Positions 1 to 64,000 of a stretch of DNA of 64,000 bases are shown here, in pieces. This DNA is from Secundilactobacillus folii (lineage in GTDB: Bacteria; Bacillota; Bacilli; Lactobacillales; Lactobacillaceae): the NCBI RefSeq assembly GCF_009720675.1, contig NZ_WNJO01000006.1, positions 124,001 through 188,000 of the forward strand, read 5' to 3'. Position 1 is the stretch's first letter; every line of letters starts with the position of its first letter. The notes beneath the pieces are model-generated. The model was not told the DNA's origin. It saw nothing but the letters and a program-made list of their open reading frames with translations, and made no database searches. Position numbers and translations under genes: made by a program.

Positions 1-902
1 CCTAACGCCAGGAAGTTTTCCGGTTGAAAGTTCACTATTAGCGCGATCAGCCACCCGACTAGAGTAGCTACTACCGTAATCATTACGGCGTATGAAAGCC
101 GTTCCATTCCCGAACGCATATCTAGTTTCGATAAATCCAAAAAACTAGTGATGAAGGGGAAACCCGGAATTACGAATAACATTGCTCCAATGTAACCAGC
201 CTCATGACCGTTCGCAATTGGGAAAAAGAGGTTCATTCCCTTAAAGACAAGTAGGTAGGCAATTTCAGCTACGGCAACACTCAGTGCGATGCTGGCAACG
301 GTTGTCGCGTGTCGGCGTCCCATTTCACCGCGCAACCAATTACCAATGCCGGCACCGACGAAGGAACAAATCATTTCGATCCAGCCACCACCCAGTAAAA
401 AAATAAATGAGGCACATGCCATTGCTGCAGCCAGGCCCTTGATAATTGGTGTGTAATTACCCGGTGTTTTTTGAATCTTATCAAGTTCGCGGTGCAGTTC
501 GCGCACCGTCATGTTGGAATATTTTGCTTCAAATTCTCTGACGAAAGTTTCCAATGTATATAAGCGATCCGTGTTGACACCAGTGTTAGGTAACGCCAGC
601 ACCTGCGAATAACTATGTGAAGGGTCAAAACAAGTCAGGCTGATCGACGTTAGTCCAATATCGGCGGAACAGGTGAGATCCAGCGCTCGAGCCACAGTGT
701 CCATGGCTTCACGAACCCGCCAGGCTCCAGTACCGCAGGAGAGCATCATAATGCCGACCCGACCGACAATCGATGCGCGGCCTTTTACCCGCGCATGACG
801 AACACGGTCATCTTCATTGATGACAAATTCCTTCCACGGAATCGCCATATGGTGTTGATCTGACGGTATGTAATTGTGAGATTCATCCTCAGTTTCTGTC
901 AC
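1..902 (-). CDS. ThrE-type threonine/serine exporter family protein (3' end outside window)
   Basis: Read on the minus strand from a GTG at 902 preceded by GGAGG, this frame stays open to the window edge (about 300 codons), so the C-terminus is missing. The first 120 or so residues are soluble and contain a CFDPSHSYSQV stretch typical of the N-terminal half of ThrE/DUF1212 proteins. After that come several hydrophobic segments (for example around GLAAAMACASFIFLLGGG and GAMLFVIPGFPFITSFLDL) that read as membrane helices. ThrE proteins export small hydroxy amino acids across the cytoplasmic membrane; here the substrate is inference. It is divergent from the TetR gene starting at 1020, with about 120 bp between them, so the regulator could act on this promoter. 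Confidence 0.75.
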   Translation of the reverse strand, partial: MTETEDESHNYIPSDQHHMAIPWKEFVINEDDRVRHARVKGRASIVGRVGIMMLSCGTGAWRVREAMDTVARALDLTCSADIGLTSISLTCFDPSHSYSQVLALPNTGVNTDRLYTLETFVREFEAKYSNMTVRELHRELDKIQKTPGNYTPIIKGLAAAMACASFIFLLGGGWIEMICSFVGAGIGNWLRGEMGRRHATTVASIALSVAVAEIAYLLVFKGMNLFFPIANGHEAGYIGAMLFVIPGFPFITSFLDLSKLDMRSGMERLSYAVMITVVATLVGWLIALIVNFQPENFLAL

Positions 903-1019
903 GTTTTTTTGACCTCCATCTAAAAGTGTTCCTTATATTATAGTCACGAGACGGCTCTTTTCACAAGCGACAGATTATATGTTATGTTTGTTTCATTAGG
1001 CATGGAAGGAGTCGATGAC

Positions 1020-1607
1020 GTGACAACAAAGGAAAAAATTATGGCTGCGACTAAGCAGTTAGTGGCTTCGCAGCCGTTTAATAACATCACTGTCACGACA
1101 ATCATGACGGTGACTGGCATGCGCCGTCAGTCATTTTACGATCATTTTCGGGATAAATACGACGTGCTGGCGGCCATTTATTCCACCGAAGTTAAACGAG
1201 CAGTTCGCTATTGCGGCAACTACCGCTTTTGGCCGCAGACCTTGCTTTCAATGTTGCAGTACTTTGATGATAACCGATACTTTTACCAGCACGTCTTAAA
1301 ACTGGATGTGCAAAACGCGCCCGAAGAGGTGATCAAGGCGCATTTAAGGTCAATGGTCGGCAGTATCTTCAAAAGCCTTGGCGACTATGAGAAGGTCAGC
1401 ATTGATTCAGACTACTGCTCATTTCTGCAGGGTACGCTAGGCGCTGCACTGTATCACTCACTAAAAAAGTGGTTGTACGAATCAAACGCGGTGAGCCTGC
1501 AAACCGAGTACCAGTTTTTGAAATACTACCTTGAAGACGGCATCAATGGCTTTCTGTTACGCACTCGGCGGCTAAGTCCCTCGATTCAGCAAAATGAAAT
1601 TGCTTAA
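1020..1607 (+). CDS. TetR/AcrR family regulator, DhaS-like
   Basis: A protein of about 195 residues. The N-terminal 50 residues form a TetR helix-turn-helix; the recognition helix contains GMRRQSFYDHFRDKYDVL, the pattern seen in DhaS-type activators and TetR_C_7 proteins. The C-terminal part is helical and would bind the effector. I chose the GTG at 1020 because GGAAGGAG lies 9 bases upstream; an in-frame ATG at 984 has no good ribosome site. The stop overlaps the end of the convergent yaaA by 4 bp. The divergent ThrE-like exporter is the obvious candidate target. DhaS itself activates dihydroxyacetone kinase genes, but no such genes are seen here, so the DhaS resemblance says only the subfamily, not the ligand. 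Confidence 0.8.
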   Translation: MTTKEKIMAATKQLVASQPFNNITVTTIMTVTGMRRQSFYDHFRDKYDVLAAIYSTEVKRAVRYCGNYRFWPQTLLSMLQYFDDNRYFYQHVLKLDVQNAPEEVIKAHLRSMVGSIFKSLGDYEKVSIDSDYCSFLQGTLGAALYHSLKKWLYESNAVSLQTEYQFLKYYLEDGINGFLLRTRRLSPSIQQNEIA

Positions 1608-2359
1608 TGATGCCGCTCATTATTAATGAACACCAGTTTCTGGGCAGTCGAACGTTCAGCATCGAAATGCCAGTCCGGGTGATCAAAACGTTTGATTCCC
1701 TCTATATTATGAATGTCATGTTCAGCTAAATAACGAACCATTTCACCACGAGCCATTTTGGCTAACGTGGCCTTTGTTTTTAATTTGCCATCAACTAGGG
1801 AACCGAAGACTACGGTGACCAGTTGATCCTTAGGTTTCAAAAAAGGCGTGATGGTTTTGGCGTATTCTTGTGATGCCAGGTTGAGAACCGGCCCGGATGT
1901 AAAATTCAGTGTACGGTATAGTTTGTCACCCCAAAATGCGTATAAATTAGGTTGGCCGGTAACAGTGAGTTTAGCTTGCATTTCTAAGCGATAGGGCACC
2001 ACGCCGTCAAACGGGCGCAAAATGCCATATAAGCCAGACAAAATTCGCAGGTTGGCTTGCACGTAGTTTAAGGCGGGTGCAGTAAAGATATCCGGCGCCA
2101 TATACTGGTATTGAATACCGGTATAGCTTAAGATGGCAGGTGTGAGCTGATGATCCAGATCCATCTGCTGGAGCCAGTCAAAGTTTGGCTGAGCTAATTT
2201 GTCGCTACAGTGCCACATGGATTTGGCGGCTGGATAGTCGAGCTGACGCATTGCGGCCAAGATTTTACGGGCCTCATCCAGATATTGGGGCATACCCTGA
2301 ATCTCGAAATCGTTAGTGTTGACGACCATTTTCTTTGTTGGTGCGACAATGATTTGCAT
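1604..2359 (-). CDS. yaaA: Peroxide stress protein YaaA (DUF328/UPF0246)
   Basis: 251 residues, the usual length of the YaaA family. Conserved family blocks are visible: the N-terminal IIVAPTKKM start, the YTGIQYQYM segment, LRILSGLYGILRPFDGVVPYRLEM in the middle, FWGDKLYR, and LNLASQEYAKT. In Escherichia coli YaaA lowers free intracellular iron during hydrogen peroxide stress; in lactobacilli the role is not worked out. The start ATG at 2359 has an AGGAGG 7-8 bases upstream. The gene is convergent with the TetR gene and their ends overlap by 4 bp, so there is no room for a terminator between them. Confidence 0.92.
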   Translation of the reverse strand: MQIIVAPTKKMVVNTNDFEIQGMPQYLDEARKILAAMRQLDYPAAKSMWHCSDKLAQPNFDWLQQMDLDHQLTPAILSYTGIQYQYMAPDIFTAPALNYVQANLRILSGLYGILRPFDGVVPYRLEMQAKLTVTGQPNLYAFWGDKLYRTLNFTSGPVLNLASQEYAKTITPFLKPKDQLVTVVFGSLVDGKLKTKATLAKMARGEMVRYLAEHDIHNIEGIKRFDHPDWHFDAERSTAQKLVFINNERHH

Positions 2360-2527
2360 TGGTCTTCCTCCTAAAATGACAATAGTTATAGTATAGAAGA
2401 AGTTTTTCCAATTGTCTGAAAAAAATTATCAGTTTCTAAGAAGCTTAGGAATGCCTTTAAATTAGGTTTATTCCCCGTGATTTTGGCCTTTTCTAAAGTT
2501 TTGAGACATCAAGTTATTCAAATTCAC

Positions 2528-2556
2528 TTGCACAAATATATCGTTGTATGTATAAT
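2528..2556 (+). promoter_or_regulatory. Near-consensus sigma-A promoter with no obvious gene downstream
   Basis: TTGCAC at 2528-2533, a 17-bp spacer, and TATAAT at 2551-2556. Transcription would start near 2563 and run to the strong hairpin terminator at 2971-3008, although no ordinary gene lies between. Confidence 0.7.
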
Positions 2557-2665
2557 TACGTTTGTAAGAAAGTTGAGATTAGTTACTTATAGATATAAAT
2601 TGCTCAGCACTAGACCATTGTCTGGTGACACGACCCGGACAGGAGAGAGACCTGACCGGGTCGTT

Positions 2666-2716
2666 ATGCTCTCAAAAGTAATTTTAGTAATAATATCAAT
2701 TTTCACTACCTTTTGA
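2666..2716 (+). CDS. Possible 16-residue hydrophobic peptide
   Basis: ATG at 2666 opens a short frame that reads MLSKVILVIISIFTTF. It begins two bases after the base of the 2630-2664 hairpin. The purine-rich AGGAGAGAG lies in that hairpin, about 20 bases from the ATG in linear sequence, so normal initiation would be poor unless the hairpin brings the two together. Hydrophobic peptides behind SD-occluding hairpins are a feature of type I toxin mRNAs, but 16 residues is short for the Fst/Ldr families and I see no antisense promoter. Treat as speculative. Confidence 0.2.
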   Translation: MLSKVILVIISIFTTF

Positions 2717-2970
2717 TTTGAGTCTTCAAATCCCTTTTTAAGTTAAATAACCCCCCATTTTTAACTTTAGGCTGATATTTATCAGCTTTCCCCCATACGA
2801 CATTTCAGTCGTGTTAATGTGGATTCCATGTGAGTCACATTCAATAAAGGTGATCAATAAGTTAGTTGACTGCACTAAGTGGTCGTTGGTAATGTCTCTA
2901 CCATGATGATTTCAATGCTGAGACAGTAACGAGTTGGTTAAAAGGTATGGATGTTTCATTTCTAGTTTGA

Positions 2971-3008
2971 AAAGATGTCTAACGAGTTCTTCGTTAGGCA
3001 TCTTTTTT
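2971..3008 (+). terminator. Intrinsic terminator
   Basis: AAGATG-T-CTAACGA pairs with TCGTTAG-G-CATCTT around a short loop and is followed by a run of T. It ends the transcript that begins near 2563. Confidence 0.85.
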
Positions 3009-3363
3009 GAATAAATTTGTAGAATTTGCTAGGGATGGACACAAAATCATGAATTATCTTTTGATAATTGGTAAATGAATGGTCAAAATTTAAATTTTTT
3101 TCACTTGTGAAAATGAGTAATTAGTCACCTTAAATTTGAATTTGTTATAACATCTTTTATGTTATGAACGTTGACAAACCAACACTTATAGATAAAAGCG
3201 TGCGAAAGTCAACCTTTCACAAACATTTTTCTTCATAGATTTGTAACACTGCTGTAATGGTATCAACCAATTTACGGTGTTATAGTGCCTTTGTTGCGTT
3301 AGTTATTGGGGGGTCAATATTTAACACACGGGGACAACATTAATATTTGTAACATTTGAAGGC

Positions 3364-3470
3364 ATCATCTCTAGGAAGTGTGACTCTCTCTCACACAAAG
3401 TTTTTGGAGGGATGATTAAGAAAAAGCTGATAGTCGAGACACCTATTTTCTAAAAAAGGAGACTTATCAG
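3364..3470 (+). promoter_or_regulatory. Structured 5' leader of the metalloprotease gene
   Basis: Two nested or tandem hairpins precede the gene. In the first, ATCATCTCT (3364-3372) pairs with AGGGATGAT (3408-3416), enclosing a second stem GTGTG/CACAC with a pyrimidine loop. In the second, CTGATAGTC (3427-3435) pairs with GAC-T-TATCAG (3461-3470) with one bulged base; the AAAGGAG ribosome site of the protease lies at the edge of this helix. The arrangement suggests that translation of the secreted protease is controlled by RNA structure. A TGTTATAGT extended -10 near 3272-3281 could be the promoter. Confidence 0.45.
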
Positions 3471-3474
3471 TCAT

Positions 3475-4128
3475 ATGAATAATCATTCTGTAAGTAGTGT
3501 TTTAGTTGTTTTAGCAGTCGCATTAGGTTTGAGTGTAACAGCAGTTCCAAGTAACACCAAGGCTAAGATGAGTCATTCAACGGATGCCACCAAGGTCGTT
3601 AAGCGTGATTCTCAACGAGGTAGCGTTTCATCGTTGAACAGTCCCGCTACCGGCTCAGCCAGTGTTACACCAGCGTCAAAGCGGTGGAAGTCCACAACGG
3701 TCACATACAAGATTTCCAGCGGTTCAAGTTATTATACAAACATTTGGAAAAACGCGGTCAAAAAGTGGAATGCCGGTGGTGTGGTTAACTTAGTTCCCAC
3801 GTCTGGTAAACCGGATATCTCGTTATCAACCTGTAATTCGTCGTTGAGTAATTCTGGTACAGTTGGTATTACGTATTCCACATACTACAATGGTTCAAAA
3901 ATGAATAATTTGCAGGTTATGGCCAGTGCTAAATCGTACATTTATCGAAATGTTTCGAAGAAGTTCAAGTATTCCAAGGCGGAAAGAACCAACGTTGCGG
4001 AACATGAATTAGGTCACGCGTTAGGCTTACAGCATAACGTAGGCAAGGCCAGTGTCATGTATTACGCAACTCGAGATCGTTCAGTATCAAAGCCTGATAT
4101 CAAAGGCTTGCAAGAGAGTTACCGTTAA
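3475..4128 (+). CDS. Secreted matrixin-like zinc metalloprotease
   Basis: 217 residues. The N-terminus has a hydrophobic signal (about residues 8-25) ending near an AVPSNTKA region, so the protein should be exported. A Ser/Thr-rich linker follows to about residue 65. The catalytic site is HELGHALGLQH (about residues 178-188), which fits the HExxHxxGxxH zinc motif of matrixins, and a likely Met-turn, SVMYY, follows about 8 residues later. The catalytic domain is small, and no cell-wall anchor is visible, so the enzyme is probably released or loosely bound. AAAGGAG lies upstream of the ATG. The gene is transcribed alone and ends in a strong terminator. Substrate is unknown. Confidence 0.85.
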   Translation: MNNHSVSSVLVVLAVALGLSVTAVPSNTKAKMSHSTDATKVVKRDSQRGSVSSLNSPATGSASVTPASKRWKSTTVTYKISSGSSYYTNIWKNAVKKWNAGGVVNLVPTSGKPDISLSTCNSSLSNSGTVGITYSTYYNGSKMNNLQVMASAKSYIYRNVSKKFKYSKAERTNVAEHELGHALGLQHNVGKASVMYYATRDRSVSKPDIKGLQESYR

Positions 4129-4149
4129 GATAATTGAATAACTAGATAT

Positions 4150-4188
4150 GAAATATCCATTCCGGGGGGAATGGATATTTTTTTTGGT
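4150..4188 (+). terminator. Intrinsic terminator of the metalloprotease gene
   Basis: AAATATCCATTCC pairs with GGAATGGATATTT over a GGGG loop and is followed by eight or more T. Confidence 0.9.
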
Positions 4189-4315
4189 TCAAAATCAACC
4201 CGTATTGATAGAGAATTTTTTGTCGGATTAAATTCGAAACGGATTTGGTTCTTTTTATTTGCAGCAACGATAAACACACCGGATTTTATCCATCTCAGAA
4301 TTCATTAGTTAACGA

Positions 4316-6067
4316 CTACATTGCTTTCAGCCACCCATAAACTTCTTTCAGACTTTCGCGAATCACGGTCAGTAGTTCTTCGGCACCAAACGGATTGGTA
4401 TCCCAAGCGGAAACGGTTAGCAAAATACGATCGTCCAGAATGCCGTAGTAGATGCCATAGCCGTCATTACTCGTTGGTGCAAAAGAGAAAGTGTCGATCA
4501 GATCATAAGGGACGCCAGTTGTCGAAAAGAAATCAGTTTCTAACTGTTTTAAGAAGCCAGAATTAAAGAATTCAGCTGCGTCTGGGAAGGCTGCTTCGCC
4601 ACCATTTTGCTGCATCATGTATTTTAGACCCAGTAAGTGACGCTCAACGCCGAACCCCTTTTGCGCGAGGTGCACACGATCGGTGTGTTCTGTTACCGCG
4701 TGGTCAAACAGCTGCTTGACAGCTGCATCGCGACTTCCAGCCGCGAATGCTTCTGCAAAGTCACGTTTACCGACGTTAATGGAGCGGGCATTTTCCGTTC
4801 GGCCCTGATAAAAGGCGCGCATGGAGACTGGTTCGTAGATACTGCGCCAAGCCCCGGTTGTCTTATACTCCGCTAAAGCTAGAGCAGTATGGAAAAAGGC
4901 ATCTGGACTAATACCAAGTGCTTTCAAGTCTGATTTGCCAAAGATCGTCATTGGATTAGAAGCAAACTGGATGCTTCGAGCCGTTTCAGTATTTTGATGT
5001 TGGGCCTCCGCTAACGCTTCTCTTGTGTAGTTATCCAAGCGCCATTTTAGCTGCTGATAATGGGGCTTACCCTTAGCATCCCAAGCATCAGCTGGTTGGC
5101 TTAAATTAGCGACCACGGTTTTCAGCAGGTTCAGTGCAGGCACACCGTCAATATCACTGTGCTCAAATGCGATTCCTAGCCCGCCAGAGGTATCAATCAC
5201 AACTTGAATAGTCTTATCAAAGACCCGCTCATTAGGGCCTAATAACGTCTCTTTGAGGCTAATAGGGGTCTCTTGATCAGCCAAGGTGACCACTAACAGG
5301 CTGTTACTAATGCGGTCCAGATTAACATGGTTATCAGAATCACTAGCTAGATGTAGCCTTAGTTTGGCCGCATTGTCACGTGGTAATCCCGTATAAGCAC
5401 CGACAAAAAAGCTGTCAGTCACTGCATTTGCCATGATCTCCTTAAACGCTTCAGTTAACGAATGCAGTGTTGACACGCGACCGGCATGATCGATCAGGCG
5501 GACTTGGTAAAAAGTCTGGTGATAGATCACAGTGGCTTCAACGTTAGTGACCGTTGCTCGGGTTCGTTGAAGACGGTCGCTGCCACTGTGAGGCTGTCGT
5601 TGAGTCCGGAAGAAATTTTGGTAGTAGCTCATGTCTACTGCTTGTCCAGTTTTGCTCGTTTCGACCGGGACTTCTTCCTTGGCATAAGCCAGGTACTGGT
5701 CAGCAAAGTTCTGCAATAATTTTGCTGCCATGTCGATTTGGTTTAGATCAGGCAGTCGGTCGGGCGAAATCGTTAAACCAAAGTTGGAGGTACTTTGAAT
5801 CGGCTGTCTGTCCGTTAGGTAACCGTGTCGCCAAATGGGTGCTAGCCAACTGGCATTAGTTTCCGTCCAATTTCGTAACAATAACGCTTGTAACTCCTGT
5901 GCATCACTTTGCTGAAACTGTTTAATTTGATCCGCAAACTTGTCCCGCTCCGCCTCACCTAGCAGAGGTGCGGCCCATTCGCTCAACCGCTTTAAGGTTT
6001 CATCGAGTTCAGGTAGTGGGAGTTTAGGCAATTGCGGTAGCAGATCTGTCGTGTATTTTCCCGTCAT
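4316..6067 (-). CDS. Choline/carnitine O-acyltransferase family protein
   Basis: About 583 residues, the length of the eukaryotic carnitine acyltransferase family. Signature positions can be seen. FEHSDIDGVPAL holds the likely catalytic His (the EHxxxDGxP motif). YEPVSMRAFYQGRTENARSIN corresponds to the YESxSxRRFxxGRxxxIRS substrate block. Near the C-terminus, FSFAPTSNDGYGIYYGILDDRILLTVSAW corresponds to the FxPVxxDGYGxxY region. The enzyme would move an acyl group between coenzyme A and carnitine or choline in the cytoplasm. I chose the ATG at 6067 because GAGGGA lies 6-7 bases upstream. It starts one base after the stop of a small membrane peptide and shares an operon with a BCCT transporter that would supply the acceptor. 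Such enzymes are uncommon in bacteria. Confidence 0.85.
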   Translation of the reverse strand: MTGKYTTDLLPQLPKLPLPELDETLKRLSEWAAPLLGEAERDKFADQIKQFQQSDAQELQALLLRNWTETNASWLAPIWRHGYLTDRQPIQSTSNFGLTISPDRLPDLNQIDMAAKLLQNFADQYLAYAKEEVPVETSKTGQAVDMSYYQNFFRTQRQPHSGSDRLQRTRATVTNVEATVIYHQTFYQVRLIDHAGRVSTLHSLTEAFKEIMANAVTDSFFVGAYTGLPRDNAAKLRLHLASDSDNHVNLDRISNSLLVVTLADQETPISLKETLLGPNERVFDKTIQVVIDTSGGLGIAFEHSDIDGVPALNLLKTVVANLSQPADAWDAKGKPHYQQLKWRLDNYTREALAEAQHQNTETARSIQFASNPMTIFGKSDLKALGISPDAFFHTALALAEYKTTGAWRSIYEPVSMRAFYQGRTENARSINVGKRDFAEAFAAGSRDAAVKQLFDHAVTEHTDRVHLAQKGFGVERHLLGLKYMMQQNGGEAAFPDAAEFFNSGFLKQLETDFFSTTGVPYDLIDTFSFAPTSNDGYGIYYGILDDRILLTVSAWDTNPFGAEELLTVIRESLKEVYGWLKAM

Positions 6068-6068
6068 C

Positions 6069-6254
6069 TTAATCCCTCTTTTCGTCAAAAGCTAACCTAA
6101 TGATCCAAATAATGACTGCAATAAATAACATGATAATAACCGAGACTAACAGGTTGTGTCCGTAGGAATGCAGGAGCAGCTGCTTGTCCCACGGAAAGTT
6201 GGTCTTTGGCACGTACTTGGAAGCTAACTGCATCATTGCAAGTACTAATGGCAT
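6069..6254 (-). CDS. Small membrane protein of the BCCT-acyltransferase operon
   Basis: 61 residues. Residues 33-52 (NLLVSVIIMLFIAVIIWIIRL) form a single membrane helix, followed by a short charged tail ending in DEKRD. The first 30 residues are amphipathic and contain Trp and Pro. GAGGAGG stands 6-7 bases upstream of the ATG at 6254, and the gene fits tightly between the BCCT transporter (17-bp gap) and the acyltransferase (1-bp gap), so it is very likely translated. I do not recognise a family. Its position suggests a helper of the transporter or of the acyltransferase at the membrane, which is inference. Confidence 0.7.
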   Translation of the reverse strand: MPLVLAMMQLASKYVPKTNFPWDKQLLLHSYGHNLLVSVIIMLFIAVIIWIIRLAFDEKRD

Positions 6255-6271
6255 GAAAATTCCTCCTCACG

Positions 6272-7807
6272 TTATTCCTTAGTGATGTCGCCACGTTTAT
6301 AATCAGCTTGCATCTGGCGGTACATTCCAGAAATTGATAGGAAAACAAAGAACATGAACGGAATGCCGATGATGACACCAACTGCTTTGATGCCGTCCAA
6401 GGTACCGGTGACAATGTTGGCGAAGGCAATCATGGTGGTGATGATTGACCACAGAATCGTTCGGTTACGCGGGGCGTTTTCCGGCCCGTTACTGGTCATA
6501 ATACTGATCGAGATCATCGAACTGGTTGTTGCGGTGGCGAGGAAAATGACCACGAGGAACAAGAAGACGATTCCAGTAATCTGAAAGCCCGGCAGTTCTT
6601 GCAGCACCATAATGAAGGACAGGTAGACGTTTTCGGGATTATTGGCAATGAAGTGAATGATCTTGCCATCACCGAAGAATGCGTTCCAAAAACCGTTACC
6701 GGCAAAGACACTAAACCAGATGATCAGGAAAAAGGTTGGTACAAGGATCGACATGAACACAATTTGACGGATAGTGCGTCCCTTTGAGATTCGGGCGATG
6801 AAGATACCTAGAAACGGTGTCCAGGAGATCCACCAGATCATGATCGTGTTTGGCCAAGAGTCAAACCACGCCTGATCTTGGAACGGAAAGGTCGTGAAGC
6901 CGACGGGAATAACGTCGAGAAATGCATGACGGATGTTTTCGGTTACTAACCGCATAATCATTGGGGCGTCAGAAAGTGCAAAGACAAAGATCATCAGCAC
7001 AACGGCAACAATCGTATTGATTTCTCCCAGTCGGCCCATACCCTTTTGAATGGGTAGAATGGCTGCAATCGTGTAAATAATGAACATGATCAAGAGCAGG
7101 ACCAAAGAATCTGACAAGCGACTGAACTTTTGACCGGTAATGGCGGTGTAGGCGTTTTGCATTTGGAAGATACCGATGGCAATGTGGGCTGCAATGGTCA
7201 GCGATGCTGCACCCGCCGCGATGATACTGGTGACAGTTGCAACGCTAGACCCCCATTTCTTATCTGAAAAGCCCTTTTCGATGGGCGTTCCAGGCAAAAA
7301 CTTTGCGCCCTTGTAATAGGCAAAGTAGCCAATAACCAGGCCGGCAATCGTATAGATGGACCAAGCTGGTAACCCCCAGATGAACATACTGTATTTGAAC
7401 CCATTCTCCGCCGCTAACGCCGGGTTAGTCCCGGCTGCAGCAATGCCTTGCGGGGACTGTAAATAGTGCACCATTGGTTCAGCGACCCCAAAATTAACGA
7501 TGCCGATGCCGATCCCGGCCGTAAACAGGGTACCGATCCAAGCAAACGTACTAAGTTCCGGCTTATCTTCTGGCTTACCCAGCTTGACTTTGCCAAATTT
7601 TCCTAACGCCAGATACAGGCAGATGAACAGTAAGATAATGGGCATTGGCATGGTAAACCAGCTAAAAGTCTGGTTATAAAGACCTAACCAGCTCCAAAGA
7701 GTGGCGGTCATTGACTTTGGTTCCACCACGGCCCAAATGGAAAAGATCCCGGTAAAGATGATCGATCCCCAAAAGACGGTGGCTCCTTTCCCTAAAAGAG
7801 TCTTCAC
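6272..7807 (-). CDS. BCCT family betaine/carnitine/choline transporter
   Basis: 511 residues with about 12 hydrophobic segments. The BCCT hallmark is present: GIGIVNFGVAEPMVHY near residue 100-115, and WWISWTPFLGIFIARISKGRTIR near residues 325-350 with its Trp cluster. BCCT carriers take up quaternary ammonium compounds such as carnitine, choline or glycine betaine, driven by sodium or protons. The downstream acyltransferase points to carnitine or choline as the substrate. The first gene of a three-gene operon; a cre-like site lies about 110 bp upstream, which suggests catabolite control. The long charged C-terminal osmosensor tail of BetP is absent, which fits a nutrient rather than osmotic role. 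Confidence 0.9.
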   Translation of the reverse strand: MKTLLGKGATVFWGSIIFTGIFSIWAVVEPKSMTATLWSWLGLYNQTFSWFTMPMPIILLFICLYLALGKFGKVKLGKPEDKPELSTFAWIGTLFTAGIGIGIVNFGVAEPMVHYLQSPQGIAAAGTNPALAAENGFKYSMFIWGLPAWSIYTIAGLVIGYFAYYKGAKFLPGTPIEKGFSDKKWGSSVATVTSIIAAGAASLTIAAHIAIGIFQMQNAYTAITGQKFSRLSDSLVLLLIMFIIYTIAAILPIQKGMGRLGEINTIVAVVLMIFVFALSDAPMIMRLVTENIRHAFLDVIPVGFTTFPFQDQAWFDSWPNTIMIWWISWTPFLGIFIARISKGRTIRQIVFMSILVPTFFLIIWFSVFAGNGFWNAFFGDGKIIHFIANNPENVYLSFIMVLQELPGFQITGIVFLFLVVIFLATATTSSMISISIMTSNGPENAPRNRTILWSIITTMIAFANIVTGTLDGIKAVGVIIGIPFMFFVFLSISGMYRQMQADYKRGDITKE

Positions 7808-7918
7808 GATTCAATTCCTTCTTTCTGTTGGGAAGTAAAGCAATCACAGGAAAAAGTTCCAGTACTGACAGATCAATCTTACCGGGTGTGATTGCTCCAC
7901 AAGGTGACAGACGACGGA

Positions 7919-7932
7919 TAAAAGCGCTTTCA
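7919..7932 (-). promoter_or_regulatory. cre-like CcpA site upstream of the BCCT operon
   Basis: TAAAAGCGCTTTCA on the plus strand (TGAAAGCGCTTTTA on the minus strand) fits the CcpA palindrome well. It lies between the divergent BCCT operon and the gene at 8080. Confidence 0.6.
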
Positions 7933-8079
7933 TCGAATCGTATTATCGCATATTAGGCTTTCATCGTCATGGATTATTGCTTGAGGTGTTCCAGGCCAAC
8001 AAAAGCCACAGATTATCGTTGAGATTGCTGAGCATCGAGCACAGGGGCGTGTTATTCTGTTATTAAGGAAGTGGTATGA

Positions 8080-8730
8080 ATGGGACTCACAACGGCAAAA
8101 AAATTTCTACTCTTAACGGAACGTATTGACCGAAAACCGGCACTTCGAACCCGCTTTACCAGTCAATCCTACTTTGTATTGGCTACGATTTTAGACTTGA
8201 TCGATACTGGTACATTGGCGGTAGAGCACGACGAATTGCAGATGAAGTCTGACCAACCTAGTTGGCCGTATCTCTCGAATCTATTTAAACAACTCGGACA
8301 GGCTGTGAAAGCTGACGCTCATTTAAAGAACGCCTTACAGCCCATTACCAGTTGGGACATTGCCAATCAAATCTATGATGGGATTGGCACTGAACTGCTG
8401 TCAGATGGGCAAGTGGAGCGGGTGCCATTTCAAAATAACTTGAAACAGCATATTATTTACGTGCCAACGGAAACTGCCCGAGAGTCTACCAAAAACCAAC
8501 TGGTTGCGGGATTGACGGCTGATGAGCCAACGCCAACTGCGATGAACTTGTTAGCGATTTTCCAAGCTTCGCAGGCTTTACAATGGGTTATTACAGATCA
8601 GCAACAGCGACAATTTATTTTGCAGGAATTGGCGGGGAATAATCACTATTTAAGCCGTAATGATTTCGTGCAAAGTGCTGCAGATGTCATTACTCAAAAG
8701 CGTTTCTGGCTGGATTCTTGGCTAAGCTAG
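8080..8730 (+). CDS. GPP34-like protein (tentative), unknown function
   Basis: 216 residues, soluble, no signal peptide. The pattern resembles the GPP34/GOLPH3 fold: an LTTAKKFLLLTE start, an alternation of helices with TILDLIDTGTLAVEHDELQ, a tail HIIYVPTETARESTKNQLVAGL, then PTPTAMNLLAIFQASQALQWV. In eukaryotes GPP34 binds phosphatidylinositol-4-phosphate; bacterial members have no settled role. The assignment rests on overall pattern, not on a decisive motif. AAGGAAGTG precedes the ATG. The gene is divergent from the BCCT operon, sharing about 270 bp of upstream DNA that contains a cre-like site. It is followed by about 2 kb without a normal gene. Confidence 0.4.
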   Translation: MGLTTAKKFLLLTERIDRKPALRTRFTSQSYFVLATILDLIDTGTLAVEHDELQMKSDQPSWPYLSNLFKQLGQAVKADAHLKNALQPITSWDIANQIYDGIGTELLSDGQVERVPFQNNLKQHIIYVPTETARESTKNQLVAGLTADEPTPTAMNLLAIFQASQALQWVITDQQQRQFILQELAGNNHYLSRNDFVQSAADVITQKRFWLDSWLS

Positions 8731-8973
8731 ATTGGTTCAAGTGACGATTAATGAATTATCGACACACACATTGATATTTTTGTTATAACGAAGCATACAT
8801 TAATGAAATTATGTGCCACATATATTTGTTATTTTTTATAAAATAGAGTGGAAATATGTTCTAACAAATTCATATTCATTTGGGCTAGAACTGCACTATA
8901 TTAGGTTTTAAAATCATTTTTATGGAATTGTTCGATTAGAATAAAATTTTATAACAAAATGAAGTATAAGTAC

Positions 8974-9002
8974 TTGACTCTGAAAAGTAATGCCGTTATA
9001 TT
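8974..9002 (+). promoter_or_regulatory. Strong sigma-A promoter
   Basis: TTGACT at 8974-8979, a 17-bp spacer and TATATT at 8997-9002. It drives the RNA-like stretch that ends at 9402. Confidence 0.65.
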
Positions 9003-9194
9003 AAGCGTAAGCTAGACCAACCCCCGAGATATCAAATCAGGCAGGGGGCTTTGCCTGATCATTTCTGGCTGGCTATGTGAGGAGGGATAACCGGGAAACA
9101 GCGTCGGGATTTCTGTTGTCGTCACATCAGACATTGTTTGTTAGATCAGAATCCGCTACGTGTAATTGGATGCATGGTAGAGGAGGGGTCAAAA

Positions 9195-9296
9195 GTGAAG
9201 AAGTCGGGTGTACCCCAACGCGTGATGGTGGAACATCGACCCTCTTTAGTTTGTTTTAAACCTTATAGCGCCGGTGAACGTTGGTTAAGCAGATGA
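9195..9296 (+). CDS. Possible 33-residue basic small protein
   Basis: A GTG at 9195 stands 5-7 bases after AGGAGGGG. The frame begins VKKSGVPQRVMVEHRPS and ends GERWLSR, is rich in Arg and Lys, and has no membrane segment. It lies between a good promoter and a terminator of its own, which supports expression. The ribosome site can pair with GACCCTC about 50 bases downstream. I recognise no family. Confidence 0.35.
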   Translation: MKKSGVPQRVMVEHRPSLVCFKPYSAGERWLSR

Positions 9297-9373
9297 AGGT
9301 CGGTTAGGTTCACGCTATTACGACACCCTGTGACTTAACAGCGGTATAAGCATCATGAACAGTAGAGTTGATT

Positions 9374-9402
9374 AAACAGTTGCCTGCAAGGCAGCTGTTT
9401 TT
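9374..9402 (+). terminator. Intrinsic terminator
   Basis: AAACAGTTGCC pairs with GGCAGCTGTTT (one G-U) over a 5-base loop, followed by T-rich sequence. Confidence 0.8.
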
Positions 9403-9546
9403 CCGGTTTTATTCAGTTTTGATTGTTATTACCGGCTTAAGAAGATTGACGTTTCAGGGGAATGGGTATATGGTAACCACTAGTGGGAGGGAATACATTT
9501 TGATACTTTTGTAATACTCCTTATTGGTAATTGTGCAGTAAAGTAC

Positions 9547-9575
9547 TTGCTATCTTCGAAATTATGTGCTATGGT
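9547..9575 (+). promoter_or_regulatory. Promoter of a short intergenic transcript
   Basis: TTGCTA at 9547-9552, a 17-bp spacer and TATGGT at 9570-9575. Confidence 0.45.
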
Positions 9576-9581
9576 GTATAC

Positions 9582-9690
9582 ATACTTAAGAATGAAAACA
9601 ATTAAATTTAATTGTTCAGCTCTAACTTCTGTTAGAACACGACCCGTTCTCGAAGGCATAAAAACCTGTCGAATGAATGGGTCTTTTTTA
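9582..9690 (+). ncRNA. Candidate small RNA of about 110 nt
   Basis: It lies between the promoter at 9547-9575 and a terminator at 9641-9690, in which GACCCGTTC pairs with GAATGGGTC ahead of six T. A small hairpin CTAAC/GTTAG sits near 9622. No ORF with a ribosome site is visible. Target and function are unknown. Confidence 0.4.
9641..9690 (+). terminator. Intrinsic terminator
   Basis: GACCCGTTC (9641-9649) pairs with GAATGGGTC (9675-9683), followed by TTTTTT. Confidence 0.65.
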
Positions 9691-9799
9691 TTCTTAGCAG
9701 AAATTTTTGCCAGTCTTGGGGGTTTCATGGATTGGTAAGAATGTCGAGAGAAATGGAAAAGCCTACTATGATTGTTGCAGATACTGTTATTATCTAATG

Positions 9800-10099
9800 G
9801 TCTCAGTGATTGGAGTCACTAACTGTTGGAGCTTTCACGAACGTTTATCGTGAGCGGGGATCAGGACACCTCATACAGTACCGTCCTAAAGTGGTTGGAG
9901 GCCACAGCAGTGTAACTTAGAGTGTGTATGGGGATATGCACTTGTCATTCGGTTCTCATAGTTAGCGTGGATCACGCTGTACAATGGAGTCGGCTGTTTT
10001 AATTCTTGGAGGAATTAATGAAATAGGTCCGGTCCGATGGTTTATTTAAGAAGAGCTAACCAAATTACCCTTTAAGGTTGTTTGGTTAGCTCTTCTTTG
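9800..10099 (+). ncRNA. Candidate RNA with repeated UUGGAG-loop hairpins
   Basis: Three hairpins expose the same hexaloop TTGGAG on unrelated stems: AGTGA/TCACT (9805-9820), GTGG/CCAC (9891-9905) and TTAATTC/GAATTAA (9999-10018). A further stem, AGCGT/ACGCT at 9964-9978, has GGATC in the loop, and TCACGA/TCGTGA lies at 9835-9853. The stretch closes with a 14-bp terminator. Stems differ while the loop is kept, which is what one expects of a protein- or rRNA-binding RNA. I found no clear promoter at its 5' end, so the start is approximate. No ORF of useful length is present. Confidence 0.4.
10051..10099 (+). terminator. Intrinsic terminator with 14-bp stem
   Basis: AAGAGCTAACCAAA (10051-10064) pairs perfectly with TTTGGTTAGCTCTT (10081-10094), followed by a T-rich stretch. 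It works as a symmetric element. Confidence 0.85.
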
Positions 10100-10240
10100 T
10101 TTTCTAAATCTAGCTAGCTTCTAGCAGCTAGAAAGATGCTGTTGTGAACGGCTAAAAAGTTCATCAGATCTGACAACTCCCCGAAATTTAATCTTGCTTA
10201 GTTTCAGACCGGAAAAGAAAATTATGACAAAAATAAAAGG

Positions 10241-10366
10241 CCACCCGGGGGAGGGCGACCTTTCTAGGAGTAGGCATTTTCGTGATGGGGTTCACGGAAA
10301 TTAATTTTACTTTGGAGGAGTAAAATGAAAAAGCTTACTTAATATTTATAACTTCCTATAAATATT
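10241..10366 (+). ncRNA. Second cluster of G-rich-loop hairpins
   Basis: Hairpins follow each other here: an imperfect AAAGG..CCC/GGG..CCTTT stem with a GGGGGA loop near 10241-10268, CGTGA/TCACG with loop TGGGGT (10281-10296), ATTTTACT/AGTAAAAT with loop TTGGAGG (10304-10326), and an AT-only stem AATATTTATA/TATAAATATT (10341-10366). Directly after the third hairpin an ATG opens a five-codon frame, MKKLT. The loop of the third hairpin repeats the TTGGAG seen at 9805-10018. Confidence 0.35.
10325..10342 (+). other. Five-codon mini-ORF behind an SD-loop hairpin
   Basis: GGAGG in a hairpin loop is followed at normal spacing by ATG AAA AAG CTT ACT TAA. It could be a leader ORF, or the remnant of a lost gene start. 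At 10019 a similar arrangement gives only ATG AAA TAG. Confidence 0.25.
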
Positions 10367-10428
10367 AGGTTACTTATAATATAGTCTTTAAATATGAAGA
10401 AATTGTGAAGATGGCATAACACTTAAAC

Positions 10429-10642
10429 ATTATTACAGATATGTGACGATTCAATCCAGTAAAATACTGGCGTTTACATTCATACAATACATAATAAAAG
10501 TTAAAAAATAAGCACTTTTCAAAGTCTGTAATCGACTGTTATGATAGTAATTCTATCGATATATCGTGATATTAAAATTGACTTGAATATTACAATTTAA
10601 ACACAAAAATGTTTTAAATGACAAATAGATTATTACAGATAT
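10429..10642. repeat. Direct repeat of 14 bp, 200 bp apart
   Basis: ATTATTACAGATAT occurs at 10429-10442 and again at 10629-10642. The DNA between 10367 and 10688 is very AT-rich and shows no gene or clear hairpin; this repeat is the only structure I see in it. Confidence 0.5.
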
Positions 10643-10688
10643 ATTACATTTTATTTTGACTTAAAAGTTACTTTTAAGCTCTTAAAAC

Positions 10689-10738
10689 TTGCTTTTTATT
10701 GTCCTAGTGATATAGTGTAATAGGAAGCTAATACACTA
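10689..10738 (+). promoter_or_regulatory. Promoter and YtrA-type operator of the GntR-ABC operon
   Basis: TTGCTT at 10689-10694, a 16-bp spacer and TATAGT at 10711-10716. Overlapping the -10 box is a perfect inverted repeat, TAGTGTA (10713-10719) and TACACTA (10732-10738), with 12 bases between. YtrA-family GntR regulators are known to bind AGTGTA/TACACT half-sites of this kind, so the gene at 10752 probably represses itself. Confidence 0.75.
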
Positions 10739-10751
10739 GGAGGTGGGGTAA

Positions 10752-11141
10752 ATGAACTTTGATGATAAGGTACCGATCTACTACCAAATTAAAACGGTTA
10801 TCTATGACCGTATCATAGCCGGTGAATTGGCGCCAGGCGAGAAATTACCCGCGGTTCGTCAACTGGCGGTGTCACTCACCGTTAATGTGAATACCGTGCA
10901 GCGAGCTTTGCGTGAAATGATTGAAGAGGGTGTCGTGACCTCGCAACGTGGCCGAGGAAATTTTGTTACGACTGATACTAACGTTATCGAGACGTTAAGA
11001 CAAGATTTGATTACGCGTAATCTTAAACAGCTATATGAACGATTACATCGATTAAATATCGATGACCAAGAGATCATTAATGAATTGGTAACTTATATTG
11101 AAAGGCGGGCGCGGCAAAATGAAAGCAACGGTAAAAATTAA
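10752..11141 (+). CDS. GntR family regulator, YtrA subfamily
   Basis: 129 residues, the short form typical of YtrA. The winged helix lies in the first 75 residues: PIYYQIKTVIYDRIIAGELAPGEKLPAVRQLAVSLTVNVNTVQRALREM is the classic GntR block. The remaining 50 residues are helical and serve as dimer region rather than a large effector domain. AGGAGGTGGG precedes the ATG. The 3' end overlaps the following ABC ATPase gene by 23 bp, so translation is coupled. YtrA regulators control ABC exporters that respond to cell-envelope antibiotics; this one sits at the head of exactly such an operon. Confidence 0.9.
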   Translation: MNFDDKVPIYYQIKTVIYDRIIAGELAPGEKLPAVRQLAVSLTVNVNTVQRALREMIEEGVVTSQRGRGNFVTTDTNVIETLRQDLITRNLKQLYERLHRLNIDDQEIINELVTYIERRARQNESNGKN

Positions 11142-11829
11142 TCAATTAACCTATAAAAAGAATTTGAAAACCATTCTGGCTGATGTATCGTTAGACGTTT
11201 CTGGCGATAAAATCATTGGTATATTGGGCGAAAACGGTGCTGGTAAAACGACTCTTTTCAGAATTATTTCGGGAGTTGCTAAAAACTATCGTGGGGATGT
11301 TGCGATAAATGGCAAAACTTCACCCGCTGATAGAAAGAGCTTGGTCAGTTACAGTCAGTCACTAGGTGGATTTCCTGAAAATAAACGCATCAGCCAAGTG
11401 GCTAATTTTCACGAACAAATCTATCCTGACTTTGACCGTGATAAATATAACCAGATGATCGACTTCTTGAGCTTGGATGTCACTCAGCGACTAGCAGCTC
11501 TGTCAAAAGGGACTAAAGAAAAAGTAATCGTTGCACTTACTCTGGCACGCAAGACCAGTGTTTACCTACTGGACGAGCCGTTTGGCGGCATTGATAGTAT
11601 GAGCCGTAAAAAGATCATCAATAGTATTATTCAGTGGAAGCCAACGGATTCTTTGATGCTGATCAGTGATCATTACGTTTCAGAAATTGCGTCGATTTTG
11701 GATGAGATAGTGGTTCTTAAAGATCACACCGTAGCAATTCACAAACGGGCTGATGACGTTCGCCAAGAGAGTGGCAAGTCAATTGAAGACTATTACGAGA
11801 GTTTATATGAAGAAGGTGCTCAGAAATGA
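11119..11829 (+). CDS. ABC transporter ATP-binding protein
   Basis: About 236 residues. Walker A is GENGAGKTT near residue 38. In place of the usual LSGGQ signature stands LSKGTKEKV, a variant common in ATPases of YtrB-like exporters, and Walker B reads VYLLDEPFGGID. I chose the ATG at 11119, preceded by GGCGGG; an upstream GTG-like start would lie deep inside the GntR gene. Its stop overlaps the start of the membrane gene by 4 bp (ATGA). It powers the two-gene exporter with the next protein. Confidence 0.88.
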   Translation: MKATVKINQLTYKKNLKTILADVSLDVSGDKIIGILGENGAGKTTLFRIISGVAKNYRGDVAINGKTSPADRKSLVSYSQSLGGFPENKRISQVANFHEQIYPDFDRDKYNQMIDFLSLDVTQRLAALSKGTKEKVIVALTLARKTSVYLLDEPFGGIDSMSRKKIINSIIQWKPTDSLMLISDHYVSEIASILDEIVVLKDHTVAIHKRADDVRQESGKSIEDYYESLYEEGAQK

Positions 11830-12590
11830 CCAACATGACAAGATTAATACCAACGTTTTTAAAGGAACGTTTTAAAGCTGTTAACCGCCTAATTATGCTG
11901 ATGCTGACCGCGATTGTTGCTACGGCAGTTGTCCAGTTATTTACAAATGGGGTTTCTAATTGGGAAACTAGTCTGACCGGTGACGTTTCTTTTTGGTCCG
12001 GCATTGCTTTCTTCGTGATTTTCATTCGACTGGCATCATTTAATGAACACATTTACGTTAATGACGCCTTCCGATTGATTCCAATTAGTGATACCAAGCT
12101 GTACTTATCAAGTTATAGTGCCTCAGCTCTAGCTTTTCTTTATTACGGTGTGATTTCTGCTGTCTTGCATGGATTAGTGGCGTTTGTAACCAAGGGTCAA
12201 TTGCAAGTCAATTTTCACATTGAGAGCTCGTTCTTTTGGTCTTCTGCACCCGTTGCAGTGCCGATGATCATTGTTTTCTTCTTCCTTGGACTATTACTGG
12301 TTTGGATGACAATTTCACTGATTCACCTCATTATGGTCAGTATTGCAGCTTTTTTGCCAGTTGGACGTCAGCGTTTGATTCGGGGCGTTTTATACGTGGT
12401 TGTTAGTGTGGTTATTATTCGAGTTGTCATGGGACTCTTCCAGTTATATTCTCAATTTGTGATGACCTCTGGCCTTCAGTTAAACGGAACATCAGTACTG
12501 CTTGCTTTTTTGTCGGTCATCATTGTCTTGATACTGGAATCTGCAGCAAATGTGTTACTGATGAAACGCTTCGTTGAAACAGCTTTATAG
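11826..12590 (+). CDS. ABC exporter membrane subunit
   Basis: 254 residues with about six hydrophobic segments, starting near IMLMLTAIVATAVVQLF and ending near VLLAFLSVIIVLILESAANVLLM. No periplasmic domain or recognised motif, which fits the permease partner of YtrB-type ATPases. It follows the ATPase with a 4-bp overlap and is last in the operon; a terminator stands at 12612-12652. The substrate is unknown; export of, or protection from, envelope-active peptides is inferred from the family of regulator. Confidence 0.8.
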   Translation: MTNMTRLIPTFLKERFKAVNRLIMLMLTAIVATAVVQLFTNGVSNWETSLTGDVSFWSGIAFFVIFIRLASFNEHIYVNDAFRLIPISDTKLYLSSYSASALAFLYYGVISAVLHGLVAFVTKGQLQVNFHIESSFFWSSAPVAVPMIIVFFFLGLLLVWMTISLIHLIMVSIAAFLPVGRQRLIRGVLYVVVSVVIIRVVMGLFQLYSQFVMTSGLQLNGTSVLLAFLSVIIVLILESAANVLLMKRFVETAL

Positions 12591-12611
12591 AATTAATGCT
12601 TTAAAAACAAT

Positions 12612-12652
12612 AGGCACTTCGTTTACTCATTAGTCAGCGTAGTGCCTTTCTT
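12612..12652 (+). terminator. Intrinsic terminator of the YtrA-ABC operon
   Basis: AGGCACT pairs with AGTGCCT across a loop of about 22 bases and is followed by TTCTTT. Confidence 0.65.
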
Positions 12653-12784
12653 TATGTCATTTATGATTTAGACTTTCCCCTTCTAGTGTTAAAAATGAGA
12701 ATAATTTTCCTATAAATCCCACTTAGTTTTCAGGATGATTTAGTAGTCTGGACAGATGAATTTTGAAAAATAAGGAGACCTAAA

Positions 12785-13720
12785 ATGACAAATAAGGAAC
12801 ACGTGTCAAGGGGAATCATATTGGCACTTTTGGCTTCTGCAATGTGGGGCGTATCAGGAACGATGTTGCAGTTTATTTCTCAAAACCAAAATATTCCAGC
12901 GGCCTGGTTTCTATCCGCCCGAACGTTAGGAGCAGGAGTTTTGCTCCTGTTGCTTGGCGCCATAACTTCACACGGACGGATCTTTGAACTCTTTAAATCA
13001 TGGCGCCTAATAGGGTGGTTGGTGGCGTATGCTGTTTTGGGTCTGGGTGCTAACCTGCTGACGTTTTACGTTTCCGTTCAAACTGGTAATGCTGCTTCCG
13101 CCACTATTCTTCAGTATTTAAGCCCCTTATTTATTGTTTTAGGCAGCCTGATTTTTAAACATGAAACACCTTACCGCAGTGATTTGATTGCCTTTTTGGT
13201 GTCTCTACTTGGGGTCTTTTTAGCCATTACGAAGGGTAATCTGTCGTCTTTAGCCATCCCGTTGGACGCTTTGCTGTGGGGAATCGGCTCGGGAATTACG
13301 GCTGCTTGCTATGTGACGTTGCCAAGGCCGTTAGTTAAAGCAGGAGTCTCACCCATTTTAATCTTGGGGTGGGGCACCATGCTTTCCGGAATCTTATTTA
13401 ACCTGCATCAGCCCATCTGGGTCAATACACCAGCCATTACCCCAACGCTAATATATTCAATGGGGACCGTGATTCTGGTGGGGACGATTTTACCGTTTGC
13501 ATTATTATTGGTCGCAGCCAAATTTGCACCTTCAGACGTGATTAGTATCGTGGATGCTGCGCAGCCAGTGATCACCTTTGCACTAAGCGTTGTGTTTCTT
13601 GGTCTGCAACTTAGTTGGGTGGAGGTACTTGGGTCTGGTTTAGTCGTGTTGGCAATTTATCTACTGCAACGAGGGCGAGCATTAGGAGCTAGTGAAGAGG
13701 TTTTGGATGAGGCGGGGTAG
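12785..13720 (+). CDS. EamA-family (DMT) transporter
   Basis: 311 residues with ten hydrophobic segments arranged as two EamA repeats of about 140 residues. The first begins GIILALLASAMWGVSGTMLQF, the typical EamA opening with its WG. The second begins near LDALLWGIGSGITAACYVTL. Members export amino acids or other metabolites; the substrate cannot be told here. AAGGAGACCTAAA precedes the ATG. The gene is alone, and two large palindromic repeats follow its stop and may end transcription. Confidence 0.88.
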   Translation: MTNKEHVSRGIILALLASAMWGVSGTMLQFISQNQNIPAAWFLSARTLGAGVLLLLLGAITSHGRIFELFKSWRLIGWLVAYAVLGLGANLLTFYVSVQTGNAASATILQYLSPLFIVLGSLIFKHETPYRSDLIAFLVSLLGVFLAITKGNLSSLAIPLDALLWGIGSGITAACYVTLPRPLVKAGVSPILILGWGTMLSGILFNLHQPIWVNTPAITPTLIYSMGTVILVGTILPFALLLVAAKFAPSDVISIVDAAQPVITFALSVVFLGLQLSWVEVLGSGLVVLAIYLLQRGRALGASEEVLDEAG

Positions 13721-13757
13721 TAAGGTGTTTTGTGGTGTTCTGCTGTTATGTAGCCAA

Positions 13758-13877
13758 ATCGGGCTCCGAAACGCAGAGACTTGCGCCTAGTGAACTTCCA
13801 CCACAAATTCAAAACCGGGATTTCTGGTGAAAGTTCACTAGGACTCCAGTCTCTAACCACGTTTCTCCGCACCTTGT
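13758..13877. repeat. Palindromic repeat family A, copy 1
   Basis: About 120 bp. It opens with ATCGGGCTCC and ends with TCCGCACCTTGT. Inside, CAGAGACTTGCGCCTAG and its near-complement CTAGGACTCCAGTCTCT form the outer stem, and GTGAACTT/AAGTTCAC continues it towards a loop with CCGGGATTT. The same frame recurs in tandem at 13881 and at 24370 and 24496. Confidence 0.75.
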
Positions 13878-13880
13878 CTA

Positions 13881-14000
13881 ATCGGGCTCCACCAGGCAGA
13901 GACTTGCACCTATCTAGCTTGCATCACAAATCCAAACCCGGGATTTGCAATGCAAGCTAGATAGGACTCCAGTCTCTAACCGCCTGTTTCCGCACCTTGT
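13881..14000. repeat. Palindromic repeat family A, copy 2
   Basis: Tandem neighbour of copy 1, same outer arms (CAGAGACTTGCACCTA and TAGGACTCCAGTCTCT) but a different inner stem, CTAGCTTGCAT/ATGCAAGCTAG. The last bases, ACCTTGT, supply the -35 box of the permease promoter. Confidence 0.75.
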
Positions 14001-14025
14001 TTTTTCATTAAAAAATTGTTATAAT
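13997..14025 (+). promoter_or_regulatory. Promoter of the leader-peptide/permease transcript
   Basis: TTGTTT (13997-14002), 17-bp spacer, TATAAT (14020-14025) with an extended TGT before it. The -35 box begins inside the end of repeat copy A2. Confidence 0.7.
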
Positions 14026-14056
14026 ATTCTCATAAACAACGAAAGGGGTGCCTTCA

Positions 14057-14137
14057 ATGCTAATGAATCGTTCATGTTCATCTTCACATCGATTTTATTT
14101 CTTCTTTAACCAGCCTGGCTATCAACCAGTAAGTTAG
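14057..14137 (+). CDS. Leader peptide of 26 residues with a Phe/Tyr run
   Basis: ATG at 14057 stands 7 bases after AAAGGGGTG. The peptide reads MLMNRSCSSSHRFYFFF and then NQPGYQPVS. Five aromatic codons in a row (TTT TAT TTC TTC TTT) are followed directly by RNA that can pair with the antiterminator region. This is the layout of ribosome-stalling attenuation: lack of charged tRNA-Phe or tRNA-Tyr would hold the ribosome on these codons. The downstream gene is an amino-acid permease, so uptake of aromatic amino acids is a reasonable guess. Confidence 0.6.
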   Translation: MLMNRSCSSSHRFYFFFNQPGYQPVS

Positions 14138-14271
14138 AGAAGATGCTATTAGCATGGCACACTCACACTATTGGTCAGACAGCTAGGCGAAACGCTTGGG
14201 CTGTCTGGCTGGTTAAAACACCAGCGGACACAGGAGTCCCTGGTGTTTTTTATTTGCCTGACCAATCAGTG
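14105..14271 (+). promoter_or_regulatory. Transcription attenuator of the permease gene
   Basis: Several mutually exclusive helices can be drawn. TTTAACCAGCC (14105-14115), inside the leader ORF, pairs with GGCTGGTTAAA (14207-14217). The same GCTGG can instead pair with CCAGC at 14221-14225, which would open the terminator. The terminator itself is AAAACACCAG (14215-14224) with CTGGTGTTTT (14240-14249) followed by T. An outer helix joins CACTATTGGTCAG (14167-14179) with CTGACCAAT-C-AGTG (14259-14272). AGACAGC/GCTGTCT lies within. The pattern fits leader-peptide attenuation. Confidence 0.6.
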
Positions 14272-14311
14272 TTCACACCAATTGCGTTGAAAACCCTAGG
14301 AGGAATTTTTT

Positions 14312-15727
14312 ATGGAGAACACAGTGGTCAATCGGTTAGTAGGTCGACTAACCAAAAAGGAATCACTCGACCGGTACTTGGACAAGGATAGTTTATTGGA
14401 AAAGTCCATGGATGCTAAGGATCTGCTGTTATTGGGCGTTGGGACAGTCATTGGTACTGGGATCTTTATCTTACCCGGCACCGTTGCTGCCCTCTATAGC
14501 GGCCCTGGCATTGTGCTATCCTTCGTGCTGGCCGCGTTAGTCTGCGCTACCGCCGCCATGTGCTATGCGGAATTTTCATCGGCATTACCAGTTGCTGGTA
14601 GTGCATACTCGTACGGCAACATCGTGTTTGGTGAATTTGTCGGCTGGGTTATCGGTTGGGCGCTGATTCTTGAGTACATGCTTTCAGTGGCCGCCGTTTC
14701 CACTGGTTGGTCAGCCTATCTGGTCTCATTTTTAAAGGGTCTCGGCATTACCGTGCCCAAAGCAATTACTGGTAGTTTCGATCCGGCTCACGGCACTTAT
14801 ATTAATATTTTTGCGGTTTTGATCGTACTTGCAATCAGTCTATTGCTGACCCAAGGGGTGAAGACTTCAACGCGAATCAACAACATTATTGTGGTCGCCA
14901 AAATTGTCATCATCCTGTTATTCGTGGTCGTTGGGTTCTTTTACGTTCGTCCCAGCAATTGGACGCCGTTTGCCCCTTATGGCTCACACGGGATCATGCG
15001 GGGCGCGTCGCTGGTATTTTATGCCTACCTTGGTTTCGACTGTGTCTCAGCTTCCGCGGCAGAAGTTAAGAACCCCCGTCGTAACATGCCAATCGGGATC
15101 ATTGGCACTCTGATCATCTGCACGATTCTTTACATGGCCGTTGCTGGTGTTCTTACAGGGATGGTCTCATACACCAAATTAAACGTGGCGGCACCGGTTT
15201 CTTACGCACTGCAATTAGTTAATCAAAACTGGGTCGCTGGGATCATTTCGATTGGCGCTCTAGCTGGCATGTTCACCATGATGCTTTCGATGATCTACAG
15301 TTCTTCACGGCTGATTTATTCTATCGGTCGAGATGGATTGTTACCTAAACAGCTAGGTAAAATCAGCATGAAACACCAAGTACCAACCCATAGTCTAGCA
15401 GCCGTGACGGTTGTGATCGCCATCATGGGTGGCATGGTGTCGCTGGATCGCCTGACACAGTTGGTGAACATTGGTACCCTAATTGCCTTTACCATGATGT
15501 CACTGGGTGTGTTGCCGCTTCGGAAGCGGAATGACATTAAAAATGCGGGGTTCAAGGTCCCATTCTATCCCGTTCTACCCATCGTTTCGGCTGGTCTTTG
15601 CATTTGGATGCTGACGCAATTGCCACTGGAAACTTGGATCGTCTCTGGTATCTGGTTTGCACTGGGCGTTATTCTTTACGCTAGTTACGGCGTTTGGCAC
15701 AGTCAATTGCACAAAGACGCAGCCTAG
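14312..15727 (+). CDS. APC superfamily amino-acid permease
   Basis: 471 residues with about 12 membrane segments. The APC signature GVGTVIGTGIFILPGTVAA lies near residue 42-60, and YAEFSSALPVAGSAYSYGN follows near residue 95. The N-terminal part with LDKDSLLEKSMDAKDLLLLGVGTVIG is typical of the YfnA/cationic-amino-acid-transporter group. AGGAGG stands 8 bases before the ATG. Expression appears to be controlled by the leader peptide and attenuator just upstream, whose Phe/Tyr codons suggest an aromatic substrate; the family itself does not settle the substrate. Monocistronic, convergent with the LCP gene, with a shared terminator between. Confidence 0.88.
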   Translation: MENTVVNRLVGRLTKKESLDRYLDKDSLLEKSMDAKDLLLLGVGTVIGTGIFILPGTVAALYSGPGIVLSFVLAALVCATAAMCYAEFSSALPVAGSAYSYGNIVFGEFVGWVIGWALILEYMLSVAAVSTGWSAYLVSFLKGLGITVPKAITGSFDPAHGTYINIFAVLIVLAISLLLTQGVKTSTRINNIIVVAKIVIILLFVVVGFFYVRPSNWTPFAPYGSHGIMRGASLVFYAYLGFDCVSASAAEVKNPRRNMPIGIIGTLIICTILYMAVAGVLTGMVSYTKLNVAAPVSYALQLVNQNWVAGIISIGALAGMFTMMLSMIYSSSRLIYSIGRDGLLPKQLGKISMKHQVPTHSLAAVTVVIAIMGGMVSLDRLTQLVNIGTLIAFTMMSLGVLPLRKRNDIKNAGFKVPFYPVLPIVSAGLCIWMLTQLPLETWIVSGIWFALGVILYASYGVWHSQLHKDAA

Positions 15728-15746
15728 GGAAATTTTGTATGACCAC

Positions 15747-15796
15747 AAAAAGAAGCGAGAGGCACGCAGTCTGGCGTAAACCTATCGCTTCTTTTT
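15747..15796. terminator. Bidirectional terminator between permease and LCP gene
   Basis: AAAAAGAAGCGA (15749-15758 region) pairs with TCGCTTCTTTTT (15784-15795). T-runs on either strand let it serve both convergent genes. Confidence 0.75.
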
Positions 15797-15802
15797 AAAT
15801 GC

Positions 15803-16942
15803 TTAATAACCACTATTTACAACTGGTTGCTGACCACCGCTAGGAGCGGTATTGGCGTCGTTGGTACTGGTGTTATTAGATGAATCACTGGTAGAACTAG
15901 TGGAATCATATACCGTATAATCCGGATTATTTCCGTTCCAGTCAAAACCGTTAGCGGTGTTTAACTTATTTTCTTTCGTGTTAAAGTTATTCAAACTTTC
16001 AGTGGAAAGATTTAGCGCTTTACGAAGTAGGTTGGAAGTCTTTTGTAAGGCTGAAGTTGTCGGAACCTGGAAGGATTGTTCATCAATGTAGGCGCCAACG
16101 CCCTTTAAAGTCGACTTCTTAACTTTTTTGACTGAATCCTTGTCGTTTTCTGCTAGGCTGACCATGTTGCTGAAGGAGAGGTTAGTCTTCATGTTATTTG
16201 ACAATAACGTGAGTAATTTCCGGTACATTGAAACGTTGCCGGACTTAGTGACCTTCTTGACAATTTGCTGAATGACCTGTTGCTGACGCTTCTGTCGGCC
16301 GTAATCACCATTTGGGTCTTCGTAGCGCATACGGGCAAATGCCAGTGCCTGTTTGCCGTTAAGGTGTGCGTTACCCTTCTTAAATGACATATGGGTATGC
16401 GAATCAGTCCATGAGAAAGGTACTTTGACGTCGATCCCACCAATTTCATTGACCACTTTTTCCAGACCGCCCATGTTGATCGTCACGTAATAATTAATTG
16501 GGATGTTCAACAGATTCTCAACGGTTTTCATGGCGGTCGTTGCACCACCAATGGTGTAGGCAGCATTGATCTTCTCAGTATCGTTGGTACCAGCAACCTT
16601 CACTAAAGTGTCCCGTGGGATGCTGACCATCGTGGACTTCTTGGTCTTGGGGTTGATCGTCACGACCATCATCGTATCGGTGCGGCCCTTATCGGTTCGC
16701 CCTAAGGCACCGGTGTCAGTTCCCATTAATAGGATACTGATCGGTTTGGTACTTGAAATCTCGGTGGTCTTAGCACCTTGAGCAGCTGAGAAGGTTTTAT
16801 CAATGCTCGATTTAGCGGTGTAGTAAGCGTAGGCAGCACTCGCACCACCCACCGTTAGTAACAGGAAAAAGGTCCAGGCGAGAAAGACTCGCCAGCGAAA
16901 ACGGCGTCGTGGTTTAAAATGTTTTGGGGTAGGATTTTGCAT
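15803..16942 (-). CDS. LytR-CpsA-Psr (LCP) family cell-wall ligase
   Basis: 379 residues. A short basic cytoplasmic N-terminus, one membrane helix at about residues 18-40, then the LCP domain. Domain blocks seen: SILLMGTDTGALGRTDKGRTDTMMVVTINPKTKKSTMVSIPRDT, KINAAYTIGG, and LNGKQALAFARMRYEDPNGDYGRQKRQQQ, including the conserved Arg and Asp residues that bind the polyprenyl pyrophosphate. The tail after residue 330 is rich in Ser, Thr and Asn and looks disordered. LCP proteins attach teichoic acids or polysaccharides to peptidoglycan on the outer face of the membrane. AAGGAG precedes the ATG. Monocistronic. Confidence 0.92.
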   Translation of the reverse strand: MQNPTPKHFKPRRRFRWRVFLAWTFFLLLTVGGASAAYAYYTAKSSIDKTFSAAQGAKTTEISSTKPISILLMGTDTGALGRTDKGRTDTMMVVTINPKTKKSTMVSIPRDTLVKVAGTNDTEKINAAYTIGGATTAMKTVENLLNIPINYYVTINMGGLEKVVNEIGGIDVKVPFSWTDSHTHMSFKKGNAHLNGKQALAFARMRYEDPNGDYGRQKRQQQVIQQIVKKVTKSGNVSMYRKLLTLLSNNMKTNLSFSNMVSLAENDKDSVKKVKKSTLKGVGAYIDEQSFQVPTTSALQKTSNLLRKALNLSTESLNNFNTKENKLNTANGFDWNGNNPDYTVYDSTSSTSDSSNNTSTNDANTAPSGGQQPVVNSGY

Positions 16943-17200
16943 GTATGGCTCCTTACTGTTTAAAGTTCTTCAGCTTAGTTAACAAATTCTTAGATTAGAC
17001 GATTTAAGTGATTATGGATAGTAAAAGACAGTTTTCTTAGTAAAATTTAAACATCTATTGGATGCAGATAGGAAACATCTTACCACATGGGTGGCAGATA
17101 GCAAGCCGTTCAGCTGTCGCTAATGCGTTATTTTTCCCGTTATGGATAAATTGCCTTATACTAATGTCTGTAAGATTTTAATCAGAGAGGATTTGATACT

Positions 17201-18595
17201 TTGACAGTTTTTAGTGCTTTCAGTAACAGTCAGATTATTGACTTTTTACGCGCTCAAGTAAACGATGGCCAGGTTTTTACCGAACCAGAAACACTGAAGA
17301 AACAGTCATTTAGTGAACGAATGACGAGTGACAGCAGCGGTCTCGCACTGGCGTACATTGAAGCTAAAACAACGGCCGACGTCCAAGGTGTGATGCGGGC
17401 AGCCCGAAAGTTTCACATTCCAGTGGTTCCCCAGAATCAGTTTACCAGTACGGTTGTTGGGGCGGATGGTGTTGCCGGCAGTTTTGTGCTGTCAACGAAG
17501 CAAATGAATCAAATCAAAGAGATCAGCCGTGCCGACTCTTTAGCTGTCGTTGAACCGGGTGTGATCAATGGTGATCTGGATCAGGCCGCTCGCAAACAGG
17601 GCATGTTCTATGCGCCGGATCCGGGCTCCAAGCCAATTTCTGGTATCGGTGGGAACGTCGCCACGAATGCCGGTGGTTTGAGTACGGTTAAGTACGGAGC
17701 GACCAAGGATAACGTTTTAGGGCTGAAAGTCGTTTTGGCAGATGGTCGCGAGATCAAACTTGGCGGTCGGACCTTAAAGCAGGCGTTTGGCTATGATTTG
17801 ACCCAGTTATTTGTCGGTTCGGAGGGTACTTTAGGTATCATCACTGAAGTAACTGTCAAATTGATGCCGATTCCGATCGGGCAACCAACCATGGGGATCG
17901 CCTTTTTCGCTGATATGACTAAACTGGCTCAGGCCGTTGCTGAGATTCGGATCTCCGGTGTCTATCCGACTATGCTAGAAGCACTGGATAACGCCACCAT
18001 TGAAGCTCTGGATGCCTATGAGGGAACCCACTACAGTGACAATAGCGGCGCCATGCTGATCTTTAAAGTGGATAACAGTGTGCCAGAAGTAGTCGATAAG
18101 CTGAACGAATTAATGGACAAGCATGGCGCTGTTAATGCAACAGTGACTACCGATCCAGCCGAACAGGAGGGCCTGCAAAAACTCCGTCGCGACATGCTGC
18201 CAGCTGTATTTGCCGGTCAAAACCACATTATGGAAGACATGGCGATGCCGTTATCACAATTAGCACCAATGATGGATTACATCCACGAAGTTGGTGAGCA
18301 AAAGCACTTGAAGATCTACGTTGCTGGTCATGCTGGCGACGGGAATGTTCACCCAACCATTGTTTGGCCAAAGGAGCAGACCGAAACACCGCAAGCCGTT
18401 GTGGAAGCACTACAGTTGATGTTCCATAAGACGTTGGAACTTGGCGGAACCATTTCAGGTGAACACGCTGTCGGCACGCTAAAGAACCAGTGGAATAATG
18501 AAGAGCTTGGAGAAAATGTTGACCAAATCCAACACCAGATCAAGGCACTGTTTGATCCGATGGGTCTGTTGAACCCGAAACGCAAGATCAATTAA
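17201..18595 (+). CDS. FAD-binding oxidase, GlcD/D-lactate dehydrogenase type
   Basis: 464 residues, the usual GlcD length. The FAD_binding_4 domain covers about residues 40-220 with VEPGVINGDLDQAARKQGMFYAPDPGSK and GNVATNAGGLSTVKYGATKDNVLGL, and VGSEGTLGIITEVTVKL. The FAD-oxidase C domain follows, with GHAGDGNVHPTI near residue 378 and SGEHAVGTLK near 420. The enzyme oxidises a 2-hydroxy acid such as glycolate or D-lactate to the 2-oxo acid; which one is not visible. It starts with TTG behind GAGAGGA. It stands alone between a long upstream stretch and a terminator. Confidence 0.9.
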   Translation: MTVFSAFSNSQIIDFLRAQVNDGQVFTEPETLKKQSFSERMTSDSSGLALAYIEAKTTADVQGVMRAARKFHIPVVPQNQFTSTVVGADGVAGSFVLSTKQMNQIKEISRADSLAVVEPGVINGDLDQAARKQGMFYAPDPGSKPISGIGGNVATNAGGLSTVKYGATKDNVLGLKVVLADGREIKLGGRTLKQAFGYDLTQLFVGSEGTLGIITEVTVKLMPIPIGQPTMGIAFFADMTKLAQAVAEIRISGVYPTMLEALDNATIEALDAYEGTHYSDNSGAMLIFKVDNSVPEVVDKLNELMDKHGAVNATVTTDPAEQEGLQKLRRDMLPAVFAGQNHIMEDMAMPLSQLAPMMDYIHEVGEQKHLKIYVAGHAGDGNVHPTIVWPKEQTETPQAVVEALQLMFHKTLELGGTISGEHAVGTLKNQWNNEELGENVDQIQHQIKALFDPMGLLNPKRKIN

Positions 18596-18641
18596 TTAAT
18601 TCCAGATTGTATTTTAATCGTCATAACCTTAATGAGCCTTA

Positions 18642-18682
18642 AAAAAACTCAATGTCCTAAAAAATGGGACATTGAGTTTTTG
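18642..18682 (+). terminator. Intrinsic terminator of the FAD oxidase gene
   Basis: AAAACTCAATGTCC pairs with GGGACATTGAGTTTTT over a short A-rich loop. Confidence 0.9.
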
Positions 18683-18730
18683 GTCTGTTATGGCGTAAAC
18701 TATTGAGGTCAGGATATTGGGGGTTAAATT

Positions 18731-19552
18731 TTGTTACAAGATATTGCGCCAAAAAGGTTGGATAATCGATACCACCCAGATAAGCAACCTCAGGGAACGG
18801 ATTTGATCATCATCTTTACCAACCATCAAGTTATTTTGAAAAATCGTTCTAGTTTGCCGACTTTCAAAGGAGTTGACACGCACTGGCACTTTAACAAACG
18901 CGATTACACGTATCTGCTATCAGTCAGCGGGGTCGGCTTTTTTATGGTCAACGCGGAGGTTTCGCCTTCTGCGACGTATACTTACGTAGACCCAACGTTT
19001 CTACTGCGATTAAAGCCGCAGTGGCTGGCCTTTGGCAGTAGCACCGCCACCCAGTTAGCAAACTGGTACGTGTCTAATCAGTTCTGTGGTCGTTGCGGTC
19101 ACCGAACAGAGCGGTCGATGGCAGAACGGGCGCTGGTTTGTCCAAATTGTCATCGGACAGTTTACCCAACGATCGCACCAGCAATCATCGTGGCGGTAAC
19201 TAACGGGGATCGCATTCTGCTGACGAAGTCGCTAGTTGGCAACCGCTTCGCACTGATCTCTGGTTACACAGAAATTGGCGAAACGCTAGAGGACACGGTG
19301 CACCGAGAAGTATATGAAGAAGTCGGCCTGCGAGTTCACAATCTCCGCTACTATGGCGGTCAGCCCTGGGCCGTGTCGCACTCCCTATTAGTCGGCTACG
19401 TTGCCGACCTCGATGAGGCTGTGTCCATCAAATTAGAGCACGATGAGTTAACCAAGGCGCAGTGGTTCGACCGGGATAAGATCCCTCAAGATGGCGTGCC
19501 GTTCAGTCTCACGTGGGACATGATCGAAGCGTTTCGCCACCATCAAATTTAA
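18731..19552 (+). CDS. nudC: NADH pyrophosphatase / RNA decapping NudC
   Basis: 273 residues. A four-Cys zinc ribbon (CGRCGHR and CPNCHR, about residues 117-142) precedes the Nudix domain, as in NudC. The Nudix box reads GYTEIGETLEDTVHREVYEEVGL, with all Glu residues that bind the metal. The NudC-specific QPWxxxxS motif follows as QPWAVSHS. The enzyme splits NAD(H) into nicotinamide mononucleotide and AMP and removes NAD caps from RNA. TTG start, with GGGGG about 9 bases upstream. Monocistronic; a hairpin at about 19568-19612 (TAGTAGAC/GTCTGCTA) separates it from the convergent deformylase-like gene. Confidence 0.9.
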   Translation: MLQDIAPKRLDNRYHPDKQPQGTDLIIIFTNHQVILKNRSSLPTFKGVDTHWHFNKRDYTYLLSVSGVGFFMVNAEVSPSATYTYVDPTFLLRLKPQWLAFGSSTATQLANWYVSNQFCGRCGHRTERSMAERALVCPNCHRTVYPTIAPAIIVAVTNGDRILLTKSLVGNRFALISGYTEIGETLEDTVHREVYEEVGLRVHNLRYYGGQPWAVSHSLLVGYVADLDEAVSIKLEHDELTKAQWFDRDKIPQDGVPFSLTWDMIEAFRHHQI

Positions 19553-19614
19553 CAGTTGACGAAAAAGCAGCCGTTAGTAGACGTTCAAGTAAGTTGTCTG
19601 CTAGCGACTGTATT

Positions 19615-20025
19615 TTATATCAAAATACCGTTTGTGTGATCGACTTCATGTTGAATGATCTGCGCAGTGAAGTCTTTGAAGGTTTGCGTGTGAGAGTTGA
19701 AGTCTTGGTCTTGATACTTCACTTCAATTTCTTTATAGCGGGTAGTCGTTTTCTGTCCGTCCAGTGATAAGCAACCCTCCGTAGCCTGGTAGGGGCCACT
19801 TTTCTTGATGATCTGCGGGTTGATCATTGGAATTGACATCGGGCCAACTTGAATCGCAATGATACACTTGGCTTTTCCAATCATGTTAGCTGCCAAGCCG
19901 ACTGCCCGGTCAGCATTTGCCTTTAAGGTATCGACCAGGTCGGTCACGATGACGCTGTCAGCCGGAGTTGCCCGAGTCGCTTTTTTGGCTAATAGATTAA
20001 CGTTGTGATTGATTTGTTTGATCAT
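19615..20025 (-). CDS. Peptide deformylase-like protein
   Basis: 136 residues from the ATG at 20025, which has GAAGGAG upstream. The three deformylase motifs are present: GLAANMIG (motif 1), EGCLS with the metal-binding Cys (motif 2), and QHEVDH with the catalytic Glu and two metal-binding His (motif 3). It is shorter than the housekeeping enzyme and belongs to the short Def-like paralogues of lactobacilli. The expected reaction is removal of formyl from the N-terminal Met of new proteins. It follows the FabK-like gene by 10 bp, so the two are likely co-transcribed, although their functions have no obvious link. Confidence 0.85.
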   Translation of the reverse strand: MIKQINHNVNLLAKKATRATPADSVIVTDLVDTLKANADRAVGLAANMIGKAKCIIAIQVGPMSIPMINPQIIKKSGPYQATEGCLSLDGQKTTTRYKEIEVKYQDQDFNSHTQTFKDFTAQIIQHEVDHTNGILI

Positions 20026-20035
20026 GGTTGCTCCT

Positions 20036-20941
20036 TCATTGACTAAGTTCTTCGAGAATTGTCGGCTCACCCTGTGCTAGGCGGTTTATAATTTGAGCGG
20101 CCGGCTCAATTTTTTTGATAGACCCGGCAATTTGACCAGCCATAAAACTGCCATTTGCTACGTCACCTTTAATCGCTCGTTGCAGGGAACCAGTGGCTAA
20201 TTTTACCTGTTCCGTTGGGGTGGCAGTCAATAATTTTTCGGTCAGTGGCGTTTTGAGACTCCGCACACGGTCGGCACCAGTGCCCGTGACCACGGTACTA
20301 GTATCATCAGCTTGCAGGATCAGGCGTTTATAAGTATTAGCTACCGGGGTTTCTGCCGCCACTAAAAAGGCCGTACCCACTTGAACACCGACAGCTCCAA
20401 GTGAAAATGCCGCACGAACACTCGCTACTGTACCGATGCCCCCAGCAGCAATCACTGGGAGATCGACAGCAGAGACAACCTGTGGAACTAACGTCATGGT
20501 GGTTTCGGTGCCAATATGGCCGCCGGATTCCATGCCTTCTGCCACCACGGCGGATGCGCCAAGGGCGGACATTTTTCGGGCAATCTTGACGTTTGGAATG
20601 ACCGGAATAACTTTGGTGCCAACGTTTATTAAATCTTGAATAAATGGTTTCGGGTTGCCGGCTCCGGTAAAGACGACAGGAACCGGATCAGCAAGCAAAA
20701 CGGGCAGTAGGGCACTAATATTTGGCTGTTGCAGCATTAAGTTCACACCAAAAGGTTGCCGGGTGCCAGCTCTGATAGCCTGAATGGCTTCTCGCAAAGT
20801 TTCAGGCGTTAACCCGACCGTCGTCAGGACTCCTAAGCCACCGGCATTGCTGACAGCGATCACTAATGGTGGCTGCGAAATACCAGCCATTGATCCTTGG
20901 ATGATGGGCTTATTGATATGCAATAATTTGGTCAGCTTCAA
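20036..20941 (-). CDS. FabK-like enoyl-ACP reductase II / nitronate monooxygenase
   Basis: 301 residues, FMN-binding TIM barrel. The start IIQGSMAGISQPPLVIAVSNAGGLGVL carries the glycine-rich active-site segment. EGMESGGHIG and PVIAAGGIG are the phosphate-binding loops shared by FabK and nitronate monooxygenases. GVQVGTAFLVAAETP is also conserved. FabK reduces enoyl-ACP in fatty-acid synthesis, but this copy is away from any fab genes, so a nitronate monooxygenase or other role is equally possible. Operon with the deformylase-like gene. Confidence 0.8.
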   Translation of the reverse strand: MKLTKLLHINKPIIQGSMAGISQPPLVIAVSNAGGLGVLTTVGLTPETLREAIQAIRAGTRQPFGVNLMLQQPNISALLPVLLADPVPVVFTGAGNPKPFIQDLINVGTKVIPVIPNVKIARKMSALGASAVVAEGMESGGHIGTETTMTLVPQVVSAVDLPVIAAGGIGTVASVRAAFSLGAVGVQVGTAFLVAAETPVANTYKRLILQADDTSTVVTGTGADRVRSLKTPLTEKLLTATPTEQVKLATGSLQRAIKGDVANGSFMAGQIAGSIKKIEPAAQIINRLAQGEPTILEELSQ

Positions 20942-21030
20942 TTGAATCGCCTCCGTTCTGCGGTTAATGTGGTTTGATTACACATCGCATTATAGCAAAC
21001 AATTGCGGGGGTGGGGGAGTTAGATTGACA

Positions 21031-21074
21031 GAAAAAAGCGATACTTTTCAATCCCCCGATGAAAAGTATCGCTA
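21031..21074 (-). terminator. Terminator of the ketopantoate reductase gene
   Basis: AGCGATACTTTTCA pairs with TGAAAAGTATCGCT (14 bp); on the minus strand it is followed by TTTTTT, in line with the gene at 21096-22112. Confidence 0.85.
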
Positions 21075-21095
21075 TTTCTATAGTTCTATATTTCC

Positions 21096-22112
21096 CTATC
21101 TCCCTGCTGCCTGCTGTTCTTCAACGACAGTCTTCGGAGCGGCTTCTTCTTCCCTCTTCCGCTTGAGTTCACGCTGTTTGCCACGTTCTGCCAAATGCAC
21201 TTCGTGGGTCAAAAAGGCATGGGTTTTAGCAAAGTAGTTGTGCTTCATGCCTAGCTTAACCAGGTAGCCATTGATGTAATCAACTTCGGTTGGTCGGTAG
21301 TTGTGCATATCCTGATACATTGAAGGGTAGTGGAGTGGGTTAGCTACTTTTGATACGTAGTTAACGCTATCCAGTTCCTCTTTACGGGTAGTGAGCATTT
21401 GAACGCCATCCCGTTCACACACGTCGTAAGCTTCGTCAATCAACTGGCGGCTCATTTCGTCGGCACCTTCGTAATCGGCATACTCACCCATCGTCATTTC
21501 AAACATTGTGCAAAGGGTGTTGACAACGGAGTTAAAGACCACTTTAGCCATCAAAGTCCCGCGGAAATTAGTCGTTAGATTTGGATTGAACTGGGCTTTT
21601 TCAAGCTGTTCAACGAGTTTGTGAGTGAAATCATCCGGCTTTTCGGTATAGTTAGCGAGGTTCATTGTACCAGCGCCACGCTTGCCGATAAAGTCAACGT
21701 CACCGGGGCCGTTTAGAACGGTGGCAACTAGTGCTGTCCCAGCAACTACTTTGTCTGGCTTAAAGTATTTTAGCAGTTTTTCAACGTGACCCATGCCGTT
21801 CATGCAGGTGAATGCATACTGGTTGGGCTTAAAGAAGTGTTCACAACGCTTTAGCATGTCGCTCAACTGCATCTGCTTAAGGAAGAAGACGTAGCAATCG
21901 GGATTACCATCATATTCTTCTGGATAGTAGACCTTCAATGGCACAAGATGCTTATCTTCATGATCACGTGAAACGTAGACGCCACCTTGTTCGCGCATCT
22001 TTTCAACGTGTGGCTTCCAGCCGTCGACAAAATCAACTTCGTTTCCTGCATCCTGCAAAAGGACACCATAACGTAGACCCATGGCACCTGAACCAACAAC
22101 TGTAAACTTCAT
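21096..22112 (-). CDS. panE: 2-dehydropantoate 2-reductase family protein (PanE-like)
   Basis: 338 residues. The N-terminal Rossmann motif is VVGSGAMGLRYG, for NADP(H). The C-terminal helical domain carries KVVFNSVVNTL (catalytic Lys) and PSMYQDM with the substrate-binding Ser. The last 25 residues (RELKRKREEEAAPKTVVEEQ) are highly charged and unlike most PanE proteins. PanE reduces ketopantoate in pantothenate synthesis, but lactic acid bacteria also have PanE-like enzymes that reduce branched-chain 2-keto acids to hydroxy acids. The T-box in front, with a probable isoleucine specifier, argues for the branched-chain role. Monocistronic. Confidence 0.85.
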   Translation of the reverse strand: MKFTVVGSGAMGLRYGVLLQDAGNEVDFVDGWKPHVEKMREQGGVYVSRDHEDKHLVPLKVYYPEEYDGNPDCYVFFLKQMQLSDMLKRCEHFFKPNQYAFTCMNGMGHVEKLLKYFKPDKVVAGTALVATVLNGPGDVDFIGKRGAGTMNLANYTEKPDDFTHKLVEQLEKAQFNPNLTTNFRGTLMAKVVFNSVVNTLCTMFEMTMGEYADYEGADEMSRQLIDEAYDVCERDGVQMLTTRKEELDSVNYVSKVANPLHYPSMYQDMHNYRPTEVDYINGYLVKLGMKHNYFAKTHAFLTHEVHLAERGKQRELKRKREEEAAPKTVVEEQQAAGR

Positions 22113-22145
22113 ATGTATTACCCCTTTATAAATTACTTTGATAGC

Positions 22146-22410
22146 AAAAAAAGCCCTTCAAGCCATCTCTGACTTAAAGGGCACGTGTGCTTTACCACCT
22201 TTATGTTTTTCATTCGTCACCAAATGAAACTTATGATCTGCTAACACAGACCCAGGTTGATAACGAAGGATGACTCCGCTTTTGATTACTAGTTGCCGTT
22301 CACCAAAAGTGCTAAGAGGTGATGTACCGATACGATTGTCCGCTTCCACCATTTCGAACTCGCTGAGGGTGTACCAGTGTGGTCCTCTTTCACGCAATTG
22401 CTTATCAAGT
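22146..22410 (-). promoter_or_regulatory. T-box leader upstream of panE, probable Ile specifier
   Basis: On the minus strand, a T-box-like run GGTGGTAAAGCACACG lies at about 22185-22200, just before a terminator GCCCTTTAAG/CTTGAAGGGC with seven T (22146-22182). Upstream are the AGCGAG and GGTGG...ACATCACCTC features of Stem I. The triplet before ACC at 22321-22323 reads ATC, an isoleucine codon. The promoter is TTGACA at 22440-22445 and TATTAT at 22418-22423, 16 bp apart. Uncharged tRNA-Ile would promote read-through into panE. The T-box core deviates from the AGGGTGGNACCGCG consensus, so the specifier should be taken as probable. Confidence 0.7.
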
Positions 22411-22445
22411 TGTCATCATAATAGCACAAATCTGAGATGTGTCAA

Positions 22446-22700
22446 ATACATTTTTAATGTTTTTCTCATTTTATTTTAGAAAATGATATACAAGAGGTTG
22501 TATAGTTTGCGGTATGAAGAATGATTAATATGCATTTTATAATAACCTTTTAAATTCCTAAATAACCCGTTTACATAAATGTTAAAGCAATAAGATTATT
22601 AATCCTCTTTCATAAATATTGAATACTTATACAATTAAAGCTACAGTTGAGTATGGAGTATTCATAATTGCAATTATTTTTGGGTAGATGAGGTTAGAGT
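22446..22700. other. AT-rich intergenic stretch
   Basis: Between the T-box promoter and the permease at 22701. AT-rich with no hairpin or ORF of note; it must contain the permease promoter, but I cannot single it out. Confidence 0.5.
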
Positions 22701-24185
22701 ATGGAAACCAAGAAAAGAATCACCTTAGTTAATTTAGTTTTAATGACGTTTACCACCATCTACGGGTTTGCCAATACCACGGTGGCCTACGACCAGATGG
22801 GGTACGCCAGCATTATCTGGTACATCTTAGCCGCGCTATTATTTCTGTTGCCAAGTTCGTTGATGTTTGCTGAATACGGGTCGGCATTCAAGGAGGCTCA
22901 CGGCGGCATCTATTCGTGGATGGCAGGTTCGATCGGTGAACGGATGGCGTTTATCGGGACCTTCATTTGGCTATCTTCGTGGATCATCTGGATGGTGTCC
23001 ACAGCTTCCAAGGTATGGATCCCACTAGCTACTCTGATTTCTGGGCATGACTCAACGCCCCAGTGGCACCTTTTGGGACTAGGGTCGACCCAACTGATTG
23101 GTTTACTGGGGATTCTCTGGATCTTAGCGATCACTTGGTTTGACGTTCACGGTATCGATGCCATCGCGCGTATTTCTTCAGTCGGTGGGGTCTTTGTGAG
23201 CTTACTGACCGTTATTTTTGTGATTGCTAGTTTTGGTGTGCTGTTTGCGAACGGCGGCCATTTGGCAGAGTCAGTTCATGGCTTGAGCAGTTTTGTAAAT
23301 TCACCGAACACGGCGTTTCAATCGCCAATTGCCTTCATCTCGTTTGTGGTTTACGCCGTCTTTGCGTATGCCGGTGCTGAGTCACTCGGTGGGGTGACGG
23401 ATAGCATGGAAAAGCCGGAAAAAACTTTTCCGCGGGGTCTAATCATTTCAACCGTGATCATCACAATTGCCTATTCTCTTTCAATCTTTCTATGGGGGAT
23501 CAGTACGAACTGGCACCAAGTGTTAGGTGGCAACAACGTTAACCTTGGTAACATTACTTATGTACTGATGAATAATTTGGGCGTTGTGTTGGGACAAAGC
23601 CTGAATTTGTCAGCTGGGACGGCTTCACTGCTCGGCTCCTTATTTGCGCGGTTTGCCGGTTTGAGTATGTTTGTGGCGTATCTAGGATCGTTTTTCGTGC
23701 TTGTTTACTCGCCATTGAAGTCGTTCATTCTCGGCTCCAACCCGAAGTTCTGGCCAGCACGGATGACTAAGCTTAATAAACACGACATGCCATCGCTTGC
23801 GATGTGGACGCAGGCCGTCATTGTAGCAGTAATGATTTTCCTCGTGGCCTTTGGTGGTAGTACTGCTTCGAAATTCTACACGATTTTAACCGATATGGGC
23901 AATGTATCAACGTCGTTTCCGTACCTGTTCCTGATTGGTGCCTTTCCGTTCTTTAAGAAGCGTCAGGATCTGGAGCGTCCATTTGAGATCTACACGAATA
24001 AGTTCTGGACTAACCTGGTGGTCGCAATCGTCTTGATCGTGATTGCTGGTGGGATCATCTTTACGGCGGTATATCCAATCATGACCCATGATTACTACAC
24101 TGCCTTCTGGACGATCATTGGACCAGTCTTCTTCGGCGCCATTGCCTGGGCATTTTTGGCTGTTCGAACACGTAAAATGGGGTAA
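22701..24185 (+). CDS. APC superfamily permease, YjeM-like
   Basis: 494 residues with 12-14 membrane segments. The start ITLVNLVLMTFTTIYGFANTTVAYDQMGYASIIWYI and FAEYGSAFKEAHGGIYSWM match the glutamate/GABA antiporter branch of the APC superfamily, and most closely the YjeM group. No His- or acid-decarboxylase gene adjoins it, so the substrate is not shown by context. The start ATG at 22701 has only a weak ribosome site (GAGG at 22690). A strong terminator follows at 24197-24235. Confidence 0.85.
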   Translation: METKKRITLVNLVLMTFTTIYGFANTTVAYDQMGYASIIWYILAALLFLLPSSLMFAEYGSAFKEAHGGIYSWMAGSIGERMAFIGTFIWLSSWIIWMVSTASKVWIPLATLISGHDSTPQWHLLGLGSTQLIGLLGILWILAITWFDVHGIDAIARISSVGGVFVSLLTVIFVIASFGVLFANGGHLAESVHGLSSFVNSPNTAFQSPIAFISFVVYAVFAYAGAESLGGVTDSMEKPEKTFPRGLIISTVIITIAYSLSIFLWGISTNWHQVLGGNNVNLGNITYVLMNNLGVVLGQSLNLSAGTASLLGSLFARFAGLSMFVAYLGSFFVLVYSPLKSFILGSNPKFWPARMTKLNKHDMPSLAMWTQAVIVAVMIFLVAFGGSTASKFYTILTDMGNVSTSFPYLFLIGAFPFFKKRQDLERPFEIYTNKFWTNLVVAIVLIVIAGGIIFTAVYPIMTHDYYTAFWTIIGPVFFGAIAWAFLAVRTRKMG

Positions 24186-24196
24186 TGAATTATTTT

Positions 24197-24236
24197 AGGA
24201 GCCACCCTCCAGCGAATGGAAGGTGGCTCCTTTTGT
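24197..24236 (+). terminator. Intrinsic terminator of the YjeM-like gene
   Basis: AGGAGCCACC pairs with GGTGGCTCCT, followed by TTTT. Confidence 0.85.
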
Positions 24237-24369
24237 AGTTGTGTTAGTTATGGCTGTTATTTTGATTGTTTCGGTTATCTTGATAAATGCAGTGGTATTT
24301 ACGATTGTTCTGTAGCTAAAAGGTGGGATACAAGGCGGGAACTTGTACAGCACTCCGGGTACGTAGTCT

Positions 24370-24486
24370 AAATGAGCTCCGCAAGGCAAGGCCCTATGTG
24401 GAAGTCAACTCTGACACAAATCCAAGCCCGGGTTTCCCACAGAGTCGCCTTCCACGCCGGTCCTTAAGCGCCTTGCTCCGCACTCT
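24370..24486. repeat. Palindromic repeat family A, copy 3
   Basis: GAGCTCCGCAAGGCAAGG opens and TTAAGCGCCTTGCTCCGCAC closes a 117-bp imperfect palindrome; GTGGAAG/CTTCCAC and ACTCTG/CAGAGT are inner stems and CCCGGG marks the centre. The end TCCGCAC is shared with copies 1 and 2. A half-copy may lie at 24330-24366. Confidence 0.7.
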
Positions 24487-24495
24487 GGTTGAAAC

Positions 24496-24616
24496 GTGCT
24501 GCACCAGGCAAGGACTTGCGCCTAAGTCCACTCTGACATAATTCACGGCAAAGCCCGCCGCAAATTCTGTCAGAGTCGCCTTACGCTCCAGTCCTTAACC
24601 GCCTTGCTCCGCACTC
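24496..24616. repeat. Palindromic repeat family A, copy 4
   Basis: CACCAGGCAAGGACTTGCGCCTAAG opens, and CTCCAGTCCTTAACCGCCTTG with TCCGCAC closes. The inner stem ACTCTGACA/TGTCAGAGT is perfect. Copies 3 and 4 are in tandem, ending just before the isochorismatase-like gene on the opposite strand, so they may also end its transcription. Confidence 0.7.
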
Positions 24617-24622
24617 TATTTT

Positions 24623-25249
24623 TTACAACTCCAAAAATTTTCCCATGTCACTTAAACTCTTAAAGAATCCTGGCACCGTTTCCGTTCGGTTCCAATCCCT
24701 TTGCAATTCACACGCCAGTTGCGCAAATGACGTTGGATGTGCCCCCGCTTGTTCCACTCGCCTTAACGCCGCTTCATGCGCGTCCACACTGGTTCCCCCA
24801 ACCGCATCGACCACGGGATAGACATCGAAACCCTCCGCCATTGCATCCAGTGCTGGGAACGTCAAGCAGGCTTCCGTCCACAGCGCCGCCATAATAATAT
24901 TATGCCGGTTCGTCGATTTGACCGCTTCGTTGAAATTCTTGTCTTCCCAAGCATTGATCGTTGTTCGGTCATAGGAAGGAATGTCTCCTAGAACATCCTT
25001 CAACTCCTTGATCGTATCCGTGTTACGCCCCGTTGCTACATTGACCGTCGATAACACTATTGGTATGTGGTACACCTGCATCAATTTGGCTGTTGCCACA
25101 ATGTTTTGAACGAGTTGGAAACGGTTCATTGATTCAATGGACTGAATCTGAACCGGTTGGTAGTCAATCACGACAAAGACACTGTTACCAGGTGCTAAGA
25201 GACGGTCAGTTTTTGGATCACGCGGTGCATAGCTTGTCATTTCCATCAT
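24623..25249 (-). CDS. Isochorismatase-like cysteine hydrolase
   Basis: About 208 residues. The cysteine hydrolase triad can be placed: Asp in FVVIDYQ (about residue 22), a Lys in the WEDKNF region, and Cys in LWTEACLTF (about residue 125). GTSVDAHEAALRRVEQAGA is typical of the YcaC-like subgroup. Such enzymes hydrolyse amide or ester bonds in small molecules; the substrate is unknown. I chose the ATG at 25249, 6 bases after GGAGG; a second ATG at 25240 is possible. A cre-like site lies about 50 bp upstream. Confidence 0.8.
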   Translation of the reverse strand: MMEMTSYAPRDPKTDRLLAPGNSVFVVIDYQPVQIQSIESMNRFQLVQNIVATAKLMQVYHIPIVLSTVNVATGRNTDTIKELKDVLGDIPSYDRTTINAWEDKNFNEAVKSTNRHNIIMAALWTEACLTFPALDAMAEGFDVYPVVDAVGGTSVDAHEAALRRVEQAGAHPTSFAQLACELQRDWNRTETVPGFFKSLSDMGKFLEL

Positions 25250-25295
25250 TCCTTTCCTCCAAGTTAGGCACATTATAGCTAGTGTTAATCTGGAA

Positions 25296-25309
25296 TGAAA
25301 GCGCTTTGA
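25296..25309 (-). promoter_or_regulatory. cre-like site upstream of the isochorismatase-like gene
   Basis: TGAAAGCGCTTTGA fits the CcpA palindrome except for one end base. It is positioned in the promoter region of the minus-strand gene. Confidence 0.55.
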
Positions 25310-25440
25310 CTTATATGTGACAGTCGGCCAGTTGATGTCGTATTTTGATAAAATCGGAAGCCGTGACTTATAAATTCAGTCATTATTCTAGAACTAAGTC
25401 GGTGTGGCTAATGGCCAATCTGCATTTTTAAAAAGATTAA

Positions 25441-25497
25441 AAAAGTATCACCCTAAATGACTGACTGCTTGCCGTCAAATACAGGGTGATACTTTTG
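25441..25497 (-). terminator. Intrinsic terminator of the nucleoside hydrolase gene
   Basis: AAAAGTATCACCCT (25441-25454) pairs with AGGGTGATACTTTT (25483-25496); the minus strand ends in T-rich sequence. Confidence 0.85.
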
Positions 25498-25511
25498 CTC
25501 AAATGTTTTGA

Positions 25512-26465
25512 TTACTTTGTTTCGGTTTCAAAGTTAGATGTTGCCTGCATGGCCAGTTCATCGATCTGCTTAAAGAAAGCGTTGCCCTTGACGCCCGTGA
25601 CCAAAGTGATGGGGCGGCCGTCCTCGGTTAGGTACGTTCGACCAGCGCCGGGACCCTGGGTCAAGACATCACTGTGTACGAGTTTTGAGGTCACCAGTTC
25701 CGGATACCGGCTGACCATGGTGGTGAGCACATCCCACAAGTAATAAGTGGAATTGGCTTCAAATGAGTGGACCAGCGAGTAACCTTGGCCAATGAGATCG
25801 AAGGCGGGGTAGTGTCTTAAGCTAGCCCAGTGCTGTCTGAGCTCAGGAGTCAGGGGAACTTGGTCGGTGCTTTCCAGCCCCACCATCACGATGTCAATCG
25901 TGCTGTCCCAGACGGTTTTAACCGCCTCAGGATCCCAGTAGGCATTCCATTCGACCGTGCCGTCCTGTTCGGGTTCAGCAACGTTGCCCTGATTATTCAT
26001 GGTGCCACCCATCCAGTATAATCGTTCGATTCGATCAGCTAACTTGGGTTCTAACTCGAGCGCTCTTGCGAGATCCGTCAAAGGGCCAGTCATGACTAGT
26101 GTCACGGGTCCATCAGCGGATTGAACCTTATTCAACAGGTCCAGATGAGCCGGTTCATCAGCCTCTGGTGTCCTTGGTGCACCATGTTCATTGAGAATCG
26201 GAAAATCATCAAATGAAAATGCACTGAGCCGCCACTCCTTTGGAAACTGGTGAACGGGACGAGAATCTGACTTAGCGACCGCCAAACTTTTCTGCTTGCC
26301 AAACAAATCGATTATTTTCCGTGATGCTGACACGGCTGGTTCAACGTAGGAATCCGCACCAACAGCACCGACACCCAACAAATGGACATTCGGCATCTGT
26401 AACAGCAGTAAAAGGGACACTAGATCATCAACATTGCCATCGTGATTGAAGTAAACATTTCTCAT
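25512..26465 (-). CDS. Nucleoside hydrolase (IunH family)
   Basis: About 317 residues from the ATG at 26465, which has GGAGG 6 bases upstream. The calcium-binding N-terminal motif reads NHDGNVDDLVSLLLLL, a departure from the usual DTDPGxDDA but keeping the Asp pair. VTLVMTGPLTDLARALELEP and the GTMNNQGNVAEPEQDGTVEWNAYWDPEA block, with its Asn and Asp, are typical of the family. It hydrolyses ribonucleosides to base and ribose in purine or pyrimidine salvage; base preference is not visible. Monocistronic, with its own terminator. Confidence 0.85.
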   Translation of the reverse strand: MRNVYFNHDGNVDDLVSLLLLLQMPNVHLLGVGAVGADSYVEPAVSASRKIIDLFGKQKSLAVAKSDSRPVHQFPKEWRLSAFSFDDFPILNEHGAPRTPEADEPAHLDLLNKVQSADGPVTLVMTGPLTDLARALELEPKLADRIERLYWMGGTMNNQGNVAEPEQDGTVEWNAYWDPEAVKTVWDSTIDIVMVGLESTDQVPLTPELRQHWASLRHYPAFDLIGQGYSLVHSFEANSTYYLWDVLTTMVSRYPELVTSKLVHSDVLTQGPGAGRTYLTEDGRPITLVTGVKGNAFFKQIDELAMQATSNFETETK

Positions 26466-26674
26466 GACTAACCTCCGATTGTTTAGTGACTTAATTATAG
26501 CAAGAGTTCGTAAGTAAAGCTCGTTTTTCTGAGTCAGAATTATTATTTTAAAAAATAACGTTAAAAGACGAACTAAAACTGCGGTCAACGCTAAATATCG
26601 TGATTGCCATTTTATAGTTTTCAGTCTCTAGGACAAAGCTTTTGTTCATCATCAAAGTTGATTTAAAACAGGCA

Positions 26675-27361
26675 TTATCTAAAAATCGCGTACAGCAAAA
26701 TTGGTAGAAATGGTGCCAACAGTAAGTTAGCAACTTTGATGTTGGTTAGTTTCAACATGTTCAGCCCGATAATTAAAATCAGTAACGAGCCCACACAGGT
26801 CATTTCGTTGATGACAGCATGGGTGAAAAGTGGCGCAACCCATTTGGCTAATAACGTTAAAACCGATTCATATGCCACCACGGAAAACGAAGAAAAGACC
26901 ACACCCAAGCCAAGCGTCGTTGCTAAGATCAAAACGAAGATCCCATCAATCATGGACTTGGTGTAGAGCACTTGATTGTTGCCAGCCATGCCACTTTGAA
27001 GCGATCCAACAATCGCCATCGCCCCCACGCAAATGAATAGGGAACCAGTCACAAAACCTTCTGAAAAGGAATTATCACTGCTCATTTTAAAAAGCCCCTG
27101 CAGCCAATCGCCTAACTTATTAAATTGATGATCAAAATCGATCAGTTCCCCAATGATGGCCGCAATGACCATGGAGAGCACCACAAAAATGGTATTATTG
27201 CCCTTCAGGGAACCACTGATGCCAACGTATACCACGCAGATGCCCAAAGCTTGGACAATCAATGTCTTCACCCGTTCGGAGATGCCTTGTTTAAATGCCA
27301 AACCGACGCCACCGCCAAATGCAACTGCCAATCCGTTTGCTAAAGCGCCAAATAAAATCAT
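26675..27361 (-). CDS. DUF554 family membrane protein (YdfK-like)
   Basis: About 228 residues with seven membrane segments. DUF554 features are the start FGALANGLAVAFGGGVGLAF, the loop with FDHQFNKLGDWLQ, and FVTGSLFICVGAMAIVGSLQSGMAGNNQVLYTKSMIDGI. Function is unknown; the family is widespread in Firmicutes. The ATG at 27361 is the most likely start, although an in-frame GTG at 27373 is possible. Alone on its transcript. A start codon does not have a strong ribosome site. Confidence 0.85.
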   Translation of the reverse strand: MILFGALANGLAVAFGGGVGLAFKQGISERVKTLIVQALGICVVYVGISGSLKGNNTIFVVLSMVIAAIIGELIDFDHQFNKLGDWLQGLFKMSSDNSFSEGFVTGSLFICVGAMAIVGSLQSGMAGNNQVLYTKSMIDGIFVLILATTLGLGVVFSSFSVVAYESVLTLLAKWVAPLFTHAVINEMTCVGSLLILIIGLNMLKLTNIKVANLLLAPFLPILLYAIFR

Positions 27362-27451
27362 ATGTAGGACCACCCAACATTAAAGAATAATTAATATGTA
27401 CATCTTTTTATCATATATGTTATCCAGTTTAGATGCAACGTCAAGTGGTAT

Positions 27452-27892
27452 TTAATCATCATTTGACTTAGAAAGTTCAGCGTGGATCTTTTTTAAGGTG
27501 GCTAATAGGGTTGCCTGTTCGCTCTTAGTCAAAGGCGTCGTGGCACGCTTTTCTAAGTTGGTAAAAACGGATCGAACTTTAACGATCAGAGCCTGACCAT
27601 CTGGCAGCAAAAAGAGCTGTTTTTGACGTCCGTTTCCGGGTTGCAGCCGCCGCGTAATTAATTGACGGCCTTCTAATACCTTTAAAATATTAGTCGTGCT
27701 GGCATCCTGTTTACCAAGTTGTTTTGCGAGGTCTTGCTGATGGGCACCTGGATTTTGATCAATAAAGTTCAGGGCTCTAGCCTGCATAACGTTCAGACCA
27801 ACCTGCTTAAGCTGTTCTTGGATATAGTGCTGTTCATCTTGATCAACTAGAAATAGGTATTCAACAACTTGATTGTCTTGACCAAAATTCAT
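27452..27892 (-). CDS. MarR family regulator
   Basis: 146 residues, a typical MarR length. The wing-helix lies in the middle: ALNFIDQNPGAHQQDLAKQLGKQDASTTNILKVLEGRQLITRRLQPGNGRQKQLFLLPDG. It is divergent from the DUF2316 and SnoaL-like genes, and a perfect 18-bp palindrome lies in the shared region next to their promoter, so it probably represses them. AAGGAG precedes the ATG. No redox-active Cys is seen, so an OhrR-type mechanism is unlikely. Confidence 0.88.
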   Translation of the reverse strand: MNFGQDNQVVEYLFLVDQDEQHYIQEQLKQVGLNVMQARALNFIDQNPGAHQQDLAKQLGKQDASTTNILKVLEGRQLITRRLQPGNGRQKQLFLLPDGQALIVKVRSVFTNLEKRATTPLTKSEQATLLATLKKIHAELSKSNDD

Positions 27893-27948
27893 GTTTTCTG
27901 ATGCTCCTTAAATTTCGTTTTTCTTTAGTTTAATTAACAAGTTAAGCC

Positions 27949-27997
27949 TTGACAAGTCCTAATTTATAGCATATGGTGTCTGTTGTAATTACAACAG
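27949..27997 (+). promoter_or_regulatory. Promoter and perfect 18-bp operator of the DUF2316 operon
   Basis: TTGACA (27949-27954), 17-bp spacer and TATGGT (27972-27977). CTGTTGTAATTACAACAG (27980-27997) is a perfect palindrome right at the start of transcription, where a bound MarR dimer would block it. Confidence 0.8.
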
Positions 27998-28016
27998 AGC
28001 TGTTGGAGGTGTAGAA

Positions 28017-28316
28017 ATGTCATTAACTATCGAACAAGAAGACGCAACTCGCCATGAATTGGCGGAAAATTTAACCCGCAGCGGTCTTACGATCAACGAT
28101 TTAGCACAGGCTTTGAAGACAACGCCAGCCATCATTTCAGCGACCATGGATCTAGATGCCAGACACATTGAAGATCCCTGGATCATTGCCACTTATTTGC
28201 AAACTTATATGCAGGCTCACCATCAAGATGCGGTACCGTACACAGCTTTAAAGGGTGATTATCATCACTACTGGTTCTTGAATGCCAAGCGGATCGAACG
28301 CGGGGTCATTAAATAA
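28017..28316 (+). CDS. DUF2316 family protein
   Basis: 99 residues. A helix-turn-helix-like segment, LTRSGLTINDLAQALKTTPAIISATMDL, is followed by HIEDPWIIATYLQTYMQAHHQDAVPYTALKGDYHHYWFL, the recognisable DUF2316 block. These small proteins are often placed beside MarR-type regulators and oxidoreductases; their role is unknown. TTGGAGG lies 9 bases upstream. It is the first gene behind the 18-bp palindromic operator, and the SnoaL-like gene follows after 22 bp. Confidence 0.85.
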   Translation: MSLTIEQEDATRHELAENLTRSGLTINDLAQALKTTPAIISATMDLDARHIEDPWIIATYLQTYMQAHHQDAVPYTALKGDYHHYWFLNAKRIERGVIK

Positions 28317-28338
28317 TTGAAATACAGGAGGCTTTATC

Positions 28339-28926
28339 ATGTCAGATATTGAAACGATCAGTCAGTTAGTTGTTTGGGAACGGCAGGCACGGGTGCGTCA
28401 TTTAGATCAAGCATTGATGGCCTGTTACTGGGACGACGCCACAGTGACCACCAGTTGGTCGACCGGGTTAGCTAAGGATACGTTTGTTGGTAAAAGTCCC
28501 GTTGATTTTGATTTTAGCCTGCCCTTAGTGGGGCGTTTAGGGACGCCAGTGGTTCATTTGAATGGGTCGAGGGCATACGTGGAGTTGCCTTCTGATACTA
28601 AACACTGGCTCTATTTGGATGATAATGAAGCGATTGTTGAATCCTATATGCGTTTGATTTACCGCGTTGAAAAACGGGGCGACACTTGGAAAATCAGCGA
28701 TATGACTGGTATTAATGAAGCGGACACGTTGACACCAGCGGTTCCCGGGACTGACCTGCACGTTGACCCGACAGATTTGAAAGGTCTTAGAGCCTCTTAC
28801 CGTTTTCTAGCTTATACAAGGATCAAAGCCGGTGGCAAAATCGGCAATGACGGGATTGGTACGGATCGGCCGGAAACTGTGAAACCAATCTATGATAAAG
28901 CTGAGGCTTGGATTCAGAAAGGCTAA
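28339..28926 (+). CDS. SnoaL-like (NTF2-fold) protein
   Basis: 195 residues. The NTF2-like half includes ISQLVVWERQARVRHLDQALMACYWDDATVTTSW near the N-terminus, the usual cone helix and strand, and LIYRVEKRGDTWKISDMTGINEADTLTPA later. The last 50 residues (SYRFLAYTRIKAGGKIGNDGIGTDRPE) look like those of SnoaL_4 proteins. The fold binds small hydrophobic molecules; the catalytic residues vary, so function is unknown. Behind AGGAGG, second in the MarR-controlled unit, which suggests defence against a toxic organic compound. Confidence 0.75.
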   Translation: MSDIETISQLVVWERQARVRHLDQALMACYWDDATVTTSWSTGLAKDTFVGKSPVDFDFSLPLVGRLGTPVVHLNGSRAYVELPSDTKHWLYLDDNEAIVESYMRLIYRVEKRGDTWKISDMTGINEADTLTPAVPGTDLHVDPTDLKGLRASYRFLAYTRIKAGGKIGNDGIGTDRPETVKPIYDKAEAWIQKG

Positions 28927-29033
28927 GCAATTGACGGCTACATTTACTTGTCGTTTTACACCATCAAGCTGCGGGGATTTGTTATAATTTAACTTAGTAA
29001 ATGTCGTTTGAGCTTTGACTTGGAGGGACCGCG

Positions 29034-29501
29034 ATGACACAGTATCCGAAAACAAATGAACAACTCAATCAACTGATTGCCGATTTAAGCCAGCTGCACA
29101 CTAACATTCAACAGACTCACTGGTATTTGCGGGGGTCGAACTTTTTCAAACTGCACCCCTTAATGGATGATTACAACGAGATTTTCGACAAGCAACTTGA
29201 TGCCATCGCTGAGCGGCTAATTTCGATCGGCGGCAGTCCAATTTCCACAACCCACGAGTTTATTGAGACAACGGGTCTGCCAGATGAAAAGGTTCGTTTT
29301 GACCAATTGACTCAAGACCAGTACATGGACCGGCTGGCGACACAGTTAAAGTACCTTCGCGACCAGTATCAAAAAGGAATTGAAATGACGGATGAAGAAC
29401 GGGACTTTTCCACGCAGGATATGCTGATTGAGCACCATACGGAAGTTGAAAAATTGATTTGGATGGTTTCGGCCTACCTTGGTGAAGGCCCAGAAAGTTA
29501 A
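29034..29501 (+). CDS. dps: Dps family ferritin-like protein
   Basis: 155 residues. The Dps signature is present: NIQQTHWYLRGSNFFKLHPLMDDYNEIFDKQLDAIAERLISIGG holds the ferroxidase ligands His, Asp and Glu at the dimer interface. The other helices follow to the end (MLIEHHTEVEKLIWMVSAYLGE). Dps stores iron as a 12-mer and protects DNA from peroxide. TTGGAGGGA lies 8-9 bases upstream of the ATG; GTTATAATTT at 28981 is a likely extended -10. Monocistronic. Confidence 0.92.
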   Translation: MTQYPKTNEQLNQLIADLSQLHTNIQQTHWYLRGSNFFKLHPLMDDYNEIFDKQLDAIAERLISIGGSPISTTHEFIETTGLPDEKVRFDQLTQDQYMDRLATQLKYLRDQYQKGIEMTDEERDFSTQDMLIEHHTEVEKLIWMVSAYLGEGPES

Positions 29502-29525
29502 GCTTTGAAATTAAAAAAGTTTAAG

Positions 29526-29640
29526 TGGGGCAAAACTCGGTTAGAGCCCAGAATATAAGTACAGAGCGCCGTGGATTCCTAGTTCTGGAATCTGCGGCGC
29601 TCTGTACTTATATGACCGGGCTCTGAGTTTTGACGCACGT
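29526..29640. repeat. Palindromic repeat family B, copy 1
   Basis: About 115 bp. CAAAACTC/GAGTTTTG, AGAGCCC/GGGCTCT and an 18-bp perfect stem from TATAAGTACAGAGCGCCG to its complement form a long hairpin with a GGATTCC/GGAATC end. It closes with GACGCACG. The same frame recurs at 39941-40054. Confidence 0.8.
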
Positions 29641-29776
29641 TTAGACTATGTAAAGTCTTGAAAGGTGAGTCACATTTTTAACTTCCTTTGCGTTAAGCAA
29701 TTAGTTCGATACTTACCAGTATTAACTTTTGTCCCAGTTTTACTTTTTTACGAAGAAATGTGCTCTGAATAAAGTT

Positions 29777-30703
29777 TTAGCCTAGATGCCAGAACCACTG
29801 CGCTAGTCCCATGAATAAGGGAATGGTGACAAGTGAACACAGTGTTGTCAAGCCAACCACCGTTGTACTGAAGAGGGCGTTCTTATGAAAAGTGTTACTA
29901 AAAATTGCCATTAAAGCCGCAACGGGTGTCGCTTGCCCTAACAATACGACCATTTTGACCATCATTAAATTATTAGGTACGAACCACAGCAGTAACAAAG
30001 CGATTAGCGGGCCAATGATCAAGCGGGCACCAATGGCTTGGTACAGCGACTTGCTTTTTAAAGCACCCCGGATGTCACCTTCCGCGAGGTAGCAACCCAT
30101 GGCAATCATGACCAGCGGCAGGTTCATGTTGGCTAAGTCGGAAACGGTGGTACTTAAGATACCTGGTAGTTTAATCCCGGTAAAGGCAAAGATCAGACCG
30201 AAGATCAATGCCAAGATAGCCGGATTGACCGCTAATCGTTTTAGCTGAATCGTTCGTCGGTCGCCCGAAATCATGTAGATGCCATAGGTCCAAAGTGCAA
30301 AGTTTGACACGCCGACAAAGATACTCATGTAAAACACGCTGCCAGTGCCTAAAACTGCTTTGGATAACGGCAAGCCAATAAACCCTAAGTTAGCAAAGAT
30401 CAGGGCGAAGCGCACTAGCATTTGTTCCGGTTGACGGAAAATAATTTTGGCAATGACGATGGTCACTAACATCAAAATGATGAGGATGATCAGCGTATAG
30501 ATACCGTCCATGAGTTGCGAAGCCTTAAGATTACCAATGAAGGAATTTAATAACAGCGCCGGGTTGGATATGTAGATCACTAGGTTGGAGATTTGCTGGC
30601 TGCCGGATTCATCGACTAAGCCGACCCGAAAACAGAGGAAGCCCACCAGCATAATTAGAAACATAATGGCAGTTTGCCCAAAAATGACGCTAACGATTGC
30701 CAC
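29777..30703 (-). CDS. AEC family transporter (auxin efflux carrier type)
   Basis: About 308 residues with ten hydrophobic segments. Family marks are LVIYISNPALLLNSF early on, LIFANLGFIGLPLSKAVLGTGSVFYMSIFVGVSNFALWTYGIYM in the middle, NLPLVMIAMGCYLAEGD and GQATPVAALMAIFSNTFHK near the end. Lactobacillus members include malate permeases (MleP). No malolactic genes adjoin it, so the substrate is open. I chose the GTG at 30703, 6-7 bases after AAGGA. Monocistronic. Confidence 0.85.
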   Translation of the reverse strand: MAIVSVIFGQTAIMFLIMLVGFLCFRVGLVDESGSQQISNLVIYISNPALLLNSFIGNLKASQLMDGIYTLIILIILMLVTIVIAKIIFRQPEQMLVRFALIFANLGFIGLPLSKAVLGTGSVFYMSIFVGVSNFALWTYGIYMISGDRRTIQLKRLAVNPAILALIFGLIFAFTGIKLPGILSTTVSDLANMNLPLVMIAMGCYLAEGDIRGALKSKSLYQAIGARLIIGPLIALLLLWFVPNNLMMVKMVVLLGQATPVAALMAIFSNTFHKNALFSTTVVGLTTLCSLVTIPLFMGLAQWFWHLG

Positions 30704-30901
30704 AACAGATCCTTCTTTCACTTACAGATACTGTTCATTATAAAACTTTAAAGTGACAGAAGTCATCTTTTCCTGGACGAATGGGACAGAACAGACTATG
30801 GCTGAAAGTTTGGCCTATAAATGGTGCGAAGGAGGGCTGGTATTTGGGTGAAATTAAACTTGAAAGCTGCCGACCTTCAAGTTGCACAGCGCTCAATTTG
30901 A

Positions 30902-31858
30902 TTAGCGTGCTCGTGGCGCAACCTGGTTGGTCGTTTTTGAACCATAGACGATTTCTTGAATCTGTTTGGTGATGGTCGCAATTCTGGGGAACCCGCTTAA
31001 GCCAGACTGCTGATGGCCATGGGTCATAACAACTAGGATGTAGCGTTGGCCGTTTGGCAGCGTGACGATTCCGGCATCATTATTTTCGTCCGCAAAGAAA
31101 CCAACTTTATCGGCCACTTTGCTCCCTGTTTGTGCAGCAGTGGCTCCGGCAGGGATACCCTTGCGGTAAATCTGCTGTCCCATCAGTTTTAAGAGCCATT
31201 GCTGATTGTGAGTATTTTGAAAGGGTGCTTGTTTATTAGCTAAGGCTCTTAGGGTAAGTCCTAAAGAAGTGGCGGTGGTTGTGGCGGATTGCCCTTCAAT
31301 AAAGGTCGGCGTGTAGCCGCCAAGTTGCTGGACAAGTGAATTGATCGGCGCTAACCCGAACTGGTCCAGTTCCGATTCCGCGAAGTCGTTTTCACTGTTA
31401 ACGATCATGTGCCTAAAACCATTCTCGTTTGTGGAATTCCAGACAAAATTGCCGGCTTTGGCCTGGCTGAACAAGAAGCCTGCCATGTAAAGTTTATAGG
31501 TACTAGCAGCAACGACCGGCGCATGGGCATTACTGCTAACAGCTAATTTGCCCGGCTGATAAAGCTGGTGGGACCAGCCCTTTGTCGGATGGGTGGGGGT
31601 TAAATTGTAAAAATACACGCTGGCAGTTTTGTCGGCAGTGATTTGATCGGCGTAACGTTGCAATCGGTTCTTGACTTGTTTTTGAACCGCTTTGATTTTT
31701 TGCGGTGAAGCAGCAGTGTCAGTGTTTTCCTGGATAAGCCGGTGATTTGCTAAAGCCCGGCCAGTGAATCCTAAGCTGAGCAATAAGACAACAGCCAGCA
31801 AGCCAACCAGTCGTACCCGAATTTTGATGTCATGAGGTAATTTACGGAATCGTTTCAT
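30902..31858 (-). CDS. Class A beta-lactamase-like serine hydrolase, membrane-anchored
   Basis: About 318 residues. A basic N-terminus and one membrane segment (VRLVGLLAVVLLLSLGF, about residues 14-32) anchor it outside the cell. The penicillin-recognising motifs are there: ASTYKLYMA for SxxK, SEN for SxN, and KVGF near the C-terminus in place of KTG. QTGSKVADKVGFFADENNDAGIV resembles class A enzymes. In lactobacilli such proteins are more likely cell-wall peptidases than resistance factors, which is inference. The ATG at 31858 is chosen because it starts the basic signal region, but the ribosome site is weak. Confidence 0.75.
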   Translation of the reverse strand: MKRFRKLPHDIKIRVRLVGLLAVVLLLSLGFTGRALANHRLIQENTDTAASPQKIKAVQKQVKNRLQRYADQITADKTASVYFYNLTPTHPTKGWSHQLYQPGKLAVSSNAHAPVVAASTYKLYMAGFLFSQAKAGNFVWNSTNENGFRHMIVNSENDFAESELDQFGLAPINSLVQQLGGYTPTFIEGQSATTTATSLGLTLRALANKQAPFQNTHNQQWLLKLMGQQIYRKGIPAGATAAQTGSKVADKVGFFADENNDAGIVTLPNGQRYILVVMTHGHQQSGLSGFPRIATITKQIQEIVYGSKTTNQVAPRAR

Positions 31859-32095
31859 CGTCCCAACCGTCCAATCGAATGATGTACTTAATACAAATAT
31901 TATAGCTGTAAACACTTCAGCAACCAAGGGTTATTTCAGGTTTACAAAATGCGAGATGACGCACTGGAGAAACAAAAATAAGGATTTCACCTCCTGGTAA
32001 GCTAGAATTATTTTCCCTAAGTCATTGCTGACTAACGTTTGCGCTGATGATCTGAAATATGGTTGCTCAAAGTAATTTCTATCCTGGGCTGATGT

Positions 32096-32145
32096 TTGAC
32101 TTTTATGAATAAGTGAGTATACTTTGAATATAGTTAGCCGGCTAA
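32096..32145 (+). promoter_or_regulatory. Promoter and MarR operator
   Basis: TTGACT (32096-32101), a 16-bp spacer and TATACT (32118-32123). TTAGCCGGCTAA (32134-32145) is a perfect palindrome near +5, a form common for MarR repressors. Confidence 0.8.
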
Positions 32146-32169
32146 TTAAAATTTATTGGAGGGGATTGC

Positions 32170-32688
32170 GTGCCTGATTTTAACTTCAGGGATCGACCGG
32201 ACATTGCCCGCTTGCAAAAGATGCAGGAGCTGTATCCAGACGCCAACGTGACGTCGATCCAGACAATTTTGAGCTTACAGTACACTTACCGGGTGATTCA
32301 AAGTCGTTACGACCAAGTCTTTAACCAGTATGGGCTGTCGGAGTCACGGTTTATCTTACTGATTTTTCTCTACCACGCTGATAATGGTTTATCGCTGTCT
32401 GATTTAGCTTTTAAATTGGGGGTTGCTAAGCCCACGACGAGCAAATTGATCCGGGGTATGACCACCGCTAAGTTAGTCGAAAAGGTTGCAGATGCCCAGG
32501 ACAAGCGCGGGGTGAAAATTCACCTTACAGCGGTAGGCCAAAAACTGCTGGAAGACTTTTTACCAGTCAATTTTCAAACCATGAACCGGTTTGTCAGCAA
32601 CCTCTCCGCAACTGAACAGCAACAACTGAAGCAGTTATTGAATAAAATGGTATCACCTGAACAGGGTCAAAAAGATGGAGGTAATTGA
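32170..32688 (+). CDS. MarR family regulator
   Basis: 172 residues, GTG start behind GGAGGGG. The DNA-binding wing reads NGLSLSDLAFKLGVAKPTTSKLIRGMTTAKLVEKVADAQDKRGVKIHLTAVGQK. It has a 25-residue extension before the first helix. The operator palindrome at 32134-32145 suggests that it represses itself and the rhodanese-like gene next to it. Its stop (TGA at 32686-32688) lies 2 bases before the next start. Confidence 0.88.
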   Translation: MPDFNFRDRPDIARLQKMQELYPDANVTSIQTILSLQYTYRVIQSRYDQVFNQYGLSESRFILLIFLYHADNGLSLSDLAFKLGVAKPTTSKLIRGMTTAKLVEKVADAQDKRGVKIHLTAVGQKLLEDFLPVNFQTMNRFVSNLSATEQQQLKQLLNKMVSPEQGQKDGGN

Positions 32689-32690
32689 AA

Positions 32691-33056
32691 ATGGAAAACG
32701 AAAAAATTGCACTATTGAAAACGTACTTAAGTTTATACATCGAACACTTTAAAGTGCTTGCTGATATGCAAAATGGCGGCCATCAGTACACCGTACTGGA
32801 TGTCCGTAACGCGCCCGCGAAGGTTAAGGAAGTTCAAATTAAGGGTGCTAAAGCGATGCCCGCAAAAGATCTAGCCGACCATTTGAATGAACTCGATAAG
32901 GCCCAGACTTACGTGGTTTACGACTGGACTGGCGGCACGACCTTAGGTAAAGCTGCCTTACTGATTTTGTTAACGCATGGTTTTAAAGCCTACGAACTTG
33001 CTGGTGCGCTTGAAGGCTGGCGTGGCATGAACTTGCCGGTTGAACCAGCTGAATAA
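32691..33056 (+). CDS. Rhodanese-like domain protein without the active-site Cys
   Basis: 121 residues from the ATG at 32691 (GGAGG 8-9 bases upstream). The rhodanese fold is seen in YTVLDVRNAPAKVKEVQIKGAKAMPAKDLADHL, then VVYDWTGGTTLGKAALLILLTHGFKAYELAGALEGWRGMNLPV. The usual active-site loop C-x5 reads DWTGGT, with no Cys, so sulfur transfer by a persulfide is not possible. It may be a binding or regulatory domain. It is translated right after the MarR gene and probably works with it. Confidence 0.8.
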   Translation: MENEKIALLKTYLSLYIEHFKVLADMQNGGHQYTVLDVRNAPAKVKEVQIKGAKAMPAKDLADHLNELDKAQTYVVYDWTGGTTLGKAALLILLTHGFKAYELAGALEGWRGMNLPVEPAE

Positions 33057-33132
33057 TCATCAAACGCTAGTATGACGTCTTTTCAGGGTTGTTTGACACT
33101 AAAAAACTGAATCTAATCATCCTAGCTTTCGT

Positions 33133-33558
33133 TCAGCTATTTAACAAATACAATGAGATGACCGCCAGGACGAAACCAATGGCGTTGCGAACCGTAAAGC
33201 TTTCACCCAGGAACAGCAACCCAATCGGGATCAGTAATAGGGTCATGGCAGCGTTCACAGTAATGGCGGTGGTACCAATTGGTGCGCCTGATTTGTAGGA
33301 CATCATGTAACCAAATTCCACGAAAATGATGGCCAGACCCATTGTGACGGATGCCCAGTTGATTTGGTGAGCGTTGGCCGCAATCGTTTGATGATTGCCA
33401 CTGACCATAAACATGATCACTGAACCTATCAGGGCAACTCCGTAGGTAATGATCAACGAAAAGAACGGGTCAATACCGTGGGCGACGTTTCGGGCGGAGA
33501 GTTGGTATAACATATTAGCAAAAATGGTTAAAATTAATGGCCAAAGATATGTCGGCAT
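33133..33558 (-). CDS. Small EamA-like membrane protein (half transporter)
   Basis: 141 residues, with about five hydrophobic segments. The pattern matches one EamA repeat (LSARNVAHGIDPFFSLIITYGVAL, FVEFGYMMSYKSGAPIGTTAITVNAAMTLLLIPIGLLFLGESFTVRNAIGFVLAVISLYLLN). With half the normal length, it would work as a dimer, as the SMR proteins do. Substrate unknown. A start ATG at 33558 follows AAAGGAG. Possibly paired with no other gene here. Confidence 0.8.
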   Translation of the reverse strand: MPTYLWPLILTIFANMLYQLSARNVAHGIDPFFSLIITYGVALIGSVIMFMVSGNHQTIAANAHQINWASVTMGLAIIFVEFGYMMSYKSGAPIGTTAITVNAAMTLLLIPIGLLFLGESFTVRNAIGFVLAVISLYLLNS

Positions 33559-33667
33559 AGTGGCAGCTCCTTTTTAAAAAGTTAGGCACTTTCTATTATA
33601 CCTATTTTGGCGGCTGAATAAAAAACGGCGAAGAGATTTAAGTTCGTTTAAATTACAATGCTAAGCA

Positions 33668-33712
33668 ATACAAAAATGGATCCCCAAACTGATGGGGACC
33701 CATTTTTGTATC
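33668..33712. terminator. Symmetric terminator
   Basis: ATACAAAAATGG and TCCCCA pair with TGGGGA and CCATTTTTGTAT. It lies downstream of oppA on the minus strand. Confidence 0.7.
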
Positions 33713-33810
33713 TGTCGGTATCAACTGTGCTCTGAGTTTTACCAGTGAATTTTTTAACTTTTGTGAAGATTAGCGCAGTGAAAAACGAATGACTTTTCTA
33801 CTGTTTGGAG

Positions 33811-35442
33811 CTACTTCACATAAGCGTTCTTGAAGTTGTAATTAGCGCCAGCAGTGTTGTAGATGAAGCCCTTTAAACTGCTTCTCATCAGCCATGGATC
33901 TGCGGATTGATACAGTGGCGTAATGCCGGCATCATTCAACAAAACGTTTTGCGCTTGCACCATATCGTGCCAACGTGCTTCTGGATTATTGGCATCGGTG
34001 GTGTTAGAAGCTTTGATCAAATTATCATAGGTCTTATTTGACCATTGTGGCTGGTTACTTGAATTACCAGTCGTCATGATGTTCAAGAAGGTGATTGGGT
34101 CAGAGAAATCAGCAAACCAGTCCGACATCGTAATTTGAAAACTGTGTGAGGCTTGCTTTGCAAGCACGTTGGTTGAAGGTAAGTTGTTGTTGGTGATCTT
34201 CAACCCCGGTAATTCTTGTAAATTACTCTGGAGGTATTGGGTGACCTGCTTAGCATTGTCGTCATCACCAGCTAGTAAGGTTAAATGGATCGTGCGACCG
34301 CTCATCCCCAGCTCTTGGAGGCCCTGACGCCATAACTTTTTAGCTTGAGGTAGGTTATAGGAGTCCGATTTTGGATATGATGCATCCGCGGTGAAGTCTT
34401 TGCCAGTCTTCGGGTTGGTTGCCAAACCTTTAGAAACGAAGCTACCCGTTGAGATCGAGCCATCGTCAAGCACTTTATTGACCAGTTGCTTACGGTTGAT
34501 TGCCATGGAGAAAGCCTCACGAATCTTTTTATTCTTGAACAATTTCATCTTTTGGTTCAAGGATAGATAGAACGCTGAACTTTGCATAAACGACTTATAA
34601 TCGGATCGCTTTCGCAGATTTTTAGCCTGGTTGCCAGAGAGTTCCGCACCGGTCAGTTTCTTTTGGTTATACTGATTTAACGCGGTGCCCTTATCTTTGA
34701 CGACCTGGTAATTAATGGTGTTGAGTTTAACGTGCTTCTTGTCCCAGTAGTTGGAATTCTTAACGAGTTTCCAAGTGTTGCCAGTTCCGTTCCAGCCCGT
34801 GAGCTTAAATGGTCCGTCGTAAACCATCCGCGAACTTCTTGTACCATAATTCTTGCCGTACTTTTGAACCACTTTTTGGTTTTGAGGGAAGAATACCGGA
34901 AAGCCCAGCAGCAATTTGAGATATGGAATCTTCTTTTCAAGGGTGACTTGCAGTTTGTACTTGCCTAAGGCTTTGATGCCTAGGCTATTGACGGCTTTCT
35001 TTTTATTTTGAATGGCATCGGCATTCTTGATGCCGCTAAAGAGGTAACCATATTGCGAACCGGTCGTTGGATTAACCGTCCGTCGCCAGGAATAAACGAA
35101 GTCTTGCGCGGTGACGGGATCTCCGTTACTCCATTTAGCGTTCGATCTGAGATTATAGGTGTAGGTGAGCTGGTCGTTAGAAACGCTTTCACTCTTTGCA
35201 ATACCCGGTTCTGCCTTACTATTCTTTCCCAATCGGTAGAGACCCTCATTCGTATTATTCAACGTATTAAACGTGGACAATGCTGTTGATTTCGATAGGT
35301 CAATGGTACTTAGTTCTTGGTCAGTTGGTAGAGTGATGGCTTGTTTGCTGCTGGACGTGCTTTTATTGGACGAACAAGCACCCAGTAATAACGCCACGGC
35401 AGCTGCGCTAACTGACACTGCTAATAAACGATGAATTCTCAT
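33811..35442 (-). CDS. oppA: Oligopeptide ABC transporter substrate-binding lipoprotein
   Basis: 543 residues from ATG 35442, with GAGGAGG upstream. The signal ends in a lipobox LLLGAC, so the Cys (about residue 24) would be lipidated. The SBP_bac_5 pattern is clear: LPTDQELSTIDLSKSTALSTFNTLNNTNEGLYRL, the NAKWSNGDPVTAQDFVYSWRRTVNP block, and MSDWFADFSDPITFLNIM with LYQSADPWLM near the C-terminus. It binds peptides for an Opp importer. No permease or ATPase genes are next to it, so it is an orphan binding protein that must use another transporter. Confidence 0.92.
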   Translation of the reverse strand: MRIHRLLAVSVSAAAVALLLGACSSNKSTSSSKQAITLPTDQELSTIDLSKSTALSTFNTLNNTNEGLYRLGKNSKAEPGIAKSESVSNDQLTYTYNLRSNAKWSNGDPVTAQDFVYSWRRTVNPTTGSQYGYLFSGIKNADAIQNKKKAVNSLGIKALGKYKLQVTLEKKIPYLKLLLGFPVFFPQNQKVVQKYGKNYGTRSSRMVYDGPFKLTGWNGTGNTWKLVKNSNYWDKKHVKLNTINYQVVKDKGTALNQYNQKKLTGAELSGNQAKNLRKRSDYKSFMQSSAFYLSLNQKMKLFKNKKIREAFSMAINRKQLVNKVLDDGSISTGSFVSKGLATNPKTGKDFTADASYPKSDSYNLPQAKKLWRQGLQELGMSGRTIHLTLLAGDDDNAKQVTQYLQSNLQELPGLKITNNNLPSTNVLAKQASHSFQITMSDWFADFSDPITFLNIMTTGNSSNQPQWSNKTYDNLIKASNTTDANNPEARWHDMVQAQNVLLNDAGITPLYQSADPWLMRSSLKGFIYNTAGANYNFKNAYVK

Positions 35443-35998
35443 ACAGATCCTCCTCAATCCCAACCCAATGTGATTTAAACTAACATTGATTTAAGATTAA
35501 CATAAAATGAAAAAATGTTAAGTCTTTTTTAAATAAAAATGTGAAAACATGATAATTATTCGGCTTATAACCGTTCTTTATTCACTGTATGCAGACTAAT
35601 TATACATTTGGTAGCAAGACGTCTCATTTTAATTTAATGTTTTTTGGCATGAATTTCAGAAATCCATGCCGACTTTTAACCTTCCTATCCGGAGTAACGG
35701 AGTCCCTTAACATTAAGATTTAAAAATGATTGACGGGTGTGTCGTTATTTTGGTTGAGAAGCAATTCAATTTTGGGTTCTCAGATGAATGATTCGACTAA
35801 GCTTTACACCTTTTTTAAGATGCATTTTTAAATTTAATCTGATTGTTTTATTTAAGGGGAGATCCTTAGTGATATTGACCATTAAAAATCATTTTAACGG
35901 CCAGCCTTCTCAGCAGTCCCTAACTCGGTTCGAAGGTGCAAAGCGATTTTCACACTCCTGGAGAATAGTGAAAGCAGTGAAAAAATCTTGAAAGGGAC
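35443..35998. other. Intergenic stretch without a clear gene
   Basis: Between oppA and the lacLM promoter. AT-rich near oppA. A short frame at 35788-35991 has no ribosome site and no recognisable domain. I see no element beyond the lacLM promoter region. Confidence 0.4.
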
Positions 35999-36048
35999 TT
36001 GCCAGTGGGAAGCAAAATCATTTATGATGAAAACTGTAAGCGCTTCAA
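35999..36048 (+). promoter_or_regulatory. Promoter and cre site of lacLM
   Basis: TTGCCA (35999-36004), an 18-bp spacer and TATGAT (36023-36028). TGTAAGCGCTTCAA at 36035-36048 fits the CcpA box and covers the start of transcription, so glucose should repress lacLM. Confidence 0.75.
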
Positions 36049-36080
36049 AATTGTGACAAACAATAGGAGGTCTTAACGCA

Positions 36081-37973
36081 ATGACACCAGAAATTAGTTG
36101 GTTAGATGATCCGGAAACTTTTCGGGTCAATCAGTTACCAGCGCATAGTGATCATCGAATTTATCAGACTGAGGCAGAAGTCCAAGCCCAGCAAAGTAGT
36201 CTTGTACAGTCGTTAGATGGCACTTGGCAATTTAAATTTGCCAAGAACCCGTCTGAACGGCCAGTCGGTTTTTGGCAGCCAGACTATGACCGGAGCAGCT
36301 TTGACACCATTACCGTCCCCGGTCACATTGAGCTGGCAGGTTATGGTCAAATTAAGTACATTAATACCACTTATCCTTGGGAAGGGAAGATTTACCGCCG
36401 ACCCGCGTATGCGCTCAGTGCTGATGACAAGGGCGAAGGGATGTTCAGTCAGGGTGAAGATAACACCGTTGGCGCCTACGTCACCACTTTCAGCTTGAAC
36501 CGTTCGTTACAGGGTAAGCATATCGTGGTGCAGTTTGATGGTGTCGAACAGGCCATGTATTTGTGGTTAAACGGTCACTTTGTCGGTTATGCCGAGGATA
36601 GTTTTTCACAGTCAGAGTTTGATCTGACACCCTATTTGAAGGACGGTGAGAACCTGATGGCCGTCGAGGTCTTCAAGCGCAGTACCGCCGCATTTATTGA
36701 AGACCAGGATATGTTTCGTTTTTCCGGAATCTTCCGCAGTGTGCGCCTAGTTGGTCAGCCGTTGCTGCACGTTCGCGATATGAAATTGCGACCAAATGTT
36801 GACTCAGACCTGAAGACCGGTGATTTTAATTTGGAACTGGCTTTGAGTCGTGAAACTGGCGAGGATGGCAGTGTTGCTGTTGAGGTGACGGATGCCGAGG
36901 GTCAAATTATTTACAGTACGCAAAAAACGGTCAACGACCACTTTGAAGTTGATCATGAAACAATTCCTAACATTCATCTTTGGCAGCATACCGATCCATA
37001 CCTGTATCATTTGAAGATCACCGTGATGGATGAGCAGGGTGATACATTAGAAATTGTGCCGTTTGATTTTGGCTTCCGTCGTTTTGAGATGAAGGATAAG
37101 ATCATGACCCTGAATGGCAAGCGGTTAGTGATCAACGGTGTTAACCGGCACGAATGGGATTCCAAGCGCGGCCGTTCAGTCACGATGGCTGACATGAAGG
37201 CCGATTTAGCAACGTTTAAGGCGAACAATATCAACGCCGTTCGAACCTGCCATTATCCGGATCAGATCGACTGGTACTACCTGTGTGATCACACGGGCGT
37301 TTACATGATGGCTGAAAACAACCTGGAGTCTCACGGCACCTGGCAGAAAATGGGTGCCGTCGAGCCTTCCTATAACGTTCCAGGGTCGGTAACGCAGTGG
37401 CGTGAAGCCGTGTTAGACCGTGCCCGTAGTAACTATGAGGCCTTTAAGAATCACACCGCGATTTTATTCTGGTCGCTTGGCAATGAATCCTATGCGGGTG
37501 ATGACATTGCAGCTATGAATGCATTTTACAAAGACCACGACGACACCCGTCTCGTTCACTACGAAGGGGTCTGTCGCAATCGGGTCTACGAAGACCGAAT
37601 CTCAGACATGGAAAGTATGATGTACGATCCGCCAAAGGCAATTGAAGAGTACCTGACCAACGACCCGAAGAAGCCGTTTATCGACTGTGAATTCATGCAT
37701 GACATGGGTAATTCACTGGGCGGAATGTCTTCCTACGATGCGCTGCTTGATAAGTTTCCAATGTATCAGGGCGGCTTCATTTGGGACTTTATTGATCAGG
37801 CCCTAGAAGTTAAGGACGAAGTAACTGGGCAGACTGTTTTACGTTATGGCGGGGACTTTGACGACCGGCATTCCGACTATGAATTCTCTGCTGACGGTCT
37901 CATGTTCGCCGATCGGACACCGAAACCAGCACTTCAGGAGGTGAAATACTACTATGGCAAGCACATCAACTAA
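36081..37973 (+). CDS. lacL: Beta-galactosidase large subunit
   Basis: 630 residues, the usual LacL length, glycoside hydrolase family 2. Domains in order: jelly-roll sugar-binding domain (about 30-220), Ig-like domain (about 220-330), then the TIM barrel. The acid/base Glu is in WSLGNES, the nucleophile in [12 protein letters not shown]. It forms a heterodimer with LacM and hydrolyses lactose to glucose and galactose in the cytoplasm. AGGAGG lies 9-10 bases from the ATG. It overlaps lacM by 20 bp, and the ribosome site of lacM lies inside its 3' end, so the two are translated together. Confidence 0.97.
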
Positions 37974-38916
37974 GCAGGTTCAAATTATATATGGTGACGC
38001 AACGCTGGGACTGCGTGGCGATGACTTTGGCTACATTTTTAGTTACGAACAGGGTGGCCTGGAGTCACTGGTCCAACACGGCAAGGAATGGCTCTACCGG
38101 GCACCGAAACCGACCTTTTGGCGTGCGACTACTGATAATGACCGTGGTAACGGCTTTTCGGTTGATTCTGCCATGTGGTTGGGTACCGATATGTTTTTAA
38201 AATGCACGTCAGCAGCTGTGGCCGTCAATGGTCAGCCAATTCCACTGCCAATTTCACCGGAGAATAACAAGTACAGCAACCACGAATTCGCTGATTATGT
38301 CACCATTACGTTCACGTATGAAACCTTGACGGTGCCAGCCACTACTGTGACGGCAGCGTACACGGTCAATGGTAGCGGCGAGATCCGGGTTGCAGTGGAC
38401 TACCATGGAAAGCAGGGTCTGCCGCAGTTGCCAGCACTGGGTCTACGATTTATCATGCCAACGCCTGCCACTCAGTTTACCTATGATGGGCTGTCTGGTG
38501 AAACCTATCCTGACCGCATGGCTGGTGCGGTTCCAGGCACATATACCGTTGATGGTTTGCCAGTGACAAAGTATTTGATTCCAGAAGAATGCGGCATGCA
38601 CATGGCAACTAAGCAAGTCACGGTGACCCGCAACCAAACGTTGAACAATGCTGACCGCTCAGATGCACCGTTTAGTTTAACGTTTGAACAGGATGAGGCG
38701 CCGTTTGCCTTTAGTTGCTTGCCATATACCGCTGAGGAATTGGAAAATGCAACCCACTATGAGGAATTGCCGGCGCCACGTCGAACCGTGCTAACGGTGT
38801 TTGGCGCTGTTCGGGGTGTTGGTGGCATCGATAGCTGGGGAGCGGACGTGGAAGAGCAGTACCATATCTCAGCTGAAGAAGATCATCATTTTGGATTTAA
38901 GATTCAAGGGGTCTGA
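37954..38916 (+). CDS. lacM: Beta-galactosidase small subunit
   Basis: 320 residues, matching LacM and the C-terminal domain 5 of LacZ. Marks are [25 protein letters not shown] near residue 50 and [23 protein letters not shown] in the middle. The GTG or ATG choice is settled by AGGAGG at 37937-37942 before ATG 37954. LacM completes the active site of LacL. The split into two genes is typical of Lactobacillus and Leuconostoc. Confidence 0.97.
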
Positions 38917-38924
38917 TTTTTATA

Positions 38925-38955
38925 TTGACCTAGAGTCAGCTCTAACTTTTATAAT
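38925..38955 (+). promoter_or_regulatory. MerR-type promoter of the aldo/keto reductase gene
   Basis: TTGACC (38925-38930) and TATAAT (38950-38955) are 19 bp apart, too far for normal sigma-A use and the mark of MerR activation. The spacer holds AGAGTCAGCTCTAAC, a near palindrome related to the site in the promoter of the MerR gene at 40207-40653. Confidence 0.85.
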
Positions 38956-38984
38956 AGAAGTCGTGAAAGGAAGGGTTATCTATA

Positions 38985-39938
38985 ATGAAAACAATTAAAG
39001 TTGGCAATTCAAGTTTAGAAGCATCCGCGGTAGCATTCGGGGTCATGCGGATGGTCAGTCTAGACGTTGATCAAGCTGCTAAAGTGTTACAAACGGTCGT
39101 CGACAAGGGCGTTAATTTTATTGACTCTGCTGACATTTACGGTTCGGGACAGTCTGAAAAAACCTTTGGTCAGGCGCTGAAGAAATCCGGAATCAAGCGT
39201 GACGATTTAATCATTCAGTCAAAGGGCGGTATCGTGATTGATCCAAAGCGCAGTCACGGCGACCTCGTCTTTGGCAAACGCTATGATTTTTCCAAAGATC
39301 ACTTAATTGAATCAGTTGATGGCATTCTGCAACGGATGGGCATCGACTACTTGGACTTCTTCTTATTGCACCGTCCGGATCCACTGATGGAAATCGACCA
39401 AATTTCAGCGGCTTTTGACGAATTACAGGCTGCTGGTAAAGTGCGTCACTTTGGCGTTTCAAACTGCAACCCGATGCAAGTTGATCTGATCCAATCAGGT
39501 CTCAGTCAAAAGTTAATGGTCAACCAGTTGCAATTTAGTGTCATGCACACTGGCACGATTGACTTTGGTATGCACACCAACATGAAAGACGACGCTAGCG
39601 TGAACCACGATGGCGAGATCATCGAGTACTCACGGTTGCACAACATGACGATTCAAGCCTGGTCACCGTACCAGTACGGCATGTTTGAAGGCACCTTCAT
39701 CGACAACCCGAAGTTCCCTGAATTGAACGCTAAATTACAGGAACTGGCAGATGCCAAAGGGGTCACCAAAAACGCCATTGCCACGACTTGGATTCTCCGT
39801 CACCCAGCCAATATGCAGGTTATTTTAGGCTCAATGAACCCACAGCACCTGTCAGAAAGCATTGCCGGGGCAGACGTTGAAATGACCAAGCAGGAATGGT
39901 ACGATCTGTACTTCGCTGCTGGCAACGTTTTGCCGTAA
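38985..39938 (+). CDS. Aldo/keto reductase (YdhF-like)
   Basis: 317 residues, TIM barrel. The catalytic residues are Asp and Tyr in FIDSADIYG (about 45-53), Lys in QSKGG and His in FLLHRPD. The NADPH site includes FGVSNCNP and, near the end, ILGSMNPQHL. It closely fits the YdhF subfamily, which reduces a wide range of aldehydes. Its promoter has a 19-bp spacer with a MerR operator, so it is probably induced by a compound sensed by the MerR protein encoded just downstream. AAAGGAAGGG precedes the ATG. Confidence 0.9.
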   Translation: MKTIKVGNSSLEASAVAFGVMRMVSLDVDQAAKVLQTVVDKGVNFIDSADIYGSGQSEKTFGQALKKSGIKRDDLIIQSKGGIVIDPKRSHGDLVFGKRYDFSKDHLIESVDGILQRMGIDYLDFFLLHRPDPLMEIDQISAAFDELQAAGKVRHFGVSNCNPMQVDLIQSGLSQKLMVNQLQFSVMHTGTIDFGMHTNMKDDASVNHDGEIIEYSRLHNMTIQAWSPYQYGMFEGTFIDNPKFPELNAKLQELADAKGVTKNAIATTWILRHPANMQVILGSMNPQHLSESIAGADVEMTKQEWYDLYFAAGNVLP

Positions 39939-39940
39939 GG

Positions 39941-40054
39941 GTGTAACAAAATTCGGTTAGATTTCAGAAAGTAATCAAATAGCGTCGTGGATTCCTGATT
40001 TGGGATCTGCGACGCTATTCGTGTACGTGGCCGACGACAGAATTTTGACGCACG
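39941..40054. repeat. Palindromic repeat family B, copy 2
   Basis: CAAAATTC (39947-39954) pairs with GAATTTTG (40040-40047), AATAGCGTCG with CGACGCTATT, and GGATTCCT stands in the middle as in copy 1. It also ends in GACGCACG. The middle part differs from copy 1, so stems are kept and sequence is not. It lies between the AKR gene and the convergent MerR gene and may terminate both. Confidence 0.75.
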
Positions 40055-40206
40055 CCCCCGCTAGATAACAGTCTCGAGCTGATTGAAATTTAGCGTGATG
40101 GTAGCGTGAAGAAACTTGCGGCACTTTAACCGACCTAGTTTGTCACATCCAATAAGTGGTCTGGGAGTGATCTAAACAGTAATTGTTGCCAGCTCATTTA
40201 CCCCTC

Positions 40207-40653
40207 TTACGCTCTCTTAACGCGTAACTGCTCATTGATCACGATCGGCTGATCAGGCAGGTCGCAGTTGCCGGAAACCGCGGTCTCAGTTCCTGCTTCA
40301 CAGGCAGCAGTGTAGAAGCGAACCTTGTAGTCAAGTTTATCGAGGAACTTTTGCGACTGCTTGATCTGTGCTTTCACAGCTTCTTGTTGCTGCTTAAAGA
40401 TGTTCAGGCGAGTTGTCAAAGTGGCGTCGCCCTGCATGGCCAGCTCAACAAATTTGCGAATCTCTGAAAGCTGCATGCCGGTTCCCTTTAAGCAGGTGAT
40501 CAGGTCAATAAAATCGAGGTTTTTGTCGGTAAATTCTCGGCGGCCGGAAGGACTTCGTTTCACAAACGGCATCAAGCCTTTGCGGTCGTAATACCGTAGT
40601 GTATAAGTACTTAAGCCAGTCTTTTTGGCAACTTGGCCAATTGAATATGGCAT
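40207..40653 (-). CDS. MerR family regulator
   Basis: 148 residues. The DNA-binding part is YSIGQVAKKTGLSTYTLRYYDRKGLMPFVKRSPSGRREFTDKNL, and a long helix follows (about 80-115). The last 30 residues hold a Cys pair (AACEAGTE and GNCDLP), which might sense electrophiles. Its own promoter has a 19-bp spacer and a site related to those of two aldo/keto reductase genes, so it likely activates all three. The neighbouring ABC exporter is divergent and may also be controlled. Confidence 0.9.
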   Translation of the reverse strand: MPYSIGQVAKKTGLSTYTLRYYDRKGLMPFVKRSPSGRREFTDKNLDFIDLITCLKGTGMQLSEIRKFVELAMQGDATLTTRLNIFKQQQEAVKAQIKQSQKFLDKLDYKVRFYTAACEAGTETAVSGNCDLPDQPIVINEQLRVKRA

Positions 40654-40685
40654 GGTGTTCGTCTTCTTTCCTGTTTAATAAAGTT

Positions 40686-40716
40686 ATTATATAACTTAGA
40701 GTATACGCTAACTCAA
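40686..40716 (-). promoter_or_regulatory. MerR-type promoter of the merR gene
   Basis: On the minus strand TTGAGT (40711-40716), a 19-bp spacer (40692-40710) and TATAAT (40686-40691). The spacer on the plus strand reads AGAGTATACGCTAAC, and aligns with AGAGTCAGCTCTAAC at 38932-38946. Confidence 0.85.
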
Positions 40717-40788
40717 ACATGTATCGAAAAATAATTTGGTGTATGATATTGGTATACGTCGTCAACTAATAGAACGGAGGACTCACAC

Positions 40789-41490
40789 GTGGCCTACATA
40801 GAAGTTAAACACGAAGAAAAACGTTACCAAATGGGTGAAACAGAAATTATCGCGAACCACGATATCAGCTTTGAAGCGGAACAGGGTCAGCTGACCGTTA
40901 TTTTGGGGCCAAGCGGTGCTGGTAAATCAACGGTTCTAAATATTCTTGGCGGGATGGATACCCCAACGGCAGGTGAAGTCATCATTGACGGCATTGATAT
41001 TGCCAAATACACTGAGCGGGAATTGACCACTTATCGCCGCCATGACGTCGGTTTCGTCTTCCAGTTTTATAACTTGATTCCGAACTTAACAACGCGTGAA
41101 AATGTCGAGCTGGCGTCATCGATCGTCAGTGACGCTCTGGATGCGACCACCGTTTTGAAACAGGTTGGACTGGGCGACCGCCTGGATAATTTTCCGTCCC
41201 AGTTGTCTGGCGGTGAACAGCAACGAGTTGCCATCGCCAGAGCACTGGCCAAGAACCCGAAATTGTTACTGTGTGACGAGCCCACGGGAGCCCTAGATTA
41301 CCAAACCGGTAAACAGGTGCTCAAACTATTGGAAAACGCCAGCCGTCAGGAAAATAAAACGGTTCTGATCATCACGCATAATGCCGCCATCGCCGATATG
41401 GCTGACCGAGTCATCTATATCAACGATGCTAAGGTTCGCAAAGTGGTGGATAATCCAACACCAAAGTCGATCGACGACATTGAATGGTAG
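40789..41490 (+). CDS. ABC transporter ATP-binding protein, MacB/LolD type
   Basis: 233 residues. Walker [10 protein letters not shown], the [15 protein letters not shown] signature and Walker [13 protein letters not shown] are intact; [14 protein letters not shown] is typical of the MacB/LolD group. A GTG start follows GGAGG at a good distance. It serves the large FtsX-like permease encoded immediately after. Systems of this kind move peptides or lipids across the Gram-positive membrane, or protect against envelope-active antibiotics. Divergent from merR. Confidence 0.92.
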
Positions 41491-44076
41491 GTGAATGCAT
41501 TGAAACCATTGACAAAAAATATGTGGCGGGAAACGGCGCGTTCAAAGGGTCGCTTCATCGCAATTATTTTAATTATTATGCTGGGTGTGCTGATCTTCGT
41601 TGGCGTCAAGGCGGCAGGACCGTCACTCAACCACTCGCTGCAAAAAACGGTCACAGCTGACAAGTTAAGTGACGTTCAAGTAACCTCCACGACGGGATTT
41701 ACCAAGGCTGATTTGAAGGCAGCTCGGCAATTAAAGGGTGGGCAGGTTGAGAGTGTCAAGTACAAGCCGGTGGTCGGCGGTCGTGAATCAGCAGCCGTTG
41801 CACTGTACGGCTATGACAGCAGCCAAAAGCAAAACCAGCTTTCGCTCCGCTCTGGGCACTTGCCTAGGTCTAACCAACAAATCGTACTGGATCAACGAGC
41901 GAAAACGAAGTATGGTTACAAGCTTGGACAAACCTATTCGTTTAAGAAATCGGCCGGATTAGTTCATCAGTCATACCGAATCGTTGGGTTTGCGGATTCA
42001 CCGCGCTATATCGACAACGCCAGTCGTGGGGCGGCTAACGTGGGTGACGGCACAGTCCGTTACTTTGCGTACGTTCGCGCTAGCCAACTGCATTTAACTT
42101 TACCAACCATGCTGACGATCCGCTTTGCCAATTTACAGTCACGCGACACTTTTGGTAGCTCATATAAAGATGCGGTGAACCATCAGGTGGATCAGCTAAA
42201 GCGGATCTTTAAAGACCGTAGCAAAGCGCGTACGGCATCGCTGCAGGGCACCCGGCTTGCCCAGTTTGCCGCTCAGAAACGGCAGTTACAAAGTCAGCTT
42301 AAACAGCTGCAAGCCGCTGGGCCAACGACTGTGGGTGCTCAAGGACAGGTGAAGCGTGCCCTGGCTAAATTAGCGGCTGCTCAAGCCAAGTTTAAGGGGG
42401 CTACCACGACTGCATACGACTGGCAAACCCGCGAAGACCTGCCCGGCTTTAGTGCTTACGGCGACAGTTCTGATCGCATTGCGGCCATTGCCAACGTCTT
42501 TCCGGTTTTCTTTTTCCTGATTGCTGCTTTGATCACTTTTACCACGATCATGCGGATGGTCGAGGAAGCCCGTGGCCAGATCGGCACGTTTAAAGCACTG
42601 GGTTATGGGAAGTGGCAGATTGCCCGTAACTACTTGGTTTACGCCGTTACGGCCGGTCTGATTGGAACGGTTTTAGGGGTGTTGATTGGCAATACCGGGT
42701 TGCCACGAATCGTGCTGGCGCTTTATAAGAACTATATACCGCTTAAATGGGTCGTTCGTCCGCAGTGGGACAGCATTATCATGTCGTTAATATTTGCTTT
42801 GATTGCGACAGTTGGGGCTGCTGGTATCGTGGTGCGGCAGGAGTTAAACGAAGGCCCAGCAGCCCTGATGCGGCCTAAATCACCAAAATCAGCTAAGCGA
42901 ATTTTGCTTGAAAGAATCACACCATTATGGCGGCGTTTAAGTTTCAATCGCAAAGTTAGCTATCGGAACCTATTTCGGTTCAAGTCGCGGATGTTTATGA
43001 CGATTATCGGTATCGCAGGCGGAACAGCGTTGATCCTAACGGGATTCGGTATCCAAGATTCGATTGGCGGTACGGCTACCCGACAGTACCACGATATCAT
43101 TCACTATCAAGCCACGGTGAGACTGAAGTTAGCAGGGCACGAAAGCAAGACTGACATGCTCTTAAATGAGAACAATCAGTATTACAGTCATACAACGGTT
43201 GCTAGTGATGTAGGCGAAGTTTCGCTGAACGGTCAAAAAGTGACCGATGTGAATCTGACGGCGCCAGAATTCGCACCGCAATTTGGGCGTTACGTTTCCT
43301 TACTGTCCACTAAGAAGGGACAAAAAGTTAGGTTGAAACGGTCTGGCGTTGTGCTGACTCAAAAGATGGCTGATCTGCTGCATGCCAAAGTTGGCGATCG
43401 AGTCCACGTTGACACAACCGATAATCACAAAGGTTCCGCCAAAGTGACGGCGATTGTTCAAAATTATATGGGGCATTACATGTACATGAGTCGCTTCGCT
43501 TACCAGAAGATGCTGGGACGTTCTGCGCCGTTCAACACCCTGCTGGTCCGGCTGAATCATCAGACTGCTAAACAGCGTCAGTCGTTGGCTCAAAAACTGT
43601 TAGATGGCGGTGGCGTGCTCGCCACTAGTTACGTGGCGGATCAACGGCAGTCGGTTAGCACAATGTCGAAGTCCTTAACCCCAGTTGTCCTGATTTTTAT
43701 TGCACTGTCAGGGATCTTGTCGTTTGTTGTTTTGTATAACTTAACCAACATCAACGTTTCGGAGCGGATCCGGGAATTGTCCACCATTAAAGTGTTGGGT
43801 TTTTACGATGGCGAAGTGACGATGTACATTGTTCGTGAAAACATTATCTTGACCATTGCGGGTATCATAGTCGGTTACGGTGTGGGTAACTTACTGACCT
43901 GGTATATCATGCGCCAAGCCGCAACTGCAGAGGTCATCTTCCCGACTACGATCCACTGGTTGGGGTACGTGGTCGCCACGCTATTGATGATTGCCTTTAC
44001 GGTCATTGTCATGTTGGTGACCCACTACAGGCTTAAACGGATCAACATGATTGAAGCCTTACAATCAAACGAATAA
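41491..44076 (+). CDS. FtsX-like ABC permease with two FtsX domains
   Basis: 861 residues. One membrane segment near the N-terminus (about 22-44), an extracellular part of about 280 residues with a coiled-coil-like run (RTASLQGTRLAQFAAQKRQLQSQLKQLQAA), three helices (about 335-450) as first FtsX block, again one segment near 505, a second extracellular part, and the last three helices (about 730-850). This is the eight- to ten-helix type also found in BceB-like and YknZ-like exporters. GTG start next to the stop of the ATPase gene; TTG at 41500 is an alternative. Ends in a clear terminator. Confidence 0.88.
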   Translation: MNALKPLTKNMWRETARSKGRFIAIILIIMLGVLIFVGVKAAGPSLNHSLQKTVTADKLSDVQVTSTTGFTKADLKAARQLKGGQVESVKYKPVVGGRESAAVALYGYDSSQKQNQLSLRSGHLPRSNQQIVLDQRAKTKYGYKLGQTYSFKKSAGLVHQSYRIVGFADSPRYIDNASRGAANVGDGTVRYFAYVRASQLHLTLPTMLTIRFANLQSRDTFGSSYKDAVNHQVDQLKRIFKDRSKARTASLQGTRLAQFAAQKRQLQSQLKQLQAAGPTTVGAQGQVKRALAKLAAAQAKFKGATTTAYDWQTREDLPGFSAYGDSSDRIAAIANVFPVFFFLIAALITFTTIMRMVEEARGQIGTFKALGYGKWQIARNYLVYAVTAGLIGTVLGVLIGNTGLPRIVLALYKNYIPLKWVVRPQWDSIIMSLIFALIATVGAAGIVVRQELNEGPAALMRPKSPKSAKRILLERITPLWRRLSFNRKVSYRNLFRFKSRMFMTIIGIAGGTALILTGFGIQDSIGGTATRQYHDIIHYQATVRLKLAGHESKTDMLLNENNQYYSHTTVASDVGEVSLNGQKVTDVNLTAPEFAPQFGRYVSLLSTKKGQKVRLKRSGVVLTQKMADLLHAKVGDRVHVDTTDNHKGSAKVTAIVQNYMGHYMYMSRFAYQKMLGRSAPFNTLLVRLNHQTAKQRQSLAQKLLDGGGVLATSYVADQRQSVSTMSKSLTPVVLIFIALSGILSFVVLYNLTNINVSERIRELSTIKVLGFYDGEVTMYIVRENIILTIAGIIVGYGVGNLLTWYIMRQAATAEVIFPTTIHWLGYVVATLLMIAFTVIVMLVTHYRLKRINMIEALQSNE

Positions 44077-44100
44077 TTCTAGGACATGCTTAAATCAATT

Positions 44101-44157
44101 AAAACGTCTACCAATGAGTATTACCATAATCGGTAATCATTTGGTAGACGTTTTTAT
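44101..44157 (+). terminator. Intrinsic terminator of the ABC exporter operon
   Basis: AAAACGTCTACCAA (44101-44114) pairs with TTGGTAGACGTTTT (44141-44154), followed by T. Confidence 0.9.
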
Positions 44158-44273
44158 AGTTTTGTATTAATCTAAAAAAAAGGTAATTTTTTTAGCAAAT
44201 ACAGTGCAATCCATACCCATTAGATGATACAATTATTGCACCGAAACTATTGATGACGGGATTGATGACAACT

Positions 44274-44325
44274 TTAAGTTTCACAAGTAGATCGTTTTGT
44301 ATTTTAAAATTAAGCTGAAACTTAA
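44274..44325. repeat. Inverted repeat upstream of the AP2 gene
   Basis: TTAAGTTTCA (44274-44283) and TGAAACTTAA (44316-44325) are perfect complements, 32 bp apart. The same ten bases occur at 56569-56578 in the leader of the glycosyltransferase operon. A TGATATAAT extended -10 at 44382-44390 is likely the AP2-gene promoter. Confidence 0.5.
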
Positions 44326-44471
44326 GCACGTTATCAGTAAGCATTAATCGTATTTTTGTTTCTTAATGGTGATATAATATCATTGGTCTAGAGGGTTATG
44401 CCATATTTGTATTGACGATATTCTCAAATTAAGTAAGCAAAAATAAGTATACATCAAAGGATGGCGTAAAA

Positions 44472-44969
44472 ATGAGTAAAAGAATTGACCTGACCAACCA
44501 ACGTTTCGGGCGGCTAGTTGTTCTGAAGTACCATGGCAATAACCCAGCTAACTCTAACGCAATGTGGTTGTGCCAGTGCGACTGCGGTAATCAGACAGTT
44601 GTTGACGGCGTACGTCTACGTTCCGGAATCACGAAGAGCTGCGGCTGCTTGCGCAGGGATCTTTCCAGCCAGCGTGTGTATAAGAACCCAAAGTTCGTGG
44701 ATTACATGGGCCGTTCAGACCAGCTTAAGGATGAAAACGGGGTCGCGTTAAGTTCGATCTCGGAATCAGCTCGAAACAAGAGTGGGGTCATTGGCGTTTC
44801 ATATGACCGGCAGACTGGCAAGTGGTTCGCCCGTTTAATGGTGGATCACCGCTACGTTTTGCTAAAGAGTTTTAAGACGATCACAGAAGCAATCGACGCG
44901 CGACGTGAGGCTGAAGAGAAATATCTAGGCCTGAAGCGTGACGAACTGAGGAAGGCCGATAAAGTTTAA
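44472..44969 (+). CDS. AP2-domain DNA-binding protein with N-terminal Cys cluster
   Basis: 165 residues. The N-terminal part has WLCQCDCGN and SCGCLRR, a Cys-rich segment often seen in front of HNH nucleases of phages. The AP2-like domain comes later: SGVIGVSYDRQTGKWFARLMVDHRYVLLKSFKTITEAIDARREAEEKYLG. No HNH motif is present, so the protein should bind DNA but not cut it. Such proteins are mostly found in phages and mobile introns; here it is alone between normal genes. AAAGGATG precedes the start. Confidence 0.8.
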   Translation: MSKRIDLTNQRFGRLVVLKYHGNNPANSNAMWLCQCDCGNQTVVDGVRLRSGITKSCGCLRRDLSSQRVYKNPKFVDYMGRSDQLKDENGVALSSISESARNKSGVIGVSYDRQTGKWFARLMVDHRYVLLKSFKTITEAIDARREAEEKYLGLKRDELRKADKV

Positions 44970-45032
44970 CGTATAAGTGGGTGGAATACGGGGTAATGCG
45001 TGTAAAATTCGCTGACAGCGATATCGAAAGCA

Positions 45033-45182
45033 TTAGTCTTTAGATGATTTTAGTTTATTTGGATCAACAGCTACGTGGTTGAGAATCAGCAACGTGGCGT
45101 TAATTGGATAATCCGTAAAGAAGTCGCTAATGGCGGCTTTTTTGGCGGTCTTTTTCGATTGGTCGCCTTGCTAACTTGTCAT
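45033..45182 (-). pseudogene. Small broken ORF with in-frame stop at codon 4
   Basis: On the minus strand an ATG at 45182 is followed by ACA AGT and a TAG stop, and then the frame stays open for 45 codons: it continues QGDQSKKTAKKAAISDFF and ends VDPNKLKSSKD. Amino-acid use looks real, not random. The first part overlaps the promoter of the next gene only at its edge. It may be a gene killed by a single base, or have a different start. No family recognised. Confidence 0.35.
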
Positions 45183-45188
45183 GGTATC

Positions 45189-45219
45189 TTGACTTTCATC
45201 CCGCTCTAACTCGTATAAT
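45189..45219 (+). promoter_or_regulatory. MerR-type promoter of the second aldo/keto reductase gene
   Basis: TTGACT (45189-45194) and TATAAT (45214-45219) are separated by 19 bp; the spacer contains CGCTCTAAC, which matches one half of the operators at 38925 and 40686. Confidence 0.75.
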
Positions 45220-45276
45220 AACAATAGCATTAACGATATGAAGTGATTGATTTAGAATCTTAAAGGGGACCTGAAT

Positions 45277-46254
45277 ATGAATTATCGAACACTTGGTAAA
45301 ACTGGTTTCAACATTAGCGATGTTTCGCTGGGTACCTGGCAACTTGGTGGTAAATGGGGTGCGCCATTCGACATCAAGGATGCGGATGCGACGCTGGAAG
45401 AAGCTTACGAACAGGGTGTCAACTTTTTTGATACAGCTGATGGTTATCAGGACGGAAACAGTGAAAAAGCAGTTGGCGCCTTCGTCAAGTCGCACCCAGA
45501 CGTTCATTTTACGACCAAGATCGGCCGCAAAGAGATGCCATTGAGTGCAGAGCATTTCAACGCCGAACATTTGACCCGTTACGTTGATGAATCACTTCAA
45601 AATATGGGTGTCGAAGCGCTTGATCTCGTGTTGCTTCATTGCCCGCCAATGCCGGTCTACTACCTTCCAGAAACCTTCTTTGCCATGGATAAGCTGAAAA
45701 AGGCCGGGAAGATCAAGAACTATGGTGTGAGTGTTGAAAGGGTCGAAGAAGCGATTAAGGCGATGGATTATGATATATCTGCAGTTGAGATTATTTTTAA
45801 CATGTTTCGTCTCCGACCGGCACGACTGTTCTTTAAACTAGCCAAGCAAAACAACGTTGGCATCCTCGCCCGGGTTCCTCTTGCTAGTGGTCTTTTGACC
45901 GGAAAATACACGGCTGACACCAAGTTTGGTAAAGATGATCACCGAACGACTAACCGTCACGGTGAACTGTTTGACAAGGGGGAGACTTTTTCCGGTGTCG
46001 ATTATTTGACGGGGGTCAAGGCAGCACAAGAACTAAAAGAACGTCTTAAAACTGACAATTTGGCAGCCATGGCGCTGCGCTACATCTTGATGTACGATGC
46101 GGTTACGGCGGTTATTCCAGGTGCTAGTTCACCAGAACAGATTGAACGTAACACGGTGGCGTCAGACCTCCCAGCTTTCAAACCAGAGCAGATGGATATT
46201 GTGCAAGACGTTTATAACAAGTACATTAAGAACCCAGTTGATTACCTCTGGTGA
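45277..46254 (+). CDS. Aldo/keto reductase
   Basis: 325 residues. Catalytic Asp and Tyr are in FFDTADGYQDGNSEKAVG, Lys in FTTKIGRK, His in VLLHCPP. The C-terminus ends with TAVIPGASSPEQIERNTVASDLPA, where the nucleotide 2'-phosphate would be bound. The type is that of YajO or oxidoreductases of the Tas group. It is close to the MerR gene and has a promoter of the same form as the AKR gene at 38985, so both may react to the same stress signal. The ATG is 9-10 bases behind AAAGGGG. Confidence 0.9.
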   Translation: MNYRTLGKTGFNISDVSLGTWQLGGKWGAPFDIKDADATLEEAYEQGVNFFDTADGYQDGNSEKAVGAFVKSHPDVHFTTKIGRKEMPLSAEHFNAEHLTRYVDESLQNMGVEALDLVLLHCPPMPVYYLPETFFAMDKLKKAGKIKNYGVSVERVEEAIKAMDYDISAVEIIFNMFRLRPARLFFKLAKQNNVGILARVPLASGLLTGKYTADTKFGKDDHRTTNRHGELFDKGETFSGVDYLTGVKAAQELKERLKTDNLAAMALRYILMYDAVTAVIPGASSPEQIERNTVASDLPAFKPEQMDIVQDVYNKYIKNPVDYLW

Positions 46255-46486
46255 TTTCGAAAGGTAGATAAGAGCCGAGTGATAAAGATTCTTGAATCGG
46301 GAGTCTTAAAGTGAGAGTGGCACTTTATGGCTCTTTTTCATTAGTCAGTTGGTGGATCCAATTGCTTTTGAGATAGTCTTCAGCCCGCTTTCAGTAATTC
46401 CTCGTTTAATATCACGTCATATTAGTGTTATAATCGGCGTATAAAGATATCATATTTAAGCGACATTGAAACGGGGTAGCGCACAA

Positions 46487-47098
46487 ATGGAATTTACGAA
46501 ACGACAGCAAACCATCATTCAGATGCTGAAGGCCACCAGTCCCTTGACCGGCGAAGAAATTGCCCAGCAGCTCAATCTGAGTGTCCCTACGATCCGCGGT
46601 GATTTAAGATTATTGACTGCAGTGGAAGTCTTGGCTGCCCGACCCAAAGTCGGTTACGTTTATAAGGGTGACAATCAGGCTGCACTGAGCTACGAAACTT
46701 TATATAATAAGCCAATTTCGACAATTATGCAGCCGGCTGCAGTGATCAAGGATAACGCCTCACTGCAAGAAGCCATTAGTAAACTGTTCCTAGAAGACGT
46801 TGGCACCCTGTTTGTTGTTGACGCTAACGCCCAACTGGTCGGCTTGATCTCTCGGAAGGATCTGCTGCGAGCAAGTTTCAACAATGCCAACCCCGAAGCT
46901 GTTTTGGCCAGTGTGATCATGACGCGAATGCCAAATATTGTGACCGTCACAGCTGACATGACGGTGAAACAAGTGGGGCAGCTACTGTTGAAACACAAGG
47001 TTGATTCACTGCCTGTTGTGGATAAGGCTGCACCACAAACGGTCACTGGCAAGATCACCAAGAACCGGATCTTTCAGCATTTTATTGAACAGGCTTAA
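46487..47098 (+). CDS. CcpN-like regulator with HTH and two CBS domains
   Basis: 203 residues from ATG 46487 (CGGGG upstream; a TTG at 46466 is less likely). The HTH lies at residues 1-55 (TGEEIAQQLNLSVPTIRGDLRLL), and the CBS pair follows: ISTIMQPAAVIKDNASLQEAISKLFLEDVGTLFVVD and VIMTRMPNIVTVTADMTVKQVGQLLLKHKVDSLPVVD. In Bacillus, CcpN represses gluconeogenic genes and senses the energy state through the CBS pair. ppdK, 2 kb downstream, is a natural target. A TGTTATAAT extended -10 stands at 46427-46435. Confidence 0.88.
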   Translation: MEFTKRQQTIIQMLKATSPLTGEEIAQQLNLSVPTIRGDLRLLTAVEVLAARPKVGYVYKGDNQAALSYETLYNKPISTIMQPAAVIKDNASLQEAISKLFLEDVGTLFVVDANAQLVGLISRKDLLRASFNNANPEAVLASVIMTRMPNIVTVTADMTVKQVGQLLLKHKVDSLPVVDKAAPQTVTGKITKNRIFQHFIEQA

Positions 47099-47141
47099 AG
47101 GTAAAATTAGTCTCTAAACGATTGAATCAGTGCCTACAATG

Positions 47142-47187
47142 AACGGCAGTCAACAACCAAAATTTTTGGTTGTTGACTGCCGTTTTT
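47142..47187. terminator. Symmetric terminator between CcpN-like and MarR genes
   Basis: AACGGCAGTCAACAACC pairs perfectly with GGTTGTTGACTGCCGTT, with A- and T-runs on either side, serving both convergent genes. Confidence 0.92.
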
Positions 47188-47205
47188 GTGTGGTGAAGAA
47201 TTAAC

Positions 47206-47670
47206 TTAATCTTCGTTCGCTTCTCGGGCTGTTAAGACATCATTGATATTGATTTCTTCAGCGCGATTCTTTAAAAAGGCCAAGGAGCTTGCTAGCGTTT
47301 GTTTTTCTTGATCCGAAAGTCCCTTGACGACCATTGAATCCCAATATGACATTTCTCGAATAATTCGGTTCACATATTCTTCACCCGTTGGTTCAATATA
47401 AACTTTCTTAGTTCTCTGATTAGCTTGATCGATCATTCGTTTAATCAGTTCATCCGCCTCTAATTGTTTTAGGCGTCTGGCGACCATCGCATTATCTAAG
47501 GTTAGGTTTTGACCGATCCTTTCTTGAATAATGCCCGGGTTTTCTTTGACGTTGATCAAAATAATGGCATCAACTTCTTTAATGCCCATTTTTTTAATCA
47601 CGGCTTTTAAGTAAGCACGCGCTTTTCTGGAGAAAATACCAGTTGAGATACCAATTCCTAATGGTGACAT
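47206..47670 (-). CDS. MarR family regulator
   Basis: 154 residues. The HTH part reads ILINVKENPGIIQERIGQNLTLDNAMVARRLKQLEADELIKRMIDQANQRTKKVYIEPTGEE. It is divergent from the metallo-hydrolase gene at 47814, and a near-perfect palindrome covers the -35 box of that gene, so it is likely its repressor. AAAAGGAGAT precedes the ATG. Confidence 0.88.
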   Translation of the reverse strand: MSPLGIGISTGIFSRKARAYLKAVIKKMGIKEVDAIILINVKENPGIIQERIGQNLTLDNAMVARRLKQLEADELIKRMIDQANQRTKKVYIEPTGEEYVNRIIREMSYWDSMVVKGLSDQEKQTLASSLAFLKNRAEEININDVLTAREANED

Positions 47671-47718
47671 TGAGATTCATCTCCTTTTGGATTAACCATA
47701 GCAAAAATAAAAGATTAA

Positions 47719-47760
47719 ATCAACTATTGACAAAAACAATTGTTGATGATAGTCTATAAT
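47719..47760 (+). promoter_or_regulatory. MarR operator and promoter of the metallo-hydrolase gene
   Basis: ATCAACTATTG (47719-47729) and CAATTGTTGAT (47737-47747) match in 10 of 11 pairs. TTGACA at 47727-47732 lies in the first half. TAGTCT at 17 bp or TATAAT at 22 bp can be the -10 box. Confidence 0.75.
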
Positions 47761-47813
47761 CACTCGATTAGAGCAGGACTATGAAATGCGTGCTCCCAAA
47801 GGAGGGGATGTCT

Positions 47814-48683
47814 ATGATGAATAAACAACAAGTTCCAGGATACTTTAGATACCAACTCGGAGACGTTGAGATCACTGCACTCTATGATGGTTATGCCTTG
47901 GGGAATACTGACATTTATTACGGCACCGATGCTGACACTGTCATTAAAGCTTGGCATGCCAATTTTACGACCACGACAATGATTGACGATCGGGAAAATA
48001 TCAAAGTTGATTCAAACACTTACCTGGTTGATACAGGTCATGAACTCTCTTTAATTGACACGGGTAGTAGTGATGCCCTTGGGCCTAGCATGGGTAAAAT
48101 GCTCACAAACCTAAAAGCTTCTGGCTACCGTCCAGAAGACGTCGACAAAGTTTTTCTAACGCATGCGCACCCTGATCATATTGATGGTTTAGTGATCAAT
48201 AATCAAATGACATTTCCGAATGCCACCGTTTATTTAAAACGAGCTGATTACGATTTTTGGCTCAGTATTTTACCAAACCTTGACAGCCTGCTGGCGCCGT
48301 ACGTTCAGAAAAACCAGTGCGTCTTATTTACTCAAGACGGGGAGTTGACGGATGGTATCACGGCAGTTTCCTTACCGGGTCACACAATCGGTCATACCGG
48401 TTATCTGATTGAATCAAACGGCCAGAAACTATTTGCCTGGGGTGACATTATTCACGATCCGGACGTTCAGTTAACTGATCCAAACGTGGAAGTAGTACTT
48501 GGTAAGTATGATGAAAAACGGGTTGCCAAAGAACTGGCAACTGAAAAGAAGACGGTTGAACAAGTTGCTGATACACCGGAATTGGTTGCGGGTGCTCATC
48601 TGCCGTTTCCTGGAATTGGGCACATTGTTAGCAATGAAAATGCTACCGGCTACCGGTTTATTCCCGTTCACTATACCGAATAG
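47814..48683 (+). CDS. MBL-fold metallo-hydrolase
   Basis: About 290 residues. The metal site is THAHPDHIDGL (HxHxDH), with a further His in PGHTIGHTGYLI, an Asp in WGDIIHDP and the last His in VAGAHLPFPGIGHI. The form matches quorum-quenching lactonase and SdsA-like members; the substrate is unknown. ATG 47814 lies 8 bases behind GGAGGGG. The MarR regulator next to it suggests that it is induced by a small aromatic compound or toxin. Confidence 0.88.
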   Translation: MMNKQQVPGYFRYQLGDVEITALYDGYALGNTDIYYGTDADTVIKAWHANFTTTTMIDDRENIKVDSNTYLVDTGHELSLIDTGSSDALGPSMGKMLTNLKASGYRPEDVDKVFLTHAHPDHIDGLVINNQMTFPNATVYLKRADYDFWLSILPNLDSLLAPYVQKNQCVLFTQDGELTDGITAVSLPGHTIGHTGYLIESNGQKLFAWGDIIHDPDVQLTDPNVEVVLGKYDEKRVAKELATEKKTVEQVADTPELVAGAHLPFPGIGHIVSNENATGYRFIPVHYTE

Positions 48684-48872
48684 TACTGATTCAAATGGAT
48701 CTTTAAGATGCACTTTAAATCGATAAAAGGCTTTCACTGAGAACCTTTCGTCAGAAGCGAAAGTGACCAGACTAATCAATATCGTCACGATGATAATCGT
48801 AGTTTCCAAAATTGAAGACACCATAAACGATGTTTTAATTTTCCAGTATTATTTTCACATACCCCTTAAATC

Positions 48873-48929
48873 AAACGATATTACAGAAATCTCAAACTTG
48901 GAGATGCTGTGATATCGTTTTTTTTTTGG
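48873..48929 (+). terminator. Intrinsic terminator downstream of the metallo-hydrolase gene
   Basis: AAACGATATTACAG (48873-48886) pairs with CTGTGATATCGTTT (48907-48920), followed by a run of T. It is 190 bp from the stop codon; the stretch between and the 170 bp after it hold no gene. Confidence 0.8.
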
Positions 48930-49100
48930 ATTAATTTTCTCCTTCAATTCTCGGAAAGCCTTAGGAGTATTTTTCAATATTTTGACTATCATGACGTCTT
49001 AATCGTTGAATTTCATAGCTGCATTAAGTCATTAAAACGTAATACATAATTTTCAAACCCCTTTAAATCAACAATAATCAGCTCAATCACAATAAAAGGC

Positions 49101-49129
49101 TTGCATTCGAAATCAAAGTAATATACATT
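49101..49129 (+). promoter_or_regulatory. ppdK promoter
   Basis: TTGCAT (49101-49106), a 17-bp spacer and TACATT (49124-49129). AT-rich DNA around the -10 box could be the target of the CcpN-like regulator, but I see no exact copy of its known site. Confidence 0.55.
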
Positions 49130-49175
49130 ATAAACCAAACAAATGTAACGTTTTATTTCTAGAAAGAGTGGTTAT

Positions 49176-51812
49176 ATGACAAAACAAATCTATGCGTTTT
49201 CAGAAGGTAACATGTCAATGCGGGATCTGTTAGGCGGTAAAGGTGCCAACCTGGCCGAAATGACCAACTTGGGACTGCCTGTCCCCCATGGATTTACGTT
49301 AACAACCGATGCTTGTCACGACTATCAGCGGACTCAGTCGTTAAGTGAGGACCTCTTAGTCGAATTGGATCAGGCACTGGATAAATTAAGGACGCTCACC
49401 GGTAAGCAGTTTAATGGTGCAAAAGAGCCACTATTGGTGTCAGTTCGCTCTGGAGCTGCAATTTCGATGCCCGGGATGATGGATACGATCTTAAATATTG
49501 GCTTAAATGATCAAACTGTAGAGGCTTTAGCTTCATTGACGCATAACGTTCGCTTTGCTTACGACAGTTATCGACGTTTGCTCTCCATGTTTGGCAACGT
49601 GGTTTACGGCATTGGTGAAGAGACCTTCGATCAAGTACTGACCGATGTGAAGCAGGCTAATGGTTACGCAAGTGACCTTGAGCTGACGGCTGAAGACCTT
49701 AAGCAGATCGTGGGTCAGTTCAAGCAGCTGTACCAACAAGCTGGTAAAGGGGAATTTCCACAGTCACCGAAGGCTCAGCTACTGGCTGCAATCAACGCCG
49801 TCTTTGAGTCGTGGAATAACCACCGAGCACAGGTTTACCGTCAGCAAAATCACATTCCAGAGAGCTTAGGGACGGCTGTCAACGTCCAGGAAATGGTCTT
49901 TGGTAATGCTGGTGATCAGTCGGGCACTGGCGTTGCATTTACCCGTAATCCGGCAACCGGAGAGCGGCAGGTCTTTGGGGAATACCTGCTGAATGCTCAG
50001 GGGGAAGACGTGGTCGCTGGAATTCGAACGCCGCAGTCCATTGAGGTGCTTAAAAAAGAGATGCCAGCAATCTACGATCAGTTAATGGACATCGCCGAAA
50101 AATTGGAGACCCATTACCGTGATATGCAAGACTTGGAGTTTACCATTGAAAACGGCAAGCTATACTTGCTGCAGGCTCGGGATGGAAAACGAACCCCATA
50201 TGCCGCGGTCAAGATTGCCGTGGATCAGGTGGGCGAAGAACTGATTACCAAGGAACAAGCCCTGCAAAGAGTCCGGCCTGAATCGGTTTCAGCCATGCTT
50301 CATCCGGAGTTTGACGCGAATGATTTGACCCAGAAGACGCCGTTGACAACTGGCTTGCCAGCATCACCTGGTGCCGCTACCGGTCGCGCCTACTTTACAG
50401 CGGAAGATGCCAAGCGCGCTGCGGACGGTGGAGAAAAAGTGATCCTGATTCGGCAGGATACATCGCCCGAAGATATTGACGGGATGATCGTCAGTCAAGC
50501 CATTGTGACCTCCCGGGGCGGAATGACATCTCACGCGGCAGTTGTGGCCCGTGGTATGGGAGCTACGGGGGTCGTTGGTGCCCATGAGATCAACGTGGAC
50601 TACGCGGCCAAAGTCGCCCACGTCAACGACAGCGAGATTCACGAGGGGGATTGGGTCTCGGTTGACGGCACCACGGGTAACTTGTATTTAGGGCAGATCA
50701 ACACGACCGCGGCGGGCGTTAAAGGTGAATTATCGACCTTGCTGGACTGGGCCAAAGACGTTGCGCACATGGGCGTTTACACCAATGCTGATACGCCGCA
50801 GGACTTCCAAAAAGCGCTGGACTTCGGTGCTGACGGGATTGGTTTGACCCGAACCGAGCACATGTTCTTCAAACCGGAACGCCTGTTGCAGATGCGACGC
50901 CTGATTCTAGCAACTGACGCCGCGGGCAGGGCTGACCCATTGAATCAGTTGTTGCAAATGCAGCAGGAGGATTTCTATCAACTTTACAAGTTAGCGGGGG
51001 ACAAAGAGGTCACGATTCGACTGCTGGACCCACCGTTACACGAATTTTTACCACATGACGAAGCTGAGATTCAAGCCGTTTCAAAACAGATCCACATGTC
51101 ACCTGAACAGTTGCGGGCTCGAACGAACAGTTTGAAGGAACTGAACCCAATGCTGGGACACCGGGGAGACCGACTTGCCGTGACCTTCCCTGATATTTAC
51201 CAGATGCAGGTCAGAGCCATTATGAGTGCGGTGATTCGACTTTACGATGAAGGCTTAGAAGTGCACCCGCACATCATGATCCCACTGACGGATTCAAAGG
51301 CTGAAATGGCCTGGGTTCGTGACCTAGTTAGTGACCAGATCAAGGAAATGGTCGATAACAGCGGCGTTCGGGTTGATTATACGGTTGGTACCATGATGGA
51401 GATGCCACGAGCCTGCGTCACGGCCGATCAAGTGGCGGAAGTTTCTGACTTCTTTAGCTTTGGTACGAACGACTTGACCCAGTTAACGTTTGGTTATTCC
51501 CGCGATGACGTTGGCTCCTTCATGCCAGTGTACATCAAGAAGGGGATCCTGCCAGCTGACCCATTTCAAACCATTGATACGGAGGGTGTCGGTGCGTTAA
51601 TGAAGATTGCCATCGACAAGGGACGTCAGACCAATCCGCAGTTACCAATCGGTGTCTGCGGTGAGGTCGGCGGTGATCCGGCTTCAATTGAATTCTTTGA
51701 ACAAATCGGGATCACCTACGTTTCGTGCTCACCGTACCGGGTGCCAGTTGCACGATTGGCTGCAGCCCAGGCAACACTAGCACAACGGCAAGTGGCTAAG
51801 CAGGTGTCGTGA
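49176..51812 (+). CDS. ppdK: Pyruvate, phosphate dikinase
   Basis: 878 residues, full length. ATP-grasp domain first (GGKGANLAEMTNLGLPVPHGFTLTTDAC; SVRSGAAISMPGMMDTILN), then the swivelling His domain with GGMTSHAAVVARGMG (the phosphorylated His) near residue 455, and the PEP/pyruvate barrel with LDPPLHEFLPH, GTNDLTQLTFGYSRDD and GVCGEVGGDP with the catalytic Cys. It interconverts pyruvate, ATP and phosphate with PEP, AMP and pyrophosphate, for gluconeogenesis. The CcpN-like gene nearby suggests repression in the presence of sugar. Weak ribosome site (AAAGAG). Confidence 0.97.
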   Translation: MTKQIYAFSEGNMSMRDLLGGKGANLAEMTNLGLPVPHGFTLTTDACHDYQRTQSLSEDLLVELDQALDKLRTLTGKQFNGAKEPLLVSVRSGAAISMPGMMDTILNIGLNDQTVEALASLTHNVRFAYDSYRRLLSMFGNVVYGIGEETFDQVLTDVKQANGYASDLELTAEDLKQIVGQFKQLYQQAGKGEFPQSPKAQLLAAINAVFESWNNHRAQVYRQQNHIPESLGTAVNVQEMVFGNAGDQSGTGVAFTRNPATGERQVFGEYLLNAQGEDVVAGIRTPQSIEVLKKEMPAIYDQLMDIAEKLETHYRDMQDLEFTIENGKLYLLQARDGKRTPYAAVKIAVDQVGEELITKEQALQRVRPESVSAMLHPEFDANDLTQKTPLTTGLPASPGAATGRAYFTAEDAKRAADGGEKVILIRQDTSPEDIDGMIVSQAIVTSRGGMTSHAAVVARGMGATGVVGAHEINVDYAAKVAHVNDSEIHEGDWVSVDGTTGNLYLGQINTTAAGVKGELSTLLDWAKDVAHMGVYTNADTPQDFQKALDFGADGIGLTRTEHMFFKPERLLQMRRLILATDAAGRADPLNQLLQMQQEDFYQLYKLAGDKEVTIRLLDPPLHEFLPHDEAEIQAVSKQIHMSPEQLRARTNSLKELNPMLGHRGDRLAVTFPDIYQMQVRAIMSAVIRLYDEGLEVHPHIMIPLTDSKAEMAWVRDLVSDQIKEMVDNSGVRVDYTVGTMMEMPRACVTADQVAEVSDFFSFGTNDLTQLTFGYSRDDVGSFMPVYIKKGILPADPFQTIDTEGVGALMKIAIDKGRQTNPQLPIGVCGEVGGDPASIEFFEQIGITYVSCSPYRVPVARLAAAQATLAQRQVAKQVS

Positions 51813-51877
51813 TGATTACCGGGTGGAATTCCCGGCTGCTATTATTCAGAAACTGCATTTTACATCACACACCTAGT

Positions 51878-51891
51878 TGTAAACGCTAACA
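51878..51891 (+). promoter_or_regulatory. cre site upstream of the sugar permease gene
   Basis: TGTAAACGCTAACA is an almost ideal CcpA box. It lies 35 bp before the start of the permease gene. Confidence 0.8.
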
Positions 51892-51926
51892 AAATGATTT
51901 AACTTCAAAAAGGGAGTCCGTTTAAC

Positions 51927-53879
51927 ATGACAGAAAATAGTACGGTCAACACTCAAGAAAGTCGGGGGCGTATTTTGACATCGCGGCTGTCATACGCGTT
52001 CGGGGCGTTTGGCCACGATATGTTCTACGCGACATTATCGACTTACTTCATTATGTTCGTGACGTCGCATTTATTTGATAAATCCAGTGGTGGTACGAAC
52101 GCCACAATGGTTAGTTATATCACCGGAATCATCTTTGTCTTGCGGTTTGTCGAGCTAGTCATTGATCCGTTTATCGGCAACACGATTGATAATACCAACA
52201 CCCGCTGGGGGCACTTTAAGCCCTGGATCGTTGCCGGCGGCCTGATCAGTGCGGTGACCATCTCGATTCTTTTCACTAATATGGGTGGTCTGAACACCTC
52301 CAGCCCGTATCTGTATCTGGTGATTTTTGCCGTCCTTTACATCACGATGGATATTTTCTATTCCTTCAAGGATGTGGGGTTCTGGTCGATGATTCCCGCA
52401 ATCTCGTTTGATTCACGAGAACGTGAGAAGACGGCGACCTTTGCCCGGGTCGGTTCAAACATTGGGGCCAACATTGTGGGGATCATGGTGATGCCAATTG
52501 TTTTGGCCTTTTCGCAAGTCTCCAATAATGGTCAGGGGGATAATCGAGGCTGGTTTGCTTTCGCCCTCGTGGTGGCGTTAGTATCCTTCATTTCGGCCTG
52601 TGTCGTGGCCCTTGGGACTAAGGAAAAGCACTCTGAACTGCGGAAGAATAAGGAAAAGACAACGTTCCGCGGCGTTTTAAAGGTCTTGACGCGAAACGAC
52701 CAATTAATGTGGCTGTCATTGACCTACGCACTGTACACCGCTGGCATGCAGATTACGAATGCGCTAGAACTCTACTACTTCACTTATATTTTAGGGGACG
52801 CTTCAAAATTCACGATCCTCTCATCCATTAACGCCATTATTGGGATCTTCGCCGTGCTGGCCTTTCCGCCAATGGCCAAGAAGTTCAATCGTCGCAACGT
52901 CTTCTTCATTTCGATTGCGTTAATGATCATTGCCTTGATTCTCTTCCTCTTTGCTGGTGATTCACTGGCGCTGGTTTTACTGGCTGCAGCTCTGTTTTAC
53001 ATTCCGCAACCGCTGATCTTCCTGGTTGTGCTGATGATCATTACCGATTCAGTGGAATATGGTCAGTTGAAATTTGGTCACCGGGACGAATCATTGACCC
53101 TGTCCGTTCGACCGTTGCTGGATAAAATGGGTGGGGCGATTTCTAACGGAGTCGTTGGGTTAACCGCTGTTTGGGCCGGCATGACTGCTGGTGCGTCAGC
53201 TTCGACCATTACCACTCATGGCCACATGGTATTTCGACTCATGATGTTTGGTTTCCCAGCCGTGTTGATCTTATTAGGAACCTTCATTTTCTTCCGGAAG
53301 GTAACGCTGGATGAAAAGGAACATGCTCAAATCGTGGCCGAACTCGAAAAGACCTGGGGTAAGACGATTGGTGAAGATGTTGATTATATCGATGCCAACG
53401 GAACGGTCAACTACAATTACGAAGCACCGATCGATGGAGAAATCGTGGCCTTGGATTCTGTATCGGATGAAAACTTTGCTACTGGTAAGATGGGCTCTGG
53501 ATTCGCCATTAAACCAACAGACGGCAAGATTTACGCGCCGTTTGATGGTACAGTAAAGGTAACCTTCCCAACGCGACACGCCATTGGGCTGGTATCCGAC
53601 CAGGGTGTCGGGACGCTGATCCACATCGGCATCGGCACGGTTAACATGCGTGGAACGGGCTTTGTTCAGTACGTTGAGCAGGGTCAGCAAGTTAAGAAGG
53701 GTGAGCTGCTAATTGAGTTCTGGTCGCCGGCCATCAAAAAGGCGGGGTATGATGATACCGTCATGGTTGTGATGACCGATCATGCTTCGGGCGTTGACTT
53801 GAAAGTCAAGCAGGGCACCGTTAAACACGGTGAGCTGGTCATGACCTATCAGCCAACTGTGCAAACAAGTAACGAGTAA
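51927..53879 (+). CDS. GPH-family sugar:cation symporter with C-terminal EIIA domain (LacS/RafP-like)
   Basis: 650 residues. Twelve membrane segments to about residue 465 with the GPH marks VIDPFIGNTIDNTNTRWGHFKPWI and FALVVALVSFISACVVALGTKEKH. The rest is a glucose-type EIIA domain: VNYNYEAPIDGEIVALDSV, then the phosphorylatable His in GTLIHIGIGTVNM. Such permeases take up lactose, melibiose or raffinose and are tuned by HPr phosphorylation of the EIIA tail. The alpha-galactosidase gene follows after 80 bp, which makes melibiose or raffinose the most likely substrates. Confidence 0.93.
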   Translation: MTENSTVNTQESRGRILTSRLSYAFGAFGHDMFYATLSTYFIMFVTSHLFDKSSGGTNATMVSYITGIIFVLRFVELVIDPFIGNTIDNTNTRWGHFKPWIVAGGLISAVTISILFTNMGGLNTSSPYLYLVIFAVLYITMDIFYSFKDVGFWSMIPAISFDSREREKTATFARVGSNIGANIVGIMVMPIVLAFSQVSNNGQGDNRGWFAFALVVALVSFISACVVALGTKEKHSELRKNKEKTTFRGVLKVLTRNDQLMWLSLTYALYTAGMQITNALELYYFTYILGDASKFTILSSINAIIGIFAVLAFPPMAKKFNRRNVFFISIALMIIALILFLFAGDSLALVLLAAALFYIPQPLIFLVVLMIITDSVEYGQLKFGHRDESLTLSVRPLLDKMGGAISNGVVGLTAVWAGMTAGASASTITTHGHMVFRLMMFGFPAVLILLGTFIFFRKVTLDEKEHAQIVAELEKTWGKTIGEDVDYIDANGTVNYNYEAPIDGEIVALDSVSDENFATGKMGSGFAIKPTDGKIYAPFDGTVKVTFPTRHAIGLVSDQGVGTLIHIGIGTVNMRGTGFVQYVEQGQQVKKGELLIEFWSPAIKKAGYDDTVMVVMTDHASGVDLKVKQGTVKHGELVMTYQPTVQTSNE

Positions 53880-53959
53880 CGTCATTTAAAAATTCATAGT
53901 CGATAGCCTTGCGTTGCAAACCGCAGGGCTATTGCTACATCATTAGAGGAGGAACCACC

Positions 53960-56185
53960 TTGCCAATTCACGTTGACGAAACACATCACACGTTTCATTT
54001 GCAGACGGATCACACGAGTTATATCTTTCAAGAACTTGCCCATGGTGTTTTAGGACAAGTTTATTATGGGAGAAAAATTCACGTTGAGCCCAGTTACGAT
54101 AACTTGCTGACGCGCGAATTGAAAAATTCAACGCCGGCTTACTCGTTGGCTGAGCCCGATTTTCAGCTTGATGCGATCAAACAGGAATACGCAGCCACTG
54201 GCACCGGCGATTTTAGGCGGCCAGCGTATCAGGTGACGCAGGCTAATGGCAGCCGGATCACTGACCTGCAGTACGACCATTATGAAGTATTACAGGGAAA
54301 ACAGCGACTTAAAGGTCTTCCAAGTACGTTTGAGGATGCCAGTGATGACGTGGAAACGTTGATCGTTCACTTGACGGACGCGTTGATTCAGCTTGATTTG
54401 GAACTCAGTTACACGGTTTTCCCGCACCAGGACGTGATCGTTCGCAGCGCCAACTTCAAAAATCACGGGGTCAAAGCCGTGACGTTAGATTCAGCACTTA
54501 GCGCCCAGCTTGACTTGCCAGATAGCCGCTATGAGATGATCCAGTTTTCTGGTACGTGGGCACGGGAACGGCATTTAGTCAGAACGCCGCTGCGGTCGGG
54601 CATTCAGTCGATTGATTCGATTCGCGGGACTTCGAGTCCACAGCAGAATCCCTTCATGATGCTGGCGCGGCCGGAAACGACTGAAGACACCGGCGATGTA
54701 TTTGGCTTCAATTTGATTTATTCGGGTAATTTTTTGGACCAGGTTGAAGTTGACCAGTGGGCTACTAGCCGCGTCTTAGTGGGTATTAATCCCAGCGAGT
54801 TTAGTTGGTGCCTGGCACCGGACGACGAATTTCAAACGCCAGAAGCAGTCCTGAGCTACACCGCCAGTGGCATGAATCAGCTTAGCCAGCAACTGGCAGA
54901 CTTCTACAGCAAGCATTTGGTAGCGGCAAAATACCGTCGAATGGAACGCCCAATTTTAGTCAATAATTGGGAAGCGACCTACTTTGACTTCAACGCTGAA
55001 AAATTACTTAAGATCGCTCGCAAGGCTAAGGACCTTGGCATCGAAATGTTCGTCCTGGACGACGGCTGGTTTGGTCATCGTGATGACGATCACACTTCGC
55101 TTGGTGACTGGTTTGTGGACCCTAAGAAATTACCTGATGGTATCGGTGCTTTTGCGGATCAGGTGCACGGGTTAGGGTTACAATTTGGACTGTGGTTTGA
55201 GCCGGAAATGATTTCCGTTGACTCGCAGCTTTATCAAGCACATCCAGATTGGCTGATCCACGTGCCAAAGCGGCGGGCGACACCCGGCCGAAATCAGTTT
55301 GTGCTTGATTTTAGCCGGCCTGAAGTCGTTGATTACATTGCTAAATTAATGGGTAAAGTAATTGATGACACTAAACTAGACTACATTAAATGGGATATGA
55401 ATCGTTACATCACGGAAGCGTATAGTGAAGGCTTGCCTGCAAATCGGCAGTTAGAGATGCCACACCGCTATATCTTAGGCGTTTACCAACTTTACGAGCG
55501 GTTGACAAAGGCCTACCCAGACGTTTTGTTTGAATCCTGTGCGTCAGGTGGCGGTCGTTTCGACCTTGGCATGATGTACTACGCACCACAAGCCTGGGCC
55601 AGCGATGACACTGATGCCGTCGAGCGGATGAAGATTCAGTATGGCACCAGTTATGGCTATCCGCAGTCAATGATGGGGGCCCACGTTTCGGCGGTGCCAA
55701 ACGAGCAGACCGGCCGTATGACATCGCTTGAAACGCGTGCTAACGTTGCTTTTTATGGCGCCTTTGGCTATGAGCTGGATATTTCAAAACTGTCAGGTGA
55801 AGAAGCGGATGAAATCCGTGCGCAAGTTGAATTCTACAAACGTTACCGGTCGCTTTACCAGTTCGGTAAGCTTTATCGCCTTACCAGCCCATTTGAAGAT
55901 GACGGCAACGTGATGAGCTGGATGGTCGTCGATGACGATCAGAGGCATGCGATCGCCACCCGTTATCAGCTTTTAAGCCGGCCAAATGCACCCTATCTCA
56001 GGATGTTCTTTAAGGGTTTGGATCCTGATCAGCGGTACCGTGTTAACAACAGTTCTAAAACCTATTACGGTGACGAATTAATGAATGCCGGACTATTTGT
56101 GAATAAGATTTTTGATGAGACAGCTACAGAAAAGTCACTAGCAGACTTTTATTCACAACGTTTTATGATTGACATAGTTGACTGA
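53960..56185 (+). CDS. Alpha-galactosidase, GH36
   Basis: About 741 residues. TTG 53960 is the start, 7 bases after GAGGAGG; an upstream ATG at 53909 has no ribosome site. The N-terminal beta domain spans about 330 residues. The barrel follows: FVLDDGWFGHRDDDHTSLGDW, YIKWDMNR with the nucleophile Asp, and ESCASGGGRFDLGMMYYAPQAWASDDTDA with the acid/base Asp. It cleaves alpha-1,6-galactose from melibiose, raffinose and stachyose in the cytoplasm. With the permease it forms a cre-controlled alpha-galactoside operon. Confidence 0.96.
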   Translation: MPIHVDETHHTFHLQTDHTSYIFQELAHGVLGQVYYGRKIHVEPSYDNLLTRELKNSTPAYSLAEPDFQLDAIKQEYAATGTGDFRRPAYQVTQANGSRITDLQYDHYEVLQGKQRLKGLPSTFEDASDDVETLIVHLTDALIQLDLELSYTVFPHQDVIVRSANFKNHGVKAVTLDSALSAQLDLPDSRYEMIQFSGTWARERHLVRTPLRSGIQSIDSIRGTSSPQQNPFMMLARPETTEDTGDVFGFNLIYSGNFLDQVEVDQWATSRVLVGINPSEFSWCLAPDDEFQTPEAVLSYTASGMNQLSQQLADFYSKHLVAAKYRRMERPILVNNWEATYFDFNAEKLLKIARKAKDLGIEMFVLDDGWFGHRDDDHTSLGDWFVDPKKLPDGIGAFADQVHGLGLQFGLWFEPEMISVDSQLYQAHPDWLIHVPKRRATPGRNQFVLDFSRPEVVDYIAKLMGKVIDDTKLDYIKWDMNRYITEAYSEGLPANRQLEMPHRYILGVYQLYERLTKAYPDVLFESCASGGGRFDLGMMYYAPQAWASDDTDAVERMKIQYGTSYGYPQSMMGAHVSAVPNEQTGRMTSLETRANVAFYGAFGYELDISKLSGEEADEIRAQVEFYKRYRSLYQFGKLYRLTSPFEDDGNVMSWMVVDDDQRHAIATRYQLLSRPNAPYLRMFFKGLDPDQRYRVNNSSKTYYGDELMNAGLFVNKIFDETATEKSLADFYSQRFMIDIVD

Positions 56186-56219
56186 TTGAACTTATTTGGT
56201 GATCCAACCCAAATTTTTG

Positions 56220-56262
56220 AACCCGTTATCGCAGAAATATAAGTTAGCGATAGCGGGTTTTC
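56220..56262 (+). terminator. Intrinsic terminator of the alpha-galactoside operon
   Basis: AACCCGTTATCGC pairs with GCGATAGCGGGTT, followed by TT and a T-rich end. Confidence 0.85.
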
Positions 56263-56379
56263 ATGATATTTAGAGCTCATATTAAAATTAGTAAAAAAAC
56301 AAACGTAATTTGTCGATTCGACAGCGTGTAACGCATTACTTAAAGTAAGGGTTCTCTGTAATAATTCGATGGATTGCCC

Positions 56380-56408
56380 TTGAAAAGTGCTTGTTAATCG
56401 CATATAAT
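56380..56408 (+). promoter_or_regulatory. Promoter of the glycosyltransferase-adhesin locus
   Basis: TTGAAA (56380-56385), a 17-bp spacer and TATAAT (56403-56408). Transcription from here gives a leader of about 480 nt before the first glycosyltransferase gene. Confidence 0.7.
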
Positions 56409-56645
56409 CACATACAAGAGCAGTATCTCTGGGATGATATCAGCGGGATATTGTTGAATTAGGGATAGGTTATTTTATGATAATTGCACCTGCCATTTAT
56501 GTCGAGTGTTATAAATTGGAGCTTTAGTAGTGGGGTATACGTACTGAATTATCCGTTTAGGAACGGTTTTAAGTTTCACTTGAGGTAGTCTCGTTATAAT
56601 CATGTAAAATGTGAGTTATCAGTCTTTTGGAGGAGATTGATACTG

Positions 56646-56684
56646 ATGTTTATTTTGGATACTACCCACCTTTATGACTTATAA
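56646..56684 (+). CDS. Leader ORF of 12 codons
   Basis: GGAGGAG lies 10 bases ahead of ATG 56646; the peptide is MFILDTTHLYDL. Too short for a known family; possibly translated as part of a control mechanism. Confidence 0.35.
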   Translation: MFILDTTHLYDL

Positions 56685-56735
56685 ATTAAAAAGCGGACAG
56701 TTCAATCATACTGTATGCTTAAGGGGGAAAGCACT

Positions 56736-56816
56736 ATGATTACTTATAATAACTTTAATATTCATGTTATTCTTCGTGAGATGACTCACGAACTTAAACT
56801 TCATCGTTGCACCTGA
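56736..56816 (+). CDS. Leader ORF of 26 codons
   Basis: AAGGGGGAAA lies 6 bases ahead of ATG 56736. The peptide begins MITYNNFNIHVILREM and ends THELKLHRCT; it is rich in Asn and His. Codons 13-19 form the perfect TTCGTGAG/CTCACGAA hairpin, so a ribosome on the ORF would open it. Its stop is 83 bases before gtfA. Confidence 0.4.
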   Translation: MITYNNFNIHVILREMTHELKLHRCT

Positions 56817-56898
56817 AACCCAATTGGACGTGGTTGATATCAGTAGTAACGACTGTTGGTTTTAAGTTTGTGGTTTTGCTGCCATTTGGAGGGATAAC

Positions 56899-58503
56899 AT
56901 GATTTTTTTTATCAACGCAACGATGCAAAAACAAAAGTCCGGTATTGAGCACGCCGAACTAAAACGATTTGAACTCTTTAATGCTCACCATGTCGACTCA
57001 CGGTTCCTGATTCGAGACTGGGATCCGGCACTGCATGATAATACGAAATTAGCTGGAATTCCTGACGAAAACCTAATCGGCATGTTTGATTATTTTCAGC
57101 AGGCAACTCACGTTAAGCCAAAGAGGATCACTATTGACGATTTAGATTTTGGCGTTTTAAACATCCATGCTGATCCGGACCTGCCTAATAATCGGTCATT
57201 GGTGAAGACCGCGCAGGGGCAACTGGTCGCCCGTGTAAATTATCGTGAAGACCATGAAACCGTTCGTTCAGTGGAATTATTTGACGGTTTTAACAATCTA
57301 TACCGGGTGGATAATTACGATACCCGGGGATTTATCAGTTTGTCGCAAATGTATACGCCAGATAATAAGGTTGGGACCGAAGTTTGGCAGACGCCAACCG
57401 GTCACGTTGTTTTGGAAACGTTCAATCGTGCAGATGCTCAGGGTAAAGTTCAAAAGAGCGGGTGGCGGTTGACCGATGCTGACGGCACCATTCGCGTGTT
57501 CGATACGATTGAAGAATTGACAGCGCACTTCTTTAACTTAATGAATGAGAAGTTTTGGAGTGTTAAGCAACCAAATATTTTCATTCTTGACCGTTCTCAC
57601 TTAGGTGACTGGGGCTTACTACAACTGAAGAAGCCGGCATACACCGTTATGCATTTGCACAACTCGCACGCTGGTGACGCCCAGGAACCGATGCATTCGA
57701 TATTGAATAATAATTATGAATTTGCAATGAACGCCTTGGATAGTTATGATGCGGTGGTTTCTGCCACCCATAAACAGACCCACGACGTCGAAGCCCGGTT
57801 CCATCCGATTGCCAAGTTATTCACCATTCCTGTCGGGGTGGTTTCTCAAGAACTGCTAGACGGCCCGCGGGTACCCGTGAAGGATCGCCAGTATGGTAAG
57901 GTGGTCGCCTTCGCACGAATTGCTTGGGAAAAGCATTTGGACGACTTGGTCAGAGCTGTTGGGATCGTGCATAAGGAAGTGCCTGAAGTCAGCTTGGACC
58001 TTTACGGTTACGCCGATGCTTCCGACAACTACCGTGCACGACGGGCGGTTGAAAAAGCAATCAAAGAATATGATCTGGACGGCGTGGTGACCATGAAGGG
58101 GTACACTACCGAAATTGATAAAGTTGAAAACCAAGCGATGATGTTTGGCTTGACTTCACGAATGGAAGGCTTTAACTTAGCCGTTTTGGAAGCCATCTCA
58201 CACGGTCTGATCTCGTTTAGTTACGATGTCAACTACGGACCAAACGAAATCGTCGAAGACGGCGTTAACGGCAACGTGGTGCCATTTAACGATTACAAAG
58301 CGATGGCTGCCGCAATGCTAAAAGTGCTGAAGGATCCGAAATTAGCTCAGAAATACTCAACGGGGGCTTACGATTCTTCGGAGCGTTACTCACCAGCAAA
58401 CGTCTGGAATGCTTGGCAAAGCCTGATCGATGACGCCAACCAGATCTGGCCAACTAAGTTAGCAGCGGCCCACATGTCAGCGCAGGAAGGGGTAAAGCAA
58501 TGA
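56899..58503 (+). CDS. gtfA: GT4 glycosyltransferase, GtfA/TagE-like
   Basis: 534 residues. The N-terminal half is the lineage-specific domain of the TagE/GtfA group (FINATMQKQKSGIEHAELKRFELF at the start). The GT-B C-terminal half has VVAFARIAWEKHLDDLVRAV and the donor-binding motif EGFNLAVLEAISHGLISFSYDVNYGPNEIVEDGVNG. In Lactobacillus plantarum a pair of this kind (GtfA and GtfB, first named TagE5 and TagE6) adds N-acetylhexosamine to secreted proteins; related enzymes glucosylate teichoic acid. Its partner and a giant Ser/Ala-rich surface protein follow, so protein glycosylation is the better guess. GGAGGGA lies 6-7 bases upstream. Confidence 0.8.
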   Translation: MIFFINATMQKQKSGIEHAELKRFELFNAHHVDSRFLIRDWDPALHDNTKLAGIPDENLIGMFDYFQQATHVKPKRITIDDLDFGVLNIHADPDLPNNRSLVKTAQGQLVARVNYREDHETVRSVELFDGFNNLYRVDNYDTRGFISLSQMYTPDNKVGTEVWQTPTGHVVLETFNRADAQGKVQKSGWRLTDADGTIRVFDTIEELTAHFFNLMNEKFWSVKQPNIFILDRSHLGDWGLLQLKKPAYTVMHLHNSHAGDAQEPMHSILNNNYEFAMNALDSYDAVVSATHKQTHDVEARFHPIAKLFTIPVGVVSQELLDGPRVPVKDRQYGKVVAFARIAWEKHLDDLVRAVGIVHKEVPEVSLDLYGYADASDNYRARRAVEKAIKEYDLDGVVTMKGYTTEIDKVENQAMMFGLTSRMEGFNLAVLEAISHGLISFSYDVNYGPNEIVEDGVNGNVVPFNDYKAMAAAMLKVLKDPKLAQKYSTGAYDSSERYSPANVWNAWQSLIDDANQIWPTKLAAAHMSAQEGVKQ

Positions 58504-60011
58504 ACTATTCAGTGTTAGAAAATATTTTTACTTATAATTCCGGCACCGAGCATTCGGCCATTAACCGGACGAAACTGTTCAATGAAAATGGCATCGAAGC
58601 TAAGATCCTGACCCGCAACTACAACCGCTTCCTGGCACATGACATGCAGTTAGCAGGGGTTGATCATCATAGTGTCATCAACATGTATGACTATTTTCAA
58701 GGGACCACGGATGTGGCACGTAACGAGCTGCCATTGCGGTTAGCTAAACAATTTCCGTTAGACGAATACCATATCGTGGCTGAGAATGCCAACTACTCTT
58801 GGCTGAAGCGAGCCGGTCAAAATATTGGTAAGATCGAAGTTCTGCCGGGGACAGTGGGCTTAATCAGTTCAGTGACTTACTACGACCGGTTCAATAATCC
58901 TACAGTTCGTGAAAATTTTGACTGGCGCGGCTTTAAATCATCAATTGATTATTTCCACATGAACGGCGAGTTAGGTACGCAGGTCTTTTTGAACTTGAAG
59001 GGTGATCCGGTTTTGGAGATCACGCACATGAACATTAACGGGAAACTGTCCCCGACCATGTGGAAACTGCTAAATTACAAGGGCAAGAATTACCGTTTCA
59101 ATTTTGAAGACCAGCTGTTCCTGTTCTTTATTAACGAAGTAGTTGCCAATGATCCGGAGGCGGTTGTCGTTTCTGAACGGCGCAATCTAGATTACGTGGT
59201 CGCGGATGTTAAAGCACCACAACGGGTGGCCTTCTTCCACGATAGCCATTTATTGAATCCAACCGATGGGCCTAAGAGCAAGATCAAGCCAATTTATCAG
59301 CAGGTATTGGTTAATCAAACGGCTAAGTTCAGTGGGGCATTTGTTTTGACCGAACAGCAAAAACAAGAGCTCAATCAGCAGTATCCAAATTTGAACGTTA
59401 GCGTAGCACCTGATATTTACGTTTCAGATGACGACTTGAAGCTTGGCCAGACGGCGGAACGGCAACCGGTTATCCTGGTCAGTGGACGGCTTGCACCTGA
59501 CAGACGGCCGTTTGACGTGCTGAAGATCTTCCAGCAAGTTCACATGGCGGTACCAGCCGCCGAACTGCATTTTGCCGGTTATCCCGCTTCTCCAACCTAC
59601 CTTGATCAACTTAAGGATAAGGTGAAAAACGATCACCTGGAAGATTCGGTTAAGTTTCTGGGCTACCTTAACCGTAAAAAACTGAACGATGAATACGCGA
59701 CGGCCAGCGTACTGCTCAACACCTCGCTCAACGAGGGCTTGGGCATGCACATGGTTGAAGCCCGCGGGTTCGGATTACCAGTTGTCAGTTACGACGTCTT
59801 GTATGGCCCGAAAGTTCTCATTGAGGATGGGGTCAACGGCAACCTTGTCCCGGATGGCAGGACCCATGCTGCAGCCAAGGCGATTACGACATTATTAACG
59901 GATTCAGATAAATGGTCACAGATGCATCGTTCAGCGCTTAAAAAAGCTCAAGCTGACCGGGCAGACAATGTGATCGCACACTTTGAAGATGGCGTTGCTG
60001 CCAGTCGGTAA
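58500..60011 (+). CDS. gtfB: GT4 glycosyltransferase, GtfB/TagE-like
   Basis: 503 residues, in the same family as the preceding gene; its N-terminus has NIFTYNSGTEHSAINRTKLFNENGI. The GT-B donor domain has ILVSGRLAPDRRPFDVLKIFQQV and EGLGMHMVEARGFGLPVVSYDVLYGPKVLIEDGVNG. The start overlaps the stop of gtfA by 4 bp (ATGA), so the two are made in equal amounts and may form a complex, as GtfA and GtfB do. One of the pair may be the co-factor rather than the catalyst, but both keep the E-x7-E motif. Confidence 0.8.
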   Translation: MNYSVLENIFTYNSGTEHSAINRTKLFNENGIEAKILTRNYNRFLAHDMQLAGVDHHSVINMYDYFQGTTDVARNELPLRLAKQFPLDEYHIVAENANYSWLKRAGQNIGKIEVLPGTVGLISSVTYYDRFNNPTVRENFDWRGFKSSIDYFHMNGELGTQVFLNLKGDPVLEITHMNINGKLSPTMWKLLNYKGKNYRFNFEDQLFLFFINEVVANDPEAVVVSERRNLDYVVADVKAPQRVAFFHDSHLLNPTDGPKSKIKPIYQQVLVNQTAKFSGAFVLTEQQKQELNQQYPNLNVSVAPDIYVSDDDLKLGQTAERQPVILVSGRLAPDRRPFDVLKIFQQVHMAVPAAELHFAGYPASPTYLDQLKDKVKNDHLEDSVKFLGYLNRKKLNDEYATASVLLNTSLNEGLGMHMVEARGFGLPVVSYDVLYGPKVLIEDGVNGNLVPDGRTHAAAKAITTLLTDSDKWSQMHRSALKKAQADRADNVIAHFEDGVAASR

Positions 60012-60125
60012 TCGGCTTGGCAGTCTTTGCGTCAATTGAATAAATGATTTAGTCACCACTTAAGGAGGTGGTAGGAGTTAGGCATTGATCTTTTGGGGTT
60101 AATTTTATAGTTGTTAGTTTCTCTT

Positions 60126-60164
60126 TTAGAAATAATGGTGCGGAAAGCCGGTTATTATTTCTAA
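60126..60164 (+). promoter_or_regulatory. Perfect 11-bp inverted repeat ahead of the surface-protein gene
   Basis: TTAGAAATAAT (60126-60136) and ATTATTTCTAA (60154-60164) surround a 17-base GC-rich loop. There is no T-run, so it is not a standard terminator. ACCAC/GTGGT at 60055-60073 is another hairpin with an AAGGAGG loop. They may adjust expression of the adhesin relative to the transferases. Confidence 0.45.
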
Positions 60165-60207
60165 GTCTTATACGAGCAGGCAAATATTTCGGGGGTAATT
60201 TTTTCTC

Positions 60208-63200
60208 ATGATGAAATGGATTAACGCAAAGCGTGATCCGCATGCCAAAGATACGCACTTTAAGATGTATAAGGTTGGACGAAGATGGATCTTCGCTTCA
60301 GCTTTGATCGTCTCCCTTTTGGGCGGTGCGGAAATCACACAAACACGGGCACTTGCGGATACCACTGTTGCACAAACCGCGACTGTCGCGACATCAAGCA
60401 GCGCGTCAAGCTCCGAAGCAGCGTCCTCCTCGGCGTCTAGCGAAGCTTCTAGCGCAAGTTCTGATACTGCGACCGCAGCTACCAGTGCCTCCTCAGACAC
60501 TGCTAGTTCAGTTTCGACAACGTCAGATTCGTCGACTTCTTCAAGCGATAAGTCAACGACATCTTCAAGCTCGACAAACAGTGTGTCGAGTAGTTCAAAT
60601 ACTGGTACTTCAGATTCAAGCACAACCAAGTCTGGGGCATCAAATGCAACTTCATCTGATGCGACTAAATCTGGTGCGACAACTTCAGATAGTACCAACA
60701 GCAGTTCAGCTAAAAAAGTAACAAAAGTCGACGCAGCTGCCTCAGTTGGCACTACTAACCAGACTAATGCGTCTTCTTCTGCGACTTTAGCAGCTAGTTA
60801 TGCCACTGCAGCTCAAGAGTATATGAGTGCCGCGGGGGAAAAGACCAACCAGTATGCTTCCCTTGCTAACAGTGTTGCTCAGCAAGCTGCCATTCAAGCT
60901 AGTTTAGCTGAGTATTACACCAGTAATGCGAGTTATGCAGAGAGTAACGGTGATACTTCTGGTGCTAACTCAGCGGCTGTTAAAGCCTCGACTGCCGCTT
61001 CCTTAGCTGCTTCGTACGCCATCGAAGCACAGTCATACACCGCTAACACCTTGTCTGATGCAGCTTCGGCCTTTATTACCCAAGCTACATCACTGGCATC
61101 CAGTGCTTCTGCTACTAATATTGCTAATTCGGCCTCAACTTTAGTTGCTAACTCGGCTGCATCTAGCGCATACAATGCCACCCAGTACAGTCCAGCAAAC
61201 AACTCAGCTTATAACGATTACGTCAGTGCATCTTCCGCCGCAACTGCCACTAGTGTTGCTGCTAATTCATCAGCATCATTAGCTTCAGCTATTGCGCAAC
61301 AGGCAGTCTCTGCAAGTTCAGCGGCTGCAACCGAAGATGCAATTGGCGCGTATGCAGCACTTTCACAAGCGCGGATATACGCAACAATGTTACAAGCCCA
61401 GTCAAGCAGAATAGAAGATTCAGTCGCCTTAGCTCAGTCGTATGCTACTGATGCTAATACAACCGTCATTGCCAGTTTATCAAATAGCGCAGCGGCTTCA
61501 AACAGTACAGCAAGTTCAGCTGCTAGTGCTGCTAAGAGTGCCGCGAGTGCCGTTGGGACATTTGGTGGTAACTCACAGGCTGCTGAATACGTCACAGCTG
61601 CAAGCAGTGCCGCCGTTAAGACGAGCAGCGCGGCTTCATTAACTGCATCGTACGCTGATCAATCAGCTGCGAATGTTTCTGCTGCTTATTCCTTGGCTGT
61701 TAAGGCATCATCGGCTGCTGCCAGTGCAGTTGCCGCGAATGCCATTGCGCAATCAAACGCCAGTTTAGCCGCTGTCTTTGGTGCGGCTTCATTAGCAAAC
61801 ACCGCTGTTGCAAGTGGTGCGACTGGCACGCTGACAATTGCCGACGATACGATCAATTTAGGCTCATCAGCTTCAATTACGGTTAACGTTGATGATTTTG
61901 GAACGATTGCTTTTAGTAATTACGGACCAACATCAGTCAACATTACCTGGTCCTATTCAACCGATGGTCAGACTTGGCAGAATGCTAATACACTGAGTGG
62001 CTTTAACGGTGCAACTAGTGTAGATACGACATCTGGTCAAACGTCAGCTAGTGCGACTGCGACTTTTGATCCCGCTTACTCAGGTACTTATTATTTTAAA
62101 GCAACTATTAGCGGTCAAAAGAGTTCAGGACCCTGGAGTGACACCTCATACACCACTACGACCGCGACTAGTGTGTTGGCCGTTTCTAATTCTAACGGTT
62201 CATATCCAAGTCAAGCTGCTAGCTCGGCTGTTCAAGCAAGCAGTAGCGCTAATAACGCTGCTTCAAGCGCAGCGTTAGCAAGTAGTGCAGTTGCTAATAT
62301 GTCGGCAACAGCTAACTTAACGGGTATCACTACTTCATATGCGGCAAGCGTAGCCACTTCTGCTGCTACTCAAGCAACCAATCAGGCTAGCTCCGCTTCG
62401 CTCAGTGCCTCTCAAGCTAAGAGCGCAGCAACGGCAAGCAGTTTAGCTAACGCAGCCGGCAGTTATTCTGCAGCTAGTTCATACGCTGTAGCTGCCAGTT
62501 CATTTGCCGCACTTGCTTCATCAGCTGCTCTAGCTAATTCAACTGCTGCTTCAACTGCGACCAGCTATGCTAAGACAGCGCTGATAAATGCTAATTCTGA
62601 AAATCCTAATTCAGCGACGACAGCTTACATGGTTTCGAGTGCTGCAAGCACTGCTAATGCTTCAGCAACAGCAGCAAGCACTGCAGCCTCGTTAGCAAAT
62701 TCTCAGGCGGCTAACGTTGGTAATGCATTTGCTCAAGTATCCGCTGCATATACTTCTGCAGCCTCGGCATATAGAACAACTGCTTCTGATGCTGCCTCAA
62801 CCGCTCAGAGTTACGCTACTGCAGCTAGTGTAGCCGCTTCTAATGCAGCGACTGCAACTAACGCTTCTACAGCTGTTGGTTTCGCTACAAGTGCAGCAAC
62901 ATACGCTAGTCTCGCTTCAGAAGCTCTGATTAGCGCCAACGCCGCAGAATCTGCTGCTATGCAGATCATTACCGATAACCAATCGGCTGCGTATACGTCT
63001 GCTGCAACTGCTGCAACTTCAACGGCCGCAACGACTTCCACTACAGCCCAAGCTGCAACTAGTGTGGCATCATCAGTTGCCGCCGTTACTGGAAATACAG
63101 TTCTGGCGAACTCATATGCGTCTGCTGCTACTAGCTATGCTTCTGCAGCATCAGCCTTTACGGCTCAAGCTTCGGTTGCATCTGCGTCGGTTAAAGCTAA

Positions 63201-64000
63201 CTTATCTGCTGCTAACACGGCAATGCTAGCGAATAACCTCGTTGCTGCTAGTTCATATGCTGCTGCGGCTAGTTTGGCTGCTTCCAATGCAACTGCACTA
63301 GCTAGTTCAGCGGTTAGTGCCGCGACTGCAGCTACTTTAGCTGCTTCTAACGCAGTCAACTATACTGATGGTACTAGTGATGATAAAACTGCTGCTGGGT
63401 ATGCACCATCCCTATTTGGTTACTTCTTCTGGAATGGTCAGTATTATGAGATGACCAGTTCTACAACTGTAGCTACGGGAGGACAAACGGTTTCGCTTTC
63501 AGCTGCATGGGCTGATTTTTCTGGTCTCCTTGTTAACCTTAATGAAGATGTTTCATGGCAGGTCCAGGTTCAGGGCAATTGGATATCACTGGATGAAGCA
63601 GAGGCTGAAGGTTATATCGGTTCCTACAGCATCAGTAACTCCCGCTCTGGTAACTTAACGGCAAATCAAAAGACATATTCAAACTTAACGTTTACGACCG
63701 GTAACAAGGCGGCTGCATTGCGTTTTCAAGTTGCTTGGGATAACCTTTCTCAATGGTTCACTTTGGAAGGTACTCAATATTCAAATATTGGCGAAGTTGA
63801 TATTGTTGATAACCAGGTCAAGGCTACTAATGTCGCTGTTTCTGGCTCAGACTATCTGGTTAGTGGTATGACTGACCAGTACACTGCCGTTACTAATCCA
63901 AGTAATGCCAATGGTGCCGTGACATGGATCAGTAGTGACCCAAGTATTGCGACGGTCAATGGTTCTGGACTGGTTGAAGCCATTGCAAACGGTGTGACAA
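60208..64000 (+). CDS. Giant Ser/Ala-rich surface adhesin with KxYKxGKxW-type signal (3' end outside window)
   Basis: Open for 1264 codons to the window edge. The signal holds KMYKVGRRW (residues 19-27; Arg in place of the third Lys), then a hydrophobic core and cleavage probably after ALA at residue 50. Order of parts: Ser-rich stretch (about 55-175), Ala/Ser-rich stretch (about 180-530), a beta-type domain with TWSYSTDGQTWQN (about 534-660), a second Ala/Ser stretch (about 665-1050), a mixed domain with FGYFFWNGQYYEM (about 1051-1205), and the beginning of a Big_2 Ig-like domain (AVTWISSDPSIATVNGSGLVEA). The KxYKxGKxW signal is typical of serine-rich glycoproteins. The two transferases upstream are its likely modifiers. 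Start is ATG 60208 or 60211, behind GGGGG. Confidence 0.88.
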   Translation, partial: MMKWINAKRDPHAKDTHFKMYKVGRRWIFASALIVSLLGGAEITQTRALADTTVAQTATVATSSSASSSEAASSSASSEASSASSDTATAATSASSDTASSVSTTSDSSTSSSDKSTTSSSSTNSVSSSSNTGTSDSSTTKSGASNATSSDATKSGATTSDSTNSSSAKKVTKVDAAASVGTTNQTNASSSATLAASYATAAQEYMSAAGEKTNQYASLANSVAQQAAIQASLAEYYTSNASYAESNGDTSGANSAAVKASTAASLAASYAIEAQSYTANTLSDAASAFITQATSLASSASATNIANSASTLVANSAASSAYNATQYSPANNSAYNDYVSASSAATATSVAANSSASLASAIAQQAVSASSAAATEDAIGAYAALSQARIYATMLQAQSSRIEDSVALAQSYATDANTTVIASLSNSAAASNSTASSAASAAKSAASAVGTFGGNSQAAEYVTAASSAAVKTSSAASLTASYADQSAANVSAAYSLAVKASSAAASAVAANAIAQSNASLAAVFGAASLANTAVASGATGTLTIADDTINLGSSASITVNVDDFGTIAFSNYGPTSVNITWSYSTDGQTWQNANTLSGFNGATSVDTTSGQTSASATATFDPAYSGTYYFKATISGQKSSGPWSDTSYTTTTATSVLAVSNSNGSYPSQAASSAVQASSSANNAASSAALASSAVANMSATANLTGITTSYAASVATSAATQATNQASSASLSASQAKSAATASSLANAAGSYSAASSYAVAASSFAALASSAALANSTAASTATSYAKTALINANSENPNSATTAYMVSSAASTANASATAASTAASLANSQAANVGNAFAQVSAAYTSAASAYRTTASDAASTAQSYATAASVAASNAATATNASTAVGFATSAATYASLASEALISANAAESAAMQIITDNQSAAYTSAATAATSTAATTSTTAQAATSVASSVAAVTGNTVLANSYASAATSYASAASAFTAQASVASASVKANLSAANTAMLANNLVAASSYAAAASLAASNATALASSAVSAATAATLAASNAVNYTDGTSDDKTAAGYAPSLFGYFFWNGQYYEMTSSTTVATGGQTVSLSAAWADFSGLLVNLNEDVSWQVQVQGNWISLDEAEAEGYIGSYSISNSRSGNLTANQKTYSNLTFTTGNKAAALRFQVAWDNLSQWFTLEGTQYSNIGEVDIVDNQVKATNVAVSGSDYLVSGMTDQYTAVTNPSNANGAVTWISSDPSIATVNGSGLVEAIANGVT

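Follow-up and report, generated by a model that had tools for sequence, protein, structure and literature searches.

The window analysed here is a stretch of 64,000 nucleotides from Secundilactobacillus folii (contig NZ_WNJO01000006.1, positions 124,001 to 188,000). Its minus strand carries, in this order, a gene for a BCCT carrier, a gene for a 61-residue peptide and a full-length gene for a carnitine acyltransferase, preceded by two putative control elements:

7942 to 7970, minus strand: promoter-like site ATGACG-17-GATAAT (consensus match only), TG preceding the second hexamer
7919 to 7932, no strand assigned: cre-like palindrome, TGAAAGCGCTTTTA on the minus strand, shortly downstream of the second hexamer
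6272 to 7807, minus strand: BCCT carrier, GTG start at 7807, GIGIG motif, complete aromatic box
6069 to 6254, minus strand: membrane peptide, 61 aa, with a single hydrophobic stretch as judged from the sequence
4316 to 6067, minus strand: enzyme of 583 aa, ATG at 6067, reading as a carnitine short-chain acyltransferase (Carn_acyltransf, CAT)

The peptide and CAT genes are spaced by a single base. The BCCT-peptide-CAT order was found in six species of two genera, and therefore the arrangement is not due to chance. An earlier note had proposed an operon of these three genes, with a full-length CAT bearing the motif EHSDIDG one base from the 61-residue peptide, and coordinates, profile matches and recurrence confirm that it is real.

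The CAT matches PF00755 over positions 1-561 of the 574 of the profile (E 4.5e-117, 392 bits, cut-off 22.3). Its predicted structure (pLDDT 87.5) has the two-domain acyltransferase fold of CrAT, CPT2 and ChAT, and in a Foldseek search with this model ranks 1-28 were taken by 28 chains of CPT2, COT, CrAT and ChAT (TM to query 0.87-0.92). This structure prediction, which had been suggested as a check on the enzyme identity, did not refute it. The alignment identifies H303 as the catalytic histidine, K378 and K382 as CoA lysines, and D389; Y411, T424 and R476 align with CrAT positions 452, 465 and 518, and F527 with 564, and S515-T516-T517 is present. In CrAT numbering, H343, K419, K423, D430, Y452, E453, R464, T465 and R518 are intact in the S. 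folii enzyme and in five other operon CATs, while position 564 is Phe in S. folii and S. similis, Leu in three Lentilactobacillus species and unreadable in Le. parakefiri; a bulky residue at this position is the feature expected of an enzyme confined to short acyl chains. Compared with mouse CrAT, Asp replaces E347, Pro replaces S454 and Thr replaces S554. Y452, T465 and R518, all of which are present, are the carnitine-carboxylate residues of CrAT. The mark of choline acetyltransferase is the absence of Thr at 465 and of Arg at 518, the equivalents in rat ChAT being Val459 and Asn514; the S. folii enzyme has both Thr and Arg. The CoA residues of CrAT named in PMC11852590 (K419, K423, D430, E453) are also complete. 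The enzyme reads as a short-chain carnitine acyltransferase of the animal type, which probably passes short acyl chains from CoA to carnitine and back; carnitine as acceptor and the short chain length are what we infer from the sequence.

The carrier matches PF02028 over its full length (E 2.7e-109), but for each BCCT model of NCBIfam that it hits, its score stays under the cut-off. Its GxGxG motif and the aromatic box W189/W194/Y197/W374/W377 are intact. According to excerpts of PMC6562126 and PMC11708041, choline carriers bear Ala or Asp in this type of motif, where the S. folii carrier bears Gly, and glycine betaine carriers typically show GxGxG (PMC11708041). Among the residues listed for the Na+ sites of BetP (T246/T250/F380 and A147/M150/F464/T467/S468; PMC6562126, excerpt), F380, F464 and T467 are kept and T246, T250, S468, A147 and M150 are changed. 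The side chains of T246, T250 and S468 are replaced in all four full-length operon BCCTs, and therefore a BetP-like Na+ symport is doubtful. In CaiT, Arg262 lies at the Na+ site. At the position aligned with it through the helix table in PMC3578728, CaiT itself being outside the alignment, the S. folii carrier has Asn, as have BetP and TmaT. The best sequence matches in the PDB are choline and trimethylamine carriers, with CaiT among the weakest. A long charged C-terminal tail is absent from the sequence of the operon BCCT, and the genome encodes a second BCCT, of a type present across the genus.

The small peptide is new. At E 0.001, neither Pfam nor NCBIfam nor PHROGs had a family that matched it, and V-P-x-x-x-F-P-x-D-K is conserved ahead of its hydrophobic stretch. 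A search matched 9 of 301 genomes, and the three strong matches (E below 1e-32) all lie in operons. The six weak matches (E 5.6e-5 to 6.9e-4) were rejected as other homes of the peptide: four contain internal stops and the other two sit inside long frames (534 and 538 codons), one of them, on inspection, presumably NRAMP-like. Promoter-like sites are about as frequent in the region as in shuffled sequences (6 versus 5.2). A cre-like box with 1-2 mismatches precedes four of the six operons, from which we infer catabolite repression; it is not universal, as none was found within 3 mismatches upstream of the S. similis and Le. parafarraginis operons.

The trio is present in 6 of 397 Lactobacillaceae genomes (S. 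folii, S. similis and four Lentilactobacillus); three of the operons (S. similis, Le. fungorum and Le. parakefiri) are broken, and the BCCT subfamily (E 1e-150) occurs in the same six of the 397. The CAT family extends to 15 of these genomes, in two of 40 genera (Secundilactobacillus and Lentilactobacillus). Its reputed rarity in bacteria holds only partly: it is carried by 4 of 398 genomes in the phylum, S. folii included, and by 22 of 395 genomes and 5 of 80 genera of Lactobacillales. None of 14 control genomes contained the family, and no plasmid or phage record matched at E 1e-5. In other Lactobacillales, 16 full-length stand-alone CATs keep the site and have no BCCT in the fetched stretches (for L097, the start of the stretch is close to the end of a contig), and no relative of the S. 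folii BCCT was found in 20 genomes with a stand-alone CAT. Therefore, the pairing is dispensable across the wider family. In a tree, a single clade (100/100) unites 30 Lactobacillales rows and excludes mouse CrAT and three rows from other classes; the stand-alone enzymes (g321 and g318) make up a 17-row sister clade within it, and two very divergent Lactobacillales rows (L114, L115) fall outside. A recent transfer from a eukaryote is thus unsupported in this tree, which contains a single eukaryotic row.

Nine other Secundilactobacillus genomes have a CAT and lack both carrier and peptide, and eight of these orphan loci are readable over the active site. K419 and Y452 are changed in all eight and R518 in seven; in one orphan the change at K419 is a mild one, to Arg, and H343 is retained in six. 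The change of site residues where carrier and peptide are missing ties the enzyme to its transporter. An M10-like protease gene and the gene at 8080-8730 both adjoin the CAT in seven of the nine loci, as in the window, and the seven orphans in the tree form one clade (support 97/92). Six orphan frames are full length, and the lineage looks like a maintained pseudoenzyme. Synonymous sites are saturated, so that a dN/dS ratio was obtained for only 3 of 78 CAT pairs: two of the 21 orphan pairs gave 0.096 and 0.105, and a single operon pair gave 0.066. Therefore, the case for purifying selection on the orphans rests on pN of 0.20-0.36 versus pS of 0.73-0.85 and on the full-length frames; 500 neutral simulations that left out indels ended without a single surviving frame at 10% divergence. 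Compared with 85 columns that do not vary among active-type enzymes, losses at 12 site residues, a list of our own, are only marginally enriched (permutation p 0.048), because D430, R464 and T553 are kept in seven of seven and H343 and E453 in six of seven.

Taken together, the three-gene operon is likely to handle carnitine and its esters. Carnitine, short acylcarnitines or both would enter through the BCCT carrier, for which the small peptide may serve as a partner in the membrane, and the cytosolic acyltransferase would reversibly exchange acetyl and similarly short groups between carnitine and CoA. When preferred sugars are scarce, scavenging of acylcarnitines could yield acetyl-CoA, and carnitine would be retained as an osmolyte. 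This direction is weakly favoured over acetyl-group disposal because of the cre-like box at the promoter. Family membership, fold and residues, together with the coupled loss in the sister species, support a carnitine acyltransferase whose substrate is supplied by the carrier. The earlier note had left the substrate as carnitine or choline; the same evidence speaks for carnitine, while Thr465, Arg518 and the Gly of the BCCT speak against choline and acetylcholine. Of the roles proposed there, acetyl buffer or osmolyte is possible, and nothing in the analysis favours a host signal.

A choline acetyltransferase with a choline carrier would make acetylcholine; such an activity was reported in 1947 for a strain of Lactobacillus plantarum, and a review (PMC7904897) cites acetylcholine production by L. 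plantarum. ChAT structures fit the CAT model about as well as CrAT (TM to query 0.88-0.91), and choline carriers are among the carrier's best matches; however, the residues of both CAT and carrier are of the other type and the family is found in only two Lactobacillaceae genera, which makes acetylcholine synthesis very improbable. Heterofermenters produce much acetyl-P, and the BCCT could exchange carnitine for acylcarnitine in a bacterial carnitine shuttle that exports overflow acetyl-CoA. The replaced Na+-site side chains agree with such an exporter, as do two phosphoketolase-type genes, of a family that also matches controls such as Lactococcus lactis. However, the Asn shared with BetP and TmaT, the weak match to CaiT and a cre-like box suggesting repression, not induction, under sugar excess render it unlikely. 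BCCT carriers are best known for osmolyte uptake, and osmoprotection alone, with carnitine or betaine imported and the CAT as an accessory freeing carnitine from its esters, would suit the GxGxG motif; given the second, genus-wide BCCT, the lack of a charged tail and a control element that is cre-like, we regard it as rather unlikely. The odds of these readings and of carnitine ester handling overlap, because the export and osmolyte alternatives keep the same enzyme identity. Also unlikely is a self-contained carnitine shuttle, in which a carrier no longer using Na+ like BetP would exchange carnitine esters, the one-helix peptide would hold the CAT at the carrier and the CAT would load or unload CoA-borne acetyl groups; once carrier and peptide were lost in the sister clade, the CAT would have become a pseudoenzyme kept by selection for a new role other than catalysis.

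To our knowledge, little function has been described for carnitine acyltransferase family proteins of bacteria, and none of the open-licence papers listed in our searches describes one together with a BCCT. In this case, the substrate is suggested by the partner genes and by a natural loss. If the operon does handle carnitine esters, certain lactobacilli exchange acyl groups with carnitine, a point of relevance to acylcarnitines in silage and fermented food. In the sister clade, key site residues were lost and yet the frame stayed open, and therefore the retention of pseudoenzymes becomes testable.

The closest known system for the enzyme is animal CrAT (PF00755; PDB 1ndb, 1nm8), with which it shares the fold, the catalytic His, the CoA lysines, D430/E453, Y452, R464, T465, R518 and a bulky residue at 564, but from which it differs by an identity of 24-25% (Foldseek alignments), F for M564 and its place in an operon with a carrier. 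The stand-alone CATs of other Lactobacillales (g321 of family f143; g318) are 34-36% identical and keep the listed site residues in 16 full-length rows, but have neither BCCT nor peptide in the fetched stretches; most g321 loci have genes adjoining the CAT that we take, from their N-termini, to be rel- and dtd-like. The orphan CATs are closer (53-60% identity), but differ in the two residues changed in all readable copies and in their missing partners. For the carrier, the nearest known systems are BetP, TmaT and BetT (BCCT, PF02028). It shares the GxGxG motif and the aromatic box with BetP and TmaT, but is only 26% and 25% identical to them, respectively, and has the T246, T250 and S468 side chains replaced.

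The carnitine acyltransferase (CAT) of the window is encoded in an operon in which a BCCT carrier, a 61-aa peptide and the enzyme follow each other with intergenic gaps of 17 bases and 1 base, respectively. The operon and its surroundings comprise the following features:

8080-8730, plus strand: gene for a 216-aa protein, divergent from the operon
7919-7932: near-palindromic cre-like box, directly downstream of a promoter-like site
7807-6272, minus strand: BCCT carrier, GTG start
6254-6069, minus strand: 61-aa peptide
6067-4316, minus strand: Carn_acyltransf protein of 583 aa, ATG start
3475-4128, plus strand: secreted-looking M10/matrixin-like zinc protease (PF00413)

The Carn_acyltransf family is represented by a single copy in the 2.68-Mb genome. 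The trio of carrier, peptide and enzyme was found in the window genome, S. similis, Le. raoultii, Le. parafarraginis, Le. fungorum, and Le. parakefiri, and the BCCT subfamily of the operon (E 1e-150 or better) occurs in exactly these six of 397 Lactobacillaceae genomes. In S. similis the CAT and both BCCT genes are split, which may be an assembly error; the genome is listed with 7% contamination. The peptide is alike in all six operons, with 19 invariant columns. Strong matches to it were present in three of 301 genomes, every one an operon; the three other Lentilactobacillus operon genomes are not among the matches and presumably lie outside the 301-genome draw. The peptide may be a subunit of the carrier or an anchor of the enzyme. 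The divergently encoded 216-aa protein has no family match in Pfam or NCBIfam, and shares 47-53% identity with proteins at eight related loci. Multiple copies of the protease gene lie next to each other at related loci (five plus one cut at L030, three at L028, two at four others).

Among 397 Lactobacillaceae genomes, 15 from 2 of the 40 genera carry CAT, namely 11 of 15 Secundilactobacillus and 4 of 24 Lentilactobacillus genomes. The gene is present in 22 of 395 genomes of the Lactobacillales (5 of 80 genera), and in 4 of 398 genomes across the phylum, including the window genome. Therefore, it is an uncommon, yet recurrent accessory gene within the Lactobacillales. One genus (g321), in which CAT stands alone, contributes 16 of the 22 CAT-bearing genomes of the order. 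At the stand-alone loci L097-L113 (genera g321 and g318), which we take to lie mostly near rel- and dtd-like genes, all listed site residues are kept in the 16 full-length rows.

Nine further Secundilactobacillus genomes retain CAT, whole or in part, and in the DNA stretches flanking these orphan CATs neither the BCCT nor the peptide was found. At the six loci measured, 151-181 bases separate CAT from the relative of 8080-8730, and thus the BCCT and peptide genes are cleanly missing from them. In every one of the nine genomes a single BCCT match is present. Identity to the operon carriers is 20-27% for four BCCTs belonging to the genus-wide type, of which two come from these genomes, one from genome G057 and one from the window genome. 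In the tree, the seven tabulated orphan CATs form one clade (97/92), which is adjoined by the window CAT (93/91), then by S. similis and then by Lentilactobacillus, and the most parsimonious explanation is therefore that carrier and peptide were lost once. Of the nine orphan CATs, six retain an open frame over their full length; the other three show decay, with a TGA in one, a split into two pieces in another, and a C-terminal fragment left of the third. At loci L023-L030, where the neighboring genes are mostly the same, the CATs, six of them full-length, have changed CoA- and carnitine-binding residues. K419 and Y452 are altered in all seven tabulated enzymes (K419 to Arg in S. odoratitofui), K423 and R518 in six each, T465 in three, and H343 in one. 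The eighth (G162) has Arg343, Ser419, Ser452, and His518 in its readable piece and retains K423, while the ninth, the fragment, retains R518 and F566. Of the positions that do not vary across 21 operon and stand-alone enzymes (85 columns), 19 are retained by no more than two of the seven orphans and 49 by six or more; for a fixed list of 12 site residues, the enrichment of losses is marginal (p 0.048). Orphan pairs show pN values of 0.20-0.36 versus pS values of 0.73-0.85, and in a neutral simulation open frames were gone by 10% divergence. Judged from these sequence comparisons, the orphan CATs are, as a lineage, likely maintained pseudoenzymes.

Cre-like boxes within one or two mismatches lie 50-125 bases upstream of the start codon in four of the six operons; none with up to three mismatches was found upstream of the other two. 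The window contains six cre-like strand-hits (three places) with at most one mismatch, versus a mean of 0.99 in shuffles, and two of 100 shuffles reached six. We infer that CcpA may regulate the operon. The BCCT would provide carnitine or short carnitine esters for CAT to equilibrate with acyl-CoA. Because the carnitine acyltransferase reaction is near equilibrium, its direction would be set by supply. Sugar repression would fit acylcarnitine scavenging. The resulting acetyl-CoA could be reduced to ethanol, regenerating NAD+, or yield ATP via acetyl-P. The window genome contains two phosphoketolase-type genes, although members of this family occur in control genomes as well. Among the open-licence papers listed by literature searches, none is described as dealing with a bacterial CAT-BCCT operon. 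The earlier note had stated that acetylcarnitine is reported from lactobacilli, which could not be confirmed; the sole pertinent items in reference lists were titles from Kets and co-workers that deal with carnitine in L. plantarum.

The predicted CAT model (alignment with 10 relatives; pLDDT 87.5, pTM 0.87) has carnitine or choline acyltransferases as its best 28 PDB matches (TM to query 0.87-0.92), followed at ranks 29-50 by mostly NRPS condensation-type domains (TM ≤0.40). Aligned to mouse CrAT, the enzyme retains H343, K419, K423, D430, Y452, E453, R464, T465, R518, and S552-T553, the CoA residues being those named in PMC11852590. It differs from mouse CrAT in having D347, P454, T554, and F564. 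In CrAT the carboxylate of carnitine is contacted by T465 and R518, positions that are Val and Asn in ChAT. Chain length is limited by Met564 in CrAT. PDB entry titles name the CrAT mutants M564G and S554A/M564G, the second with hexanoylcarnitine. Phe at position 564 predicts short acyl chains for the window enzyme.

All five aromatic residues of the BetP box are retained by the window BCCT, as is a GIGIG motif. In choline carriers the last position of this motif is A or D, according to PMC11708041 and PMC6562126, whereas the window carrier has G; its top PDB sequence matches are choline carriers, which points in the opposite direction. In all four full-length operon BCCTs, three residues of the BetP Na+ sites listed in PMC6562126 are replaced: T246 by A, T250 by I, and S468 by A or, in Le. 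parakefiri, by T.
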